DNA from: Hymenobacter sp. 15J16-1T3B
GTDB taxonomy: Bacteria > Bacteroidota > Bacteroidia > Cytophagales > Hymenobacteraceae
Reading direction: 5' to 3'
NCBI RefSeq assembly: GCF_020711235.1
Contig: NZ_JAJFAV010000020.1
Span: 1-64,000 of the forward strand
DNA: 64,000 nt
Shown: one piece after another, positions 1-64,000 of the stretch
Position numbering within the stretch: position 1 is the first letter of the stretch
Layout: the number at the start of each line of letters is the position of its first letter
Position numbers and translations under genes: made by a program
The notes under the pieces: generated by a model
What the model saw: the letters and a program-made list of their open reading frames with translations, nothing else
Databases searched by the model: none
What the model was told of the DNA's origin: nothing

Positions 1-263
1 AACGTGGGTTCTTCGCCGTTCAGGATGGCTTGCCGGACAATGCCGTCGATACGGGCCTTGGATTCCTGCAGCGACAGGTTCAGGGCTTTCACCTCTTTGG
101 TAGAGCCCATGATGTGTTGCCCCACCGCATCCCACCGGTCAGGCTCGACACTGTACTTCGTGCTGAACTTCTTCTTGACGCTTTTATGCGTGTACTGGAC
201 GTAGATGGTGGTCTTGCCAAAGGTTTTCCGGTCGCTGCGGATGACCAGCTTGGTGGAGGCCAT
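1..263 (-). CDS. Tyrosine recombinase (integrase), N-terminal part, cut by the window edge
   Basis: Reading leftward from an ATG at 261-263, 87 codons run to the window edge without a stop. The protein starts MASTKLVIRSDRK and continues with TTIYVQYTH, KKKFSTKYSVEPDRWD and QHIMGSTKEVKALN. This pattern, a short beta-rich segment followed by xxxxFSTxxxVxPxxWD and a helical linker, is the arm-type DNA-binding domain at the start of tyrosine recombinases of Bacteroidota mobile elements. The SAM-like and catalytic domains (R..H..R..Y) would lie outside the window, so catalytic competence cannot be judged. Tandem repeats and hairpins lie directly upstream. It could mark the end of an integrated element that lies to the left. 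Confidence 0.75.
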   Translation of the reverse strand, partial: MASTKLVIRSDRKTFGKTTIYVQYTHKSVKKKFSTKYSVEPDRWDAVGQHIMGSTKEVKALNLSLQESKARIDGIVRQAILNGEEPT

Positions 264-328
264 AAGTAGTAGGATAGCATGAGCCAGTTGGATTGCCGGC
301 GCCATATCAAAAGTAGGTAAAGTTTTGA

Positions 329-360
329 GTGGGTCCGTAAGTGGGACCGTAAATCCGTAA
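329..360. repeat. Tandem 12-bp repeats upstream of the integrase
   Basis: GTGGGTCCGTAA (329-340) is followed directly by GTGGGACCGTAA (341-352), one base different, then by a partial copy ATCCGTAA (353-360). Short direct repeats just upstream of an integrase start are typical of arm-type recombinase binding sites. That role is inferred from position only. Confidence 0.5.
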
Positions 361-450
361 AAGAGCAAGTGAATTAGAGCTAATTCGATTTATAAAATTC
401 CGTTTAAAGGCCATTTTGGAGGTATTTTAGATAAAGTGTAGTTAATAATC

Positions 451-471
451 AGTGATTCCAGAGGAATCACT
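451..471. repeat. Perfect 9-bp hairpin next to the terminator
   Basis: AGTGATTCC and GGAATCACT are exact reverse complements around an AGA loop. The hairpin sits immediately before the terminator stem at 473. It may be part of a double hairpin ending + strand transcription, or a recombination-related palindrome near the integrase. Confidence 0.6.
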
Positions 472-472
472 C

Positions 473-510
473 AAACCCCTGCTTGCGGCTTGCAAGTAGG
501 GGTTTTTCTT
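473..510 (+). terminator. Rho-independent terminator
   Basis: A 13-bp stem AACCCCTGCTTGC / GCAAGTAGGGGTT (one G-T pair, 5-nt loop GGCTT) is followed by TTTTTCTTT. It reads on the + strand. No + strand gene is visible before it, so it may end a short transcript, or insulate the integrase region from what follows. The remaining spacer from 264 to 658 shows no gene. Confidence 0.75.
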
Positions 511-658
511 TGTTGCGGCGACTCGCACCGAAGGAACGGCGCCCCATCGATCCAGAAGCAGAAACCTGCTGCTGTTGACGCCGCGGCCCGGCTTGTGGAA
601 CGCTTATAGCTAGGACGTTTGCGGCTAAGTTTCGAAGTCGGGGGCGCTGCGCAATACG

Positions 659-3157
659 CTACTTTTTCGCCTTGGTACCCCGCCGCAAGGCCTTGTACGC
701 TTCTATCCAACCGGCACCCAGCAACGCCGCCCCGGCGCACCAGCCCAAGGCGGCCACCGGCACCGGGGCAAAGCCAAACAGCCGCTGCGCGGCCGGCACC
801 AGCAGCGTAGCCAGCAGCAGGCACAGAGTCAGGCCCAGCATCAGCCACAGAATGCGGTTAGGCACACCTAGGGTCTGCCAGACGGACTGCGTAAAGGAGC
901 GGTTCACCAGCGTGAGTCCCAGGTTGCTGAGTACCAGCGTCGCGAAGGTGAGCGTGCGCACTTCCGGCAAAGGAGCGCCCTGTTGCATGAACCCGTAGTA
1001 CACGCCTAGCACCGCCGCCGCAATGCCCACACCCTGCACCAAGCTGCGGCCCAACTCGGCCCGGCCCAGGAAGGTGGTGCTGAGCGGCCGCGGTGGCTCT
1101 TGCATCTGCCCGGCCTCGGCGGGCTCGTTTTCGAAGGCAATGGAGCACGTCGGCCCCATCACCAGCTCCAGAAAAATGATGTGCACGGGCGAAAACAGGT
1201 TGGCAAACTTCCAGCCCGCCAGCAGCGGCACGGCTACAGTCAGCACAATGGGAATGTGGATGGAGACAACGTAGAACACCGCCTTCTTGAAGTTCTGGTA
1301 GATGCGCCGGCCCTGGGCAATGGCCGTGACCATGCCCGCCAAATCGTCGTCGACGAGCACCAGCGACGCCGCCTGCCGGGCTACTTCCGTGCCGCGCCGG
1401 CCCATGGCCACCCCGATGTGGGCGGCCTTAAGGGCGGGGCCGTCGTTGACGCCGTCGCCGGTCATGGCTACCACTTCGCCGCGGGCCTTCAGCGCTTCCA
1501 CCACCTTGAGCTTGGCCTCCGGAAACATGCGGGCAAACACAGCCGTGCCGGGCGCCTGCTGCTGGAGCGCGGCCGCCGGCAAGTCCATCACTTGCTGCCC
1601 GGTGAGCAGGGTATCGGCCCCGGGCAGGCCCACCTGCCGCGCAATGGCCTGAGCCGTTTCGGGAAAGTCACCCGTAATCATCTTCACCTGCATGCCGGCC
1701 GTGAGGAAGGCCTGAATTACGGCTGCCGCATTGGCTTTGGGCGGATTTTCCAAGGCTACCAATCCCAAAAACTCCCAGGCAAAATCGTCCTGCGCGGCTG
1801 GGAAGTCGGGCCCCGCCGGCCGGGCCCGCGCCACGCCCAGCACCCGGTAGCCCTGGCCCGACAGCTCCCGCGTCACACCCCGGACGTCATCGGCTTGTGT
1901 CGGCGCCAGACGGCAGATGGCCAGGATGTGCTCCACGGCGCCCTTGCCGGCCACCAGGGTTTCGTCCCCCACGCGGCGCACGTGCGTCATCATGGGCGGG
2001 GTGCCGGCCAGCGGGTACTCGTGCACCATGGGAGCGGGGACGGCAGCGAGGGTGGGGGCGGCTGCGGCAAAGGCGGCCACGATGGCCTTTTCCATGGCGT
2101 CGAAGGGCTCGGTTTCGCTGGCCCAACGGGCGTAGGCCAGCACGGTGACGGCGCTGGCGGGCAGCGGCCCCGGCACCGGCACAAGACGGGCGGCGGCCCC
2201 GTCGTAGAGCTGGCACACGGCCATGCCCTCCTGGGTAAGAGTGCCGGTTTTGTCGGTGCAGATGACCGTGGCCGAGCCCAGGCTTTCCACGGTCTGGGGT
2301 TGCTTGGTGAGCACGCCCAGGCGGCTCAGGCGGGCCGCGCCCAGGGCCATAAAGGAGCTGAAGGCCACCGGAATTTCTTCGGGCAAAATGGACATGGCCA
2401 GCGTCAGGCCGAAAAGCAGAGCCGTCACCCAGTTGCCGGAGTGGGCGTAATTCACGCCCCACACCAGCGCAAACGCGCCCACTCCCACCCAGGCCATGCG
2501 TAGCACAAACCGGCTCACCTGCAGCTGCAAGGGCGTTTTCTCGGTGGCAATGGCTTGCATGCTCTGCCCGATCAGCCCCAGTTTGGTGCTTGCGCCCACG
2601 GCCGTCACCGTCAGCCAGGCGCGGCCCGCCACGGCGCTGGTGCCGGCGAAGACCGGCTCGTCCGCCGCCTTGGCTACCGGCACCGATTCGCCGGTGAGGA
2701 TGGCTTCGTCCACGGAAAAGTCGCTGGGCTCGGTCACGGTGCCGTCGGCGGGCAGGCGGCTGCCCTCTTCCACCAGCACGGCGTCGCCCACCACCAGGTC
2801 TTCCACCGGCACGGTGACGACGGCGCCGTTGCGGCGCACCCGGGCCCGGGGCTGGGTCAGCTCGCGCAAGGCGCTCAGGGCCCGGTCGCTGCGGAGCTGC
2901 TGGTACACCGAAATACCCGCCACCGCCAGCAGAGCCACGCCCAGGGTCAGGGCCTCGGCTATTTCTCCCAGGGCGATGTAAACCGCGCAGGCCGCCAGCA
3001 GCAGCAGAAACATGGGCTCGGTTGCCACTTCGCGCAGCGTCGCCAGCAGCCCGGAGCGCGAGGCCGCGGTGAGCACGTTGCGGCCGTGGGCGGCGCGGGA
3101 GGCCTCGACGGCGGCGTCGCTAAGACCAGACGGGGAAACGGCGGGAAGCTGAATCAT
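659..3157 (-). CDS. P-type cation-transporting ATPase
   Basis: About 832 residues from ATG 3157 (MIQLPAVSPSGLSD). The sequence shows the phosphorylation motif DKTGTLT with Asp at about residue 302, preceded by a membrane segment with ILPEEIPVAFSS. The actuator motif is LTGESVPV, and the P-domain has MITGDFPETAQAIA and TGDGVNDGPALKAAHIGVAMG. Several C-terminal membrane helices follow. This is the layout of P2-type Ca2+/Mg2+/Mn2+-like pumps of the inner membrane. No N-terminal heavy-metal domain (CxxC) and no CPC motif are seen, so a Cu/Zn/Cd P1B pump is unlikely. Metal specificity is not resolved; the PEEIP variant of the usual PEGLP is worth noting. It is the first of a leftward series of ion-related genes but is separated from the next by about 460 bp, so it is probably transcribed alone. 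Confidence 0.9.
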   Translation of the reverse strand: MIQLPAVSPSGLSDAAVEASRAAHGRNVLTAASRSGLLATLREVATEPMFLLLLAACAVYIALGEIAEALTLGVALLAVAGISVYQQLRSDRALSALRELTQPRARVRRNGAVVTVPVEDLVVGDAVLVEEGSRLPADGTVTEPSDFSVDEAILTGESVPVAKAADEPVFAGTSAVAGRAWLTVTAVGASTKLGLIGQSMQAIATEKTPLQLQVSRFVLRMAWVGVGAFALVWGVNYAHSGNWVTALLFGLTLAMSILPEEIPVAFSSFMALGAARLSRLGVLTKQPQTVESLGSATVICTDKTGTLTQEGMAVCQLYDGAAARLVPVPGPLPASAVTVLAYARWASETEPFDAMEKAIVAAFAAAAPTLAAVPAPMVHEYPLAGTPPMMTHVRRVGDETLVAGKGAVEHILAICRLAPTQADDVRGVTRELSGQGYRVLGVARARPAGPDFPAAQDDFAWEFLGLVALENPPKANAAAVIQAFLTAGMQVKMITGDFPETAQAIARQVGLPGADTLLTGQQVMDLPAAALQQQAPGTAVFARMFPEAKLKVVEALKARGEVVAMTGDGVNDGPALKAAHIGVAMGRRGTEVARQAASLVLVDDDLAGMVTAIAQGRRIYQNFKKAVFYVVSIHIPIVLTVAVPLLAGWKFANLFSPVHIIFLELVMGPTCSIAFENEPAEAGQMQEPPRPLSTTFLGRAELGRSLVQGVGIAAAVLGVYYGFMQQGAPLPEVRTLTFATLVLSNLGLTLVNRSFTQSVWQTLGVPNRILWLMLGLTLCLLLATLLVPAAQRLFGFAPVPVAALGWCAGAALLGAGWIEAYKALRRGTKAKK

Positions 3158-3617
3158 GGGCAGGCACGGGGAAGCGGAAGAAGCCCTGCGAGAGGCCGGC
3201 GCGCGGCATCGGCCGTCGGGTGCGCGCTGAGCGTCAGCCAATCGGCGGGGCTCGGCTATGGGCCGGAGGATACAAAAGAATTGGGGCCTTGAGAAACAGT
3301 TTGGTACAAATGTTAGCCGAGCGGCACCGGTAGGACCGCCCAACGGCCGGCGAAAAGTGGTGCTGAATCGGCGCCCGTCTTTCAGCGCCGCGCAGAGGGC
3401 CACTGGGCGGGCGGCACTCTGACGTTTCGGCTGCCAAACATTGTCCGCGAGTCAACTGCCACATCGGGAGTGCCTCCTACCACGGCTACTTCTGCCTGGC
3501 CTGCTACCGGCGTTCGTTTTGACCACTGCCTCCTTGGCCTCAACAAGCACGGCCATTTTCTTGCCGGGCTTGCGCCCCAGCTGCGCAGGCGCCGGCGGCC
3601 GTTACGAGTTTGGCGGT
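3158..3617. other. Intergenic spacer, no gene seen
   Basis: The 460 bp between the ATPase start and the permease stop contain no open frame with gene-like composition. The ATPase promoter should lie here, reading leftward, but I cannot single out a convincing -33/-7 pair. Confidence 0.5.
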
Positions 3618-4649
3618 TTATGGTACCACGTCCACCGACACGACGCGGCCCTGGTCGTTCAGGTACAACTCGTAGTAATGCTGGTTGAGCTGCCACACTT
3701 CCTCGATCTTGATGACGGGCCGTCCCTGCTGCAGGCGGCGCATCGTGGCTTGCACCGGCGCGGGCAGCCGCGCCAGCGCCACGGGCTGCTCGATGGCGGG
3801 GCTTTCGTCGAGTTCTAGCTCCAGCGTGAGGCTCCGGCTGCGCCACCAGCCGGTCACTTCCAGCTCGTCGCCGAGCAGGGCGGTGCTGGCGCGCAGGTTG
3901 TCGGTGGTGCGCAGCTCGGTGGCGGCCGCGGTGAGCATGAAGCCCCCGCTGAGCACCATGGCCGCGTAGCCCAGGCGCCGGAACGCGGCTTCGGGCAGGT
4001 AGTGAACGATGCGCTTGGTGGCGGCCGTCGCCGCCACGGCTGCCACGGCCACCACGGCTCCGGCCTGCCACGCCGGCCCGGTGAGCAGGCCCAGCGAGAG
4101 GTACAGCGCCAGTTTGATGAAGTGCAGGAGCAACTCGTTGGCCGCGCGGGTGGCAATGACTTGGTCGCGGCTCAGCCCGTAGTGAAAGTAAAACTTGTTG
4201 AACACCAGCCCCACCGCACCGGTCAGGCCCGACAGAAAGCCCGCCAAAAACCCAATGCCGCTCAGCTTCAGCCAGCTGGCGGGCGCGGGCTCAACCGCCG
4301 TCACCGGGGCCGAGCGGCGCAGCATGGTCAGGTTGGAGAGCAGAAACAGACCGATGAACACCTCCAGGTACAGCGGGTTGAGGTATTTCAGCAAGTAGGC
4401 GCCGAGCAGCACGCCCGGCACGGCCCCCGGCACGAAGCGCCGCGTGACGGCCCAGTTGACGTGGCGTCGGAATAGAGCCAGCTTCGAAACGGTGCTGGTG
4501 GCCGTGCCCACGGTGAGGGCCGCCGGCACCGCCGCAGTGGGCAGCACCCGCGTCAGCACCGGCAGCAGCAGCAGGCCCGCTCCGCCTCCGCTTACCGTGC
4601 TGAGGCCGAACGCCAGCACGGCCGCCACAAACACGAAAACCAATCCCAT
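3618..4649 (-). CDS. TauE/SafE-family membrane permease
   Basis: 343 residues from ATG 4649; a TTG twelve bases upstream is an alternative. The N-terminal half has the TauE/SafE pattern: a hydrophobic first helix, then STVSGGGAGLLLLPVL, TVGTATSTVSKLALF and PGAVPGVLLGAYLL. The second repeat contains GFLAGFLSGLTGAVGLVFNK. About eight membrane helices are expected. The family exports or imports small organic anions, sulfite or sulfur compounds across the inner membrane. Unusually, the hydrophobic part is followed by a soluble tail of about 90 residues rich in E and R (EVTGWWRSRSLTLELELDES onward), ending in a small beta-rich segment that resembles a periplasmic PepSY-like sensor. The substrate is unknown. 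Confidence 0.8.
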   Translation of the reverse strand: MGLVFVFVAAVLAFGLSTVSGGGAGLLLLPVLTRVLPTAAVPAALTVGTATSTVSKLALFRRHVNWAVTRRFVPGAVPGVLLGAYLLKYLNPLYLEVFIGLFLLSNLTMLRRSAPVTAVEPAPASWLKLSGIGFLAGFLSGLTGAVGLVFNKFYFHYGLSRDQVIATRAANELLLHFIKLALYLSLGLLTGPAWQAGAVVAVAAVAATAATKRIVHYLPEAAFRRLGYAAMVLSGGFMLTAAATELRTTDNLRASTALLGDELEVTGWWRSRSLTLELELDESPAIEQPVALARLPAPVQATMRRLQQGRPVIKIEEVWQLNQHYYELYLNDQGRVVSVDVVP

Positions 4650-4833
4650 AACGCCTGTCAAGAGTGAGCCCGCAACGCGCTACAGCACCCCCGTAGCCCC
4701 GGCGGCGCAGCTCGGGTAGCTCGGCACAACCACGGCCGGCTCGCCGGGGCCTTGCAGCAGCTGCCGCTGCAGCGGGGAAGGCGCTTAGCAAGTTGCCGCC
4801 TGGGTAAGGGGCCGGCGGGAGCTGGCAACCGGG

Positions 4834-5301
4834 CTAGCGGCCCAGGGCGTTGGACACGGCGTCGCCGCGGGTTTCGGGGTGCATGATCCGGCCGCCCAGA
4901 TTGCCGGCGCGGGCCATCAACCCAAAGCTGAGCAACGCGCCGACCAGCGTCAGCCGGGTGAGCAGCGCGGCGCGGGCGTGGCCGCGCGCCAGCAGCAACA
5001 GGCTGCCCACGGCCAGCAGGCCGGTGAGTTCCAGCGCCCACAGGGCCAGCTCGGCGGCCTCCTCGTGCTCGTGAATGAGGGTGCGCGTCACGCCGGGGTA
5101 GTGCTCCACCACTTCTTCCGCGCCCTCGCCGGTCATGTTGGTCGGAATGGCCAGAGCCGCAGCCACGAGCAGCACAATCAGGCCGGCCTTCACCAGCACG
5201 GGCTGGCGGCGCACCAGGGCCACGAGCAGAAGTACCAAGCCAAATAGGCTTCCCAGGATGGGGGTGTGGTTGAGCAGTAGGTGCAGATGGGCTCCGTTCA
5301 T
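4834..5301 (-). CDS. Small four-helix membrane protein, DUF2231-like
   Basis: 155 residues from ATG 5301 (MNGAHLHLLLNHTPILG). Four hydrophobic segments are visible. The opening HLHLLLNHTPILGSLFG is close to the LHPxxVHFPxxL start of DUF2231 membrane proteins, and further histidines occur in LIHEHEEAA, so haem or metal binding is conceivable. It lies 49 bp downstream of the VIT transporter gene in the same direction, so co-transcription is likely. The function is not known. Confidence 0.6.
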   Translation of the reverse strand: MNGAHLHLLLNHTPILGSLFGLVLLLVALVRRQPVLVKAGLIVLLVAAALAIPTNMTGEGAEEVVEHYPGVTRTLIHEHEEAAELALWALELTGLLAVGSLLLLARGHARAALLTRLTLVGALLSFGLMARAGNLGGRIMHPETRGDAVSNALGR

Positions 5302-5350
5302 GGAAAGTAGGTTGGAAAAGGTGGAGGTAATAAGCAGCGGGGCCGGCGGG

Positions 5351-6040
5351 TCAGGGCGAAACATTGAAAAAAGCCCCCACGATGGCGGTTAGGGCCATGG
5401 CCAGCACGCCCCAGAAGGTGACGCGGGCAGCCGCCTTCAGCACGCCGGAGCCGCCCACGTAGGCGGCCAGCCCGCCCAGCGCCGCCAGAAACAGCAGGGA
5501 GGTGAGCGAAACGGTCCAGACCAGCCACCGTTCGGGCGACACCAGAATCACGAGCAGGGGCAGGGCCGCGCCCACGGTAAAGGTGCCCGCCGAGTCCAGG
5601 GCCGCCTGCACCGGGTTGGCCGACACCGTCTCGGAAATACCCAGCTCGTCGCGGGCGTGGGTGCCCAGCGCATCGTGGGCCGTCAGCTGCCGGGCTACTT
5701 CGTCGGCTAGGGCGGGCGCCAGGCCGCGCGCCACGTAAATGGCAGCCAGCTCGGCGTGCTCGGCCGCTGGCTGGGTGGCCAGCTCGGTCCGTTCCCGGGC
5801 CAGGTCGGCCTGCTCGGTATCGGCCTGGGAGCTGACCGAAACGTACTCGCCCGTCGCCATCGACATGGCTCCGGCCACCAACCCGGCCACGCCCGCCACC
5901 AGCACACTATCGCGGGAGGCGTGGGCCGCGGCCACGCCCACGACCAGGCTGGCCGTGGAGATGATGCCGTCGTTGGCCCCCAGCACGGCGGCGCGCAGCC
6001 AGCCGATGCGGTGGGTGCGGTGATTTTCGTCGTGTCGCAT
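5351..6040 (-). CDS. VIT1/CCC1-family iron/manganese transporter
   Basis: 229 residues. GANDGIISTASLVVGVAAA and GLVAGAMSMATGEYVSVSSQADTE are the hallmark first two helices of the VIT1/CCC1 family, including the conserved D, G and M/E residues. A charged cytosolic loop (RTELATQPAAEHAELAAIY...) matches the metal-binding region, and three further helices follow. Members move Fe2+ or Mn2+ out of the cytosol in exchange for protons. The neighbouring P-type ATPase and DUF2231-like gene suggest a cation-homeostasis set. Length is normal for bacterial members. Confidence 0.9.
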   Translation of the reverse strand: MRHDENHRTHRIGWLRAAVLGANDGIISTASLVVGVAAAHASRDSVLVAGVAGLVAGAMSMATGEYVSVSSQADTEQADLARERTELATQPAAEHAELAAIYVARGLAPALADEVARQLTAHDALGTHARDELGISETVSANPVQAALDSAGTFTVGAALPLLVILVSPERWLVWTVSLTSLLFLAALGGLAAYVGGSGVLKAAARVTFWGVLAMALTAIVGAFFNVSP

Positions 6041-6074
6041 CAGTAGGCGGCGGGCGCGGAGAGAAGACCTCCGG

Positions 6075-7349
6075 TTAGGGCATGGTAAACGACAAGTCGG
6101 CGCTGACGAGGTTGGCCGTCAGACCGGTGCTCTGGCGGTAGTAGGCGTAGCGCAAATCCAGGGCCTTGAACTTGGCCACGCGCCCGCCGAAAGGCGTTTT
6201 GAAGCGGCTGAGGCCATATACTGGCGAGTAGCGCAGGCCCAGCCCGACCTTGTTGGCCGAGAAGTCGGCCAGGTCGTAGTCGGAGGTGTAGTATTCGTCC
6301 CGGATGCTGTGCTGCAGGTAGGGCGCGAAGTAGGTGGCGGCCGTCTGGGTGTGGTAGCGGTAGAAGGGGTAGAGCACGAAGAAGGGCGTCACCTTCACCG
6401 GCGTTTCCAGTTCCACGGTGTGGGCCGTGATGCCAAAATTATCGTTGTAGAAGCGGTAGTAGGCGCGCAGCTGCACCAAGTCGGTGGCGTAGTAGTTCAG
6501 GCGCAGGCCCACCGGGTACTTGTAGCGCTGCCGCGGCAGCAGCTCCGTTTGGGCGGTGCCCACGGCCCCGCCGGTTTCGCGGAAGTACACCCGGTGAAAC
6601 GGCGTGCTCAGCAGCCCCCGCTGGGCCGCCAGCTCGGTGCTGACGGCGCCTTGCAGGCGTTGGGTGAGCACCTGCGAGTACACCAGGTTCAGGTTATAGC
6701 TCTGGCGCGTGTCGTAGCCCGAGCCGTGCTCCCCGCCGCCGCCCGCGCGCAGCTCCACCGGCAAAATCAGCGTGGCGCGGTCGAAAAAGGCCTGGGCGGC
6801 CACGCTGAGCTGGCGGTTGCCGTCGCGCGAGGTTTGGGCCCAGGAGCCGGTGACGTTGAAGGAGAGGTAGTCGTATTCCTTGGAGAAGCCCGCGCCGAGG
6901 CCCACGATGGTGCGCTGGTCGCGCAGCTGGCGCGAGTAGCCGAAGTCGGCGTGGTAGCGGGTGTCTTGGCTGGAAGGCGTCGACAGCACGTAGTCGATGC
7001 GGTCGGTGGAGGCGGAGGCGTACACGTCCATGCCCACGTTGGCCGAAAGGCGCGTCACCGAGTCCAGGGGCACGTTCAGAATGATGGTCGGCGTCAGGTC
7101 CGTCAGCTGCTGCGTGCCGATGCCGCCCTCCACGGCGCCGTGGTTGCCGTCCTGCTGGTAGTAGCTCATCAGAATGTTCAGCTCCGTCTCGCCGCTGTTG
7201 TGCGGGCTGGGCGGGCTCGGCGCGGCCGAGGGCGCGCCGTAGCCGTCCACGCGGTTGGGCGTAGGCGTGGCCTGCGCCCAGCTCAGCAGGGGGAGCAGGG
7301 CCAGCAGCCCGGCGGCGGCGCCCCGGCGCCAGAAAGTAGAGTAGCTCAT
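6075..7349 (-). CDS. DUF3570 outer-membrane beta-barrel protein
   Basis: 424 residues with a signal peptide ending at SWAQA. The rest is made of alternating amphipathic strands with many Tyr and Arg residues (for example ALDLRYAYYRQSTGLTANLV near the end) and closes with a terminal aromatic, SFTMP, consistent with an outer-membrane barrel. The motif SGETELNILMSYYQQDGNHGAVEGG near the mature start is the conserved beginning of DUF3570 (shown here in part only: NILMSYYQQD). It is the last gene of the thioredoxin-ApbE-DUF4266-DUF3570 run, 22 bp after DUF4266. The biochemical function of the family is not established; the conserved partnership suggests an extracytoplasmic redox or electron-transfer role. 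Confidence 0.85.
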   Translation of the reverse strand: MSYSTFWRRGAAAGLLALLPLLSWAQATPTPNRVDGYGAPSAAPSPPSPHNSGETELNILMSYYQQDGNHGAVEGGIGTQQLTDLTPTIILNVPLDSVTRLSANVGMDVYASASTDRIDYVLSTPSSQDTRYHADFGYSRQLRDQRTIVGLGAGFSKEYDYLSFNVTGSWAQTSRDGNRQLSVAAQAFFDRATLILPVELRAGGGGEHGSGYDTRQSYNLNLVYSQVLTQRLQGAVSTELAAQRGLLSTPFHRVYFRETGGAVGTAQTELLPRQRYKYPVGLRLNYYATDLVQLRAYYRFYNDNFGITAHTVELETPVKVTPFFVLYPFYRYHTQTAATYFAPYLQHSIRDEYYTSDYDLADFSANKVGLGLRYSPVYGLSRFKTPFGGRVAKFKALDLRYAYYRQSTGLTANLVSADLSFTMP

Positions 7350-7371
7350 GCGCGTAGTGCGTGTCCGGTCC

Positions 7372-7611
7372 TTAGTTGCAGCCGCAGCCGCCCCCGACTT
7401 TGCCGCCGTTGGCGCCGCCGGCGCCTTCGCGGTAGCTTTCGAAGTTGGTTTCGTAGGTTTCGATGCGCTTGTTGGCCAGCTGCATGTCCTCGTCGTTGAG
7501 GTACATTTTCTGGTAGGCCGCCACCGACACGCAGCTCGTCAGGCCGCTGCCGCCCAGCAGCAGCAGCGCGCCCAGCGCCAGGCGGGGCCAGGGGAGGAGG
7601 GAGAGGTTCAT
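7372..7611 (-). CDS. DUF4266 small lipoprotein
   Basis: 79 residues. A signal sequence leads to the lipobox GLTSC, so the mature lipoprotein is only about 53 residues. The core VSVAAYQKMYLNDEDM and the glycine-rich cysteine tail GGGCGCN are the recognisable DUF4266 features. The four bases between this start and the ApbE stop, and 22 bp to DUF3570, indicate one operon. The terminal Cys-rich motif could bind metal or be modified; nothing more is known. Confidence 0.85.
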   Translation of the reverse strand: MNLSLLPWPRLALGALLLLGGSGLTSCVSVAAYQKMYLNDEDMQLANKRIETYETNFESYREGAGGANGGKVGGGCGCN

Positions 7612-7615
7612 CGGG

Positions 7616-8695
7616 TCAGGGTTTGGCCGCGGTAGCCGGGGCCGGTTGGGTGGAGTAGTAGCGCACCTGCATGCCCTTGGACGTGAGCGTGCGGCCGTCG
7701 TCGGTAATGAGCGTGCAATCCACGCCCTTCAGGCCGTTGATAAAGGCCAGTCCGGCCTCGGCGCCCTTTACAAAGACGACTTCGTCGAGGCCGTCGGCCA
7801 GCTCCACGTCGGGGCAGATGATGGTGACGGACTGCAGCCCGGTGCTCGGCAGGCCGGTGTGCGGGTCGATGATGTGGCCGTAGACCTTGCCGCCCACGGT
7901 GAAGTACTGCTCGTAGTTGCCGGCCGTCACCACGGCCACGTCGGTCACGTCGAGCCAGCTGTTGATGCCGCCGTGCGGGTGCTTTGGGTCGCCGATGGCC
8001 ACGCGCCACAAGGAGCCGTCGGCCTGCCGGCCCCAGCACGACACGTCGCCCGAGCCGTTGATGAGCCCGCCCCGGATGCCCATTTGCTTCATCAGCGCCT
8101 GGGCGCGGCGCACGCCGTAGCCCTGCAGGATGCCGGCCAGGTTCAGGCGCATGCCCTTGTCTTGGAGCATGACGGAATGCGTGGCCGGGTCGAGGATGAC
8201 CTTGCGGTAGTCGATGCGGGCCACCGAGGCTTTGATTACGGCCGGCGCGGGCAGGGCGGCGTGCTCCTGCCGGTCGAACTTGTAAATCTTCTCCCCGCCG
8301 GCGAAGGTGATGTCGAAGGCCCCGCCGCTGAGGGCCGAGAGCTTCAGCGTGCGCTGAATCAGGTCGTACACCTCCTGGTCGACCACCACGGGCTTGAGGC
8401 CGGCGTGGCGGTTGATCTGGGTTATCTGCGAGGTGGAGTCCCAGTAGGAGAAGAGCCGGTCGATGCGCTGCGTTTCCCGAATGCCCGCCCGCACGGCCCG
8501 CCAGCCCAGCGAGTCGTCGGCGGCTACGGCCGTGAAAGTGAAGTGGGAGCCCATGAGGTGAGCCGCGCGCATATAGTTGCGCAAGGGCTTGGGCTGCGCC
8601 AGCGGTGCCTGCGCCCAAGCCCCCGAACGGGCGGCGCCGAGCAGCAGCACCGCCAGCACCGGGAGCCAGGCGCGGCCGCGGAAGATGGAACGCAT
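7616..8695 (-). CDS. apbE: ApbE-like FAD:protein FMN transferase
   Basis: 359 residues with a signal peptide (ending GAWAQA), so it acts outside the cytoplasm. ApbE features in order: MGSHFTFTAVA, IDRLFSYWDSTSQITQIN, LSGGAFDITFA, the FAD-binding stretch VMLQDKGMRLNLAGILQGYGV, LINGSGDVSCWG, and the C-terminal GHIIDPHTGLPS followed by DGLDEVVFV. The enzyme attaches FMN to Thr/Ser in target proteins using FAD. No classical acceptor motif (D-x-x-[ST]-[GA]-A-[ST]) is obvious in the neighbouring proteins. The usual TSGxYxxxF is TAGNYEQYF here. It is four bases before DUF4266 and five after the thioredoxin gene, in one operon. Confidence 0.9.
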   Translation of the reverse strand: MRSIFRGRAWLPVLAVLLLGAARSGAWAQAPLAQPKPLRNYMRAAHLMGSHFTFTAVAADDSLGWRAVRAGIRETQRIDRLFSYWDSTSQITQINRHAGLKPVVVDQEVYDLIQRTLKLSALSGGAFDITFAGGEKIYKFDRQEHAALPAPAVIKASVARIDYRKVILDPATHSVMLQDKGMRLNLAGILQGYGVRRAQALMKQMGIRGGLINGSGDVSCWGRQADGSLWRVAIGDPKHPHGGINSWLDVTDVAVVTAGNYEQYFTVGGKVYGHIIDPHTGLPSTGLQSVTIICPDVELADGLDEVVFVKGAEAGLAFINGLKGVDCTLITDDGRTLTSKGMQVRYYSTQPAPATAAKP

Positions 8696-8699
8696 GGGC

Positions 8700-9158
8700 T
8701 TAGCGTTTGGTCAGGAGCTGGCTGAGGTAGGCGTCGTAGGCGGCGGGGCCGCCGGGGCGGTAGCCGGTCTTGGCCAGCACCTTGCCCTCGGGCGAGAGCA
8801 GTACCACCAGCGGAAACGAGCCTTCCTGGTTGAGCTGGGCCGCTGCCTGCTCGTTGCGCTTGGTTTGGTCGGCGGGCAGCTTGTTTTTCTTGCTGCGCGG
8901 GAAGTCGAAGCGGGCCAGCACCAGTTTGTCCTGGGCGTAGCGCTGAAACTCGGGCTGGTCAAACACTTCTTGCTTGAGCATGATGCAGGGCTTGCACCAG
9001 TCGGAGCCCGAAAAGACGGCCAACACCGGCTTGTTGGTGGCTTTGGCCTGTTGCAGGGCCGTGGCCAGGTCGGAGTTCCAAGTGACGGCGGCCGGCGTCT
9101 GGGCCTGCACGCCCACGACTGCCAGGAGCAGCAGCAGGCAAAACGAGAGAATACGCAT
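8700..9158 (-). CDS. Periplasmic thioredoxin-fold protein (WCKPC)
   Basis: 152 residues: signal peptide (ending GVQAQ), then a thioredoxin domain with NKPVLAVFSGSDWCKPC, active-site Cys about 55 and 58, and the cis-Pro loop EGSFPLVVLLSPEGKVL. It is probably a thiol:disulfide reductant or a carrier for maturation of exported redox proteins. It is the first gene of the operon thioredoxin, apbE, DUF4266, DUF3570. The 110-bp spacer before it holds two pairs of 11-bp-spaced CTTAA/TTTAA half-sites. Confidence 0.9.
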   Translation of the reverse strand: MRILSFCLLLLLAVVGVQAQTPAAVTWNSDLATALQQAKATNKPVLAVFSGSDWCKPCIMLKQEVFDQPEFQRYAQDKLVLARFDFPRSKKNKLPADQTKRNEQAAAQLNQEGSFPLVVLLSPEGKVLAKTGYRPGGPAAYDAYLSQLLTKR

Positions 9159-9179
9159 GGCGGGAAAAGCAGAGTTAGG

Positions 9180-9195
9180 TTAAAGCCCGGTTAAA
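9180..9195 (-). promoter_or_regulatory. Tandem TTTAA half-sites before the thioredoxin operon
   Basis: On the minus strand TTTAA-N6-TTTAA, inside a repeat of GGCTTTAACC units spaced 11 bp. It has the same geometry as the CTTAA pairs at 9244 and 9962. It lies about 22 bp before the thioredoxin start codon, so it may overlap the core promoter or the leader. Confidence 0.4.
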
Positions 9196-9243
9196 GCCAT
9201 AAACCGTGCTACCCTACGCAGCCGGTTCCGAAACGATGGACTC

Positions 9244-9259
9244 TTAAGCAACTTTTAAG
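9244..9259 (-). promoter_or_regulatory. CTTAA-N6-CTTAA response-regulator box
   Basis: On the minus strand CTTAAAAGTTGCTTAA: two CTTAA half-sites 11 bp apart, one helical turn, as bound by tandem dimers of OmpR/PmrB-type regulators. It lies 86-101 bp upstream of the thioredoxin gene, between it and the Rieske stop. The same box occurs before the response regulator gene at 9962-9977. Confidence 0.6.
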
Positions 9260-9268
9260 AATCGTGGC

Positions 9269-9694
9269 TTAGCCGGTGATGCGCAGTGTGGAGCCGGTCT
9301 GCGTGACGGTGTACTGCTTGAGCGCCCGCGGCGCCGGGCCGCTGAGCACCGCGCCGTCGGCCCCGAACACGGCGTTGTGGCGGGGGCAGACGAAACGGGC
9401 CTGGTTCGGGCTGAAGGTGACCGTAACGCCTTCGTGGGGGCACGGAGCCTGAAACGCTACGTAGCGCCCGTCGGCCGTTTTGGCCACGATGACGGTCCGC
9501 TCGGCGTTGTAGAGGTACCCGACTGCGGCATTGTGGAGGTTGGCGCTGCTGGCCGCGGTCAGGTCCACGGTGAAGTCCACGTTGGCCGCGGCGGGCACCG
9601 GGTCACTGCTGTTGCCGCAGCTGCCCAGGCAGGCGGAGGCCAGCAAGCCGGCGGCGCCCAGGCCAAACAGGTGTAGAAATTCTTTGCGGTCCAT
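9269..9694 (-). CDS. Rieske [2Fe-2S] lipoprotein
   Basis: 141 residues. An N-terminal hydrophobic segment ends in a lipobox-like LLASAC (a second Cys follows in LGSC). The Rieske ligands are CPHEG (C85, H87) and CPRHNAVF (C103, H106), spaced 15 residues, and the domain ends in a short beta segment. The disulfide cysteines of bc1-type Rieske proteins are absent, so this is a simpler ferredoxin-like form. It probably shuttles electrons at the outer face of the inner membrane or in the periplasm. It precedes the ApbE operon in the same direction, but the CTTAA boxes in between suggest that operon has its own promoter. Confidence 0.88.
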   Translation of the reverse strand: MDRKEFLHLFGLGAAGLLASACLGSCGNSSDPVPAAANVDFTVDLTAASSANLHNAAVGYLYNAERTVIVAKTADGRYVAFQAPCPHEGVTVTFSPNQARFVCPRHNAVFGADGAVLSGPAPRALKQYTVTQTGSTLRITG

Positions 9695-10089
9695 GAAAGA
9701 GGAGCTTGCCGGGCAGGTAGAGGGTGAAACAAAAAGAGTCGAGCCCAGCGGCGGGGCCGGCGCGACCAGCCCGTAAGCTACGGCTGGCTGGAGCCGAAAC
9801 CACGGCCAAAACGACCGTCGCCCACCGGACGTCGACTAGCTAGCCGCGTGGTCCGATTGATGTGCCGGTTGCGTCGGGCTATGTCATCGGGCCGCGTTGG
9901 GGCGCGCCGACCGGAACGAGGCGAATAACGCGGCTCCGCACGAAGGCGGGCAGTGCGTCCGCTTAAGATTTGCTTAAAATGCTGCCGCCCCGCCGCTGCG
10001 CAGCATCTTCGCGGGGCAAAGAGCGTTAGGTTCGAGCAAGGGCCGCCGCCCGGCGGCGCGTCCTGCCGTATTTCCTTCTCCCACCCGGT
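9695..10089. other. Divergent promoter region, Rieske gene / two-component pair
   Basis: This 395-bp spacer separates the leftward Rieske gene from the rightward regulator gene. The only clear signal is the CTTAA pair at 9962-9977. Nothing coding is seen. Confidence 0.55.
9962..9977 (+). promoter_or_regulatory. CTTAA-N6-CTTAA box upstream of the response regulator
   Basis: CTTAAGATTTGCTTAA: two half-sites 11 bp apart, 113-128 bp before the regulator start. The identical half-sites and spacing before the thioredoxin operon suggest autoregulation and control of the redox operon by the adjacent two-component system. Confidence 0.6.
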
Positions 10090-10761
10090 ATGCACATTTT
10101 ACTTATCGAGGACGAACCCGGCATTGCCCGGTTTCTCAAGCAGGGCCTGGAAGAAGAAGGCTACGCCGTGGACGTTGCCGACACGGGGCCGGCCGGCCTC
10201 GCCCAGGCCCAGGCCCGCCCCTACGACCTGCTGCTGGTGGACTGGATGCTGCCCGGCCTCACGGGGCTGGAGCTGTGCCGCCAACTGCGCGCCGCCCGCC
10301 ACGCGGAGCCCCTGATTTTCCTGACGGCCAAAGACACCGTGCAGGACACCGTCGCCGGCCTGCAGGCCGGGGCCAACGACTACATCAAGAAGCCCTTCCA
10401 CTTCGACGAGCTGCTGGAGCGCATCCGGGTGCAGCTGCGCCACGCCCCGGCCCCCGGGGCGGCGGAGCGGTTCACGGTGGGCCCCATCGTGCTGGACGTG
10501 GCCACGCACCAGGTGTTTCGCGACGGGCAGGAGGTGGCGCTGACGCAGAAGGAATTTGCCCTGCTGGAGTACCTGCTGCGCCACAAGGGCACGGTGTGCC
10601 GCCGGCAGAGCATCATCGAGCAGGTTTGGGACATTCACTTCGAGTACAACACCGGCGTCATCGACGTGTACATGAACGCGCTGCGCAAGAAGTTGCGCCT
10701 GAGCAAGGAAGACGAGTACCTGCACGCCATCCGCGGCGTCGGCTACGTCGCCCGCGACTAA
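10090..10761 (+). CDS. OmpR/PhoB-family response regulator
   Basis: 223 residues. The receiver domain begins MHILLIEDEPGIARFLKQG with the acidic pair E7-D8. The phosphoacceptor Asp is in LLLVDWMLPGLTG (about residue 51) and the signalling Thr/Lys in FLTAKD. The C-terminal winged helix contains LTQKEFALLEYLLRHKG, VIDVYMNALRKKL and the final IRGVGYVARD. It activates or represses transcription when phosphorylated by the kinase encoded one base downstream. CTTAA boxes before its own gene and before the thioredoxin operon are the likely targets. The inducing signal is unknown; the metal and redox neighbours suggest metal or envelope stress. Confidence 0.93.
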   Translation: MHILLIEDEPGIARFLKQGLEEEGYAVDVADTGPAGLAQAQARPYDLLLVDWMLPGLTGLELCRQLRAARHAEPLIFLTAKDTVQDTVAGLQAGANDYIKKPFHFDELLERIRVQLRHAPAPGAAERFTVGPIVLDVATHQVFRDGQEVALTQKEFALLEYLLRHKGTVCRRQSIIEQVWDIHFEYNTGVIDVYMNALRKKLRLSKEDEYLHAIRGVGYVARD

Positions 10762-10762
10762 C

Positions 10763-12142
10763 ATGGCCCTAACCTTCAAAAACCGCATTGCCCTGCACTA
10801 CGTGCTGGTCACGGCCGCGCTGGTGGCTTTGGCCTACCTGGTGGTGTTCGGGGTGGTGCGCCAGCAGGTGTACGCCGACCTCGACCGGGGCCTGCGGCTG
10901 CAGGCCGCCAGGCACCTGACCGAGCTGTACGTGGCCGGCGACTCGCTGCGCTTTGCCCACAAGGGCGAGTGGGAGGAGCAGGAGCACCAGCAGGTGGACG
11001 TGGCCCCGGTGTTCGTGCAACTCAACGACGCGAAGGGCGGGCTGATGGACCGCTCGCCCAACCTCAAGGCCGACCAACTGCTGTTTCACCTCACCGACGG
11101 CCGCCAGCTGGTGGATGCGGCCCTGCGCGGCCGGGCCATTCGGCAGCTGCAGGCGCCCATCCGGCAGCGGGGGCAACTACGCGGGTACCTGCTCGTGGCC
11201 GTGCCCACCGAGCCGGCCCGGCACGTGCTCGACAGCTTGGGCTCAGTGCTGCTGCTCTCGTTTCCGGTGGTGCTGCTGGCCCTCTACGGCTCGGCTCAGT
11301 GGTTGGCGGGGCGCAGCATCGCGCCCGTCGTGCGCATCACCGCCACCACCAACCGCATCACCCGCGACAACCTCACCGCGCGCATCGGCCTGCCCCCGCG
11401 CCCCGACGAGCTGCACACGCTGGCCACGGCCATCAACGGGCTGCTGGGCCGCGTGGAGCAGGCCGTGGAGCGCGAAAAGCAGTTCACCACCGACGCCTCG
11501 CACGAGCTGCGCACGCCGCTGGCCGTGCTCAAGGGCACGCTGGAAGTGCTGGTGCGCAAGCCCCGCACCCCGGCCGAGTACGTGAGCAGCATTCAGCTCG
11601 GCATCCGGGAAATCGACCGCCTTACCCACCTGGTCGACCAGCTGCTGCTCATGGCCCGCTTCGAGAGCCACGCCAAGGGCCTGAACCGGCAGGAACTGTC
11701 GGTGCTCAGCTCCGTGCACGACGTGCTCTACCGCCACCGCGCCGACCTGGAGGCCAAGCGCATCCGCGTCGACGTGGAAGACGGAGCCGTCACGACCGTC
11801 GTGGCCGATCCGCACCTCGTCGATTTGATTCTGGATAATTTGCTCTCCAACGCCGTGAAGTATTCGCCCGCCGGCTCCACCATCACCGTGACCCTGGCCC
11901 TGGCGGCGGGCCGCTTGCGCTGCGCCATCCGCGACCAGGGCATCGGCATCCGGCCCGAAGACCAAGTCCGCATCTTCGACCCGCTCTACCGGTCCGATGC
12001 CCTGCAGCACAAGCACATCGGCGGCACGGGCCTGGGGCTGAGCATTGTGGCCAAGGCCTGCGCGCTGCTGGGCATCGAGCTGGCGGTGGAAAGTGCGCTG
12101 GGCCAAGGTACGACGTTCACGCTGCTGTTTCCGGCTGCCTAG
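10763..12142 (+). CDS. Membrane sensor histidine kinase
   Basis: 459 residues, one base after the regulator stop, so translated from the same message. Order: membrane helix (about 10-32), periplasmic sensor of about 130 residues, second helix (about 167-187), HAMP region with RSIAPVVRITATTNRIT, then the dimerisation helix with the phospho-His in DASHELRTPLAVLKG. The ATP domain has the N box (LDNLLSNAVKYSP), G1 (DQGIGI), F region (FDPLYRS) and G2 (GGTGLGLSIV). All catalytic motifs are intact. The sensor contains DSLRFAHKGEWEEQEHQQ, rich in His and Glu, which could bind metal; this is inference. Confidence 0.92.
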   Translation: MALTFKNRIALHYVLVTAALVALAYLVVFGVVRQQVYADLDRGLRLQAARHLTELYVAGDSLRFAHKGEWEEQEHQQVDVAPVFVQLNDAKGGLMDRSPNLKADQLLFHLTDGRQLVDAALRGRAIRQLQAPIRQRGQLRGYLLVAVPTEPARHVLDSLGSVLLLSFPVVLLALYGSAQWLAGRSIAPVVRITATTNRITRDNLTARIGLPPRPDELHTLATAINGLLGRVEQAVEREKQFTTDASHELRTPLAVLKGTLEVLVRKPRTPAEYVSSIQLGIREIDRLTHLVDQLLLMARFESHAKGLNRQELSVLSSVHDVLYRHRADLEAKRIRVDVEDGAVTTVVADPHLVDLILDNLLSNAVKYSPAGSTITVTLALAAGRLRCAIRDQGIGIRPEDQVRIFDPLYRSDALQHKHIGGTGLGLSIVAKACALLGIELAVESALGQGTTFTLLFPAA

Positions 12143-12202
12143 GGCTACAAAAAGCCCCGTCTGGTGAGCTGGGGCACTGCGTACGCAGCGTAGCGGGCGG
12201 CC

Positions 12203-12493
12203 GATGACTACAAAATTCGCCTCAACGACAGGCGCAGCGCGGAGGCCAGCGACATAGCGTGCCGCCTGGTGCGGGCCGGGCGCGCGATACTCGTGCGCAT
12301 GCCCCTGCGCGAGCTGGTTCGCCACCTGCCCGCCGAGCAGTTCGTGCAGATTTAGCCCAGCTACTTCGTCGACCTGGACTACCTCGAGCGGCTGGACCCG
12401 GGGCGCAACTTGGTGCAGGTGGGCGAACAGCTGTTGCCCGTGGGCGAAACCTACCACGCCGAGCTGCTGCGCTGCCCGCACACGCCCGGGTAG
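12203..12493 (+). pseudogene. LytTR DNA-binding domain remnant, interrupted by a stop
   Basis: In one frame the translation runs DDYKIRLNDRRSAEAS..., then ILVRMPLRELVRHLPAEQF, a TAG at 12353-12355, then PSYFVDLDYLERLDPGRN and LVQVGEQLLPVGETYHAELL, ending with a stop at 12491. This follows the LytTR domain pattern: basic strand, LxxLexxLPxxxF.R.HxSYxVNLxxI, then [IV]xxGxxxIPIGxxY. The stop replaces the position of the usual R-V-H, and no start codon with a receiver domain precedes it. It is therefore read as a decayed response-regulator end, not a working gene. It directly follows the kinase gene. Confidence 0.6.
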
Positions 12494-13129
12494 GGCGCCC
12501 GATTCGTTGATATTAGCACACGTGCCACGTCCGCTGTGCCGCCCGCCGCCCCGCCGCGGCACGGTACGAATAGGACGGCAGGAGTGGATAAAACGGGGAG
12601 GTTAGCCGCGGCAAGGACCCAGCCCAGCGCGGCTGCACCCGCCGCGCCCGGCAGCTGGGCCCAGCAAAAAGCCCGCAGAACGGCCGGATGAGGCCTAAGG
12701 AGCCGGGAAAGCCAATTTTGCCAGCCGCGCCGCTCGAAGACGGCAATGGTATTTAATACTTGTGCCGCTGGAAGAGGGAGGCACGGGCTGCGGCTGCGTG
12801 CCCGCTCCGGCCGGGGTTGGGGCTTGTGACAAGATCATATAAGGATTGGAGAACGGCGTATACATGCCCCGCCTGCCGCGGCTGTACTTTTGAATCACTC
12901 CCTTCGGCCACGAAGCGGTGACATTCGGCCAGGCTCCGCGGCACGCGCCCGGAGCTGGTAGGGGCGGCGCGCAAGAGTGGGAATCATCGCGCCGCCCCCT
13001 CGGCCGCTACCGTCGCCCGAAGCAAGCCCGCCCGCAATCCAACCACCCGATTGTCGGCCCGCGCCTGGAACCAGCGGCCCCGCGCCCGACCACCCCGGCC
13101 GCGCCGACCCTTACCCCAGCGCCGCCCTG
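12494..13129. other. Intergenic spacer before the pectin locus
   Basis: No convincing gene is present in these 636 bp on either strand. The open frames here lack family motifs and look like chance frames of GC-rich DNA. The segment from about 12810 to 12900 is locally AT-richer (AAGATCATATAAGGATTGG) and is where a promoter for the first pectin gene is most likely. Confidence 0.45.
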
Positions 13130-15910
13130 ATGCACCGGAGTTTCTGGAACACGTTTACTGCCGCTTACCTGCTCGTTGCCGGGCTGTTGCTGACCGCCCC
13201 GGTTTCGGCTGCCCCAACTCCGGCCGCCAAAGGCCCGACCCGCACCCTGATCCTGCCCAAAGGCGCCCACCCGCGCCTGCGCTACGGCGCCGAGCGGCTG
13301 CGCGCCGCCCTGCAACAAGCTGGCTACGCGGCCAGCATCAGCGAGCAGGCCCAGCTCAGCGGCAAGAAAGACCTGATTGTCGTCGGTCGCGCCACCGACG
13401 CGCTGCTGCAGCAAGCCGCCACCGCCTTCCACGCTTCGGCCGCTAAAGCCCCGGGCAAGGAAGGCTTTGTTATTTCCTCGGGCGACAAGAACACCCTGGT
13501 TATCAGCGGCGCCGACAACTCCGGCGCCCTTTACGGCTGCCTGGAGCTGGCCGAGCAGGTGCAGACGCAAGGCAAACTTGCCGACCGGATCAGCCTCGCC
13601 GATCAGCCCGAAATGGTGATGCGCGGGGCCTGCATCGGGGTGCAGAAGCCGACTTACTTGCCCGGGCGCAACGTGTACGAGTATCCCTACACGCCCGAGA
13701 TATTTCCGTGGTTTTACGACAAGCAGCTCTGGGTGCGCTACCTCGACATGCTCGTCGACAACCGCATGAACTCGCTCTACCTCTGGAACGGGCACCCCTT
13801 CGCCTCGCTGGTGCGGCTGAAGGACTACCCCTACGCGCTGGAGGTGGACGAGGCAACTTTTAAGAAGAACGAGGAAATGTTCCGCTTCCTCACCGAGGAG
13901 GCCGACAAGCGCGGCATCTGGGTGATTCAGATGTTCTACAACATCATCGTCTCCAAGCCCTTTGCCGAGCACCACGGCATCAAAACCCAGGACCGCAACC
14001 GGCCCATCGTGCCGCTCATTGCCGACTATACGCGCAAGTCCATTGCCGCTTTCGTGGAGAAATACCCGCACGTGGGCCTGATGGTGGCCCTGGGCGAGGC
14101 CATGGAAGGCGTGGGCCAGGACGACGTGGACTGGTTTACGAAAACCATTATTCCTGGCGTGCAGGACGGCCTTAAGGCCCTGGGTCAGACCGAACAGCCG
14201 CCCATCGTGCTGCGCGCCCACGACACCGACGCGCCGCGCGTCATCAACGCCGCGCTGCCCTTGTACCAGAACCTCTACACCGAGGCCAAATTCAACGGCG
14301 AGGCGCTGACGACGTACACCCCGCGCGGCTCCTGGGCCGAGCTGCACCGCAAGCTGAGCAGCATGAACTCGGTGCACATTCAGAACGTGCACATCCTGGC
14401 CAACCTGGAGCCCTTCCGCTACGGCTCGGCCGATTTTATCCAGAAGTCGGTGCAGGCCATGCACAACATCTACGGCTCCAACGGCCTGCATCTGTACCCG
14501 GAGTCGTCGTACTGGGACTGGCCCTACACGGCCGACAAGGCCCCGCAACGCCTGCTGCAAATCGACCGGGACTGGCTCTGGTACAAGGAGTGGGCCCGCT
14601 ACGCCTGGAAAGCCGACCGCCCGCGCCCGCAGGAAATCGAGTACTGGGGCCGGCAGCTGGGGCAGCAGTTTGGCGGGGGCGTGGCAACTGGCAAACAGGT
14701 GCTGGAAGCCTACGAGGCGGCCGGCGAAATCGAGCCCAAGCTGCTGCGCCGCTACGGCATCACCGACGGCAACCGGCAGACGCTCACGCTCGGCATGCTC
14801 ATGACCCAGCTCATCAACCCGCGCCGCTACGGGCTGTTCACCCTGCTGTATGAGTCGGAAGCGCCAGAAGGCGAAATGATTATCGACTACGCCGAAAAGG
14901 AGGCGAAGGGCCTGCCGCACCTCGGCGAAACCCCGCCCCAGGTGGCCGACGAGGTGGTGGCCCACGGCAAAGCGGCCGTGGCGGCCATCGAGCGGGCCGC
15001 GCCGGGCGTGACGCAAAACCAGGCGGAGTTCGAGCGCGTGAAAAACGACATGTACTGCCAGGACGCCTTGGCCAATTTCTACGCCGACAAGGTGCGCGCC
15101 GCCCTGCAGGTGCTGCGCTACAAGTACACGCGCAACGTGGCCGACCTGGAAGCGGCTGTGCCCTTGCTGGCGCGCAGCGTGCAGCACTGGGAGCGGATGG
15201 TAGCCCTGACCCAGGGCTCTTACCTCTACGCCAACAGCATGCAGACGGCCCAGCGCAAAATCCCGATGCGCGGCGTCGACGGCACTTACAAAACCTGGGC
15301 GGAAATGCTGCCGGTGTACCAAAAGGAGCTGGCCAACCTGCGCCACAACCTCGACTCGCTCAAGCAGGTGCGCCTGCTGCCCGCCAGCCAGAAAACGGCC
15401 CGCCTGACGCCGGCGCCCTTCACGCTGCTGAGTACGGCTCGGACCTACACCGTGGGCGTGGGCAAGACCGTTTTCACCGACACCACCGCCCAGCTCACGG
15501 CTGTCGCGCCGGAGCTGATCGGCCTGCAGGGCATCCAGCTCAGCAAAGCGCGGATGCAGAGCCAGCGCACGGCCCTGGTCTTCAGCACCAAGCAGCCGGT
15601 GAAGCTGCTGGTGGGCTACTTTGGCAGCAAGAATCCGCGCTACCTGCCGGTGCCGACTTTGGAAATCGACGCTTCGGCCAACGACTACGGGCAGGCCGAC
15701 ATCAAAATCAGCAATGCCGCCACAGTGGCCGGCCTGCCGCCCGTGAACGTGCACACCTACTCCTTTAAGCCAGGTACCCACACGCTCAACCTGGGCAAGG
15801 GCGCGGCCCTGCTGCTGGGCTTCGTGCCCGCCGAGGAGCCCATCCGCACCTACAACGCCGGCCTTGGCGTGACGAACAAGGACGGGGAGCTGGACTGGCT
15901 GTTTGAGTAA
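13130..15910 (+). CDS. Large secreted glycosidase-like protein (GH67/GH20-type two-domain layout)
   Basis: 926 residues from ATG 13130 (MHRSFWNTFTAAYLLVAG), chosen because a signal peptide ending PVSAA follows; the open frame extends further upstream without such a signal. Residues about 35-155 form an alpha/beta domain with LIVVGRAT and NTLVISGADNSGALYGCLEL, like the N-terminal domain of alpha-glucuronidases and hexosaminidases. A TIM-barrel-like region follows: QLWVRYLDMLVDNRMNSLYL, EADKRGIWVIQMFYNI, GLMVALGEAMEG and LYPESSYWDW. A helical region and a beta-rich C-terminus close the protein. It probably removes a uronic acid or other substituent from pectin fragments in the periplasm, but I do not recognise a characterised close relative. 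It is the first gene of the locus. Confidence 0.55.
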   Translation: MHRSFWNTFTAAYLLVAGLLLTAPVSAAPTPAAKGPTRTLILPKGAHPRLRYGAERLRAALQQAGYAASISEQAQLSGKKDLIVVGRATDALLQQAATAFHASAAKAPGKEGFVISSGDKNTLVISGADNSGALYGCLELAEQVQTQGKLADRISLADQPEMVMRGACIGVQKPTYLPGRNVYEYPYTPEIFPWFYDKQLWVRYLDMLVDNRMNSLYLWNGHPFASLVRLKDYPYALEVDEATFKKNEEMFRFLTEEADKRGIWVIQMFYNIIVSKPFAEHHGIKTQDRNRPIVPLIADYTRKSIAAFVEKYPHVGLMVALGEAMEGVGQDDVDWFTKTIIPGVQDGLKALGQTEQPPIVLRAHDTDAPRVINAALPLYQNLYTEAKFNGEALTTYTPRGSWAELHRKLSSMNSVHIQNVHILANLEPFRYGSADFIQKSVQAMHNIYGSNGLHLYPESSYWDWPYTADKAPQRLLQIDRDWLWYKEWARYAWKADRPRPQEIEYWGRQLGQQFGGGVATGKQVLEAYEAAGEIEPKLLRRYGITDGNRQTLTLGMLMTQLINPRRYGLFTLLYESEAPEGEMIIDYAEKEAKGLPHLGETPPQVADEVVAHGKAAVAAIERAAPGVTQNQAEFERVKNDMYCQDALANFYADKVRAALQVLRYKYTRNVADLEAAVPLLARSVQHWERMVALTQGSYLYANSMQTAQRKIPMRGVDGTYKTWAEMLPVYQKELANLRHNLDSLKQVRLLPASQKTARLTPAPFTLLSTARTYTVGVGKTVFTDTTAQLTAVAPELIGLQGIQLSKARMQSQRTALVFSTKQPVKLLVGYFGSKNPRYLPVPTLEIDASANDYGQADIKISNAATVAGLPPVNVHTYSFKPGTHTLNLGKGAALLLGFVPAEEPIRTYNAGLGVTNKDGELDWLFE

Positions 15911-16016
15911 TCTTGGGGGACGAGTAACACGTGACAAGTTGTTGCCTCTGCGTCCGCTGCGGGCTCAAGTCGTTTGTCCGCACCGTCTGCCCGCTTCTGA
16001 ATTCGAATCCACCCGC

Positions 16017-17576
16017 ATGAGCTTCTCCACCCGCCCCGCCGCGCTTCTGCTTTCCCTCGGCCTGCTGACCGCCACTGTCGCCCAGGCGCAAACCGGCTTT
16101 GTGCTCAGCGACGCCACGCTGCGCGCCGACGTAGCCCGCTTCAACGAGCTGGATAAGGAAGACGTCATCAACCTGGTGCCCAACGCTCAAGCGGCCGACT
16201 GGCTCAGTCAGCAGGTGCCCCGCTTCGAGTGCCCCGATTCGGCGCTGCAGCACACGTATTACTACCGCTGGTGGTGCCTGCGCAAACACCTCAAGCAGAC
16301 GCCCGACGGCTACGTGTTCACCGAGTTCATCACCCCGATGAAGCACGCGGGCACGCACAACACCATCAGCAGCGCCCTGGGCCACCACATCTACGAAGGC
16401 CGCTGGCTGCACAACCCGCAGTACATCGAGCAGTACACCAAGTTCTGGCTGTACGTGGACGCCAAGCGCACGGCCCCGCGGCTGCACGGCTTCAGCAGCT
16501 GGCTGCAGGATGCGGTGTGGAGCTTTTACCTGGTAACGCCCAACAAGCCGCTGGTGCAGGAACTGCTGCCCGCGCTGAATGCCGACTACCACCTCTGGGA
16601 AAAGGAGCGCATGCTGCCCAACCGGCTGTTCTGGCAGTACGACGTGAAGGACGCCATGGAGGAATCCATCAGCGGGGGGCGCAAGGTGAAAAACGTGCGC
16701 CCGACCATCAACAGCTACATGTACGGCAACGCCAAAGCCCTGACGGCAATGGCCAAGCTGACCGGCACCGACAGCCTGCAGCGCAAGTACGCCGCCAAAG
16801 CCAAGCAGCTGCGCGCCGACGTGCAGCGCGTGCTCTGGGACGATAAGGACGCGTTTTTTAAGGTGCAGTACGAGCAGGGCGGCCTCTGCGAGTGGCGCGA
16901 GGAGCTGGGCTACATTCCGTGGTACTTCTCGCTGCCCGCCGACAAGCCCAAGTACGCCCGGCAGTGGGCGCAGCTCACCGACGAAGGCGGCTTCAAAGCG
17001 CCCTGGGGCCTGACCACCGCCGAGCGCCGCGCCCCCGGCTTCCGCACCCACGGCTCGGGCCACGGCTGCGAGTGGGACGGGGCCGTGTGGCCCTTCGCCA
17101 CTACCCAGACGCTCAAAGGGCTGGCCAACCTGCTCACCGAGTACAAGCACCAGGACGGCATGAGCCGGCGGGTGTACTACGACGAGCTGCGCAAATACGC
17201 CCTCTCGCACCAGAAGAACGGCCAGCCCTACCTCGGCGAGTACCAGGACGAGAAGAACGGCGAGTGGCTGAAAGGCGACAACCCGCGCAGCAGCTACTAC
17301 AACCACTCCGGCTTCGCCGACCTCATCATCACCGGTCTGGTGGGCCTGAAACCGCGCGCCGACAACGTGGTGGAAATTGCTCCGCTGGTGCCCGAGGGCC
17401 AGTGGGACTACTTCTGCCTCGACGAGCTGCGCTACCACGGCCGCACGCTCACCGTCATTTGGGACCGGACCGGCCAGAAGTACGGCAAAGGCCAGGGCCT
17501 GCGCGTGTTTGCCGACGGCAAGGAAATCGGGCGGGCGGAAAAGCTACAGCGCCTGACGGCCAAGCTGCCGGGGTAG
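16017..17576 (+). CDS. Secreted (alpha/alpha)6 glycosidase, MGH1/GH63-like
   Basis: 519 residues from ATG 16017, with a signal peptide ending VAQAQ. The body is an alpha-helical toroid typical of the MGH1-like/GH63-like clan: YYYRWWCLRKHL, GTHNTISSALGHHIYEGRWL, WSFYLVTPNKPLVQELLP, PTINSYMYGNAKALTAMA, LGYIPWYFSLP and GCEWDGAVWPFATTQTL. A small C-terminal beta domain follows (VEIAPLVPEGQWDYFCLDEL). These enzymes are inverting alpha-glycosidases with acidic catalytic residues on the toroid loops; the substrate is not predictable here. It starts 106 bp after the GH67-like gene, in the same direction, and is followed by nested palindromes. Confidence 0.75.
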   Translation: MSFSTRPAALLLSLGLLTATVAQAQTGFVLSDATLRADVARFNELDKEDVINLVPNAQAADWLSQQVPRFECPDSALQHTYYYRWWCLRKHLKQTPDGYVFTEFITPMKHAGTHNTISSALGHHIYEGRWLHNPQYIEQYTKFWLYVDAKRTAPRLHGFSSWLQDAVWSFYLVTPNKPLVQELLPALNADYHLWEKERMLPNRLFWQYDVKDAMEESISGGRKVKNVRPTINSYMYGNAKALTAMAKLTGTDSLQRKYAAKAKQLRADVQRVLWDDKDAFFKVQYEQGGLCEWREELGYIPWYFSLPADKPKYARQWAQLTDEGGFKAPWGLTTAERRAPGFRTHGSGHGCEWDGAVWPFATTQTLKGLANLLTEYKHQDGMSRRVYYDELRKYALSHQKNGQPYLGEYQDEKNGEWLKGDNPRSSYYNHSGFADLIITGLVGLKPRADNVVEIAPLVPEGQWDYFCLDELRYHGRTLTVIWDRTGQKYGKGQGLRVFADGKEIGRAEKLQRLTAKLPG

Positions 17577-17594
17577 TACAGGACGGAAACCCAG

Positions 17595-17789
17595 AACGTC
17601 CTGTCGAGCTTGTCAAGACATCTCGCGTGCTTCGTTGCCCAACCGAAAAAAGAACGTCATGCGGAGCTTGCCGAAGCATCTCTACCGCTTCGTTGACTCG
17701 CCTTTCTGCCATCGTTCGGTAGAGATGCTTCGGCAAGCTCCGCATGACAATACTATCCAGCGAGATGCCTCGACAAGCTCGACATGACG
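17595..17789. repeat. Nested palindromes: family A inside family B
   Basis: Outer arms (family B) are 17595-17626, containing CTGTCGAGCTTGTCAAGACA, and 17760-17789, its near reverse complement. Inner arms (family A) are 17653-17687 (GTCATGCGGAGCTTGCCG...) and 17717-17748. The whole unit could fold into one long stem. It ends 23 nt before the GH28 start codon. The same two families are nested the other way round at 55209-55457. Confidence 0.8.
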
Positions 17790-17812
17790 GCCATTTTGCA
17801 TTGACTTTCACC

Positions 17813-19423
17813 ATGAATCTTACCTCTCGCGCCGCGCTTCGCCGCCTCTGCTGCTTGCTGCTTGTGCTCCTCGGCGCCTCGGCCGCCCAGGCCCAGCAGT
17901 ACTATAACGTGCTCAAGTACGGCGCCCGCAACGACAGCACCAAGCTCAGCACCGAGGCCATCAAAAAGGCCATTGCGGCGGCCAGCAAGGCGGGCGGGGG
18001 CACCGTGTACTTCCCGGCGGGCAAGTACCGCACCGGTCCGATTCACCTCAAGAGCAACATCACCATCGACATTGACGCGGGGGCAGTGCTCTACTTCAGC
18101 GACAATTTCGACGACTACCTGCCCATGGTGCCCACGCGCTACGAGGGCATCGATATTACCAGCTTCTCGCCGCTGTTTTACGCCTACAAGGCCGAGAATA
18201 TCACCATCAAGGGCCGGGGCATCATCGACGGGCAGGGCAAGAAGTGGTGGGATTTTGCGGAGGGCAAGTCGCGGGCCAGCCAGGACTCGAAGTGGCAGCA
18301 GGAATTTTTTCGGCTCAACAAGGACATCCTCAAGCCCGACCAGCCCGGCGTGATTGAGCGCGGCTTCATGCGCCCGCCCTTCATCCAGCCCATGTACTGC
18401 CGGAACGTGCGCATCGAGGGCATTACCATCCGCAACTCCCCGTTCTGGACCGTCAACCCCGAGTTCTGCGACAACGTGACGGTGACGGGCGTGACCATCA
18501 ACAACCCCAAGTCGCCGAACACTGACGGCATCAACCCCGAGTCGTGCCGCAACGTGCACATCTCCGACTGCCACATCAGCGTCGGCGACGACTGCATCAC
18601 CATCAAATCGGGCAAGGACCGGGCGGGGCGGCAGATGAACGTGCCGGCCGAAAACTACACCATCACCAACTGCACCATGCTCTCGGGGCACGGCGGGGTG
18701 GTTATCGGCTCGGAAATGTCGGGCGGGGTGAAGAAAATCACCATCAGCAATTGCGTGTTCGACGGCACCGACCGCGGCATCCGCATCAAAACGGCCCGGG
18801 GCCGCGGCGGCGTGGTGGAAGACATTCGCGTGGATAACGTGGTGATGAAAAACATCCGGGAGCAGATCATCGTGCTCGACATGCAGTACGCCAACTCCCA
18901 GCCCGAGCCCGTGACGGAGCGCACCCCGCGCTTCCGCAACATCCACTTCAGCAACATCACCGCCGAGGGCAACCAGGCCGGCCTGCTCAACGGCCTCTCG
19001 GAAATGCCCATCGAAAACGTCACCTTCTCCAACCTGAACCTCGACGCCAAGCAGGGCTTCACCGTGCGCGAAGCGCGTAACGTGGCCTTCCACAACGTGC
19101 AGGTCAACACGCAAATGGGGCCGGCCGTGCGCGCCGAAAACGCCCAGCAACTCCGTCTCGACGGCCTGCGCGGCGCGGTGCCGGCCGGCACCGCGCTGCT
19201 GGAGCTGGGCAACGTGGCCGAGGCCTTCGTGTACAACTGCTTCCCGGCCCTGGGTACCGATACCTTTCTCAAGCTCAAGGGCGCCGATACCCGCGGCATC
19301 GTGCTGCAAAACAACTACTTGAAAGCGGTGAAAACGCCCGTTGCCAAGGGCGAGGAAGTAAAGCAGCCGGTGGAAATTACCGCTGCCGAAGTGCCGGCGG
19401 CAACTCCTGCACAACGCCGTTAG
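17813..19423 (+). CDS. GH28 polygalacturonase-type glycoside hydrolase
   Basis: 536 residues from ATG 17813, with a signal peptide ending AAQAQQ. Right-handed beta-helix. The four GH28 signatures are all present: NTDGI (D238), GDDC (D259, D260), SGHGG (H293) and RIK (R324, K326). It hydrolyses alpha-1,4 linkages of galacturonan, or alpha-GalA-Rha links in rhamnogalacturonan, by inversion. In Bacteroidota pectin loci such enzymes are periplasmic or cell-surface exo- or endo-acting. The ending after about residue 520 is a low-complexity tail (AAEVPAATPAQ). It is followed after 44 bp by GH95. Confidence 0.93.
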   Translation: MNLTSRAALRRLCCLLLVLLGASAAQAQQYYNVLKYGARNDSTKLSTEAIKKAIAAASKAGGGTVYFPAGKYRTGPIHLKSNITIDIDAGAVLYFSDNFDDYLPMVPTRYEGIDITSFSPLFYAYKAENITIKGRGIIDGQGKKWWDFAEGKSRASQDSKWQQEFFRLNKDILKPDQPGVIERGFMRPPFIQPMYCRNVRIEGITIRNSPFWTVNPEFCDNVTVTGVTINNPKSPNTDGINPESCRNVHISDCHISVGDDCITIKSGKDRAGRQMNVPAENYTITNCTMLSGHGGVVIGSEMSGGVKKITISNCVFDGTDRGIRIKTARGRGGVVEDIRVDNVVMKNIREQIIVLDMQYANSQPEPVTERTPRFRNIHFSNITAEGNQAGLLNGLSEMPIENVTFSNLNLDAKQGFTVREARNVAFHNVQVNTQMGPAVRAENAQQLRLDGLRGAVPAGTALLELGNVAEAFVYNCFPALGTDTFLKLKGADTRGIVLQNNYLKAVKTPVAKGEEVKQPVEITAAEVPAATPAQRR

Positions 19424-19467
19424 AACGACCTTCGCGCCCGTTGCGGGCTAAAACCACCTGCTTCCGA

Positions 19468-22272
19468 ATGCTTCGTCCGCTCGTCCTACTGCTCGCTTTA
19501 TTCGCAGGTCTCACCGCCGCGGCCCAGCAGCCGCTGACGCTGTGGTACACCAAGCCCGCCGAAAAGTGGACCGACGCGCTGCCGCTCGGCAACGGCCGCT
19601 TGGGCGCCATGGTGTACGGCGGGGTGGGGCAGGAGCGGCTGCAGTTCAACGAAACCACCCTCTGGACCGGCCGCCCGCGCCCCTACGCCCGCCCCGGTGC
19701 CGCCCAGTACCTGCCGCAAATCCGCGCCTTGCTGGCCCAGGGCAAGCAGGCCGAGGCCGAAGCCCTGGCCGGGCAGCACTTCATGGGTCTGCGGGACCAC
19801 GAAGACGGCTACGAGCCGCTAAAAGCCGCCTGGCTACAGAAGATAAAGGCCGTAAGCGCCCCGCAGGCCCTGGCCGCTACCGGCTGGCAGCCCGTCCGCA
19901 TCCCCACGCCCAACGGCTGGGAAGCCGCCGGCCTCGAAGGCCTCGACGGCGCCGTGTGGTTTCGCACCAGCTTCGAGCTACCCGCCGCCTGGGCCGGCAA
20001 AGACCTCACGCTGAGCCTGGGCCGCATCCGCGACCAGGACCTGACCTACGTCAACGGCCAGCTGGTGGGCACCGACGAAGGCAGCACCAAGAAGCGCCGT
20101 TACCGCGTGCCGGCCGCCGCGCTGCGGGCCGGCCGCAACGAGGTGCTGATTCAGGTGCTGAACTACTACGACAAGGGCGGCCTGATCGGGGTAAAGGAGC
20201 AGCAGCCGGTGTTCGTGGCCTACCCCGAGGGCGCCGACCCGGCCACCGGCGTGGCACTCAACTCCGCCTGGCAGTACTGGGTGCAGGACCAGGAGCCGCC
20301 GCTGGCCCCGAGCTACCAGGCTTCGTACCAGCCCTTCGGTGACGTGCTGCTGGACTTTCCGGAGCACAAAAGCGTTACGAGCTACCTGCGGCGGCTGGAT
20401 ATCGGCCAGGCCAAGGCGCTGACGCAATACACGCGCGACGGCGTGCCGTTTATTCGCGAGTACTTCGCCAGCTACCCGCGAAATGCTATTGTCGGACGCA
20501 TCCAGGCCGGGAAAGGCCGCCTGAGCTTTACCGCCCGCTTTGACAGCCCGCACCAGCAGCGCCGCAGCTACCGCGTGGATGACCACACGCTGGCCCTGGC
20601 CGTGCAGGTGCGCGACGGGGTGCTGCGCGGCGTGAGCTACTTGCGCGTGGCCGCCAAAAAGGGCCGCGTGACGGTAACCGACCAGCAGATTCGGGTGGAA
20701 GGCGCCGACGAGGTGACCTTGTACCTGACGGCCGCCACCAGCTTCGAGGACTACCTGCACGCCAACGCCGACCCCGACCGGCGCGCCGCCGAGGCCATGC
20801 GCGGCGTCAGCGGCCAGAGCTTTGACAAGCTGTTCAAGGAACACCTGCGCGACTACCAGCCGCTGTTCAACGCCTACCACATCGACCTGGGCCACATGCC
20901 GAACGAGCAGCTGCCCACCGACGAGCGGATTCTCAAGTTCAGCCCCGCCGCCGACCCCGCGCTGCTGGCCCTCTACCAGCAGTACGGGCGCTATCTGCTG
21001 ATTGCTTCGTCGCGCCAAGGCGGGCAGCCGGCCAACCTGCAGGGGCTGTGGAACGAGGCCTTGACGCCCTCCTGGGGCAGCAAGTACACCACCAACATCA
21101 ACCTGCAGATGAATTACTGGCCGGCGGAGCTGCTCGGCCTCTCGGCCTGCACGGCGCCGCTGTTCGGGCTCATCGACGAGGCCGCCGAAGCCGGCAAAGT
21201 CACCGCCCAGGCGCACTACAACGCCCGCGGCTGGGTCTTGCACCACAACACCGACCTGTGGCGCGGCACGGCCCCCATCAACGCCTCCAACCACGGCATC
21301 TGGGTGACGGGGGCGGCTTGGCTCACCCAGCCCATCTGGGAGCATTACCAGTTCACCCAAGACCAGGCCTTTCTGCGCCGGCAGTACCCGGTGCTCAAGC
21401 AAGCCAGCGAGTTTTTCCTTGACTTCCTGGTGAAAGACGAGCGCACCGGCTGGCTGATCAGCACGCCCTCCAACTCGCCCGAGCACGGCGGCCTGGTGGC
21501 CGGCCCGACCATGGACCACCAAATCATCCGGGAGCTGTTCAAGACCACCGGCGCCGCCGCCGAAGTACTGGGCGTGGACGCCGAGCTGCGCCAGCAACTC
21601 ACGGACAAAGCCCGGCAGCTGGCTCCGAACCAAATCGGCCGGCACGGGCAGCTGCAGGAATGGCTGGAAGACAAGGACGACCCGGCCGACACCCACCGCC
21701 ACGTCTCGCACCTGTGGGGCGTGTTTCCGGGCACCGACATCGTCTGGGCCGATCAGAAGCTCACCCAGGCAGCCCAAACCTCGCTGGGGCAGCGCGGCGA
21801 CGAGGGCACCGGCTGGAGCCTGGCCTGGAAAGTCAACCTGTGGGCCCGCTTCCGCGACGGGGACCACGCCCTGCGCATCCTACAAACTCTGCTTTCCCCG
21901 GCCGAAAACGGCAGCGGCAGCGAGCGGGGTGGCGTCTACCGCAACCTCTTCGACGCCCACCCGCCCTTCCAGATCGACGGCAACTTCGGCGGTGCCGCGG
22001 GCATGGCCGAAATGCTGCTGCAAAGCCACGCCGGTACTCTCGACCTGCTGCCCGCCCTGCCCACGGCTTGGCCCGCGGGCGAGGTACGCGGCCTGCGCGC
22101 CCGCGGCGGCTTCGTGGTGAATGTGCGCTGGCAGGCCGGCAAGCTCACCGGGGTAGACATCAAATCGGAAGCCGGCCGCCCCTGCGAAGTGCGCTACGGT
22201 GAGCAAAAAATCAGTTTGGCCACCAAAGCCGGTACCACTTACAAACTCAACGGGGCGCTGCAGCCGCAGTAG
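19468..22272 (+). CDS. GH95 alpha-L-fucosidase/alpha-L-galactosidase with inserted jelly-roll domain
   Basis: 934 residues from ATG 19468 (MLRPLVLLLALFAGL), with signal peptide. GH95 hallmarks: WTDALPLGNGRLGAMVYGG at the start, NLQGLWNEALTPSWGSKYT, INLQMNYWPAE, LHHNTDLW, SPEHGG (candidate acid E672), DTHRHVSHLWG and QIDGNFGGAAGMAEML (D837). Between the usual first strands, residues about 130-255 form an extra galactose-binding-like jelly roll (VWFRTSFELPAAW, YVNGQLVGTDEGS, LRAGRNEVLIQVLN) as found in sialate O-acetylesterases. Such inserts occur in some family members. It probably removes L-Fuc or L-Gal from pectin side chains. The gap to the GH2 gene is only 15 bp. Confidence 0.9.
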   Translation: MLRPLVLLLALFAGLTAAAQQPLTLWYTKPAEKWTDALPLGNGRLGAMVYGGVGQERLQFNETTLWTGRPRPYARPGAAQYLPQIRALLAQGKQAEAEALAGQHFMGLRDHEDGYEPLKAAWLQKIKAVSAPQALAATGWQPVRIPTPNGWEAAGLEGLDGAVWFRTSFELPAAWAGKDLTLSLGRIRDQDLTYVNGQLVGTDEGSTKKRRYRVPAAALRAGRNEVLIQVLNYYDKGGLIGVKEQQPVFVAYPEGADPATGVALNSAWQYWVQDQEPPLAPSYQASYQPFGDVLLDFPEHKSVTSYLRRLDIGQAKALTQYTRDGVPFIREYFASYPRNAIVGRIQAGKGRLSFTARFDSPHQQRRSYRVDDHTLALAVQVRDGVLRGVSYLRVAAKKGRVTVTDQQIRVEGADEVTLYLTAATSFEDYLHANADPDRRAAEAMRGVSGQSFDKLFKEHLRDYQPLFNAYHIDLGHMPNEQLPTDERILKFSPAADPALLALYQQYGRYLLIASSRQGGQPANLQGLWNEALTPSWGSKYTTNINLQMNYWPAELLGLSACTAPLFGLIDEAAEAGKVTAQAHYNARGWVLHHNTDLWRGTAPINASNHGIWVTGAAWLTQPIWEHYQFTQDQAFLRRQYPVLKQASEFFLDFLVKDERTGWLISTPSNSPEHGGLVAGPTMDHQIIRELFKTTGAAAEVLGVDAELRQQLTDKARQLAPNQIGRHGQLQEWLEDKDDPADTHRHVSHLWGVFPGTDIVWADQKLTQAAQTSLGQRGDEGTGWSLAWKVNLWARFRDGDHALRILQTLLSPAENGSGSERGGVYRNLFDAHPPFQIDGNFGGAAGMAEMLLQSHAGTLDLLPALPTAWPAGEVRGLRARGGFVVNVRWQAGKLTGVDIKSEAGRPCEVRYGEQKISLATKAGTTYKLNGALQPQ

Positions 22273-22287
22273 CCCCGCCGCGGATAG

Positions 22288-25200
22288 ATGCGAAGCGTAA
22301 TTTTGAGTCGAATATTGCCACTGTTGGCGCTGGCCCTGGCTGTTGCAACGACGGCCCACGCGCAGTCGTCAGCGCTGCGCACCGAATTGCCGCTGCTCAC
22401 CGGCTGGCGCAGCGTGGCCGACGACAAAAACCAGCAGGCGCACGCCGGCTTCGAGCGGCCCGACTTCAACGACCAAAGCTGGCAAGCCGTGGCCGTGCCC
22501 CACAACTGGGACGCCTACGAAGGCTACCGCCGCCAGCGCCACGGCAACCGCCACGGCTACGCCTGGTACCGCACTGCCTTCACCGCGCCCGCGCCCGGCA
22601 AGGAGCAGCGCAGCTTCCTGTTTTTCGAAGGCGTGGGCTCCTACGCCACCGTCTGGCTGAACGGCAGGCCGGTCGGCACCCACGCCGGGGGGCGCACCAC
22701 CTTCACCCTGGACGTGACCGAAGCCCTGCGCCGCGACGGGCAGCCCAACGTGCTGGCCGTGCGCGCCGACCACCCCGCCGGCATTCAGGATCTGCCCTGG
22801 GTGTGCGGGGGCTGCTCCGAGGAGCGGGGCTTTTCGGAAGGTTCCCAGCCGCTGGGCATCTTCCGGCCCGTCACGCTCGTCACCACCCACGCCGTGCGCA
22901 TTCAGCCCTTCGGCGTGCACGTCTGGGCCGACTCGACGCTGACAGCGCAGGCGGCCCGACTCCACGTGACGACCGAGCTGAAAAACTACGGCTCGAAAGC
23001 CCAGACGCTGACGTTGCGCCATCAGCTGCTGGACCGGCAGGGCAGGGTAGTGGCCGAGGTCAGCGGCAAGCAGAAGCTGGCGGCGGGCACCACGGCCGAA
23101 CTGCGGCAGCAATTGCCGGTGCTCAGCCAGCCGCACCTGTGGTCAATAGCCGATCCGTACCTGTACCGCCTGGTTACCCGCGTTAGCGCCGGCAAAAAGG
23201 CGCTGGACGAGCAAATCACGCCCTACGGCATCCGCTGGATCAGCTGGCCGATTGGCAAGGCCGCGGCGGCCGGGCAAAAGCAGTTTCTACTCAACGGCCA
23301 GCCCGTATTCATCAACGGCATTGCCGAGTACGAGCACCTGCTGGGCCAGAGCCACGCGTTTACGCCCGAGCAGATTCGCACCCGCGTGGGACAGATGAAG
23401 GCGGCCGGCTTCAACGCCTTCCGCGACGCCCACCAGCCCCACAACCTGCGCTACCAAGCCAACTGGGATTCGCTGGGCTGGCTGTGGTGGCCGCAGCTGG
23501 CCGCCCACGTCTGGTACGATACGCCCGCGTTCCGCCAGAACTTTAAAACCCTGCTCGTCGACTGGGTCAAGGAGCGGCGCAACTCGCCTTCGGTGGTGCT
23601 CTGGGGCCTGGAAAACGAAAGCACCCTGCCCGCCGATTTCGCCCGGGAATGCACTGCCCTCATCCGCCAGCTCGACCCCACGGCCTCGCGCGAGCGAAAA
23701 GTGACGACCTGCAACGGCGGGCAAGGCACCGACTGGGACGTGCCCCAGAACTGGACCGGCACCTACGGCGGCGACCCGAACCAGTACGGGGCCGACGTGG
23801 CGCGGCAGGTGCTCATCGGCGAGTACGGCGCCTGGCGCACCCTCGATCTGCACCGCACGGGGCCGCCGGCCATCAACAGCGGGCCCTACAGCGAAGACCG
23901 GTTTGCCCAGCTCATGCAGCTGAAAGTGCGCCTGGCCGAAGCGGCCAAAGACCGCACCGCCGGCCACTTCTTCTGGCTGCTGACCTCGCACGATAACCCC
24001 GGCCGCGTGCAGGGCGGGGAAGGCCAGCGCGAGTTGGACCGCATTGGCCCGGTGAACTACAAAGGCCTGCTCACGCCCTGGGAGGAGCCCACCGACGCGT
24101 TTTACATGTTCCGCTCGCACTACGCGCCCAAGGACACCGAGCCGATGGTGTACCTGGCCTCGCACACCTGGCCCGACCGGTGGCTGCAGCCGGGCCGGCA
24201 GGACAGCCTCATCGTCTACTCCAACTGCGACGAAGTGGAGCTGTTCAACGACGTGGACGCGGTGTCCTTGGGCCGCAAGCCGCGCGGCGCCTTCGGCACG
24301 CATTTTCAGTGGGACGGCGTGGACGTGCGCTACAACGTGCTGCAGGCCGTGGGCTACGTGGCCGGCAAGCCGGTGACGCGGGACGTGATTGTGCTGCACC
24401 ACTTGCCCCAGGCACCGCACTTCGACCAACTACTGGCGGAAACAACGCCGCTGACGGCCCCGCAAGCGGGCCAGAACTACCTCTACCGCGTCAACTGCGG
24501 CGGCCCCGAGTACGTGGACCAGCACGGCTCGCGCTGGGCGGCCGATCAGCCCCGCACCGGCCCCGGTACCTGGGGCTCGGAGTCGTGGACCAATGATTTT
24601 CCCGGCCTGGCGCCCTTCTTCGCCAGCCAGCGCCGCACCTTCGACCCCATCCGCGGCACCCGTGACTGGCCGCTGTTTCAGACGTTCCGCTACGGCCGCG
24701 ACAAGCTGCGCTACCGCTTCCCGGTGCCCGACGGCGAGTACCAGGTAGAGCTGTACTTCACGGAGCCCTGGCTGGGCACCGGCGGCGGGCTCGACTGCGC
24801 CGGCTGGCGCCTCTTCGACGCAGCCCTCAACGGCAAAACCGTGCTCAAGGACCTCGATATCTGGCGCGAAGCCGGCCACGACGGCGCCCTGAAAAAGACC
24901 GTGAAAGCTCGCGTAACCGGCGGCGAACTGGTGCTGTCGTTTCCGCACGTAGCTTCCGGGCAAGCGCTGATTTCAGCCATTGCAATTGCCAGCACCGATG
25001 CCCGTCTCCAGCCCGCCCCGGCGGCGCCGGCCGTTATCGGCAAGGTATCGGCACCGGAGGCGGCGAAGACCGCGCAGTGGGCGGCCGAAACCTGGCTGGA
25101 TACCGGCGTGCAGCCGTACGCTGACGCCCCGGCGACGCTCAGCGCCCTGCCTTCGGCCCTGTACGGCGCGGAGTGGCTGCGGCGGCCCCGGAATCCGGCG

Positions 25201-25866
25201 AAGGACCAGGCCGCGGTTTCCATGCAACTGACCACGGCCGCCGACGTGTACGTGGGCGTCGACGCCCGGCAAACCGCCCGGCCCGCCTGGCTCAAGGACT
25301 ACGAGGACACCAAAACCACGCTCGACATCAACGAGCAGGGCGCCCGGCCGATGCGCGTGTACCGCCGCCGCTTCCCGGCCGGCAGCACCGTGGCCCTTGG
25401 CGCCGATGCGCCGGGCACGCTGCCCAGCGTGGTGGCCGCGGCCCGCACCAGCAACATCGAGCCGGCCTACGACCTGAAAGCAGTGGTTGGCTACAAGCCC
25501 GCCGCCGCCCGGCTCAGCGGCCCGGGCCTGGTGCGCGAAACGGTGAATACCAAGGAAAGCGTGACGTTCAAGGAAGCTGCCGGCGCCCTGGAGTGGACCA
25601 TTCAGACCGGCGTGGCCGACGTGTACTCGCTTACCCTGCGCTACGCCAACCCGCTCCCGCGCCCGCTCACCGGCAAGCTCACGGTATCGGCCGCCGACGG
25701 CACCTTGCTGCGCGAGGAAGCGGTGGAACTCGTGCCCTCCAAGCCCGGCAAGTGGAACTACCTGGCCTCCTCCACCGGCACCATGATCAACGCCGGCAGC
25801 TACCGCATCAAGCTCACTACCACCGATGCGGCCGGCCTGAGCGTGTCCGGGCTAGATGTGCAGTAG
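22288..25866 (+). CDS. GH2 beta-galactosidase-type enzyme with malectin domain
   Basis: 1192 residues with signal peptide (TTAHAQ). GH2 sugar-binding domain (DFNDQSWQAVAVPHNWDAY, VWLNGRPVGTHAGG), immunoglobulin-like domain, then the barrel with the acid/base in LWGLENES (E444) and the nucleophile in IGEYGAW (E512). Residues about 728-900 are a malectin-type carbohydrate-binding domain (YRVNCGGPEYVD, YQVELYFTEPWLG). The last 290 residues form further beta domains of unknown role. Probably removes beta-galactosyl or beta-uronosyl residues in the periplasm. Length is greater than the usual 800-1000 because of the added domains. A spacer with a palindrome follows before the transporter. Confidence 0.9.
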   Translation: MRSVILSRILPLLALALAVATTAHAQSSALRTELPLLTGWRSVADDKNQQAHAGFERPDFNDQSWQAVAVPHNWDAYEGYRRQRHGNRHGYAWYRTAFTAPAPGKEQRSFLFFEGVGSYATVWLNGRPVGTHAGGRTTFTLDVTEALRRDGQPNVLAVRADHPAGIQDLPWVCGGCSEERGFSEGSQPLGIFRPVTLVTTHAVRIQPFGVHVWADSTLTAQAARLHVTTELKNYGSKAQTLTLRHQLLDRQGRVVAEVSGKQKLAAGTTAELRQQLPVLSQPHLWSIADPYLYRLVTRVSAGKKALDEQITPYGIRWISWPIGKAAAAGQKQFLLNGQPVFINGIAEYEHLLGQSHAFTPEQIRTRVGQMKAAGFNAFRDAHQPHNLRYQANWDSLGWLWWPQLAAHVWYDTPAFRQNFKTLLVDWVKERRNSPSVVLWGLENESTLPADFARECTALIRQLDPTASRERKVTTCNGGQGTDWDVPQNWTGTYGGDPNQYGADVARQVLIGEYGAWRTLDLHRTGPPAINSGPYSEDRFAQLMQLKVRLAEAAKDRTAGHFFWLLTSHDNPGRVQGGEGQRELDRIGPVNYKGLLTPWEEPTDAFYMFRSHYAPKDTEPMVYLASHTWPDRWLQPGRQDSLIVYSNCDEVELFNDVDAVSLGRKPRGAFGTHFQWDGVDVRYNVLQAVGYVAGKPVTRDVIVLHHLPQAPHFDQLLAETTPLTAPQAGQNYLYRVNCGGPEYVDQHGSRWAADQPRTGPGTWGSESWTNDFPGLAPFFASQRRTFDPIRGTRDWPLFQTFRYGRDKLRYRFPVPDGEYQVELYFTEPWLGTGGGLDCAGWRLFDAALNGKTVLKDLDIWREAGHDGALKKTVKARVTGGELVLSFPHVASGQALISAIAIASTDARLQPAPAAPAVIGKVSAPEAAKTAQWAAETWLDTGVQPYADAPATLSALPSALYGAEWLRRPRNPAKDQAAVSMQLTTAADVYVGVDARQTARPAWLKDYEDTKTTLDINEQGARPMRVYRRRFPAGSTVALGADAPGTLPSVVAAARTSNIEPAYDLKAVVGYKPAAARLSGPGLVRETVNTKESVTFKEAAGALEWTIQTGVADVYSLTLRYANPLPRPLTGKLTVSAADGTLLREEAVELVPSKPGKWNYLASSTGTMINAGSYRIKLTTTDAAGLSVSGLDVQ

Positions 25867-25896
25867 GGACTTGCGGACCTGAAGCCATTTTGGCCC

Positions 25897-25997
25897 TGTC
25901 ATCCTGAGCAGAGCGAAGGACCTTACCACGTCAGCACGAAAACCGTCACAACGGCTCGTGCAGGTGTAACGAGGGCCTGCGCTGCGCTCAGGATGAC
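25897..25997. repeat. Palindrome family E (GTCATCCTGAGC type)
   Basis: Left arm 25897-25930 begins TGTCATCCTGAGCAGAGCGA; the right arm 25979-25997 is GCGCTGCGCTCAGGATGAC. The motif GTCATCCTGAGC...GAAGGA is a very common intergenic repeat in many environmental bacteria. The rest of the 319-bp spacer up to 26185 shows no gene and probably holds the transporter promoter. Confidence 0.7.
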
Positions 25998-26185
25998 GGG
26001 CAATTTATTGCGGGCTGCTGGCCAGCATTGGTAGTAGGCGCGCAGCCCCAAAAAGCGCAGGGCAAGATGCTACAATACTCGGTGAACATCATACACGGCA
26101 GGGGCTCAGCGTGAAGCTAGATTTGTAGCTGTCACCAAGCCCCTCGCCAAGCGCCGATTCGCGGCATTTTGCCCAAACTTGTATT

Positions 26186-27781
26186 ATGAGCAATCTGCGC
26201 GTCCTCGACCTCGTCATCATTGCCCTGTACCTGGTAGGTATGGTGGCCGTGGGAGTGTATTTTTCCCGCCGCAACGTCAATCCGGAGCAGTATTCCAGCG
26301 CTTCGGGCCTGATTCCGGGCTGGGCCATTGGCCTGTCCATCTACGCGACGTTCCTGAGCAGCAACACCTTTCTGGGCGTGCCCGGCAAGGCGTTTGGCAC
26401 CAACTGGAACGCCTTTGTCTTCAGCCTGTCCATGCCGCTGGCGGCCTGGGTGGCGGCCCGCTACTTTGTACCATTTTACCGTAGCACCGGCGAAATATCG
26501 GCCTACACCCACCTGGAGCACCGCTTCGGCAGCTGGGCCCGCACCTACGCCGTTATCTGCTTTCTGCTCACGCAGTTGGCCCGCATCGGCTCCATATTTT
26601 TCGGCATTGCCCTCACGTTGCAGGCGCTGACGGGCTTTTCGATGGAGCTGATTATGCTCATCACCGGCATCTGCATCATCGTCTACACCGTGCTCGGCGG
26701 CATCGAGGCCGTTATCTGGACGGAGGTGGTGCAGGGCGTCATCAAGACCTTCGGCGCCGGCCTGATTCTATACCTGGTCGTCGATAACCTGCCCAACGGC
26801 GTGGCCGACGTGGTGCGCATCGGCGAGCAGCACGGCAAGTTCAGCCTGGGCGGCTTCGCGCCCGACTTCACGCAGTCGACTTTCTGGGTGGTGCTGCTCT
26901 ACGGCTTCTTCATCAACCTGAACAACTTCGGCGTCGACCAAAACTACGTGCAGCGCTACCACACGGCGGCGTCGGCCCAGCAGGCCTCCAAGTCCATCTG
27001 GCTGTGCGTCTGGCTGTACGTGCCGGCCTCGCTGCTCTTCTTCGTCATCGGTTCGGCCCTGTTTGCCTACTACCAAGTGCACCCCGAACTAATCGAAGCG
27101 GTGAAGCTGAAAGTGGCCGCCGAAAAGCTGCCCCTGACCGCCACGGCCGCCCAGATCAGCCAAGCCGCCGCCCAGTTGGCCCCGGCCGACTACGGCGACA
27201 AAGTCATGCCGCACTTCATGGTGACCAAGATTCCGGCGGGCTTCGTCGGGCTGATTGTCTCGGCCATCCTGTCGGCGGCCATGAGCACCATCAGCTCGGG
27301 CATGAACGCCTCGGCCACCGTCTTCACCGCCGATATCTACCAGCGCTACTTCAAGCCCGACCTCGACGGCCGCGGCATGCTGCGCCTGCTCCACCTCGGC
27401 ACCGTGGTGGTGGGCCTGGCCGGCATGGGCGTGGGCATTGCCATGATTGGCGTCAAGAGCGTGCTGGACGTGTGGTGGGAGCTGTCGGGCATCTTCGCCG
27501 CCGGCATGCTGGGTTTGTTCCTGCTCGGCGTCATCGGCCGGCAGACGCGCAACGCGGAGGCGCTGACGGCCACCATCATCGGCGTGCTGGTGATTCTGTG
27601 GATGACCTTTTCCGGCAAGCTGCCCGAGGAGCTGGCCGCGTTTCGCAACCCGTTGCACAAGAGCATGATTATCGTCGTGGGTACGCTCACGATTTTCCTG
27701 GTGGGCTTGCTGCTGAGCAGGCTGCGCCGCCATAAATATTCCCAAGAAACCCCGACGCCGGCCCGCCACTCGGTGGTCTAG
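26186..27781 (+). CDS. Sodium:solute symporter (SSS family)
   Basis: 531 residues with about 13-14 membrane helices. Family signs: LYLVGMVAVGVYFSRRN at the start, GLSIYATFLSSNTFLGVPG (sodium-site helix), YTVLGGIEAVIWTEVVQG and the late signature AAMSTISSGMNASATVFTADIY. It takes up a monosaccharide or uronate-type product with Na+ across the inner membrane. It sits between the glycosidase block and the aldolase-like gene, so the substrate is probably a pectin-derived sugar acid or deoxysugar. Exact specificity cannot be read from the sequence. Confidence 0.92.
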   Translation: MSNLRVLDLVIIALYLVGMVAVGVYFSRRNVNPEQYSSASGLIPGWAIGLSIYATFLSSNTFLGVPGKAFGTNWNAFVFSLSMPLAAWVAARYFVPFYRSTGEISAYTHLEHRFGSWARTYAVICFLLTQLARIGSIFFGIALTLQALTGFSMELIMLITGICIIVYTVLGGIEAVIWTEVVQGVIKTFGAGLILYLVVDNLPNGVADVVRIGEQHGKFSLGGFAPDFTQSTFWVVLLYGFFINLNNFGVDQNYVQRYHTAASAQQASKSIWLCVWLYVPASLLFFVIGSALFAYYQVHPELIEAVKLKVAAEKLPLTATAAQISQAAAQLAPADYGDKVMPHFMVTKIPAGFVGLIVSAILSAAMSTISSGMNASATVFTADIYQRYFKPDLDGRGMLRLLHLGTVVVGLAGMGVGIAMIGVKSVLDVWWELSGIFAAGMLGLFLLGVIGRQTRNAEALTATIIGVLVILWMTFSGKLPEELAAFRNPLHKSMIIVVGTLTIFLVGLLLSRLRRHKYSQETPTPARHSVV

Positions 27782-27859
27782 CCGGCCAACCTCTACTGTA
27801 ACCCCAACCCGGCCGGCTGCGCCATGCCGACCGACCCTCATAAGTCTGGACCCAAGGAG

Positions 27860-28786
27860 ATGGAAAAATCGCGCAAGGGATTTATCCCGGTTATGCTCAC
27901 GCCTTTTCAGAGCGACGGGCAAGTCGATTACCCGGCGCTTACGCGCCTGACGGAGTTGTACTTAAAGGCCGGCGCCGCCGGTTTGTTTGCCAACTGCCTC
28001 TCGAGCGAGATGTTCGAGCTCAGCGCCGAGGAGCGCCTGCAAACCATCCGCCACGTGGTCGACGTGGTCGACGGGGCGGTGCCCGTGGTGGCCACCGGCA
28101 CCTTTGCCGGCTCGCTGGTGGAGCAGGCCGATTTCGTCAAGAAAGTGTACGAGGCCGGCACCGAGGCCGTCATTGCCATTACCGGTTTGCTGGCCACGCA
28201 GCAGGAATCCGACGCCGTGTTCAACGAGCGGGTGATGCGCCTGCTCGACTGGACCGCGGGCATTCCGATGGGCTTCTACGAATGCCCCGAGCCCTACAAG
28301 CGCCTGCTCTCGGCCGAGCAGCTGCGGCAGTTCGTGGGCACCGGCCGCGTCATCTACCACAAGGACACCTGCCTCGACATCAACCAGATTCGGGAAAAGC
28401 TGGCCGCCGTGGAAGGCCACAATTTCGGCCTCTACGACGCCTACATGGTGCACGCGGTGGAGTCCTTGAAAGCCGGGGCGGCCGGGCTGTCCTGCATTCA
28501 GGGCAACTTCTTCCCCGAGCTCATCGTGTGGCTCTGCAACAACTACGACAACCCTTACCTGACGACCGAAGTGGCCGAGGTGCAGCGGTTTTTCGTGCGC
28601 AACATGGGCGTGATGCACAACGTGTACCCCATCGTGGCCAAGTACTCCCTCAAGCAGCGCGGCATCGACATTTCCACCTTCACCCGCCGCAAAGTGGGCA
28701 CCTTGTCCAGCAGCGTGCGCAAGGGCGTGGAAACCCTCTGCCTCGACTACAGCAACCTGCGCAAGGAGCTGGAGTGGGCAGCGTAG
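27860..28786 (+). CDS. Dihydrodipicolinate synthase/N-acetylneuraminate lyase family aldolase
   Basis: 308 residues from ATG 27860 (MEKSRKGFIPVMLTPF); an in-frame ATG at 27824 would add 12 residues. The (beta/alpha)8 family features include the helper Tyr in GFYECPEPYKR (Y140) and the Schiff-base Lys in IYHKDT (K168). Their spacing of 28 is the same as Y133/K161 of E. coli DapA. The substrate loop differs from true DapA. In this context a 2-keto-3-deoxy sugar-acid aldolase or dehydratase is more likely than lysine synthesis. It lies 78 bp after the symporter (42 bp from the upstream ATG), in the same direction. Confidence 0.85.
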   Translation: MEKSRKGFIPVMLTPFQSDGQVDYPALTRLTELYLKAGAAGLFANCLSSEMFELSAEERLQTIRHVVDVVDGAVPVVATGTFAGSLVEQADFVKKVYEAGTEAVIAITGLLATQQESDAVFNERVMRLLDWTAGIPMGFYECPEPYKRLLSAEQLRQFVGTGRVIYHKDTCLDINQIREKLAAVEGHNFGLYDAYMVHAVESLKAGAAGLSCIQGNFFPELIVWLCNNYDNPYLTTEVAEVQRFFVRNMGVMHNVYPIVAKYSLKQRGIDISTFTRRKVGTLSSSVRKGVETLCLDYSNLRKELEWAA

Positions 28787-28787
28787 G

Positions 28788-29173
28788 GGCGCCGCTTCGC
28801 CTTGCCCCCCGGCCCCGTTTCCGAAAAAGCAGAGGGGGAGCCGGACGATTTTGGGCTACGGTGATACCCCGGCCGTCATTGCCAGAAGAACCAACGAATG
28901 GCACGGGTAGCACCCTGTTGTCATTGCGAGCGAAGCGCGGCAATCGTTCCTCTAGTAGCACCGCCGGCGCAACTGGCAGAAGCTGAAAACGGCACCGCCC
29001 GAAACCTGCAACTCGGGTCTCGGGCGGTGCCGTTTTCGGTCAGTGTCTAATTGCAGCGTCGTGCCGCGAGCGGAACGATTGCCGCGCTTCGCTCGCAATG
29101 ACTGCGGGGTGAGCCGCTGCTGACCCCTCTCCATTTTCGGAGACGGGGCCGGGGGGCAAGGCGAAGCAGCGCC
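28788..29173. repeat. Composite 386-bp palindrome of three nested inverted repeats
   Basis: Outer arms 28788-28827 and 29134-29173 are 40 bp with few differences and carry the family D start CTTGCCCCCCGGCCCCG. Middle arms, about 28919-28951 and 29070-29102, carry the family C motif CATTGCGAGCGAAGCGCGGC. The centre is the 18-bp terminator stem at 28985-29037. The unit fills the gap between the convergent aldolase and araC genes. No gene is seen in it. Confidence 0.8.
28985..29037. terminator. Bidirectional terminator hairpin
   Basis: GAAAACGGCACCGCCCGA (28985-29002) and its exact reverse complement (29020-29037) form an 18-bp stem with a 17-nt loop. TTTT runs lie at both outer ends of the stem. 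It lies between convergent genes, so it can stop both. Confidence 0.75.
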
Positions 29174-29174
29174 C

Positions 29175-30068
29175 TTACGCCGCCACCAGTTCCTTGTAGT
29201 TGCGCAGGTACTTGCGCTTGTACTCCAGGGGCGTCATCTTGGTGATTTTCTTGAAGTGCCGGTAGAAGTTCGACACGTTGTTGAAGCCGCAGTCGAAGCA
29301 GATGACCTCCGTGGGCAGCTTGTCTTCGATGAGCAAACGGCAGGCCTGGCTGATGCGGATTTCGATGAGGAAGTCGTAGTAGGTCTTCTTCGTAATCAGC
29401 TTGAAGTAGCGGCAGAACGAGGTGACACTCAGGTTGCTAATGGAGGCTACCTCTTCCAGCGTGATTTCGTTTTTGTAGTTCGAGAGCGTGTAGTTGCACA
29501 CCTTGTTGATGCGCATCGTGTCCGACTCATTCGACTGCGTGAAGGCGTGGTGCTTGGAGGCAATGGTTTCGACCTCGTTGGTCTCCGAGAGAATCTTGAG
29601 AATGGAGAGGAAGATGATGATGCGGTCCAGGTCGGTGGCTTCCACGGCGCGGCGCATCAGGGGGGCCAGCTGCTCGCGGGCGGCGCCGGTAATGAGCAGG
29701 CCGCTCTTGGCCTTTTCGAACAGCTTGGGCACCAGGTAGGCCTCGGGCAGGCCGAGCAGGTAGCGGCCTAGGCACTCGGGCATGAACTGAATTACGATGG
29801 CCTCGACTTCCAGCTCCGGGTCGTTCTGGAAGTACTCCTCGCGGCAGCGCCAGGTGTGGGGCAGGTTTTGGCCCAGCAGCACGATTTCGCCGGCCGAGAA
29901 GTTGCTGATGTTGTCGCCGATCAGGCGCACGCCCTCGCCCTGAATCACGTAGTGCAGCTCCAGCTCGGGGTGGTAGTGCCAGATGGTGCCGAAGTTCGGC
30001 TTCACGTCGTGGCGGATGCTGAAGGAGTTCTGCGAGCTGATCGGAATTTTGTGAAAGTGGGCTTTCAT
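29175..30068 (-). CDS. AraC-family transcriptional regulator with cupin sensor domain
   Basis: 297 residues from ATG 30068 (MKAHFHKIPISSQNSF). The N-terminal cupin is clear: NFGTIWHYHPELELHYVIQGEG, GDNISNFSAGEIVLLG and LPHTWRC. The C-terminal 100 residues carry two helix-turn-helix motifs: LEEVASISNLSVTSFCRYFK, then VICFDCGFNNVSNFYRHFKK and the closing TPLEYKRKY. Such regulators bind a sugar in the cupin and activate transport and catabolic genes. It is the only regulator in the pectin locus and is divergent from the isomerase-SusCD block. No HTCS or ECF-sigma/anti-sigma pair is seen. Confidence 0.92.
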   Translation of the reverse strand: MKAHFHKIPISSQNSFSIRHDVKPNFGTIWHYHPELELHYVIQGEGVRLIGDNISNFSAGEIVLLGQNLPHTWRCREEYFQNDPELEVEAIVIQFMPECLGRYLLGLPEAYLVPKLFEKAKSGLLITGAAREQLAPLMRRAVEATDLDRIIIFLSILKILSETNEVETIASKHHAFTQSNESDTMRINKVCNYTLSNYKNEITLEEVASISNLSVTSFCRYFKLITKKTYYDFLIEIRISQACRLLIEDKLPTEVICFDCGFNNVSNFYRHFKKITKMTPLEYKRKYLRNYKELVAA

Positions 30069-30298
30069 GTGGGAAGGCGGGTGAGCGGTCTGGGTGAGCA
30101 TTCGGCAGGCCGGGAGTGGGAAGCACCGGCCCTGGTCAGGTGGGAAACGGCGAGTGGGCGCCGCCAGAATGGGAACGTTCTAAGCAGGGAAGTTGGACTG
30201 CGGGAAGGCGCCGGCGGTTCCGGCGCCGCACTCTAGGATGTTATCCTGCCCCGTGAGCGGCTTGCCGCCGGGGCAAACGGGTGCTGCGGGTTAGTGCG

Positions 30299-30346
30299 TA
30301 CTCACTAAAGTATTGGGTGCCGCGGGCCATACTCTCCTGTAGAGTA
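30299..30346. promoter_or_regulatory. Two dyads, possible AraC-type operator
   Basis: TACT-N6-AGTA at 30299-30312 and TACTCT-N5-AGAGTA at 30330-30346 start 31 bp apart, close to three helical turns. They lie between the divergent araC and isomerase genes, a normal place for operators. The assignment is by position and symmetry only. Confidence 0.35.
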
Positions 30347-30449
30347 CTGCCCGCTTAACTTTTTCTTCATGTGGGTTTGTTGCCCACGCAGCGCCTACGG
30401 GCCGATAATGCGCTGAGCGCAGCCAGTTTTGGGCGGTTTCCTAAATCGT

Positions 30450-30541
30450 TTTCGGGTTCCGGAATCCCGGGCAGTGGCGCTCGGGCCGCCGCCCGGTTTG
30501 GGTCGGCCGGGGCGGACTGTCCGGGATTCCGGAACCCGAAA
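30450..30541. repeat. 21-bp perfect inverted repeat
   Basis: TTTCGGGTTCCGGAATCCCGG at 30450-30470 (first 20 bases TTTCGGGTTCCGGAATCCCG) pairs exactly with 30521-30541, with a 50-bp GC-rich spacer. The arms are themselves partly palindromic (TTCCGGAA). It may be another mobile palindrome family or an mRNA leader hairpin of the isomerase gene. Confidence 0.6.
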
Positions 30542-30731
30542 CGGGGCCGTGCTAACATCCTACACTAAGTAGATAATAACCGGGAGGGGGGCGGAACGGG
30601 CGGCCCGCATATTTGCCATTGAAGTCTGCCGCTGCCGCAGGCTCGCGGGCCCGCGTGGCCCGCGTCTCCGGTTTGGGCCGCCGCCGCCGCGGTTTGCTCG
30701 CCGGCATTTCCCCACCTCAAGCCCCTTCGAC

Positions 30732-32402
30732 GTGGCCCCGAACTTTCCCCCGAACGAAGTCCTCCTGCTCGCCAGCGGCGACCTGCGCCTGGCCGCTAAC
30801 CAAGACTGCTGGGCCGCCCAGCAAGCCATGGAAGAACAGCTGACCGCGGCCCTGGCCCGGCAGGGCTACGCGGTGCGCCGCGCCCACGCCTACGACCCCG
30901 AGAAGCGCCACGGCTTCCTCGACTCGCAGAAGATGGGCATGGAAGTGTTTCGCGGCCTCGACCCGCACCAGCCCCTCATCGTGGCCGAAAGCGTGTGGCA
31001 GTACTCGCACCACGTGCTGGCCGGCCTGACCACCCACCGCGGCCCCATCCTGACGGTGGCCAACTGGAGCGGGCAGTGGCCCGGGCTGGTGGGCATGCTC
31101 AACCTCAACGGCTGCCTCACCAAAGCCGGCGTGAAGTACAGCACGCTCTGGAGCGAGGATTTTACAGATGAATACTTCGAGCAGGGCCTGCGCCAGTGGC
31201 TCGCCACGGGCAGCACCGAGCACGACCGCAGCCACGTGCGCAGCCTGCGCGCCGTGCAGCTGCCCGCCGCCGAGGAGCAGCAGGGCCGCGCCTACGGCCG
31301 CAAGCTGCGCCAGGACAAAGCCATCATGGGCGTGTTCGACGAGGGTTGCATGGGCATGTACAACGCCATCGTGCCCGACGAGCTGCTGCACGCCACCGGC
31401 CTCTTTAAGGAGCGCCTGAGCCAGTCGACGCTCTACGCGGCCATGCGCACCGTCACCGACCAGGAAGCCCGCGCGGTGCTCGACTGGCTGCTGGCCAAGG
31501 GCATGACCTTTAACTGGGGCACCGACGAAGCCATCGAGCTGACCGAGGCCCAGACCCTGGAGCAGTGCAAGATGTACGTGGCCGCCGTGCGCCTGGCCGA
31601 CGAGTTCGGCTGCGCCACCATCGGCATTCAGTACCAGCAGGGCCTCAAGGACCTGGTGCCCGCCAGCGACCTGGTGGAGGGGCTGCTTAACAACCAAGAC
31701 CGCCCGCCGGTGTACGCGACGGACGGCCGCGAGCTGTATGCCGGCCAGGCGCTGCCGCACTTTAATGAAGTGGACGAGTGCGCCGGCCTCGACGCGCTGC
31801 TCACCTACGGGCTGTGGCAGGAGCTGGGCCTCTCGGGCGAAACCACCCTCCACGACTTGCGCTGGGGCCAGAACTTCAACACCGGTGCGGGCGAGGAGTT
31901 CGTGTGGGTGTTTCTGATTTCGGGGGCGGCCCCGCCGGCCCACTTCGAGGGCGGCTACCGGGGCGCCAGCTCCGAGCGGCAGCCGCCCATGTACTTCCGC
32001 CTCGGCGGGGGCAGCCTGAAGGGCGTGAGCCGGCCGGGCGCTATCGTCTGGAGCCGGGTGTACGTGCAGGACAATCAGCTGCACTGCGACCTGGGCGTGG
32101 GCCAGGCCGTGCAGCTGCCCGAAGCCGAAACCCAGCGCCGCTGGCAGGAAACCACCCCGCAGTGGCCCATCATGCACGCCACCCTGAAGGGCGTGACGCA
32201 GGCCCAGATGATGGGCCGCCACAAGGCCAACCACATCCAAGTAGTGTACTGCGACTCGGAAGCCCAGGCGCACGCCGCCTGCCGCATCAAAGCTGCTGCG
32301 CTGGCCGAAATGGGCCTGCAGGTGCACTTCTGCGGCGCCGTGGAAGGCCTCGCGCCCCGCGCCGTGCCCCAGGATATCGAGCTGGCCGAACTGACCAGCT
32401 AA
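30732..32402 (+). CDS. L-fucose/L-arabinose isomerase-family protein, GTG start
   Basis: 556 residues. No ATG precedes the conserved N-terminus ([20 protein letters not shown]), so the GTG at 30732 is the start. The layout is that of the FucI/AraA fold: alpha/beta N-terminal domain with [20 protein letters not shown], a middle domain with [20 protein letters not shown], and a C-terminal beta domain. It interconverts an aldose and a ketose in the cytoplasm using a divalent metal. In a pectin locus the substrate may be L-fucose, L-galactose, L-arabinose or a rarer sugar. It has no signal peptide and lies 67 bp upstream of susC. Confidence 0.75.
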
Positions 32403-32469
32403 CCGGGCTGCCGCCCGCCGCTCCGCCACCACACCGTTCCCTCCCTCACCTATTCGCACTCCCCAGCCA

Positions 32470-35466
32470 ATGAAACCATTTCCCTCGCTGGCAGCCGCTT
32501 CGCTGCTGCTCGTGTCGGTGGCCGCCCAGGCCCAGACACGCTCCGTTACCGGCCAGGTCGTCGGGGCCGACAAGGCCGAGGCGCTGCCGGGCGTGACCGT
32601 GCTCGTGAAGGGCACCACCAACGGCGCCACCACCGATGCCGACGGCAACTTCACGGTGCAGGTGCCCGACAAGCAGGACGTGACCTTGGTCATTTCCTAC
32701 CTGGGCTACGCCAAGCAGGAAGTGACCGTGCGCCCCGACCAGCCGCGCGTTAAAATCAAGCTCGCCCCCGAAACGGCCTCGCTCAACGACGTGGTCGTCA
32801 TCGGCTACGGCACGGTGAAAAAGCGCGACCTGACCGGCGCCGTGACGTCGGTGAAAGGGGAGGAGGTGACCAAGCTGCCGGTGACGACCATCACCGAGGC
32901 CCTGCAGGGCAAAATTCCGGGCGCCGACATCACCCGCGCCAACGGCTACGCGGGCCAGGGCGCCAGCATCCGCATCCGCGGCAACCGCTCGATTTCCAAC
33001 CCGGGCTCCTCCAACAACGTGCTCTACATCGTCGACGGGGTGCAGAACGTCAACGCGGCCGACATCGACCCGAACGACGTGCAGAGCATCGAGGTGCTCA
33101 AGGACGCCTCCTCGACGGCCATCTACGGCTCGCGCGGGGCCAACGGGGTCATCATCATCACCACCAAGCGCGGGAGCACCGGCAAGCCCAAAATCACCTT
33201 CAACGCCTACTCGGGCGTGACCAAGGTGGCCGGCTACGGCGAGTTTATGAGCGGCCCGCAGTGGGTGGATTTCCGCCGCGAGGCCTTCCGCGCCGCCGGC
33301 ACCTGGAACTCGCCCGCCGACGACGCGGTGGCCTTCAGCCCGGCCCAGCTGGACGCCATTCAGAACCAGCAGTACATCAACTGGCCCGACCAGCTGCTGC
33401 ACCATGGCATGCAGCAAAACTACCAGGTGGGCCTCTCGGGCGGCTCGGAAAATACCAAGGTGTACTTCTCGCTGGGCTACTACGACGAGAAGGGCCTGAT
33501 GAAACTGGACCGCTTCAAGCGCTACACCACCCGCGCCAACATCGACCAGACGGTGAACAAGTGGCTGAAAGTGGGCGTGCAGACGCAGCTGGCTTACATC
33601 AACAACGACATCCGCCGCGACCCGTTCAACCTCGCCTCGCAGGCCGTGCCCTTGGGCCGCGCCTACGACGACGAGGGCAAGCTCATCTTCCGCCTGCTGG
33701 GCAGCACCCAAATCAACCCGCTGGCCGACGAGCAGCCCGGCGTGTACGACCGCAACACCAAGACCAACCGCCTCACTGCCGCCGCCTACGTGGAGCTGAC
33801 GCCGCTCGACGGGCTGAGCCTGCGCTCCACCTTCGCGGCCAACTACGCCACCTCGGAGGCCGGCAACTTCTTCGGGGTGAATACCATCGACGGGGCCGGC
33901 AACCGCTCCCAGGCCTCCATCACCAACAACCAGAACCGCAACCTGAGCTGGGAAAACGTGCTGACCTACAAAAAGGAAATCGGCGACCATTCCCTCACGC
34001 TCACCGGCGTGGCCAGCAACCTCTCGTTCGTCAACACCAGCAGCTTCGCGGGCGGCCAGAACCAGGTACTGCCCTCGCAGTCGTTCTACAACCTGGGGGC
34101 GGCCAACCAGAACCCGTTTTTCGGTTCGGGTTATGTGCGCAACGATCTGATTTCCTTTGCCGGGCGCGTGAACTACGCCTGGAAGGGCCGCTACCTGCTC
34201 ACCGCCACCACCCGCGGCGACGCCTCTTCCAAGCTGGGACGGGACCATAAGTGGGACTATTTTCCCTCGGTGGGCCTGGGCTGGCGCATCGTCGACGAGT
34301 CGTTTATGCAGCGCTTCAAGTTCCTGACCGAGCTGAAGCTGCGCGGCAGCTACGGCGTGTCGGGCAACGACGCCATTAACGCCTATGGTACGCAGAACTC
34401 GCTGACCAACACGCCGTTTTCCTGGAACGAAACCACGGCCGCACCCACCTATACCGTGTCCGGTCTCATCGGCAACCAGGACTTGGGTTGGGAAAAAACC
34501 TACACCACCGACTTCGGGGTGGACTTCGGCGTACTCGATAACCGCATCACCGGCACCGTCGACTACTACGACGCGAAGACCAAGGACCTGATTTTTCCCC
34601 TGAACTTGGCCGCCTTCACGGGCGTGACGACGGTAAACCGCAACATCGGCCAGACCCGCAACCGCGGCTGGGAAGTGTCGGTGACCTCGCAAAACCTGCG
34701 CAACGAGAGCCTGTCGTGGTCGACCACGCTGACCTACGCCCGCAACCGCGAAACCATCGTGGAGCTGCCCAACGGCGACGTCATTGCCGACGACTACCGC
34801 AACTCGCTCATCGTGGGGCAGCCCTCGCAGGTGTACTACGACTACAAGAAAATCGGCATCTGGCAGCTTGGCGAGGAAGCCGAAGCCAACTCCTACGGCA
34901 CGCCCGGGCAGTTTATTCCCGGCGACATCAAGGTGGCCGACCTCTCGGGCCCCGACGGCGTGCCCGACGGCAAAATCACCGCCGCCGACCGCACCATCAT
35001 CGGCTCGCGGGTGCCCAAGTGGACGGGCGGCCTGAGCAACGACGTGCGCTACAAGGGCTTCGATTTGAACGTGCTGCTAGTGGCCCGCGTGGGCCAGTGG
35101 ATCAGCTCCGACTACTACGCCAAGTACTCGCGCAGCGGCAGCTCCAACGGCGCCATCGTGGACTACTGGACGCCGGAAAACCCCACCAACGACTACCCGC
35201 GCCCGCACGCCACCCGCACGCTGAGCTACATCACCACCCTGACCGAGCGCGAGGCTTCCTGGGCCAAGGTGCGCAACGTGACCTTGGGCTACACCATTCC
35301 GAAAAGCGTGGTGGGCCGGGCCAAAATCGACAACGTGCGCGTGTACGTATCGGGCCGCAACCTCTATACCGTCAGCAACATCAAGGACTTCGACCCCGAG
35401 GGCGAGGGCGTGATTGACCGGCCGCTGAACCGCGCCTACGTGGTGGGCCTGAACGTGGGCTTCTAA
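32470..35466 (+). CDS. SusC/RagA-type TonB-dependent outer-membrane transporter
   Basis: 998 residues: signal peptide (AAQAQ), carboxypeptidase-D-like N-terminal domain (GQVVGADKAEALPGVTVLVKG, TTDADGNFTVQVP), TonB-box-like segment, then the plug with DVVVIGYGTVKKRDLTGAV, ALQGKIPGADI, IRIRGNRSI and VLKDASSTAIYGSRGANGVI. A 22-strand barrel follows, ending in an aromatic residue (GLNVGF). With SusD it imports oligosaccharides across the outer membrane using TonB energy. It is the only susC in the window, so it defines the substrate of this locus. Seventeen bp separate it from susD. Confidence 0.96.
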   Translation: MKPFPSLAAASLLLVSVAAQAQTRSVTGQVVGADKAEALPGVTVLVKGTTNGATTDADGNFTVQVPDKQDVTLVISYLGYAKQEVTVRPDQPRVKIKLAPETASLNDVVVIGYGTVKKRDLTGAVTSVKGEEVTKLPVTTITEALQGKIPGADITRANGYAGQGASIRIRGNRSISNPGSSNNVLYIVDGVQNVNAADIDPNDVQSIEVLKDASSTAIYGSRGANGVIIITTKRGSTGKPKITFNAYSGVTKVAGYGEFMSGPQWVDFRREAFRAAGTWNSPADDAVAFSPAQLDAIQNQQYINWPDQLLHHGMQQNYQVGLSGGSENTKVYFSLGYYDEKGLMKLDRFKRYTTRANIDQTVNKWLKVGVQTQLAYINNDIRRDPFNLASQAVPLGRAYDDEGKLIFRLLGSTQINPLADEQPGVYDRNTKTNRLTAAAYVELTPLDGLSLRSTFAANYATSEAGNFFGVNTIDGAGNRSQASITNNQNRNLSWENVLTYKKEIGDHSLTLTGVASNLSFVNTSSFAGGQNQVLPSQSFYNLGAANQNPFFGSGYVRNDLISFAGRVNYAWKGRYLLTATTRGDASSKLGRDHKWDYFPSVGLGWRIVDESFMQRFKFLTELKLRGSYGVSGNDAINAYGTQNSLTNTPFSWNETTAAPTYTVSGLIGNQDLGWEKTYTTDFGVDFGVLDNRITGTVDYYDAKTKDLIFPLNLAAFTGVTTVNRNIGQTRNRGWEVSVTSQNLRNESLSWSTTLTYARNRETIVELPNGDVIADDYRNSLIVGQPSQVYYDYKKIGIWQLGEEAEANSYGTPGQFIPGDIKVADLSGPDGVPDGKITAADRTIIGSRVPKWTGGLSNDVRYKGFDLNVLLVARVGQWISSDYYAKYSRSGSSNGAIVDYWTPENPTNDYPRPHATRTLSYITTLTEREASWAKVRNVTLGYTIPKSVVGRAKIDNVRVYVSGRNLYTVSNIKDFDPEGEGVIDRPLNRAYVVGLNVGF

Positions 35467-35483
35467 CCTCTGACCAGACCGTT

Positions 35484-37223
35484 ATGCATAAGATCATCCG
35501 CCCCCTGACGTTTGCGCTGCTCGCTCTGGCCGCCACTGCCTGCAAGGACCAGCTCGACGAATACAACCCCAGCGGCGCCACCGCCGAAGCCGTGTTTACC
35601 ACCCCCGAGGGCTTCGAAACGGCCATCAACGGCGCCTACACCTACAACCGCGTCATTTACGGCAAGGAATCGGGCTACGCCCTACTGGAAATGGGCACCG
35701 ACATCTGGACGGCCGCCGCCTCCAACGACGGCACGGCCGCCAGCAATACCCGCCCGCAGCCCCCGCTGATGAACTACCAGGGCCTGCAGACCGACAACGT
35801 GTGGGTGAAAAACAACCTCTGGACGCCCTGCTACCAGGGCATCAACCAGGTCAATCAGGCGCTGAAGTACATCGACCAGGCCGGGCTGTCGGCCACGCGC
35901 CGGCCCTCGGCCGAAGCCGAGCTGCGCTTCATGCGCGCTTGGTACTACTACCACTTGGTGGAAAGCTACGGGCCGGTGCCGCTGCGCCTGGAGCCCACCG
36001 AGGGCGTGGTCAACACCGCCACCCGCGCCTCGGTGGCCGAGGTGTACGCCCAGATTTTCGCCGACCTGGAGTTTGCCGTGCGCAACCTGCCGGTGACGCT
36101 GGCCCAGTTTGCGGCCCCCGTGACGGCCAACGACTACGGCCGCATCACCCGGCCCGCGGCCGAGGCCTTTGCCGCCAAGGCGTATCTGTCGAACGGGCAG
36201 TACCAAAAGGCTGCTACCTACGCCCGCAAAGTGACGACGGCCTACACCGGGCAGGGCATTCGGCTCGTGACGAGCTACGCCAGCCTCTGGGACTTCAACA
36301 ACCAGCGCAACTCCGAGGTGCTCTGGGCGGTGAACTACTCCACCAACCTGACCTTCAACGCGGGCAGCCACACCGGCCACCAGTGGTTTTTGATGAAGTA
36401 CGACGACCAGCCGGGCATGGTACGTGACGTGGCCAACGGCCTGCCGGGCGTGCGCTACATGCCCACGCGCTTTTTGCTCGACCTCTACAACGAGCAGAAC
36501 GACGCGCGCTACCTCGGCTCATTTAAGCAGGCCTGGATTGCCAACTCTGCAACCAACATTCCGCGCTGGTCGGCGGCCGAAGTAGCCCAGAACGCGGCCC
36601 TGGCGCCCTTCCTGAACCAGCCCAAGTTCGCCGTCGGCGACACGGCCGTGCTCACCAGCAAGCGTAGCATCGACGACTTCCAGCAGCGCTACACCCGCCG
36701 CTACCGCTACAAGGTCTACGACATCGACGACCTGTACAACGCCGACGGCTCCTTGAAAGGGGAGCGGCGCTACTACCCCTCGCTGCGCAAGTTTGACGAC
36801 CCGACCCGCGCCACCGCCACCGTGACGGAAAGCGCCCGCGACGCGTTCATGCTCCGCCTGGGCGACATCGTGCTCATCGGGGCCGAAGCCCAGGTGCGCC
36901 TCGGCCGCGCCGACTCGGCGGCTTACTACGTGAACCAGGTGCGCACCCGCGCCGCCCTGCCCGGCCGCACCGCCGCCATGCAAGTGACGGCCAGCCAGAT
37001 GACGCTGGACTTCATCCTCGACGAGCGGGCCCGCGAGTTGGCCGGCGAGCAAGTGCGCTGGTTGGACCTGAAACGCACCGGCAAGCTGGTGGAGCGCGTG
37101 CGCGCCTTCAACCCGGACGCCCGCGCCAGCATCCAGGATTTCCACGTGGTGCGCCCCATTCCGCAGAGCGACATCGACGCCGTTGGGGGCCGCGGCGACT
37201 TCCGCCAGAACCCGGGCTACTAG
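35484..37223 (+). CDS. SusD/RagB-type glycan-binding lipoprotein
   Basis: 579 residues. Lipobox LALAATAC gives a surface lipoprotein. TPR-type helices follow with the family patterns EAVFTTPEGFETAINGAY, YQGINQVNQALKYID, ELRFMRAWYYYHLVESYGPV and, near the end, LDFILDERARELAGEQVRW and the final FRQNPGY. It caps the SusC channel and binds the oligosaccharide. Length is normal. It is followed by a family B palindrome that probably attenuates or protects the susCD message from the enzyme genes beyond. Confidence 0.95.
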   Translation: MHKIIRPLTFALLALAATACKDQLDEYNPSGATAEAVFTTPEGFETAINGAYTYNRVIYGKESGYALLEMGTDIWTAAASNDGTAASNTRPQPPLMNYQGLQTDNVWVKNNLWTPCYQGINQVNQALKYIDQAGLSATRRPSAEAELRFMRAWYYYHLVESYGPVPLRLEPTEGVVNTATRASVAEVYAQIFADLEFAVRNLPVTLAQFAAPVTANDYGRITRPAAEAFAAKAYLSNGQYQKAATYARKVTTAYTGQGIRLVTSYASLWDFNNQRNSEVLWAVNYSTNLTFNAGSHTGHQWFLMKYDDQPGMVRDVANGLPGVRYMPTRFLLDLYNEQNDARYLGSFKQAWIANSATNIPRWSAAEVAQNAALAPFLNQPKFAVGDTAVLTSKRSIDDFQQRYTRRYRYKVYDIDDLYNADGSLKGERRYYPSLRKFDDPTRATATVTESARDAFMLRLGDIVLIGAEAQVRLGRADSAAYYVNQVRTRAALPGRTAAMQVTASQMTLDFILDERARELAGEQVRWLDLKRTGKLVERVRAFNPDARASIQDFHVVRPIPQSDIDAVGGRGDFRQNPGY

Positions 37224-37236
37224 AACAAGAAAAAAG

Positions 37237-37344
37237 AACGTCATGTCGAGCGAAGTCGAGACATCTCGCCGGATAGTAACTCCAATCGTTGAGGTTACCA
37301 TCCAACATCAGCCCGCGAGATGTCTCGACAAGCTCGACATGACG
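37237..37344. repeat. Palindrome family B between susD and PL1
   Basis: Left arm 37237-37269 has GTCATGTCGAGCGAAGTCGA; right arm 37315-37344 is GCGAGATGTCTCGACAAGCT and onward. The centre is also palindromic (GGATAGTAAC / GGTTACCATCC), so the 108 bp can fold into one long hairpin. It ends 76 nt before the PL1 start codon. Confidence 0.8.
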
Positions 37345-37420
37345 ACCTAACGGAAACACGGTCTTTCAACCACCTCGTACTCCGCTCGCTAATTCCCGCC
37401 TTCCACGCCTCTTCTGTCCC

Positions 37421-39085
37421 ATGAACAACCGCCTGCTCTTCCTTGCCCTGGCCGCCGCGGCCACCGGCGCCGCCCGCCCGGCCTGGGCGCAGTACCCCAC
37501 CATTCCGGCCGACGTGAAGGCGCAGGCGGAGGCCTACCTGGCCGCGGCCGAAAAGCACGCCGACGAAGCCTGGCAAAAGGCCCTGCCCATCGTGGAAAAG
37601 GAGGCCAAGCAAGGCAAGCCTTACGTGCCGTGGGCGGCCAAGCCGGAGGATCTGCCCCAGGCCAAGCTGCTGGCGTTTCCGGGCGCCGAGGGCGGCGGCG
37701 CGCACAGCTTCGGCGGGCGCGGGGGCAAGGTGTACGTGGTGACCAGCCTGGAAGACAGCGGCCCAGGCACCTTGCGCGAGGCCTGCGAGCAGGGCGGGGC
37801 CCGCACCGTGGTGTTCAATGTGGCCGGCATCATCCGGCTCAAAACGCCTATTGATATCCGCGCGCCCTACATCACCATTGCCGGCCAGACCGCCCCGGGC
37901 GACGGGGTCTGCATTGCGGGCGAGTCGCTCTGGATTGATACCCACGACGTGGTGATTCGCTACCTGCGCTTCCGCCGCGGCGCCACCGACGTGGGCCGCC
38001 GCGACGACGCGCTGGGCGGCAACGGCGTGGGCAACATCATCATCGACCACGTGTCGGCCTCCTGGGGCCTGGACGAAAACATGTCGATGTACCGGCACGT
38101 GTACCACGACCCCAAGACCGGCAAGGCCGAGAAACTGCCGACGGTGAACGTGACCATTCAGAACTCGATTTTTGCCGAGGGGCTGGACACCTACAACCAC
38201 GCCTTTGGCAGCACCATCGGGGGGCTGAACAGCACGTTTGTGCGCAACCTCTGGGCCAACAACATCAGCCGCAACCCCTCGGTGGGCATGTACGGCGACT
38301 TCAACTTCGCCAACAACGTGGTGTTCAACTGGTGGAACCGCTCGGCCGACGGCGGCGACAACCGCTCGGAGTACAACTTCGTGAACAACTACTACAAGCC
38401 CGGCCCCATCACCCCGCTCGACAAGCCCATCAGCTTCCGCATCCTCAAGGCCGAAGCCAGCCGCGACAAGGCCCTGGGCAACGTGTTTGGCAAGGCCTAT
38501 GTGGCCGGCAACGTCATTGAGGGCAACGAGAAGGTAACCAAAGACAACTGGGCCGGCGGCGTGCAGCTCGAAGATGTGCCCGAGCCGGAGAAAGTGCTGG
38601 CCGGCATCCGCACCGACAAGCCCTTTGCCATGCCCGGCGTGGGCCCGCTGCTCTCGGCCCAGGACGCCTACCAGTATGTGCTGGCCAACGTGGGCGCCAC
38701 CCTGCCCCGGCGCGACGCCGTCGACGCCCGCATCGTGGAGGACGTGCGCACCGGCAAAATCACCTACGCCAAGGACGCCAAGCCCACCGAAACCAGCCCC
38801 TACATCAAGCGCCGCCTGCCGGCCGATTCCTACAAGCAGGGCATCATCACCGACCCGCAGCAGGTGGGCGGCTACCCCGAGTACAAGGGCAAGCCCTACA
38901 CCGATACCGACAAGGACGGCATGCCCGACGACTGGGAAAAGAAGCACGGCCTCAACCCCAAAGACGCCTCGGACGCGGCCAAGGACCGCGACAACGACGG
39001 CTACACCAACATCGAGGAGTACCTCAACAGCGTGGTGGACCAGCAGAAAGTGAAGCCCGCCGCCCCCGGCACCCGCAAGTCGTGA
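37421..39085 (+). CDS. PL1-family pectate/pectin lyase with calcium-repeat tail
   Basis: 554 residues with signal peptide (RPAWAQ). A helical prefix of about 60 residues is followed by the PL1-type beta-helix: LAFPGAEGGGAHSFGGRGG, VVTSLEDSGPGTLREAC, VFNVAGIIRL, ITIAGQTAPGDGVCI, RYLRFRRG and IIIDHVSASWGLDENMS. The tail DTDKDGMPDDWEKKHGLNP and DRDNDGYTNIEEYLN holds two calcium-binding repeats of the thrombospondin-3/dockerin-like kind. The enzyme cleaves homogalacturonan by beta-elimination, needing Ca2+. It lies directly downstream of susCD and is probably on the surface or in the periplasm. Confidence 0.92.
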   Translation: MNNRLLFLALAAAATGAARPAWAQYPTIPADVKAQAEAYLAAAEKHADEAWQKALPIVEKEAKQGKPYVPWAAKPEDLPQAKLLAFPGAEGGGAHSFGGRGGKVYVVTSLEDSGPGTLREACEQGGARTVVFNVAGIIRLKTPIDIRAPYITIAGQTAPGDGVCIAGESLWIDTHDVVIRYLRFRRGATDVGRRDDALGGNGVGNIIIDHVSASWGLDENMSMYRHVYHDPKTGKAEKLPTVNVTIQNSIFAEGLDTYNHAFGSTIGGLNSTFVRNLWANNISRNPSVGMYGDFNFANNVVFNWWNRSADGGDNRSEYNFVNNYYKPGPITPLDKPISFRILKAEASRDKALGNVFGKAYVAGNVIEGNEKVTKDNWAGGVQLEDVPEPEKVLAGIRTDKPFAMPGVGPLLSAQDAYQYVLANVGATLPRRDAVDARIVEDVRTGKITYAKDAKPTETSPYIKRRLPADSYKQGIITDPQQVGGYPEYKGKPYTDTDKDGMPDDWEKKHGLNPKDASDAAKDRDNDGYTNIEEYLNSVVDQQKVKPAAPGTRKS

Positions 39086-39239
39086 ACCTGAAGCGCTGAC
39101 GGAGAGTCGGCGCGGAACGCGGCAACGCGGATCCGTGTCGTTGGTTTGACCCGACGACGCAAGGCCGCCTCGGCGCGTGCCGCGCCGGCGCTGAGTGGCC
39201 CTCGGCGCTACCTTTCAAAAGCAGTAAAGTACCCCCGCT

Positions 39240-42200
39240 TTGACCCCACCCCCCACCACTTTGGTTTTCCGCTTTCACCCGCGCCTGCTTGGGCTGGCCC
39301 TGGGCCTGGCGTTGGGCGTCGCGCCCTGGCCGGTGGCCGTGTACGCCCAGAAACCCAAGGTAGAGCGGCCCCTGCCGCCCTTGTCGGAGGGCAAGGACCA
39401 CCAGCTGGTGTACGCGGCCGACGCGCAGGGCAACCGCGTGCCGGACTTTTCCACCTGCGGCTACGCGGCCAGCGAAAAAGCCATTCCCACCGCGCCGGTG
39501 CGCGTGGTGGTGCCCGTGAAAGCCGGCGACGCCACCGCCCGCATTCAAGCCGCGCTGGACTACGTGGCCGCCCTGCCCGCCGATAAAACCACCGGCCTGC
39601 GCGGGGCCGTACTGCTCGAAAAAGGCACCTACGACGTAGCCGGCGGCCTGCTCATCCGGGCATCCGGCGTGGTGCTGCGCGGCAGCGGCATGAACGAAGG
39701 CGGCACCGTGCTGCTCGGCAGCGGCCTGGACCGGCAGACGCTCATCCGCGTGGCCGGCCGCGACGACCGGCAGCTCGACAAAACTGTGGCCGTCACGGAC
39801 GCCTACGTGCCCGTGAATGCCACCCAGCTTAAGCTGGCCGGGCACGCGCTGAAAGTCGGCGACATGGTGCTGGTGCGCCGGCCCTCGACCCAGGAGTGGA
39901 TCAAGGCCTTGGGCGCCGAAACCTTCGGCGGCGGCATTTCGGCCCTGGGCTGGAAGCCGGGCCAGCGCGACCTGTACTGGGACCGGCAGGTGGTAAGCGT
40001 GCAAGGCGACGTAGTCACGCTCGACGCCCCGCTGACCACCGCACTGGATGCGCAGTACGGCGGCGGCACGGTGCAGCCCTACCGCTGGGCCGGCCGCATC
40101 AGCCAGGTGGGCGTCGAAAACCTGCGCTGCCGCTCCGCCTTCGACGAAAAGAACCCCAAGGACGAGGCGCACCGCTGGATGGGCGTGACCCTGGAAAACG
40201 TGGCCGACGCCTGGGTGCGGCAGGTCACGTTTGAGCACTTCGCCGGTTCCGCCGTGGCTGCGTTCGAGTCGGCCAAGCGCGTGACGGTGGAGGACTGCCT
40301 GAGCCTCGCCCCGGTGTCGGAAGTGGGCGGGCAGCGGCGCAACGCGTTCTTCACCGCCGGGCAGCAGACCCTGTTTCAGCGCCTGTACTCCGAGCAGGGC
40401 TACCACGACTTCGCCACCGGCTTCTGCGCCGCCGGGCCCAACGCCTTCGTGCAGTGCCAGAGCCGGGAGTCGCTGGGCTTCAGCGGGGCCACCGACAGCT
40501 GGGCCTCGGGTCTGCTGTTCGACATCGTCAACATCGACGGCAACGCCCTGAGCCTGGCTAACCGCGGGCAGGACGGGCAGGGCGCGGGTTGGACGGCCGC
40601 CAACAGCGTGGTGTATCAGAGCACCGCCGCCCGCATCGATTTGCCCAAGCCGCCCACGGCCCAAAACTGGGGCTTCGGCAACTGGGCGCAGTTTCAGGGC
40701 GACGGGTACTGGGGCGAGTCCAACAACGCCATCAACCCGCGCAGCCTCTACTACGCCCAGCTGGAGGAGCGCCTGGGCAAGAAAATGGCCATGCAGCCGC
40801 AGCTGCTGGCCCTGCCCACCGAAGCCTCCAGCAGCCCCAGCGTCGCGGTGGCGCAGCAGCTCACCGCCGAGGCCAAGCAGCCCGCCCCGCAGCTTATCGA
40901 CTGGATCCGGCAGGCCCCGCAGCGCCAGGCCATTTCGACTTCCGCAGCCGGTGCCAAGAACTTCGACCAGCTGAAACTCAAGCAGCCCGCCGCGGCGCCG
41001 GCCGCCGCGCCCCTGCGCGTGCAAAACGGCGTGCTGGTGCGCGGCAACACGGTGCTGACCGGCAGCCGCGGCTCGGTGCCGTGGTGGAACGGCTCTTCGC
41101 GGCCCTACGGCATAGCCCAGGCCAAGCCGGCCATTACCCGCTACGTGCCCGGTCGCACCGGCCGCGGCTACACCGACGACCTCGTGGCCCTCACCGATTC
41201 CATGCAGGCCCGCCACCAGGTTGGGATGGAGCAGAACTACGCCCTCTGGTACGAGCGCCGCCGCGACGACCATGAGCGCATCCGCCGCATGGACGGCGAC
41301 GTGTGGCCGCCCTTCTACGAGCTGCCCTTCGCCCGCAGCGGGCAGGGCGCGGGCTACGACGGGCTGAGCAAATACGACCTGACGAAGTACAACCCTTGGT
41401 ACTGGGGCCGTCTGCGCGAGTTTGCCCAGCTGGCCGACCAGAAAGGTCTGGTGCTGGTGCACCAGAACTACTTCCAGCACAACATCATCGAGGCCGGCGC
41501 GCACTACGCCGACTTCCCCTGGCGCCCGGCCAACAACGTGAACGACACGGGCTTCCCGGAGCCGCCCAACTACGCCGGCGACAAGCGCATCTTCATGGCC
41601 GAGCAATTCTACGACGTGACGCACCCCGTGCGCCGCGCCCTGCACCGCGCCTACATCCGCCAGTGCCTCAATAACTTCACCGAGCAGAGCGGCGTCATCC
41701 AGCTGATCGGGGAGGAGTTTACCGGCCCGCTGCCCTTCGTGCAGTTCTGGCTCGACACCATCAAGGAGTGGGAGCAGGAAACCGGCAAGCACGCGCTGGT
41801 GGGCCTGGCTACCACCAAGGACGTGCAGGATGCCATCCTCGCGGACCCCGCCCGCGCCGCCGTCGTCGACATCATTGATATCCGTTACTGGCACTACCAG
41901 GCCAACGGCGAGGCGTACGCGCCCCAGGGCGGGCAGAACCTGGCCCCGCGCCAGCACGCCCGCCTCTTGAAGCCCAAGGCCTCGTCCTTCGAGCAGGTGT
42001 ACCGGGCCGTGCGCGAGTACCGCCAGCAGTTTCCCGCCAAAGCCGTGCTCTACTCCGGCGACGGGGCCGACAAGTTCGGCTGGGCCGTGCTGCTGGCCGG
42101 CGGCTCCCTGCCCGACGTGCCCGCGGTACCCAGCCAGGAATTCCTGGCCGCCGTGGCCAAGATGAAGCCCGACGCGCAGGCCGCCGCCGTGGCCAAGCAG

Positions 42201-42422
42201 TGGCAGCTGGTGAATCCCGGCCAGGGCTACATCCGCTACTGCGAGCCGACCGCCGCCACCCAGCTCGACCTGAGCAAGGAGCAGGGCACCTTCCAGGTGC
42301 AGTGGCTCGACGCCCGCAACGGGCAGCTGCTCGGTAAGGCTCAGAAAGTGAAGGGCGGGCAGGTGCTCGACCTTAAAAACCCGCAAGCCGCCCCCGCCAT
42401 TCTGTGGGTGGACAAAGGCTGA
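39240..42422 (+). CDS. DUF6298 protein with N-terminal beta-helix, likely TTG start
   Basis: 1060 residues. The N-terminal signal-like segment HPRLLGLALGLALGVAPWP ending VYAQ has no ATG before it; TTG at 39240 (or 39261) is the best start, and the next in-frame ATG lies about 150 codons inside the domain. Residues about 70-480 form a beta-helix like pectate lyases (VLRGSGMNEGGTVLLGS, WVRQVTFEHFAGSAVAAFES). A linker rich in A, P and Q (about 530-590) leads to a second half with GMEQNYALWYERRRDDHERI and LIGEEFTGPLPFVQFWLDTI, which fits the DUF6298 family. Glu in LIGEEFTG is a candidate catalytic residue. It acts outside the cytoplasm on pectin; the reaction is unknown. Confidence 0.65.
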   Translation: MTPPPTTLVFRFHPRLLGLALGLALGVAPWPVAVYAQKPKVERPLPPLSEGKDHQLVYAADAQGNRVPDFSTCGYAASEKAIPTAPVRVVVPVKAGDATARIQAALDYVAALPADKTTGLRGAVLLEKGTYDVAGGLLIRASGVVLRGSGMNEGGTVLLGSGLDRQTLIRVAGRDDRQLDKTVAVTDAYVPVNATQLKLAGHALKVGDMVLVRRPSTQEWIKALGAETFGGGISALGWKPGQRDLYWDRQVVSVQGDVVTLDAPLTTALDAQYGGGTVQPYRWAGRISQVGVENLRCRSAFDEKNPKDEAHRWMGVTLENVADAWVRQVTFEHFAGSAVAAFESAKRVTVEDCLSLAPVSEVGGQRRNAFFTAGQQTLFQRLYSEQGYHDFATGFCAAGPNAFVQCQSRESLGFSGATDSWASGLLFDIVNIDGNALSLANRGQDGQGAGWTAANSVVYQSTAARIDLPKPPTAQNWGFGNWAQFQGDGYWGESNNAINPRSLYYAQLEERLGKKMAMQPQLLALPTEASSSPSVAVAQQLTAEAKQPAPQLIDWIRQAPQRQAISTSAAGAKNFDQLKLKQPAAAPAAAPLRVQNGVLVRGNTVLTGSRGSVPWWNGSSRPYGIAQAKPAITRYVPGRTGRGYTDDLVALTDSMQARHQVGMEQNYALWYERRRDDHERIRRMDGDVWPPFYELPFARSGQGAGYDGLSKYDLTKYNPWYWGRLREFAQLADQKGLVLVHQNYFQHNIIEAGAHYADFPWRPANNVNDTGFPEPPNYAGDKRIFMAEQFYDVTHPVRRALHRAYIRQCLNNFTEQSGVIQLIGEEFTGPLPFVQFWLDTIKEWEQETGKHALVGLATTKDVQDAILADPARAAVVDIIDIRYWHYQANGEAYAPQGGQNLAPRQHARLLKPKASSFEQVYRAVREYRQQFPAKAVLYSGDGADKFGWAVLLAGGSLPDVPAVPSQEFLAAVAKMKPDAQAAAVAKQWQLVNPGQGYIRYCEPTAATQLDLSKEQGTFQVQWLDARNGQLLGKAQKVKGGQVLDLKNPQAAPAILWVDKG

Positions 42423-42436
42423 TTGATTCCTGATTG

Positions 42437-43843
42437 ATGGTCCGATTTCCCTCCATACCCTCGCGCCTGACGGCCGCCTCGGCTCTGCTGCTGTCGTTGG
42501 CCGCGGCTGCGCCCACGGAGCCGCTGGGCAAGCTCAAAGTCGCCAGCAACGGCCGCTACCTGCAGACCGAAGCCGGCAAGCCCTTCTTCTGGCTGGGCGA
42601 CACCGGCTGGCTCTTGTTCAACAAGCTCAAGCGCGAAGAAGCCGAAACCTACCTCGAAGACCGCCGCAAGAAGGGCTTCAACGTCATCCAGGTGATGGTG
42701 CTGCACCAAGTGCCCGCCGTGAACGTGTACGGCGACTCGGCCCTGGTGCGCGGCAACGTGGCCACCCCGCTCGTCACCAAAGGCAGCGCGCCCACCGATC
42801 CGACGCAGTACGACTTCTGGGACCACGTCGACTACATCGTGGATTTGGCGGCCAAAAAGGGCCTGTACATGGGCCTGGTGCCGGTGTGGGGCACCAACGT
42901 GAAGGCCGGCAAAGTCAATCAGCAGCAGGCCAAAGCCTACGCGACCTTCCTGGCGGAGCGCTACAAAAACCGTCCGAACATCATCTGGCTCAACGGCGGC
43001 GACATTGCCGGCTCGGATTCGCTGAAGGTGTGGAACACCATCGGCAGCACCCTGAAGGCCGTCGACCCGAACCATCTGGTGACTTATCACCCGCGGGGCC
43101 GCACGCAGTCCTCGGACTGGTTTCACAACGCTTCGTGGCTGGACTTCAACATGTACCAGTCGGGGCACCGGCGCTATGCCCAAGACACCTCGCGCAACGA
43201 AAAGAAGCACTACGGCGAGGACAACTGGCGCTATCAGCTCGTCGACAACCAGCTGAAACCTGCCAAGCCCAGCATCGACGGGGAACCCTCGTACGAGGGC
43301 ATTCCGCAGGGCCTGCACGACATCACCCAGCCCCGCTGGACCGACGCCGACGTGCGTCGCTACGGCTACTGGTCGGTGTTTGCGGGCGCGTTCGGTTACA
43401 CCTACGGGCAGAACTCGGTGATGCAGATGCACAGCGCCTTCGACAAAGGCAGCGCCTACGGCTCCTCGGAGCTGTGGTCCTCGGCCATCAACGCGCCCGG
43501 CGCCGCGCAGATGCAGTACCTGAAGCAGCTCATGTTGTCGCGGCCCTTCTTCGAGCGGGTGCCGGATCAGTCTTTGATTGCGGGCGAAGTAGGGGAGAAG
43601 TACGAGCGGCTGTTTGGCACCCGGGGCAAGAACTACGCCTTTGTGTACACTTACACCGGCCGCACCTTCCAGGTGAACCTGGGCAAAATCAGCGGCAGCA
43701 AAGTCAAGGCTTCCTGGTTCAGCCCGCGCGACGGGAAGACCACCGCCATCGGCACCTTCCCGAACAAGGGCACGCAGGGATTCAACGCGCCCGGCGAGCC
43801 GAAAGCCGGCAACGACTGGGTGCTGATTCTGGACGCGGTGTAG
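42437..43843 (+). CDS. GH140 apiosidase-type glycoside hydrolase
   Basis: 468 residues from ATG 42437, with signal peptide. The DUF4038 barrel begins GRYLQTEAGKPFFWLGDTGW and the second domain (DUF5060/putative collagen-binding type) closes with NYAFVYTYTGRTFQVNLG. Candidate catalytic residues are D189 in WLNGGDIAGSDS and E283 in SIDGEPSYEGIP, matching, as I recall, the Asp/Glu pair of the Bacteroides thetaiotaomicron apiosidase BT1012. GH140 cleaves apiose from galacturonic acid in rhamnogalacturonan II, making this the most informative enzyme for the substrate. The gap to the DUF6298 gene is 14 bp. Confidence 0.88.
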   Translation: MVRFPSIPSRLTAASALLLSLAAAAPTEPLGKLKVASNGRYLQTEAGKPFFWLGDTGWLLFNKLKREEAETYLEDRRKKGFNVIQVMVLHQVPAVNVYGDSALVRGNVATPLVTKGSAPTDPTQYDFWDHVDYIVDLAAKKGLYMGLVPVWGTNVKAGKVNQQQAKAYATFLAERYKNRPNIIWLNGGDIAGSDSLKVWNTIGSTLKAVDPNHLVTYHPRGRTQSSDWFHNASWLDFNMYQSGHRRYAQDTSRNEKKHYGEDNWRYQLVDNQLKPAKPSIDGEPSYEGIPQGLHDITQPRWTDADVRRYGYWSVFAGAFGYTYGQNSVMQMHSAFDKGSAYGSSELWSSAINAPGAAQMQYLKQLMLSRPFFERVPDQSLIAGEVGEKYERLFGTRGKNYAFVYTYTGRTFQVNLGKISGSKVKASWFSPRDGKTTAIGTFPNKGTQGFNAPGEPKAGNDWVLILDAV

Positions 43844-43876
43844 AGACGATAATACAAACTGGCAGTCAAAAAGGGC

Positions 43877-43969
43877 GGTCATGCTGAGCGCAGTCGAAGC
43901 ATCTCTACCGCTTCGTCCGGGCTCGTTCAACGAAGCGGCAGAGATGCTTCGACTGCGCTCAGCATGACG
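43877..43969. repeat. Palindrome family A before GH43
   Basis: Arms 43877-43915 (GGTCATGCTGAGCGCAGTCG...) and 43931-43969 are almost exact reverse complements with a 15-nt loop. The right end lies 18 nt before the GH43 start codon. Confidence 0.85.
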
Positions 43970-43987
43970 TTCTAGAGTAACCAGGTA

Positions 43988-44956
43988 ATGCTTAAACCCC
44001 AAATCGTCCGCTTCCTCGCCCCGCTGCTCGGCGCCGCCCTGCTCACGGCTTGCTCGCGTGACGTGTACATGTTCACGTCCTTCCACGAGCCGGCCAACGA
44101 GGGGTTGCGCCTGCTCTACAGCTACGATGGCTATAAGTGGCAGGATTTGAACCGCATCTTCCTCACCCCGCAGGTGGGGCCGAGCAAAATCATGCGTGAC
44201 CCGAGCATTGCCCGCGGCCCCGACGGCACCTACCACCTCGTGTGGACCTGCGGCTGGAAGGGCGACAAGGGCTTCGGCTACGCTTCGTCGAAAGACCTGG
44301 TACACTGGTCGGAGCAGCGCTTCATCGACGTGATGGGCCACGAGCCGACGACCGTGAACGTGTGGGCCCCGGAAATCTTCTACGACGCGCCCACGCAGCA
44401 ATACCTCATCGTGTGGGCCAGCACCATCCCGTTCCGCTTCCCGAAAGGCGTCGAGGACGAGGACAACAACCACCGGCTCTACTACACTACCACCAAGGAC
44501 TTCCAGACGTTTGCGCCCACGAAGCTGTTTCTGGACCCCGGATGGAGCGCCATTGATGCGGTAGTGGTGCCGCGCGGGCCGCAGGATTACGTGCTGGTGG
44601 TGAAGGACAACACCCGCCCCATGCGCAACATCAAGGTGGCGTTTGGGCCCTCGGCAATAGGACCGTTTCCAAATGTGTCGGAGCCCTTTACCGGCAACTT
44701 TACCGAAGGACCGAGCGTGCTGGCCTTGCCGAATAAGCAGTGGCTGATTTACTACGACGCCTACCGCGAAAAGCGCTTCGGTGTGATGAAAACGGCCGAT
44801 TTCAAGACGTTTACCGACGTGTCGAACCAGACCAGTGTGCCGCAGGGGCACAAGCACGGCACCGTGTTCATGGCGCCGCGCAAGACCTTGAAGAACCTGT
44901 TGCGCAGCGCCCCGGCGGCGCCGGCAGCAACGACCACCACGAGCGGAAATCAATGA
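43988..44956 (+). CDS. GH43-type five-bladed propeller glycosidase, lipoprotein
   Basis: 322 residues. Lipobox LGAALLTAC. The GH43 triad is visible: base D71 in IMRDPSIARGPDG, pKa modulator D190 in SAIDAVVVP and acid E240 in FTEGPSVLALP. Propeller repeats such as YHLVWTCGWKGDKGFGYASS and WAPEIFYDAPTQQYLIVWAS support the fold. Likely removes arabinofuranose or galactose side-chain residues at the cell surface or in the periplasm. The C-terminus is a low-complexity AAPAATTTT tail. Its stop overlaps the next start (ATGA), so the two are translationally coupled. Confidence 0.85.
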   Translation: MLKPQIVRFLAPLLGAALLTACSRDVYMFTSFHEPANEGLRLLYSYDGYKWQDLNRIFLTPQVGPSKIMRDPSIARGPDGTYHLVWTCGWKGDKGFGYASSKDLVHWSEQRFIDVMGHEPTTVNVWAPEIFYDAPTQQYLIVWASTIPFRFPKGVEDEDNNHRLYYTTTKDFQTFAPTKLFLDPGWSAIDAVVVPRGPQDYVLVVKDNTRPMRNIKVAFGPSAIGPFPNVSEPFTGNFTEGPSVLALPNKQWLIYYDAYREKRFGVMKTADFKTFTDVSNQTSVPQGHKHGTVFMAPRKTLKNLLRSAPAAPAATTTTSGNQ

Positions 44957-46824
44957 GCAAGCAGACAGGAATTTGGGCAGCGGTAGCGGCAACGCTGGGC
45001 AGTGTCTCGGCCCAGGCTCAGACGACGCCGGAAACCATCCGCTACACCGGCACCACGCTCAGCAACGTGGATTACCACCACGGCCAGCTGCGCCCGGCCA
45101 TCGGCACGCACGCCCGGCAGGTGCTGCGCGCCAACCGCGAGCAGCCCAGCGCCGCCAACGGGGAGGGGTGGACCTACAACCACGCGCCCATGTTGGCGTA
45201 CTGGCAGGGGCAGTTCTACTACCAGTACCTGAGCAACCCCGCGGGCGAGCATATTCCGCCCGGGCGCACCCTGCTGCTGACCTCGAAGGACGGCTATACC
45301 TGGACTAATCCGACGGTCATTTTTCCGCCCTACAAGGTGCCCGACGGCTTCACCAAGCCCGACCAGCCCGGCAAAGTGGCCAAAAATCTGGAGGCCGTGA
45401 TGCACCAGCGCATCGGCTTCTACACCTCGAAAAAGAACCGCCTGCTGACCCTGGGCTACTACGGCGTGGCCCTCGACGCCAAGGACGACCCCAACGACGG
45501 GCAGGGCATCGGCCGGGTGGTGCGCGAGGTGCTGCCCGGCGGCAAATTCGGGCCCATCTACTTCCTGCGCCACAACAAGACCTGGGACCAGTCGAAATCC
45601 GCCTACCCCTTCTACACCAAGAGCAAGGACAAGGGCTTCGTGGCCGCCTGCGAGGAAATCCTCAGCAATCCGCTGATGATGCAGCAGATGGTAGAGGAGC
45701 AGGACAAGGACGACCCGCTCATTCCCATCCACAAGGACTATAAGGCCTTTAGCTACTACCACCTGCCCGACGGCCGCGTGGTGGGCCTCTGGAAGCACGC
45801 GCTGACCACCATCAGCCCCGATGGCGGCAAAACCTGGCCCAACCCGGTTATTCGCGCCCCGCACTTCGTCAACAGCAACGCCAAAATCTGGGGCCAGCGC
45901 ACCTCCGACGGCCGGTACGCCACGGTGTACAACCCCTCGGAGTTCCGCTGGCCGCTGGCCGTGTCCACCTCGCAGAACGGCCTCGACTACACCGACCTCT
46001 GGCTGGTGCACGGCGAAATCACGCCCATGCGCTACGGCGGCAACTACAAAAGCTACGGCCCGCAGTACGTGCGCGGCATTCAGGAAGGCGACGGGGTGCC
46101 GCCCGACAAGAAAATGTGGGTGAGCTACAGCGTGAACAAGGAGGACCTCTGGATTGCCTCGGTGTCGGTGCCCATCCGCGCCACGGCCACGAGCCACGCC
46201 AACGACGTTTTCGCGCAACTGCCTGCCGGCCAGGAACTGGACCAATGGAATACCTACAGTCTGGTGCAGGCCCCAGTAGAAATCGGTCCGCTGCCTGATG
46301 GGAGCAAGGGTCTCGTGTTCAAGGATTCGGACCGCTTCGACTACGGCAAGGCCGAGCGCATCATCCCCGAAAGCAAGCAGCTGACGGCCGAGCTGTCGGT
46401 GGTGCCGGGGCAGAACGACCACGGCCTGCTGCAAATCGAATTTCAGGACGCCAAGGGCCAGCCCGCCGTGCAGCTGAGCTTCGACTCCACCGGCACGCTC
46501 AGCTATAAGGCCGGGGCGCGCTTCAAGGGCGTGACCAAGTACCAGGCCGGCCAGCAGCTGGACCTGAAAGTGACCCTGGACGCGCCCAACCGCACCTGCA
46601 CGGTGTCGGTGAACGGGGGCAAGACCAGCACCTTCATCTTCTTCGCCCCGGTGGCCTCGTTCGAGCGGGTGATGCTGCGCACCGGCCCCGCCCGCCACTT
46701 CCCCACGCCCGACACGCCCGCCGACCAAGCCTACGATTTGCCCAAAGCGGGGGAGTCAGAGAAGTTGGCGGTATTTTATGTGAAGTCGCTGAAGACGTCG
46801 GCGGCGGAGGTGAAAACGCCCTAG
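44953..46824 (+). CDS. Secreted sialidase-fold (six-bladed propeller) protein with lectin-like tail
   Basis: 623 residues from ATG 44953, overlapping the GH43 stop by four bases. Signal peptide ends SAQAQ. The propeller contains RTLLLTSKDGYTWTNPTVIF, KHALTTISPDGGKTWPNPVI and VSTSQNGLDYTDLWLVHG, so two Asp-box-like motifs (S-x-DGGKTW, SKDGYTW) are seen. From about residue 430 the sequence is a beta sandwich (LLQIEFQDAKGQPAVQLSFD) of concanavalin type. The Arg triad and RIP motif of GH33 sialidases are not obvious. It could be a pectin lyase or rhamnosidase of propeller fold; no assignment is safe. Confidence 0.65.
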   Translation: MSKQTGIWAAVAATLGSVSAQAQTTPETIRYTGTTLSNVDYHHGQLRPAIGTHARQVLRANREQPSAANGEGWTYNHAPMLAYWQGQFYYQYLSNPAGEHIPPGRTLLLTSKDGYTWTNPTVIFPPYKVPDGFTKPDQPGKVAKNLEAVMHQRIGFYTSKKNRLLTLGYYGVALDAKDDPNDGQGIGRVVREVLPGGKFGPIYFLRHNKTWDQSKSAYPFYTKSKDKGFVAACEEILSNPLMMQQMVEEQDKDDPLIPIHKDYKAFSYYHLPDGRVVGLWKHALTTISPDGGKTWPNPVIRAPHFVNSNAKIWGQRTSDGRYATVYNPSEFRWPLAVSTSQNGLDYTDLWLVHGEITPMRYGGNYKSYGPQYVRGIQEGDGVPPDKKMWVSYSVNKEDLWIASVSVPIRATATSHANDVFAQLPAGQELDQWNTYSLVQAPVEIGPLPDGSKGLVFKDSDRFDYGKAERIIPESKQLTAELSVVPGQNDHGLLQIEFQDAKGQPAVQLSFDSTGTLSYKAGARFKGVTKYQAGQQLDLKVTLDAPNRTCTVSVNGGKTSTFIFFAPVASFERVMLRTGPARHFPTPDTPADQAYDLPKAGESEKLAVFYVKSLKTSAAEVKTP

Positions 46825-46835
46825 AGGCGCCTGGT

Positions 46836-47434
46836 GTGCGCCTCACCCCCCGGCCCCCTCTCCGAAAAAGGAGAGGGGGAGCCACGGCGGAGCTGGTGGT
46901 TTTGTAGCTTGTTGGTTTTCTGATTCTATCCGATTCTATGGAATCCAACGAGCCTTACCTACCGCAGGACAAAATCTTTACCGCCGACCGGAAGCAGTAC
47001 GGCAAGCTTGATCTGAAAGGCCGCTCACGCGGGATGCGCCACGAGCCGACGCCGGCCGAGGAACTGCTCTGGCAGCGGCTACGCGGCAATCAGCTTGGAG
47101 TGAAGTTCCGCCGCCAGCACAGCATCGATAGGTTCATTGCCGACTTCGTCTGTCTCCCGCACAAGCTGATAGTCGAGCTAGACGGCGCCGGCCACCTTGA
47201 ACCCGACCAGGCTGAATATGACAAAGGCCGCTCCGAAATCCTGGCCGAGCTAGGCTACCGCGTCCTCCGCTTTTCCAACGACCAAGCCCTCCACGAAACC
47301 GAGCAAGTACTCCAGGCCATCAAGGCCAACTTACCACAAGCATAAGCCTCAGCACCCACACCACCCCAAGCCATCAAGAACTCGTCAGGCTCCCCCTCTC
47401 CTTTTCGGAGAGGGGGCCGGGGGGTGAGGCGCAC
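46836..47434. mobile_element. DUF559 unit: nuclease gene enclosed by 47/48-bp inverted repeats
   Basis: The left arm, 46836-46883, and right arm, 47388-47434, are exact reverse complements apart from one A in the loop. Each arm is itself a hairpin: CCCCCTCTCC, loop of A residues, GGAGAGGGGG, preceded by CCTCACCCCCCGGC. Between them lies only the DUF559 gene with 54 and 42 bp of flank. The unit is 599 bp. It separates two pectin genes. The same arm type (family D) recurs at 28788, 56655 and, degenerate, 62696. No clear target-site duplication is visible. Confidence 0.65.
46938..47345 (+). CDS. DUF559 endonuclease-domain protein
   Basis: 135 residues. The core pattern is MRHEPTPAEELLWQRLRGNQ, GVKFRRQHSIDRFIADFVC, then KLIVELDGAGHLEPDQAEYD and LAELGYRVLRFSNDQ. 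This is DUF559, a Vsr-like member of the PD-(D/E)XK nuclease fold, with D in FIADF and E-x-D in VELDG as metal ligands. No signal peptide, so it acts in the cytoplasm. The function of the family is not established. It has nothing to do with pectin and is bounded by inverted repeats, so it probably moved here. The codon use is less GC-extreme than in neighbours. Confidence 0.85.
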   Translation: MESNEPYLPQDKIFTADRKQYGKLDLKGRSRGMRHEPTPAEELLWQRLRGNQLGVKFRRQHSIDRFIADFVCLPHKLIVELDGAGHLEPDQAEYDKGRSEILAELGYRVLRFSNDQALHETEQVLQAIKANLPQA

Positions 47435-47455
47435 GTGAGGCACCTCCAGCCCGAT

Positions 47456-50269
47456 ATGCCCAAACGTTTCCTCCCATACCTCCTCGCCCTGCTGCCCCTG
47501 GCCGCCCACGCCCAGCAGACGCAAATTCAGCTGCTCTCCGGCCCCGACAAAGACCACACGGTGAAGTGGAAGTTCCACTGCTCGACCGGCCGCAACGCCG
47601 GCAAGTGGACCACCATCCCGGTGCCTTCCAACTGGGAGCTGCAGGGCTTCGGCAAGTACAACTACGGCCACGCCAAGGACACCGCCCGCGGCAAGGAAGT
47701 GGGCCAGTACAAGTACGAGTTCAAGGTGCCCAAAAACTGGGACGGCAAGACGGTGAACATCGTCTTCGACGGCGCCATGACCGACACCGAGGTACGCATC
47801 AACGGCCAGTCCGCGGGCCCGATGCACCAGGGCTCCTACTACCGCTTCAAGTACGACATTACCAAGCTGCTCAAGCTCGGCAAAACCAACCTGCTCGAAG
47901 CCACCGTCAGCAAGCACTCGGCCAACGAGTCGGTGAATGATGCCGAACGGCGCGGGGACTTCTGGCTGTTCGGCGGCATCTTCCGCCCGGTGTTCCTGGA
48001 GGCCCTGCCCGCCACCCACATCAGCCGAGTGGCAGTGGACGCCAAGGCCGACGGTAGCCTGCGCGCCGACGTGTACACCCAGGGCAGCGGGGCCGATGAA
48101 GTCGTGGGCCAGCTCTACACCCTCGACGGGCAGAAAGCCGGCGCCGAGTTTAAAGCGGCCGTAGCCGGTGGCGCCGCCACCACCCGCCTGCAAACCGCGC
48201 TCAATCAGGCCCGGCTCTGGACGCCCGAAACGCCCAACCTCTACCGCGTGGCCTTCACCCTGCGCAAGGGCGGGCAGCCGGTGCACGTCGTCGACAAGCG
48301 CATCGGCTTCCGCACCATGGAAGTGCGTGAGCGGGACGGCATGTACCTCAACGGCGTCAAAGTCAAGTTCAAGGGCGTCAACCGCCACTCGTTCTGGCCC
48401 ACCTCGGGCCGCGTCACCAGCAAGGCCCTGAGCATTCAGGACGTGAACCTGATGCGCGAGATGAACATGAACGCGGTCCGGATGTCGCACTACCCGCCCG
48501 ATGACCACTTCCTGGCCGCCTGCGACTCGCTGGGCCTCATGGTGCTCGACGAAATAGCCGGCTGGCACGGCAACTACGACACGCCCACCGGCACCAAGCT
48601 CACCGAGGAAATGGTGCGCAAGGACGAGAACCACCCCAGCATCGTGGTGTGGGTGAACGGCAACGAGGGCGGCCACAACTTCGACCTCGACCCGGTGCTC
48701 GACCGCATGGACTTGCAAAAGCGCCCTGTCATCCACGCCTGGCAGGTGTTCCGCGGCACCGATACCCAGCACTACATCAACTACGACTACGGCAACGGCA
48801 CGCACTTGCAGGGCCACAACGTGGTGTTTCCCACCGAGTTCCTGCACGGCCTCTACGACGGCGGCCACGGCGCCGGCCTCGAAGACTACTGGGAGCAAAT
48901 GTGGGCTCACCCCCGCTCGGCCGGAGGCTTCCTCTGGGACTTCTCCGACGCCGGCGTGGTGCGCACCGACAAGGGCGGCATCCTCGACACCGACGGCAAC
49001 CACGGCGCCGACGGCATCCTCGGGCCCTACCGCGAAAAGGAGGGCAGCTTCTTCACCATCAAGGAAGTCTGGAGCCCCGTGTTCTTCGAGCGCCGCGAAA
49101 TTACCCCGGCCTTTGACGGCACCTTCCGCGTGCAAAACCGCTTCCACTTCACCGACCTCGCCCAGTGTAAGTTCACCTGGAAGCTGGCCCAACTGCCCGG
49201 CCCCGGCAGCAAGGCCGCGCCCGTCACCAAAACCGGCGCCCTCACCGCGCCCAGCGTAGCCCCCGGCGGCACCTACGGCACCCTCAAGCTGGCCCTGCCC
49301 GCCGACTGGCAGCAGCACGACGTGCTCTACATCACCGCCAACTACCCCGACGGCCGCGAAATCTACACCTGGAGCTGGCCCATTGCCCGCCCCAGCGCCG
49401 TGGCCCAGCGCCTTATCCGCACCGAAGGCCCCACGGCCGCCAAGCTCACCGAAACCGACTCGCTCTACAACGTCTCCGCCAACGGCGTGGAGCTGAGCTT
49501 CAGCCGCCGCTCGGGCCTGCTGCGCGCCGTGCGCAACGCCAAGGGCATCATCCCGCTCACCAACGGCCCCGTGCTGGCCGAGGGCGAAACCGCCTTTGAG
49601 GGCCTGAGCCAGCGCCAGGACGGCCAGAACGTGGTCATCGAAGCCAAGTTCGCCAAGCAGAGCCGCTACCAGTCCTTGCAGTGGACGGTGTACCCCTCGG
49701 GCTGGGTGCGCCTCACGGCCAAGTACTTCCCCAAAGACTACGACTTCGCCCTGGCTGGCCTGAGCTTCAGCTACCCCGAGAAGGAGGTAAAAGGCGCCCA
49801 GTGGCGCGGCGACGGGCCCTACCGCGTGTGGAAGGACCGCCTGAAGGGCACCAACCTAGGTGTGTGGACCAAAGGCTACAACGACACCAGCACCGGCGAA
49901 ATGGAAGGCACCCGCGGCCCCGAGTACCCCGAGTTCAAGGGCTACTACTCCAACTTCTACTGGCTCACCCTGCAGACCACCGGCCAGCCCTTCACCGTAG
50001 TCTGCGACCAGGAAGACGTGTACCTGCGCCTGTTCACGCCGCGCTTCTCGGCCACGCCCTACAACACGGCCCCGGCCTTCCCCAGCGGCCAGCTCTCCTT
50101 CATGCACGGCATCACGCCCATCGGCACCAAGTCGCAGAAAGCCGAGAACATGGGCCCGATGGGCAAAACCAACATGTACTACGACTACGGCAAAGACCCC
50201 TCGTACGCCAAGGAAATGACCCTGTACTTCGATTTCTCCGGCCAGCAGGCGGTGGTAGGTCAGCGGTAG
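47456..50269 (+). CDS. GH2 beta-glycosidase, variant active site
   Basis: 937 residues from ATG 47456, with signal peptide (LAAHAQ). GH2 sandwich (VPSNWELQGFGKYNYGHA, TEVRINGQSAGPMHQGSYY), Ig domain and barrel with VKVKFKGVNRHSFWPTSGR and NAVRMSHYPPDD. The acid/base should be E404 in VVWVNGNEGGHN, where most GH2 enzymes have LGNE; a candidate nucleophile is E461 in VVFPTEFLHG. The last 350 residues are extra beta domains (GDGPYRVWKDRLKGTNLGVW). Likely acts on beta-linked galactose or uronic acid in pectin fragments. It follows directly after the DUF559 unit, whose right arm lies in its leader. Confidence 0.85.
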   Translation: MPKRFLPYLLALLPLAAHAQQTQIQLLSGPDKDHTVKWKFHCSTGRNAGKWTTIPVPSNWELQGFGKYNYGHAKDTARGKEVGQYKYEFKVPKNWDGKTVNIVFDGAMTDTEVRINGQSAGPMHQGSYYRFKYDITKLLKLGKTNLLEATVSKHSANESVNDAERRGDFWLFGGIFRPVFLEALPATHISRVAVDAKADGSLRADVYTQGSGADEVVGQLYTLDGQKAGAEFKAAVAGGAATTRLQTALNQARLWTPETPNLYRVAFTLRKGGQPVHVVDKRIGFRTMEVRERDGMYLNGVKVKFKGVNRHSFWPTSGRVTSKALSIQDVNLMREMNMNAVRMSHYPPDDHFLAACDSLGLMVLDEIAGWHGNYDTPTGTKLTEEMVRKDENHPSIVVWVNGNEGGHNFDLDPVLDRMDLQKRPVIHAWQVFRGTDTQHYINYDYGNGTHLQGHNVVFPTEFLHGLYDGGHGAGLEDYWEQMWAHPRSAGGFLWDFSDAGVVRTDKGGILDTDGNHGADGILGPYREKEGSFFTIKEVWSPVFFERREITPAFDGTFRVQNRFHFTDLAQCKFTWKLAQLPGPGSKAAPVTKTGALTAPSVAPGGTYGTLKLALPADWQQHDVLYITANYPDGREIYTWSWPIARPSAVAQRLIRTEGPTAAKLTETDSLYNVSANGVELSFSRRSGLLRAVRNAKGIIPLTNGPVLAEGETAFEGLSQRQDGQNVVIEAKFAKQSRYQSLQWTVYPSGWVRLTAKYFPKDYDFALAGLSFSYPEKEVKGAQWRGDGPYRVWKDRLKGTNLGVWTKGYNDTSTGEMEGTRGPEYPEFKGYYSNFYWLTLQTTGQPFTVVCDQEDVYLRLFTPRFSATPYNTAPAFPSGQLSFMHGITPIGTKSQKAENMGPMGKTNMYYDYGKDPSYAKEMTLYFDFSGQQAVVGQR

Positions 50270-50353
50270 AAGGTAGAGGTTTTGATATATTAGATAACTT
50301 ATTGCTTTGTAAGCAGGAGATTAGAATATTTTTCTGCGCGCAAGCTAATAGCC

Positions 50354-50392
50354 AGAACCAGTATAAGAAGGAATTCTTATACTGGTTCTTTG
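50354..50392 (+). terminator. Terminator before the AT-rich gene
   Basis: AGAACCAGTATAAGAA (50354-50369) and TTCTTATACTGGTTCT (50374-50389) are exact reverse complements with loop GGAA, followed by TTGTTT. It ends the GH2 message and isolates the AT-rich gene. The stem is far more AT-rich than the surrounding locus and probably belongs to the inserted segment. Confidence 0.8.
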
Positions 50393-50420
50393 TTTCACCC
50401 TTTTACTAGTTCACCAGATT

Positions 50421-52151
50421 ATGGATTTCCATCTGAGCGTTTCTCTGACTTACAAAGAGGTTTTTGATGATTATGAAGCCTTTGATCTAGCTGATGCCGT
50501 ATCTCGGATACCATCTAGAGCTGCCCTAGAAGTGCTGGGATATGTTATGGCCCAACTGCATACCAAGGAGAGGAGCAGCAAAACGCAGCTAGAAATACTA
50601 AGAATGTGGTTGTCGAGAATTCCTGATTCAACAAAAGCAAGGGTAGAATATGTTATCAATAAAATTAATAAGGAAGCTTCTGGAAGTAAAACTCATTCAG
50701 GTGATTTTAATTTTGTCAATAATGTTTCTACATTAAAACTTATTCAAGAGGTTTTTAATAACTTTAATAACAATGAAGATGAGGACTTGACACCAGAACA
50801 AGAATTGCTTCTCTTTAAATCATATTTGTATGTTTCCCAGAAGTGGACGGATGAGCAAGCTGATTCTGTCAAAGGTATGAAAGCTGGCAATAAGGAGGAA
50901 TTTGCTAAATTCTTCCTTAATTTTCATATGCCTTATATTGAGCATTTTGAGTTCAAGGATTTTCGTATGCAGATTATTAAAGCTATTTACTTCTTTAGAT
51001 TTTGCGAATCAAATCCTCAGTTTAAAACTTATTTAGAAATATTTATTTTAGACAGAGGCTTGAATAGTTGGCAGGAATACTTGGTAAATATATTGAAGGT
51101 GTATGTTCGTAAATTTGAACCCCTCAAAACTCCTTCGATTATAACTTTTAAAGATGCTGAGGTTGGTATAGTTCCTTGGTTGAAGGAGCTGTCTATTAAT
51201 GAAAGTGAGTACAGGTCAAATCAGGATTTCCGGGAGCTAAGGGAAAAGCCAGTTTTTGAGGTTAGGGATAATGAGTTTGTGTTCCTTAATTTAAATTTTC
51301 TTATAGACAAAATATATCAAGGGATTCAGTTTGATTTTGCTGCTTCATTAGTCAAGCACAAAGCGAAATATAATGGTAAGCGGATAAAGGATTATCCTCA
51401 ATTTAAAAGTATATATGGCGAAGAGTTTTCAGAAAAGCATATGTTTTATGCTGTAATGAAGTATTGTTTTAGAGATAAAAAGCTTATCAAATTCAGTGGC
51501 GAAGAACTTAGGCATCAAATTGATGGTGAGCCTGATTTTTATATTAGAGATAAGGCTAAGATATATGTATTTGAGTGCAAGGATGTGACAATTGCTGCAA
51601 ATGCGAAACAATCTCCTGACGTCAATGTTAAGATTGATGAAGTATTCAAAAAACTTGTAAAAAACGAAAAGGGAGCAGATAAAGGTGTTACTCAGTTGGT
51701 TAATACTATCAAGAAGATTAGATCAGGTGAGTTTCTCAAAATTGACGCCGGTGCTCTGAAAAATTCTATCATATATCCTATTATTGTTCATATTGATTTT
51801 TCGTTACAAGTTCCTGGTATTAATGTAGTTTTGAACTCTGAATTCAGAAGGCAAATAGCTGCTGCTGGACTGTCTATGGATGCAGGCATTAAGAATGTGT
51901 CACTCCTGCATCTAGATACGCTTATTAAGTTTCAGGATTTGTTTAACAGTGGTCAGCTGAAGATAAATAATTGTCTCAATAGTTATTATGAGCTTTCTGT
52001 TAACAGAAATCCTTTGTATTCAATAGCTTCGTTAGATAATCACCTGCATGATAAGGCTGCCGAAATGAACTATGACTCTCCAAAAATTATGATGGAAGAG
52101 CTTGAAAAGGTATTGTCTGAGGTCGGTATCGATGAAGTAGGTGAGCAATAA
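50421..52151 (+). CDS. AT-rich single gene with PD-(D/E)XK nuclease motif; candidate defence protein
   Basis: 576 residues, no signal peptide. I do not recognise a named family. The N-terminal 250 residues are helical and charged. Residues about 365-430 show a restriction-endonuclease-like motif: GEPDFYIRDKAKIYVFECKD with D372, E385 and K387, followed by GVTQLVNTIKKIR with Q425, as in PD-(D/E)XK helices. The base composition is foreign: 50701-50760 has 12 G or C in 60, against roughly two thirds in neighbours. It has its own terminators at both ends and no partner gene. This fits a horizontally acquired single-gene defence or nuclease cassette inserted between pectin genes. An inhibitor or repair role is equally open. 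Confidence 0.7.
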   Translation: MDFHLSVSLTYKEVFDDYEAFDLADAVSRIPSRAALEVLGYVMAQLHTKERSSKTQLEILRMWLSRIPDSTKARVEYVINKINKEASGSKTHSGDFNFVNNVSTLKLIQEVFNNFNNNEDEDLTPEQELLLFKSYLYVSQKWTDEQADSVKGMKAGNKEEFAKFFLNFHMPYIEHFEFKDFRMQIIKAIYFFRFCESNPQFKTYLEIFILDRGLNSWQEYLVNILKVYVRKFEPLKTPSIITFKDAEVGIVPWLKELSINESEYRSNQDFRELREKPVFEVRDNEFVFLNLNFLIDKIYQGIQFDFAASLVKHKAKYNGKRIKDYPQFKSIYGEEFSEKHMFYAVMKYCFRDKKLIKFSGEELRHQIDGEPDFYIRDKAKIYVFECKDVTIAANAKQSPDVNVKIDEVFKKLVKNEKGADKGVTQLVNTIKKIRSGEFLKIDAGALKNSIIYPIIVHIDFSLQVPGINVVLNSEFRRQIAAAGLSMDAGIKNVSLLHLDTLIKFQDLFNSGQLKINNCLNSYYELSVNRNPLYSIASLDNHLHDKAAEMNYDSPKIMMEELEKVLSEVGIDEVGEQ

Positions 52152-52153
52152 AG

Positions 52154-52196
52154 AAAACGCCCTCAAACACTGTTTAAGATGTTTGGGGGCGTTTTA
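52154..52196 (+). terminator. Terminator after the AT-rich gene
   Basis: AAAACGCCCTCAAACA (52154-52169) pairs with TGTTTGGGGGCGTTTT (52180-52195) through 16 bp with one G-T pair, three bases after the stop codon. The right arm ends in TTTT. The A-run at the left means it could also work leftward. Confidence 0.85.
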
Positions 52197-52362
52197 TCCA
52201 AATTGTTGAAGTTGCCGGCAGCACATTGAGTATTCCGCCCCACCATGCCCAAATCCTAAAGCTTTATGCTAAGATCGTAGAATGTTGGTGCGGGAAAAAT
52301 GGTGAACTAGTGGACGCCAAAAGTGCCTAGCACAGCCCCGTGGCGCCGGCCCGTCCATCGGC

Positions 52363-52405
52363 CGGCTTCCCCGCTGCTTTCGTAGCGGGGGCCGCGGGGT
52401 GCGGC
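52363..52405. repeat. Single family D-like hairpin before GH78
   Basis: The order CTTCCCCGCT, loop, AGCGGGGGCCGCGGGGTGCG has the same layout as the D arm (CCCCCTCTCC hairpin followed by GGCCGGGGGGTGAGG) but a different stem. It ends 12 nt before the GH78 start codon. Confidence 0.45.
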
Positions 52406-52416
52406 TGCCCGTCCCG

Positions 52417-55203
52417 ATGAACCTGCGCATTATACTTTCTTCGCTTCTCACCGCCCTGCTGCTGACGGCCTTCCGCGCCGACAAGCCCGCCCCCGTGCAG
52501 CTGCTGCGCCTGCGCTGCGAGCTGCTCACCAACCCCGAAGGCATCGACGCCACCGCCCCGCGCCTGAGCTGGGAGCTGAGCGGCCCCGCCCGCGGCCTGG
52601 AGCAAACCGCCTACCAGGTGCTGGTGGCCTCCACCCCCGAAAAGCTAGCCGCCGACGAGGGCGACCTGTGGAACTCCGGCCAGGTCACCTCGGCCCAATC
52701 GGTGCACGTAGCCTACGCCGGCGCCCCGCTGCGCAGCCGCACCCACTGCTACTGGAAGGTGCGCACCTGGACCAGCCAGGGCCCCACGGCCTGGAGCCAG
52801 CCCGCCCGCTGGAGCATGGGCCTGCTCAACTACCTCGACTGGAAAGGCCGCTGGATCGGCTTCGACCGCGCCTTTCCCTGGGACGATGAAACCACCCACG
52901 CCCGCCTCTCGGCCCGCTACTTCCGCAAGACATTCAAGGCCGACAAGCCCATCCGCCAGGCCACGGCCTACATCATCGGGCTGGGCCTGTACGAGCTGCA
53001 CCTGAACGGGCAGCGGGTAGGGGAGCAGGTGCTGGCCCCCGGCCCCACCGACTACACCCAGGGCGTGAAGTACAACGCCTACGACGTGACCGGCCTGCTG
53101 AAGTCGGGCGCTAACGCCGTGGGCGCCGTGCTCGGCAACGGCCGCTTCTACGCCATGCGCCAGCACTACAAACCCTACAAGATCAAGACCTTCGGCTACC
53201 CCAAGCTGCTCATGCAGGTGGAAGTGACTTACGCCGACGGCTCGCGCGACGTCATCAAGACCGATGAGAGCTGGCAGGGCACCGCCGACGGCCCCATCCG
53301 CACCAACAACGAGTACGACGGCGAGGAGTACGACGCCACCAAGGAAATGCCCGGCTGGGCCTCGGCCGGCTTCGACGCGAAGAAGTGGCTGCCGGCCGAG
53401 CTGGTGCAGGAGCCCGGCGGCGCCTACGAGGCGCAGATGAACGAGAACATGAAGGTGATGGAAACGCTCCGGCCCGTGGCCATCAAGCCCCTGGCCGGCG
53501 GCAAGTACATCCTCGACATGGGCCAGAACCTGGCCGGCTGGCTGCGCCTGCGCGTGCAGGGCAAAGCCGGCGACAAGGTGACGCTGCGCTTCGCCGAAAC
53601 CCTGCAGCCCGGCGGCGAGCTGTACGTGCGCAACCTGCGCGACGCCCGCGTCACCGACGTGTACACCTTAAAAGGCGGCGCCCGCGAAACCTGGGAGCCC
53701 ACCTTCGTCTACCACGGCTTCCGCTACGTGGAAATCAGCGGCTGGCCCGCCGGCGCGGCGCCCACCCTGGCCGATTTCGACGGCCGCGTGGTGTACGACG
53801 ACATGGCCACCACCGGCGCGCTGACCACCTCCGACGCCACCATCAACCAGGTGTACCGCAACGCCTACTGGGGCATCCGCAGCAACTACAAGGGCATGCC
53901 CATCGACTGCCCGCAGCGCAACGAGCGGCAGCCCTGGCTCGGCGACCGGACCACCGGGGCCTACGGCGAGAGTTTCCTCTTCGACAACTCCCGCCTCTAC
54001 GCCAAGTGGCTGCGCGACATCGAGCAGGCCCAGAAAGCCGACGGTAGCATCCCCGACGTGGCCCCCGCCTTCTGGCGCTACTACGGCGACAACGTGACCT
54101 GGCCCGGCACCTACCTCACCGTGGCCGACATGCTCTACCGCCAGTACGGCGACCAGCAGGTGCTGGCCCGCCACTACGATTCCATGCGCCGCTGGCTGCT
54201 CTACATGGGCCAGAACTACTCCGAAAACGGCCTTGTCACCAAGGACAAGTACGGCGACTGGTGCGTGCCGCCGGAGTCGAAAGAGCTGATTCACTCCAAA
54301 GACCCCGCCCGCAATACCGACGGCGCGCTCATTGCCAGCAGCACCTATTATCATATGCTGGACCTCATGCGCGGTTTCGCCGGCACCCTGGGGAAGACCA
54401 AGGACGCCGACGAGTACACCCAGCAGATGGCCGCGCTGAAAACGGCCTTCAACCAGAAGTTCCTGAACCGGGAAAGCTGCCAGTACTCCAACAACACCGT
54501 CACGGCCAACCTGCTGCCCTTGTCCTACGGCATGGTGCCCGCCGAGGCCGAGGCCAAGGTGTTCCAGAACATCGTCGACAAAATCATGGTCGAAAACCAG
54601 GGCCACATCAGCACCGGCGTCATCGGCACGCAGTGGCTGATGCGCGGCCTCACCCAGCGCGGCCGTCCCGACGTGGCCCTGCGCCTGGCCGCCAACCGTG
54701 ACTACCCCAGCTGGGGCTACATGGCCGCCAACGGGGCCACCACCATCTGGGAGCTGTGGAACGGCAACACCGCCGACCCGGCCATGAACTCCCAGAACCA
54801 CGTGATGCTGCTCGGCGACCTGCTCATCTGGCAGTACGAAAACCTGGCCGGCATCAAATCCGCCCCCGACGCGCCGGGCTTCCAGCGCCTGGAAATGAAG
54901 CCCACGCCCACCGCCGGCCTGACTTCGGTTTCGGCCTCCTACCAATCGGTGCGCGGCCTGATCAAGAGCAGCTGGAAGCAGGATGCCAAGCGCTTCACCT
55001 GGAACCTGACGGTGCCGGGCAATACCAAGGCCCTGGTCTACCTCCCGGCCAAGGACGCGGAGCGGGTGCAGGAAGGCGGCAAGAAAGCCGCCTCCGCGCC
55101 GGGCGTGAAGTTTTTGCGCATGGAAGGCGACCGGGCCGTGTTTGAAGTCGGCTCGGGGGAGTATGCTTTCGTGGTGAAGCAGAACCTAAACGACCAGAAA
55201 TAG
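52417..55203 (+). CDS. GH78 alpha-L-rhamnosidase
   Basis: 928 residues from ATG 52417, with an N-terminal hydrophobic signal (LSSLLTALLLTAFRA). Order: fibronectin-like domain (LRCELLTNPEGIDATAPRLS), two beta domains (YIIGLGLYELHLNGQRVGEQ, ILDMGQNLAGWLRL), the (alpha/alpha)6 barrel and a C-terminal beta domain. The signature IDCPQRNERQPWLGD contains the candidate general acid E503, and GATTIWELWNG the second carboxylate region. It releases alpha-L-rhamnose by inversion in the periplasm. Rhamnose links are present in rhamnogalacturonan I and II. Complex palindromes follow. Confidence 0.95.
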   Translation: MNLRIILSSLLTALLLTAFRADKPAPVQLLRLRCELLTNPEGIDATAPRLSWELSGPARGLEQTAYQVLVASTPEKLAADEGDLWNSGQVTSAQSVHVAYAGAPLRSRTHCYWKVRTWTSQGPTAWSQPARWSMGLLNYLDWKGRWIGFDRAFPWDDETTHARLSARYFRKTFKADKPIRQATAYIIGLGLYELHLNGQRVGEQVLAPGPTDYTQGVKYNAYDVTGLLKSGANAVGAVLGNGRFYAMRQHYKPYKIKTFGYPKLLMQVEVTYADGSRDVIKTDESWQGTADGPIRTNNEYDGEEYDATKEMPGWASAGFDAKKWLPAELVQEPGGAYEAQMNENMKVMETLRPVAIKPLAGGKYILDMGQNLAGWLRLRVQGKAGDKVTLRFAETLQPGGELYVRNLRDARVTDVYTLKGGARETWEPTFVYHGFRYVEISGWPAGAAPTLADFDGRVVYDDMATTGALTTSDATINQVYRNAYWGIRSNYKGMPIDCPQRNERQPWLGDRTTGAYGESFLFDNSRLYAKWLRDIEQAQKADGSIPDVAPAFWRYYGDNVTWPGTYLTVADMLYRQYGDQQVLARHYDSMRRWLLYMGQNYSENGLVTKDKYGDWCVPPESKELIHSKDPARNTDGALIASSTYYHMLDLMRGFAGTLGKTKDADEYTQQMAALKTAFNQKFLNRESCQYSNNTVTANLLPLSYGMVPAEAEAKVFQNIVDKIMVENQGHISTGVIGTQWLMRGLTQRGRPDVALRLAANRDYPSWGYMAANGATTIWELWNGNTADPAMNSQNHVMLLGDLLIWQYENLAGIKSAPDAPGFQRLEMKPTPTAGLTSVSASYQSVRGLIKSSWKQDAKRFTWNLTVPGNTKALVYLPAKDAERVQEGGKKAASAPGVKFLRMEGDRAVFEVGSGEYAFVVKQNLNDQK

Positions 55204-55208
55204 AACGC

Positions 55209-55457
55209 GTCATGCTGAGCTTGTCGAAGCATCTCTACCGCTTCGCGTGAGCAGCCTATAAAAAAGAACGTTCTGTCGAGCTTGCCGAGACATCTCGCGT
55301 GCTGACTTCCGAGAGTAACCTCAACGAAAAGAATAGTCCCTGACGTCAGCACGCGAGATTGGCTAGCGCCTTCTTTCAGTTCCTCGACTTCGCTCGGAAT
55401 GACGACCGAGAGGGGCAGGCGAAGCGGTAGAGATGCTTCGACTGCGCTCAGCATGAC
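55209..55457. repeat. Nested palindromes: family B inside family A
   Basis: Outer family A arms are 55209-55245 (GTCATGCTGAGCTTGTCGAA...) and 55420-55457. Inside, a family B left arm lies at 55267-55306 and a broken right arm at 55345-55359; another unit ending TCGACTTCGCTCGGAATGAC follows to about 55403. This is the reverse nesting order of 17595-17789. The right end lies 16 nt before the next start codon. Confidence 0.8.
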
Positions 55458-55472
55458 GTTCAGGATTGCAAA

Positions 55473-56633
55473 ATGAACATGAACAAAGCCTTTCCAATAC
55501 TGCTCTTTGGCCTGCTGACCGCGGGCTGCTCCGTCGCCCAAAATCCGGCGAAAACTGCCCAGAAGAACCCCTGGCAGCGCGCCGTCATTGTCGACGAGTT
55601 TATCCAGGAAAAAATGCCCTTCCCGGAAAGCCACGCGGCGACCATTGCCGAAACCCCGGCGGGGTTAGTAGCCTCGTGGTTTGGCGGCACGAAGGAGCGC
55701 AACCCCGACGTGGGCATCTGGGTGAGCCGGCAGGAAAACGGCCAGTGGACCGCGCCGGTGGAAGTAGCCAACGGCGTGCAGAGCGAAACCCTGCGCTACC
55801 CGACCTGGAACCCGGTGCTCTACCAGGTGCCCGGCGGCGAGCTGCTGCTGTTCTACAAGATCGGGCCCAAGCCCTCGGACTGGAAAGGCTTTATGCGCAC
55901 CTCCAAGGACAACGGCCGGACCTGGTCGGAAGCCCGGGCGCTGCCAGAGGGCTACATCGGGCCGGTGAAAAACAAGCCGGTGCTGCTCTCGAACGGCACG
56001 CTGCTCAGCCCCACCAGCACCGAGGGCAGCGGCGGCTGGCGCGTGCACTTGGAAGCTTCGAAGGACAACGGCCAGACTTGGACGATGATCGGGCCGATTG
56101 ACAACGGCTCGACCCAGGGCGCCATTCAGCCCAGCATCCTCAAGCACCAGGACGGCCGCCTGCAGCTGCTCTGCCGCAGCCGCGACCGGGCCATCCTGGA
56201 GTCGTGGTCCTCGGACCAGGGCCAGACCTGGACGCCGCTCGCGAAGACGAATCTGCCCAACAACAACTCCGGCACCGACGCGGTGACCTTGCAGGACGGG
56301 CGCCAATTGCTGGTGTACAACCACGTATTGCCGCCCGGCACCCTGGCCAAGGGCCCGCGCACCCCGCTGAATGTAGCCGTGTCCAAGGACGGGAAGGAGT
56401 GGTACGCGGCGGCTATTCTGGAAGACTCGCCCATCAGTCAGTACTCGTACCCTTCGGTGATTCAGACCAAGGACGGCAAGGTGCATTTCGTGTACACCTG
56501 GCGCCGCAAGAGCATCAAGCACGCCGTTATCGACCTCAAGAAACTCAAGCTGGTCAAGATTGAGAACGGTCAGTGGCCGGCCTTGAAAGGCTACACCGCG
56601 CCTACTGGCACGGCGGAAATCACCAAGGACTAA
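55473..56633 (+). CDS. Sialidase-superfamily (BNR/Asp-box) lipoprotein
   Basis: 386 residues. Lipobox LFGLLTAGC. Three Asp boxes are visible: SKDNGRTW, SKDNGQTW and SSDQGQTW. The start FPESHAATIAETPAGLVASW and FGGTKERNPDVGIWVSR, and the later KNKPVLLSNGTLLSPTSTE, are typical of the BNR_2 sialidase-like family of plant-glycan loci. The GH33 RIP arginine is not seen, so true sialidase activity is doubtful. In rhamnogalacturonan II the acids Kdo and Dha resemble sialic acid and are released by GH33 enzymes, so a related role is conceivable; rhamnose or uronic acid removal is equally possible. Family D palindromes follow. Confidence 0.75.
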   Translation: MNMNKAFPILLFGLLTAGCSVAQNPAKTAQKNPWQRAVIVDEFIQEKMPFPESHAATIAETPAGLVASWFGGTKERNPDVGIWVSRQENGQWTAPVEVANGVQSETLRYPTWNPVLYQVPGGELLLFYKIGPKPSDWKGFMRTSKDNGRTWSEARALPEGYIGPVKNKPVLLSNGTLLSPTSTEGSGGWRVHLEASKDNGQTWTMIGPIDNGSTQGAIQPSILKHQDGRLQLLCRSRDRAILESWSSDQGQTWTPLAKTNLPNNNSGTDAVTLQDGRQLLVYNHVLPPGTLAKGPRTPLNVAVSKDGKEWYAAAILEDSPISQYSYPSVIQTKDGKVHFVYTWRRKSIKHAVIDLKKLKLVKIENGQWPALKGYTAPTGTAEITKD

Positions 56634-56654
56634 CGGCCTTTCGGGCGCCTCGTT

Positions 56655-56818
56655 CGCCTCACCCCCTAGCCTCCTCTCCGAAAAGGAGAGGGGGAACTAA
56701 CCTTAGCTTCTCTAGTTCTAGCTCTCTTTTCGTCCGACGCCTGCCAAGCATCTCGCTCTAGAACACTAGAGGCTAGTTCCTCCTCTCCTTTTCGGAGAGG
56801 GGACTTGGGGGTGAGGCG
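56655..56818. mobile_element. MITE-like palindrome with family D arms
   Basis: Arms 56655-56702 and 56771-56818 are 48 bp each with about five differences and carry CTCTCCGAAAAGGAGAG hairpins and the CGCCTCACCCCC end. The 68-bp centre is also partly palindromic (TCTCTAGTTCTAG / CTAGAACACTAGA). No gene is inside. It looks like a non-autonomous relative of the DUF559 unit at 46836. It lies 10 bp before the esterase start codon. Confidence 0.65.
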
Positions 56819-56828
56819 CCCATCCGCC

Positions 56829-58241
56829 ATGTTCAAGAAACTACGCCTTCTCACCGTCGGCCTGCTGCTGACGGCCGCCGGCGCCCAAGCGCAAACTGCC
56901 GACGAGCAGTATCGTGAGCCGCTGCAGCAGGTGCTGGACGAGATTCAGCAGCGCTACGGGGTGAAAATCCGGCCCGACGCGGCCATGGTGAAGGACAAGT
57001 ACGTGACCTACGCCCAATGGCGCTTCCGCCCCGATGTGGACGAAACGCTGCGCAACGTGCTGGGCCCGCTCGATTACCAGGCGGCCAAAACGGGCGAGAA
57101 GACCTACAAGCTCAAAACCTACCAGTACCACCTCAAGACGCCCGACGAAGGCGCCGCGCAACTCAAGGAACTGGCCGCCCGCTACCACGACCAGGCCAGC
57201 TGGGAGCAGCGCAAAGCGGAGCTGCGCAGCTGCATGTGGTCGGCGCTGCGGCTGGCGCCGATGCCCGCCAAGCCCGCCAGCAAGCCCATCATCACCAACA
57301 AGCGGGAGTACGATGGCTACTCCGTAGAAAACGTGGCGCTGGAAACTCTGCCCGGCGTGTACGTCACCGGCTCCCTGTACCGCCCGCTCAAGCCCAAAGG
57401 CAAAATCCCAGTCATCATCAGCCCCGACGGCCACTTCGGCGACGGCCGCTACCGCCCTGACGCCCAGAAGCGCTGCGCCACGCTGGCGCGCATGGGGGCT
57501 ATGGTCTACAGCTACGACTTGTTTGCCTGGGGCGAATCGACCTTGCAGTTTAAGAGCGAGGACCACCGCCGTAGCCTGGCTATGACGGTGCAAGCCCTGA
57601 ACGGCCTGCGGGCCCTGGACTTTCTGCTCGCCCAGAAAAACGCCGACAAGGACCGCGTGGCCATTACCGGCGGCTCGGGCGGCGGCAGCCAGACCATGCT
57701 GCTCACCGCCCTCGATGACCGCATCAAGGTGAGCGTGCCCGTCGTCATGCTCTCGACCTACCACAGCGGGGGCTGCCCCTGCGAAAGCGGCATGCCGGTG
57801 CACCTCTGCGGGGGCGGCACCAACAACGCCGAGCTGGCCGCCATGGCTGCCCCGCGCCCCCTGCTGGCCGTCACCGACGGTGGCGACTGGACCGCCCAGA
57901 CGCCCGAAGTAGCCATGCCTTACCTCAAAACCGTCTATGGCTACTATGGCAAGCCGGACCTCGTGCAGAATGCCCACTTCCCCAAGGAAGGCCACGACTA
58001 CGGCGCTTCCAAGCGCCAAGCCATGTACGCGTTCATGGCCAAACATCTGGGCCTGAACCTGCGCATGGCCGAGGACTCCGCGGGCCAGCTGGACGAGTCG
58101 AAAGTGACCGTTGAAAAGCAGGAGCAGCAGCTGGTGTTCGGCCCAAAAGGGGAGGGGTTGCCGGCTGGTGCCCTGCACAGCTTCGAAGCCCTGCAGGCGC
58201 TGTTTAATCAGACTGCTTCGCAAGGGCAAGCGAAGCAATAG
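56829..58241 (+). CDS. Secreted alpha/beta-hydrolase esterase with N-terminal STN-like domain
   Basis: 470 residues from ATG 56829, with signal peptide ending GAQAQ. Residues about 28-112 (VLDEIQQRYGVKI, VTYAQWRFRPDVDETLRNVL, TYKLKTYQYHL) look like the STN/FecR-type domain of TonB systems, unusual on an esterase. The hydrolase has VIISPDGHFGDGR, the nucleophile elbow GGSGGGS (S283), Asp in VTDGGDWT and H389 in KEGHDYG, a full Ser-Asp-His set. It probably removes methyl or acetyl esters from pectin. It may belong to the pectin methylesterase family CE19, whose founder BT1017 is in a rhamnogalacturonan II locus; I cannot verify that. Confidence 0.7.
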   Translation: MFKKLRLLTVGLLLTAAGAQAQTADEQYREPLQQVLDEIQQRYGVKIRPDAAMVKDKYVTYAQWRFRPDVDETLRNVLGPLDYQAAKTGEKTYKLKTYQYHLKTPDEGAAQLKELAARYHDQASWEQRKAELRSCMWSALRLAPMPAKPASKPIITNKREYDGYSVENVALETLPGVYVTGSLYRPLKPKGKIPVIISPDGHFGDGRYRPDAQKRCATLARMGAMVYSYDLFAWGESTLQFKSEDHRRSLAMTVQALNGLRALDFLLAQKNADKDRVAITGGSGGGSQTMLLTALDDRIKVSVPVVMLSTYHSGGCPCESGMPVHLCGGGTNNAELAAMAAPRPLLAVTDGGDWTAQTPEVAMPYLKTVYGYYGKPDLVQNAHFPKEGHDYGASKRQAMYAFMAKHLGLNLRMAEDSAGQLDESKVTVEKQEQQLVFGPKGEGLPAGALHSFEALQALFNQTASQGQAKQ

Positions 58242-58280
58242 AGCCCAAGGTCTTAGAAACAATTGCAAGAGCAAAAGGCG

Positions 58281-58383
58281 GTCATGCTGAGCTTGTCGAA
58301 GCATCTCTACCGCTGACATCAAATACCAAACTCAACGAAGCGGTAGAGATGCTTCGACCAGCAGACGCCAGATCAAGCATGAC
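58281..58383. repeat. Palindrome family A overlapping a start codon
   Basis: Left arm 58281-58314 (GTCATGCTGAGCTTGTCGAA...), right arm 58336-58383. The right arm has the variant ACGCCAGATC segment also seen, reversed, in the unit at 60308. Its terminal AGCATGACG includes the ATG at 58379 used by the next gene. Confidence 0.8.
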
Positions 58384-60289
58384 GCGCATAGTCCGCAATA
58401 GTCTCTTCTTTATCCTTGGGGCGCTGGCTTTGCCCGCCCGCGCCGCCGACATCTGGGTGGCGCCCACCGGCTCCGACCGCAACCCCGGCACTGCCGACAA
58501 GCCGCTGGCCACGCTGACCACGGCCCTGCGCCAGGCCCGCGACCTGCGCCGCCTGCACGATGCCTCGGTGCAAAACGGCGTCCACATCTGGGTAAAAGGC
58601 GGGGAATATCGGCTGACCGAACCCTGGCTGTTCCGCCCCGAAGATGCCGGCACCGCCGTGAGCCCGACCATCATCGAAGCTGCGCCGGGGGAGCAGCCGG
58701 TGCTCAGCGGCGGCGTGTCGGTAACGGGTTGGAAAAAGGCCGCTGCCACGGTACCAGGTCTGCCGAAAGCTGCCCAGGGACAGGTGTGGGTGGCCGATGC
58801 ACCGCTGCTGGCCGGTCGTAGTTTTGATTTCCGGCAGCTGTGGGTGAACGGCCGCAAAGCCATTCGCGCCCGCACCGCTACCGACGACAACCTGCCCCGC
58901 CTGCTGCGCTGGGACACGGACAAGCGCGAAGCGTGGATTCCGGCCGCGGCCCTGAGCGGCGTGACGCGGGCCGGGCAGCTGGAAATGGTGCTGCACCAGA
59001 TGTGGGCCGTGAACGTGCTGCGCGTCAAATCGGTGACGGTGCGGGGCACGGAGGCGCGGGTGACCTTCCAGGAGCCCGAAAGCCGGGTGCAGTTTGAGCA
59101 CCCCTGGCCCCGGCCCATCATCAACGGCAAAAACGGCAGCTCGGCCTTTTACCTCGCCAATGCCCCGGAGCTGCTCGACGAGCCCGGCGAGTGGTACTAC
59201 GACCAGCAGCGCCGGCAGGTGCTCTACTGGCCGCGCCCCGGCGAAACCATGAGCACGGCCCAGGTAACGGTGCCCGCCCTGGAAACCCTGGTGCAGGTGG
59301 CCGGCTCCCTCGACGCGCCGGTGAGCCACCTGCAGTTCAAGGGCCTGACCTTCGCTTACACCACCTGGCTGCGGCCCTCCGAGCAGGGCCACGTGCCCCT
59401 GCAGGCCGGCATGTATCTGCTCGACGGCTACTCCCTGGCTAAGCCGGGTACGCCCGACAAAGCCGGCCTCGAAAACCAGGCCTGGATTGGCCGCCCGCCC
59501 GGCGCCGTGCAGCTCAGCGGGGCCGACCACACCCGCTTCGAGCGCTGCCGCTTCGAGCACCTGGGTGCCTCCGGGCTCGACTACCTGCAGGGTACCCACG
59601 ACGACGCCATTGTCGGCTGCGTGTTCCGTGACGTGGCCATCAACGGCCTGCAGCTGGGCAAGTTTTCCGACCCCGGCATCGAAACCCACCTGCCCTACAA
59701 CCCCAAGGACGAGCGGGAAATCTGCACGGGCGAGCTGGTGGAAAATAACCTCTTCACCGACTGCGGCAACGAGGACTGGGGCGCCTGCGGCATCACCGCC
59801 GGCTACGTGCGCCAGACCACCATCCGCCACAACGAAATCAGCCGGGTGCCCTACACCGGCATCAGCCTGGGCTGGGGCTGGACCAAAACCGCCAACGTCA
59901 TGCGCGACAACCGCGTGACCCAGAACTACATTCACCACTACGCCCAGCACACCTACGACGTGGCCGGCGTGTACACCCTCTCGGCCCAGCCCGGCACCGT
60001 TGTGAGCGAAAACCGCGTCGATGAAATTGGCCGCGCCGCCTACGTGCACGACCCCGACCACTGGTTTTACCTCTACCTCGACGAAGGCTCCTCGGGCATC
60101 ACGGTGCAGGACAACTGGTGCCCAGCCGAGAAGTTCCTGGCCAATGCCAACGGCCCGAACAACGTCTGGAAAAACAACGGCCCAATGGTGTCGGACGCCA
60201 TCAAGCACGCCGCCGGGCTGGAGGCTGCTTTCCGCGACCTGCGCGGCGCGGCGCCGAAAGCGGAGCAGAAAACGGGCAAGACTCAATAG
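58379..60289 (+). CDS. Secreted right-handed beta-helix glycoside hydrolase, GH141-like
   Basis: 636 residues from ATG 58379, chosen because MTRIVRNSLFFILGALALPA is a signal peptide; an in-frame ATG 30 bases earlier lies inside the repeat. The N-terminus DIWVAPTGSDRNPGTADKPL is the usual start of secreted beta-helix enzymes. Later coils include FERCRFEHLGASGLDYLQG, LVENNLFTDCGNEDWGACGI and QNYIHHYAQHTYDVAGVYT. The layout and length fit GH141 (BT1002, an alpha-L-fucosidase of rhamnogalacturonan II) better than a pectate lyase, but the family call is from memory. It may act on 2-O-methylfucose or xylose-containing side chains. Confidence 0.6.
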   Translation: MTRIVRNSLFFILGALALPARAADIWVAPTGSDRNPGTADKPLATLTTALRQARDLRRLHDASVQNGVHIWVKGGEYRLTEPWLFRPEDAGTAVSPTIIEAAPGEQPVLSGGVSVTGWKKAAATVPGLPKAAQGQVWVADAPLLAGRSFDFRQLWVNGRKAIRARTATDDNLPRLLRWDTDKREAWIPAAALSGVTRAGQLEMVLHQMWAVNVLRVKSVTVRGTEARVTFQEPESRVQFEHPWPRPIINGKNGSSAFYLANAPELLDEPGEWYYDQQRRQVLYWPRPGETMSTAQVTVPALETLVQVAGSLDAPVSHLQFKGLTFAYTTWLRPSEQGHVPLQAGMYLLDGYSLAKPGTPDKAGLENQAWIGRPPGAVQLSGADHTRFERCRFEHLGASGLDYLQGTHDDAIVGCVFRDVAINGLQLGKFSDPGIETHLPYNPKDEREICTGELVENNLFTDCGNEDWGACGITAGYVRQTTIRHNEISRVPYTGISLGWGWTKTANVMRDNRVTQNYIHHYAQHTYDVAGVYTLSAQPGTVVSENRVDEIGRAAYVHDPDHWFYLYLDEGSSGITVQDNWCPAEKFLANANGPNNVWKNNGPMVSDAIKHAAGLEAAFRDLRGAAPKAEQKTGKTQ

Positions 60290-60307
60290 CCAAAAAAGAG
60301 CAAAAAG

Positions 60308-60473
60308 AACGTCATGCCCCATCTGGCGTCCGCTTGCCGAAGCATCTCTACCGCTTGGGCTGAACGACTCAGAAGTCTCGCATGCGAAATGAAAGAATAC
60401 ACGCTACATCCCTCAATCAGCCAGCTGACTGCAACGAAGCGGTAGAGATGCTTCGACAAGCTCAGTATGACGG
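60308..60473. repeat. Palindrome family A, long variant
   Basis: Left arm 60308-60356 includes the variant ATCTGGCGTCCGC; right arm 60435-60473 is the standard form CGAAGCGGTAGAGATGCTTC and onward. The centre has no gene. It ends 27 nt before the second GH78 start codon. Confidence 0.8.
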
Positions 60474-60499
60474 CTGATTTGCAGTCATCAACTCCCCTG

Positions 60500-62695
60500 A
60501 TGCCCCACGCTACCCTGAAACGCTTTACTGCTGCCGCCGCAACCGCGCTGGCGCTGTTTGCCACTGAAACCGCCCAGGCCCAGCAGGCCGCCAAGGCCAC
60601 CTGGATCTGGTACCCCGGCGACTACGAAATCTGGCTCAGCAACCAGATGCAGAACCGCCGCACCGAGCGCGGCTCCTTCTTCCCGCCTTTCTGGCGCCTC
60701 GACAGCCACTACCCGCTCATCGACTTCCACCAGGACTTCGACCTGAAAGAAGCCGAGGACGTGGAGCTGCGCGCCGAGGGCCAGTACAACGTCAAGCTCG
60801 ACGGCAAGCTCATCACTGGCTACCCCACGCGCCTGACGGTGCCGGCCGGCAAGCACCGGCTCAACATCAAGGTGTACAACCAGCAGCACGTGCCGGCGGT
60901 GTTTGTGCAGGGCAAAACCATCGGGACCGATGGCAAGTGGCTGGTGACCTACGAGGACAAGGAGTGGATTGACGCCTCGGGCAAGGTCTCGGACCAGTCG
61001 GGTACCAGCTGGCTGACGGCCGGTAGCTGGAATTTCGATGAGGCGCAGAAGCTGCCCTCGGCTTTCAAGCTCAAGACCGAGCCGCGCCGGGCCGCCAAGG
61101 TCACGCGCAACGCCGATGGCAGTATGCTGGTGGATTTTGGGCGCGAAACGTTCGGCTACGTGCGCCTGCACGGCCTGCAAGGGCAGGGGCCGACGACCTT
61201 GTACTTCGGTGAATCGAAGGAGGAGGCGCTGAGCGTGGAGGGCTGCGAGACGCTGGAGCGGATGGAGGTGAACCAGCCGCAAAAGGCCGACAAGCTCACG
61301 ACGCTCACCAAGGCCTTCCGCTACGTGAACATCCGGCCGGAAAAGGGCGTGACCCTGGATTCGGTGTCGATGCTCTACGAGTACGCGCCGCTGACGGAGC
61401 GGGGCCGCTTCCGGTGCTCGGATGAGCAGCTGAACAAGATCTGGGACGTGGCCGCCTACACCATGCAGCTGACGAGCCGGGAGTTTTTCATCGACGGCAT
61501 CAAGCGGGACCGGTGGGTGTGGTCGGGCGACGCCTACCAGAGCTACCTGATGAACTACTACCTGTACTTCGACACGCCAACGGTGAACCGCACCACCTTC
61601 GCCCTGCGCGGCAAGGACCCGGTGACCAGCCACGTGAACACCATCATGGACTACACCTTCTACTGGTTTATCGGCATCTACGACGCCTACCAGTACTCGG
61701 GCGACAAAACCGTGGTGCAGCAGCTCTACCCGCGCATGCAAAGCCTGATGGACTACTGCCTGAGCCGCCGCAACCAGGACGGCTACATGGAAGGCCTGGC
61801 CGGCGACTGGGTATTCATCGACTGGGCCGACGGGCTGAGCAAGAAGGGCGAAGTCAGCTTCGAGCAGCTGCTTTTGTGCCGCAGTCTGGAAAGCATGGCC
61901 CTGTGCGCCAATCTGGTGAACGACCAGGCCGGCGCCCGGAAGTACCAGCAGCTGGCGGCTGATCTGAAAGCCAAAATCTTCGCCACCTACTGGAACCCCG
62001 CGAAGGGCGCCCTGGTGCACAGCCGCGTGAACGGCCAGCCCACCGATAACGTGACGCGCTACGCCAACATGTTCAGCATCTTCTTCGGCTACCTCTCCCC
62101 GGCGCAGCAGCAGCAGGTGAAGCAGTCGGTGCTGCTGAACCCGCAGGTGCCCAAAATCACCACGCCCTACATGCGCTTCTACGAGCTGGAAGCCCTCTGC
62201 GCCCTGGGCGAACAGCCCTACGTGCTCAAGGAAATGAAGAGCTACTGGGGCGGCATGCTCAACGAAGGTGCTACCGCCTTCTGGGAAGAATACGACCCCA
62301 CCAAGAAAGGCACCGAACACCTCTCGATGTACGGCCGGCCCTTCGGCAAAAGCCTCTGCCACGCCTGGGGCGCCAGCCCGATTTACCTGCTGGGCAAGTA
62401 CTACCTCGGCGTCAAGCCTCTCTCGGCCGGCTACGCCACCTACGAAGTGGTGCCCACCCTCGGCGGCCTGCAGTGGATGGAGGGCTCGGTGCCCACGCCC
62501 CAGGGCGACATTGCCGTACGCGCCACTCCCAAGGAGCTGAAAGTGAAAGGCACCACCGGCACCGGTACCCTGCGCTTCAAAAGCAAATCGAAACCGAAGT
62601 GCAAAGGCGCCAACATCGAGGCCAAAGGCAACGGCAACTACGAGCTGCAACTGCAGCCCGGCCGCGAGTACGTGGTGACTTACCAAGCCGTGTAA
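60500..62695 (+). CDS. GH78-like alpha-L-rhamnosidase, short form
   Basis: 731 residues from ATG 60500, with signal peptide (TETAQAQ). It lacks the N-terminal fibronectin-like domain of the first GH78. A beta domain (WIWYPGDYEIWLSNQMQNRR, YNVKLDGKLITGYPTRL) leads into the (alpha/alpha)6 barrel with LVDFGRETFGYVRLHGL, FFIDGIKRDRWVWSGDAYQS and GATAFWEEYDPTKKGTEHLS. In the signature the usual D-E-R is R-D-R, so the acid position is D337, not Glu. Either the substrate or the mechanism differs from the first enzyme. It is followed by a degenerate D hairpin and the mutarotase-like gene. Confidence 0.85.
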   Translation: MPHATLKRFTAAAATALALFATETAQAQQAAKATWIWYPGDYEIWLSNQMQNRRTERGSFFPPFWRLDSHYPLIDFHQDFDLKEAEDVELRAEGQYNVKLDGKLITGYPTRLTVPAGKHRLNIKVYNQQHVPAVFVQGKTIGTDGKWLVTYEDKEWIDASGKVSDQSGTSWLTAGSWNFDEAQKLPSAFKLKTEPRRAAKVTRNADGSMLVDFGRETFGYVRLHGLQGQGPTTLYFGESKEEALSVEGCETLERMEVNQPQKADKLTTLTKAFRYVNIRPEKGVTLDSVSMLYEYAPLTERGRFRCSDEQLNKIWDVAAYTMQLTSREFFIDGIKRDRWVWSGDAYQSYLMNYYLYFDTPTVNRTTFALRGKDPVTSHVNTIMDYTFYWFIGIYDAYQYSGDKTVVQQLYPRMQSLMDYCLSRRNQDGYMEGLAGDWVFIDWADGLSKKGEVSFEQLLLCRSLESMALCANLVNDQAGARKYQQLAADLKAKIFATYWNPAKGALVHSRVNGQPTDNVTRYANMFSIFFGYLSPAQQQQVKQSVLLNPQVPKITTPYMRFYELEALCALGEQPYVLKEMKSYWGGMLNEGATAFWEEYDPTKKGTEHLSMYGRPFGKSLCHAWGASPIYLLGKYYLGVKPLSAGYATYEVVPTLGGLQWMEGSVPTPQGDIAVRATPKELKVKGTTGTGTLRFKSKSKPKCKGANIEAKGNGNYELQLQPGREYVVTYQAV

Positions 62696-62733
62696 CGCCT
62701 CACCCCCGGCGTCCTCCTCGAAGAGGGCGAGCC
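62696..62733. repeat. Degenerate single family D arm
   Basis: CGCCTCACCCCCGGCGTCCT followed by CCTCGAAGAGGGCGAGCC starts immediately after the GH78 stop codon. Only one arm is present, with a decayed stem. Confidence 0.5.
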
Positions 62734-62780
62734 GGCCGATTCTGTTTCCGCTTCTTCCGCGGGCTAAAAGCATCCGAGTC

Positions 62781-63497
62781 ATGAAGAACGTTTTGCTGTT
62801 GTGGCTGCTGCCCCTGCTAGCCCCCGCCCAGGCCCGCGGCCCCATGTCCATCGTGGAGCTGACCGACTACGACAACCGTCTGCAACCGGCCAAGCTGCAG
62901 GCCCTCGGCCAACGCTACGCCGACGTGGATTTGCGCCGCTGGCAGGACGCCAACCACCTGACGCACTTGGTAGCGTACGCCCCCAAAGCCCGCGTCCAGG
63001 AGCTGCTGCCGGCGCTGAAGCAGGCCTACCCGACAGCCCGCATAAAAGAATACGCCGCGCCTTTCTACCGCTTCGAGCGCAGCCGCTGCGCCGATAAGAC
63101 GACGGCTAAGCAGTGGGACAACATCATCCTCACCGCCAGCCTGGTGGCCGACACGGCGAAGCAACACGAGTACCTGCGCTACCACGCCACGCAGTTTCAA
63201 GAGTGGCCCGAGGTGTCCAACGGCTTCTGCAACGCCAGCTTTCAGCAGTTGCTGGTGTTTCGCCGGGGCCGGGAGCTGATGCTGGTCATCAGCATTCCGA
63301 AGGGCCAGAGCCTGGACGCCCTGAATCCCAAAACCACCGAAAACAACCCGCGCGTGGACGAGTGGAACCAGCGCATGCGCCAGTACCAGGAGGGCCGCAA
63401 CGGCGCCAAGCCCGGCGAAGTCTGGGTATTCCTGCAGCCCCTGCCGCCGCTGCCGCCGCTGCCGGCCAAGCCGAAACAGCCAGTTAAGAAAGGCTAA
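62781..63497 (+). CDS. Exported L-rhamnose mutarotase-like protein, two-repeat
   Basis: 238 residues with a short signal (LLLWLLPLLAPAQA). The C-terminal half is like the RhaM mutarotase fold: LTASLVADTAKQHEYLRYH, QFQEWPEVSNGFCNASFQQL, VFRRGRELMLVISIPKG, VDEWNQRMRQYQEG and PGEVWVFLQPL. The conserved His and the WPEV segment are kept. The N-terminal half (IVELTDYDNRLQPAKLQALG, DVDLRRWQDANHLTHLVAYA) looks like a diverged copy of the same ferredoxin-like fold. Mutarotases speed anomer exchange of L-rhamnose or L-fucose; an exported form next to GH78 enzymes fits. The tail is proline- and lysine-rich. Confidence 0.7.
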   Translation: MKNVLLLWLLPLLAPAQARGPMSIVELTDYDNRLQPAKLQALGQRYADVDLRRWQDANHLTHLVAYAPKARVQELLPALKQAYPTARIKEYAAPFYRFERSRCADKTTAKQWDNIILTASLVADTAKQHEYLRYHATQFQEWPEVSNGFCNASFQQLLVFRRGRELMLVISIPKGQSLDALNPKTTENNPRVDEWNQRMRQYQEGRNGAKPGEVWVFLQPLPPLPPLPAKPKQPVKKG

Positions 63498-63534
63498 CTC
63501 TCACTGACAACTACCAACTGACAACGCACAATCA

Positions 63535-64000
63535 ATGTTGAAAATAGCCATTCTGGGCCTGGGCGAGGGGAGAAGCACCATGTCGGCCGCCCTGCAAAGC
63601 GAGAAGCTGGAGCTGCGCGCCATCTGCGACCGAAACGAAGAGCTGTGCCGCCACCGCGTGGCCGAGTTTCAGTTCCAGGGCCGCGTGACGCCGAACTACC
63701 AGGACCTGCTCGACGACCCGGAAATCGACATCATTGCCATCTACACCCCCGACCACCTGCACGCCCAGCACGTGGGCCAGGCCCTGCGGGCCGGCAAGCA
63801 CGTGGTCTGCACCAAGCCCTTCATCGACGACCTCAGCCAGGCCAAGGAGCTGCTGGCGCTGGTGGAAGAAACAGGCAAAAAGGTGTTCGTGGGCCAAAGC
63901 TCCCGCTTTTTCGAGCCCATGAAGCGCCAGCGGGCCGACTACGAAGCCGGCCTCATCGGCGAGCTGATAACGGTGGAAAGCTACTACCACGCCGACCACC
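63535..64000 (+). CDS. Gfo/Idh/MocA-family oxidoreductase, cut by the window edge
   Basis: 155 codons from ATG 63535 to the edge. The Rossmann start is MLKIAILGLGEGRSTMSAAL with a glycine-rich loop, then LRAICDRNEELC (adenine-ribose binding strand), DIIAIYTPDHLHAQHV and VVCTKPFIDDLSQAKELL, where the usual EKP is TKP. SSRFFEPMKRQRADYEAGLI follows. These enzymes use NAD(P) to oxidise or reduce sugars and sugar derivatives in the cytoplasm. It is 37 bp after the mutarotase-like gene, so it probably handles a pectin-derived sugar. The substrate domain is outside the window. Confidence 0.88.
   Translation, partial: MLKIAILGLGEGRSTMSAALQSEKLELRAICDRNEELCRHRVAEFQFQGRVTPNYQDLLDDPEIDIIAIYTPDHLHAQHVGQALRAGKHVVCTKPFIDDLSQAKELLALVEETGKKVFVGQSSRFFEPMKRQRADYEAGLIGELITVESYYHADH

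Follow-up and report, generated by a model that had tools for sequence, protein, structure and literature searches.

DUF559 nuclease genes packaged in inverted hairpin pairs: a candidate minimal mobile element of bacteria

Within a 64,000-nucleotide stretch of the genome of Hymenobacter sp. 15J16-1T3B (the window), a gene for a DUF559 nuclease lies between two inverted hairpins at 46836-47434. We propose, with a probability of about 0.6, that this unit is a minimal mobile element, in which the nuclease gene resides in a hairpin pair dedicated to it, and that similar pairs without a gene represent its non-autonomous form. Relatives packaged alike occur in several phyla, some of them in frame with host genes, which points to a minimal mobile element that has so far been little noticed. 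We infer mobility from five kinds of sequence comparison: the packaging of the genes, the co-variation of hairpins with nucleases, a dose relation between their numbers, in-frame occupation of genes that are empty in relatives, and the re-use of sites. Unrelated units occupy identical sites in different species.

The unit and its arms in the window

The left arm of the unit (46836-46883, plus strand, 48 nt) consists of a C-rich head, CCTCACCCCCCGG, followed by a 10-bp hairpin (stem 46854-46863/46870-46879). The right arm (47388-47434, minus strand, 47 nt; stem 47392-47401/47407-47416) is the same sequence inverted, and the two are mutual reverse complements except for one extra A in the loop of the left arm. 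The C-rich heads point outward from the unit. Both arms fold as hairpins, with modest z-scores when treated as single-stranded DNA (-2.44 and -1.79). The sole accepted open reading frame between them (46938-47345, plus strand; antisense frames overlapping it were treated as spurious) encodes an EDxHD/Vsr-like nuclease of 135 amino acids. Its product matches the PF04480 DUF559 profile (E 1.8e-33; 115.1 bits against a cut-off of 20.6), and its predicted fold matches those of I-Bth0305I and Vsr. The initial annotation, made from the letters alone, had described inverted hairpin arms of 47/48 bp with 10-bp stems around a lone Vsr-like DUF559 gene; the arms are confirmed at these positions, and profile match and predicted fold agree on the gene.

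Residues D69, E80, D82 and H86, which we take to be catalytic, are invariant in 15 of 15 aligned sequences. The nuclease is under strong purifying selection, with dN/dS values of 0.06-0.12 for eight pairs in which dS was mostly saturated and a median of 0.083 over 36 pairs. A profile search with the gene between the arms returned no transposase family at E values up to 1. The host genome contains a single DUF559 gene; the 22-nt core of the arms, in contrast, matches this genome 21 times with up to three mismatches, as opposed to one match for the reversed pattern.

Additional arms of the same type, hereafter type A, are found in the window. An inverted pair without a gene spans 56655-56818 (arms 56655-56699 and 56774-56818), and a single degenerate arm lies at 62697-62733 on the plus strand; arms had been noticed at both places before, the first as gene-less and the second as a fragment at 62696. 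The supposed fragments at 28788-29173 are indeed of the same arm type but make up one decayed pair (28799-29162; arms 28799-28842 and 29124-29162), in which a palindrome pair of a different family, GTCATTGCGAG, is nested (28920-28946 and 29077-29102). The gene-less pair at 56655-56818 is present also in congeners G202 and G198, while G197 and G199 have other palindromes instead. When recent jumps of arm pairs were sought in a 110-kb stretch around the window in five congeners, most arms were at shared places. Palindrome cores of the GTCAT type at 25898/25987, 28920/29092 and 37240/37333 of the window also form inverted pairs, without a listed nuclease.

Packaging of DUF559 genes and pairing with their arms

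The initial annotation had asked whether DUF559 genes are enriched beside such arms, and they are, strongly. We scored each gene by the best ungapped inverted match between its two flanks (+1/-2, thresholds 14 and 20), using loci that were the better-scoring among the matches listed; for the host family, the list covers 180 of the 204 genomes with a match. When L123-L125 are left out as duplicates of L032, L024 and L025, 101 of 108 distinct family loci, again the better-scoring among the matches listed, reach a score of 14, and seven do not. Stand-alone DUF559 genes of the family score at least 14 in 62 of 67 cases and at least 20 in 57 of 67, compared with 1/665 and 0/665 shifted windows. With flanks of 250 bp, arms surround 60 of the 67 stand-alone genes but only one of 150 neighbouring genes. 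Chance or base composition as a cause of the flanking is rejected, since shifted windows and neighbour genes are almost never flanked.

Similar packaging extends beyond the family, where partial matches (L297, L298, L328, L406 and L407) were left out of the counts. Arms flank 17 of 27 DUF559 loci in Pseudomonadota (controls 1/54) and 13 of 30 in Chloroflexota; the full set of loci scored along with the Chloroflexota gives 21 of 42 against 0 of 70 controls. They flank 13 of 14 loci on contigs deposited in IMG/VR, and nine of the 16 examined among 38 matching plasmid-collection records; a Sinorhizobium meliloti locus from that collection has an arm of 114 nt. In a scan of genome contigs, 31 of 80 loci reach a score of 14 as opposed to 5 of 537 controls, and at a score of 20 the numbers are 21 and 0; AT-rich Flavobacteriia score poorly among these 80 loci. 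About half of the DUF559 loci outside the family are without arms by the flank score, and none were found at the E. coli locus and at two of the Azospirillum loci. The arms are similar across groups, with the form CCCTCTCC-loop-GGAGAGGG and a CCCTCACCC-like head. In the family, stand-alone DUF559 genes are as a rule enclosed by arms, and in other phyla such packaging is common.

Several types of arms occur within the family, and arm distance tracks nuclease distance. Across 4693 pairs of loci at different sites, the Mantel correlation is 0.65 (rho), with none of 500 shuffles as high and the highest at 0.10; within type A alone it is 0.30, unmatched in 1000 shuffles. A few arm labels set by hand (L044, L049, L057, L070 and L078 as A; L107 as B) affect only the type-A subset. 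The Mantel test, like the genome counts that follow, carries no correction for phylogeny, and arms that hitch-hike along with the gene would yield its result equally well without recognition. Genomes with two nuclease types hold the arms proper to each (for example G015, G050, G073 and G203). The type-A core is present in 123 of 204 genomes; none of the listed genomes of one genus (g6) contains it, although many of them have DUF559, and the arms examined there are of other types.

The number of arms also follows the number of nuclease genes. In 120 genomes of genus g4, type-A arms increase with the DUF559 copies among the matches listed (rho 0.55, phylogeny uncorrected), the median rising from 2 through 6, 18, 28, 36 and 37 to 73 as copies go from zero to six. 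Gene-less pairs are dispersed through the genomes, and at the listed places in G011-G018, 24 of 27 sets of close arms are inverted pairs, with starts 27-166 bp apart. Two genomes without DUF559 among the matches listed nevertheless contain 57 (G049) and 39 (G114) type-A arms, suggesting that arms persist or move by other means, and seven genomes with DUF559 among those matches have no type-A arm.

Such arms in genomes with no listed DUF559 would suit an explanation in which another enzyme, for instance RAYT or some other transposase, moves the palindromes, with DUF559 either carried along as cargo or prone to being captured between them; so would the other palindrome families, of GTAGAGACGCG and GTCAT types, that take the same intergenic sites in relatives. 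We nonetheless regard this as unlikely. DUF559 is recurrently the gene enclosed, the type of arm shifts with its lineage even within one genome, and genes next to it are flanked in just 1 of 150 cases.

We draw nothing about concerted evolution of the two arms from their identities (0.968 within an element and 0.942 between orthologous elements; among 142 pairs the within-element value was above in 75, below in 42 and equal in 25), because arms were picked by left-to-right matching, which biases the comparison. A type-B pair at locus L355 has the same extra hairpin on both arms as mirror images, as if the arms change together.

Units inside genes and at sites used repeatedly

At 13 loci first classed as 'long-frame', the unit lies in frame with a host gene. 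With one example of each run, Pfam places DUF559 between the N- and C-terminal UvrD domains in L116; in methionine synthase it falls between the pair of B12-binding domains (L124) or at the protein's end (L113). Searches of the metH and helicase frames returned no intein family at E values up to 1e-5, and six loci searched against Rfam had no match. Should our reading be correct, the odd in-frame peptides of the metH and helicase genes are insertions.

In the window's genus, the unit occupies the helicase site in two of eight genomes (G199 and G203) while the other six are empty. These two lie apart on the host tree, each beside relatives with an empty helicase, so the pattern calls for either two gains or a number of exact losses. 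Comparison of G199 with G198 and G000, made by eye at this one site, revealed no target-site duplication and replacement of about 20-26 bp of the linker. The interior metH site in genus g5 is occupied in 3 of 16 genomes and empty in 13. A second metH linker carries in-frame arm pairs without the gene in G109, G046, G031, G013 and G098 and none in G123 and G033, and the arm subtype at this one place varies by species. Units also sit inside conserved operons (L371, L374, L376 and L203): one separates sufB from sufC in Sphingomonas, and in Deinococcus they are found at two different places of hpa operons and in a paa operon; such genes are among the plasmid-collection records.

Fifteen sites are common to at least two loci. 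The site behind a 719-aa gene, which receives no name from Pfam and which we read as flotillin-like, holds type-A units at four loci and type-B units at six; nucleases of the two types are 38-44% identical to each other while the flanks are about 90% identical. Of five loci examined at this site that have no evident DUF559, L355 and L362 retain a bare type-B pair, L356 has one decayed hairpin, L338 has a type-A pair with other genes, and L365 has no such repeat. At the GH2 junction, where the window's unit resides, the window's nuclease lineage is found in 9 of 11 loci and another, of 50-55% identity, in the remaining two.

That different lineages have repeatedly settled at precisely one codon or junction, together with the predicted homing-nuclease fold, would be expected of a pure homing gene, whose nuclease cuts specific empty sites and spreads by allele conversion while the arms serve as insulating or terminator hairpins that it does not recognise. 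This, too, is improbable in our judgement: it leaves unexplained the dispersed gene-less pairs, the dose relation and the pairing of arm with nuclease at different sites, and hairpins within reading frames would make odd terminators.

The copy in the window is an old and conserved insertion, kept by vertical descent, and did not jump there recently. Congeners G197, G198 and G202 have the unit at this GH2 junction, as do L109, L054, L098, L064 and L056 of another genus, which marks it as old and by now immobile there. The initial annotation had suggested looking for empty sites at this junction and had taken a shared position with neutral decay of the arms as a sign against mobility. One congener, G199, is indeed empty of the unit, while the other three and the five loci of the second genus are occupied; the position is shared, but the arms are nearly identical, the nuclease is constrained and G199 lacks the unit. 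In G199 (L136) the junction has a different inverted repeat, GTAGAGACGCG... (GTAGAGACGCGA...TCGCGTCTCTAC). A repeat similar to it stands in G197 where the window has the gene-less pair at 56655-56818.

Proposed mechanism and related systems

In the element that we propose, the nuclease would recognise the arms, the target or both, and then cut. Host recombination or synthesis would repair the break and thereby copy in the stretch bounded by arms; a copied stretch with the gene would be an autonomous element, one without it an arm pair, and the spread would be homing-like instead of transposase-like. DUF559 belongs to the hydrolytic nucleases, which suggests that the enzyme cuts and that host repair joins, and the predicted homing/Vsr nuclease fold would make repair of a cut a likelier route than transposase chemistry. 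Recognition of the arms is suggested by their co-variation with the nuclease. The lack of a target-site duplication and the replaced linker at the helicase site are consistent with copying by repair. Of the autonomous/non-autonomous pair suggested by the initial annotation, the comparison supports the recurring package and, as the non-autonomous partner, the gene-less pairs. The analogy with RAYT and REP sequences fits in outline, but the enzyme is not a transposase, its predicted fold being that of homing/Vsr nucleases.

Likeness to REP/RAYT systems (REPtrons, REPINs) lies in small hairpin palindromes that are dispersed, occur in inverted pairs and flank the gene for an enzyme; REPs inside genes are on record as well (accessible part of PMC3733652). 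The enzyme here, however, is a metal-dependent EDxHD/Vsr-like nuclease as opposed to an HUH tyrosine transposase, and the window arms have, in place of a GTAG tag, a 10-bp C/G stem and a C-rich CCTCACCC head. The same part of PMC3733652 describes CGTC-tagged REPs that apparently have no dedicated transposase and resemble our arms in forming inverted dimers, having intragenic copies and lacking an attached HUH transposase. In those REPs, however, the stem has 8-9 bp, begins with A-T pairs and adjoins the tag, whereas the window arms have a 10-bp stem with a C-G base and a CGTC several bases off; strict membership was rejected, as the arms break the stem rule published there.

Palindromes in frame in protein-coding genes are a feature shared with the Rickettsia palindromic elements, for which no nuclease gene is named in the accessible part of PMC3733652; units described here can carry one. 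Known members of the EDxHD homing endonucleases, among them I-Bth0305I (3r3p), occur in introns or phage genomes and bear DNA-binding extensions (PMC3943268), while the window nuclease is a single small domain between palindromes. As with homing elements, a given site is filled in some close relatives and empty in others at exactly one position. The helicase site, by eye and as a single case, differs from IS and MITE insertions in showing no target-site duplication. The literature searched, which left most subscription papers outside, contained no description of DUF559/Vsr-like/EDxHD or GIY-YIG genes paired with palindromic repeats.

That DUF559 is simply a repair enzyme of the Vsr kind which selection maintains, with ordinary REP-like repeats collecting as arms in intergenic space, is very unlikely: the low dN/dS of 0.06-0.12 at the window site, a sign of strong purifying selection, and the tie of a Caulobacter DUF559 protein to cytosine methylation and the SOS response (accessible part of PMC12907096) favour it, but two-sided inverted packaging far beyond that of neighbour genes, whole units in frame inside metH and a UvrD-type helicase, and patchy presence at fixed sites render host function alone insufficient by the existing comparison.

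For many palindromic repeats of bacteria, no enzyme is known. Stand-alone GIY-YIG genes of the window's genus are packaged in a similar way, 14 of 19 having inverted palindromes of other families (GTCATTGCGAGG..., GTCATGTCGAGC..., GTCATCCTGAGC... and GTCAT-type) on their two sides; such flanks were seen for 0 of 11 GIY-YIG genes in long frames and for 0 of 60 control windows. The sample comprised 30 of the 39 matches listed (L408-L437). EDxHD and GIY-YIG are both families of homing endonucleases (accessible part of PMC3943268). It is conceivable, at somewhat less than even odds, that DUF559 and, independently, GIY-YIG nucleases each drive their own dedicated palindromes by cutting and repair, forming a transposase-free class parallel to RAYT/REP that would account for a sizeable share of the interspersed bacterial palindromes still lacking an explanation, in-frame copies included. 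If so, several palindrome families would gain enzymes (DUF559 and GIY-YIG), a large family so far named only as 'unknown' (DUF559) would gain a function, and the movement of small DNA without a transposase could be put to in vitro tests that need a protein of 135 aa and an arm of 48 nt.

A different arrangement was seen in Neisseria (NGO0050, PDB 3hrl). Beside the N. gonorrhoeae relative of PDB 3hrl (L367), the hairpin repeats found were two copies of CCTCTCTCC, both on the same strand and both to the same side of the gene, and the inverted-repeat score is 11.
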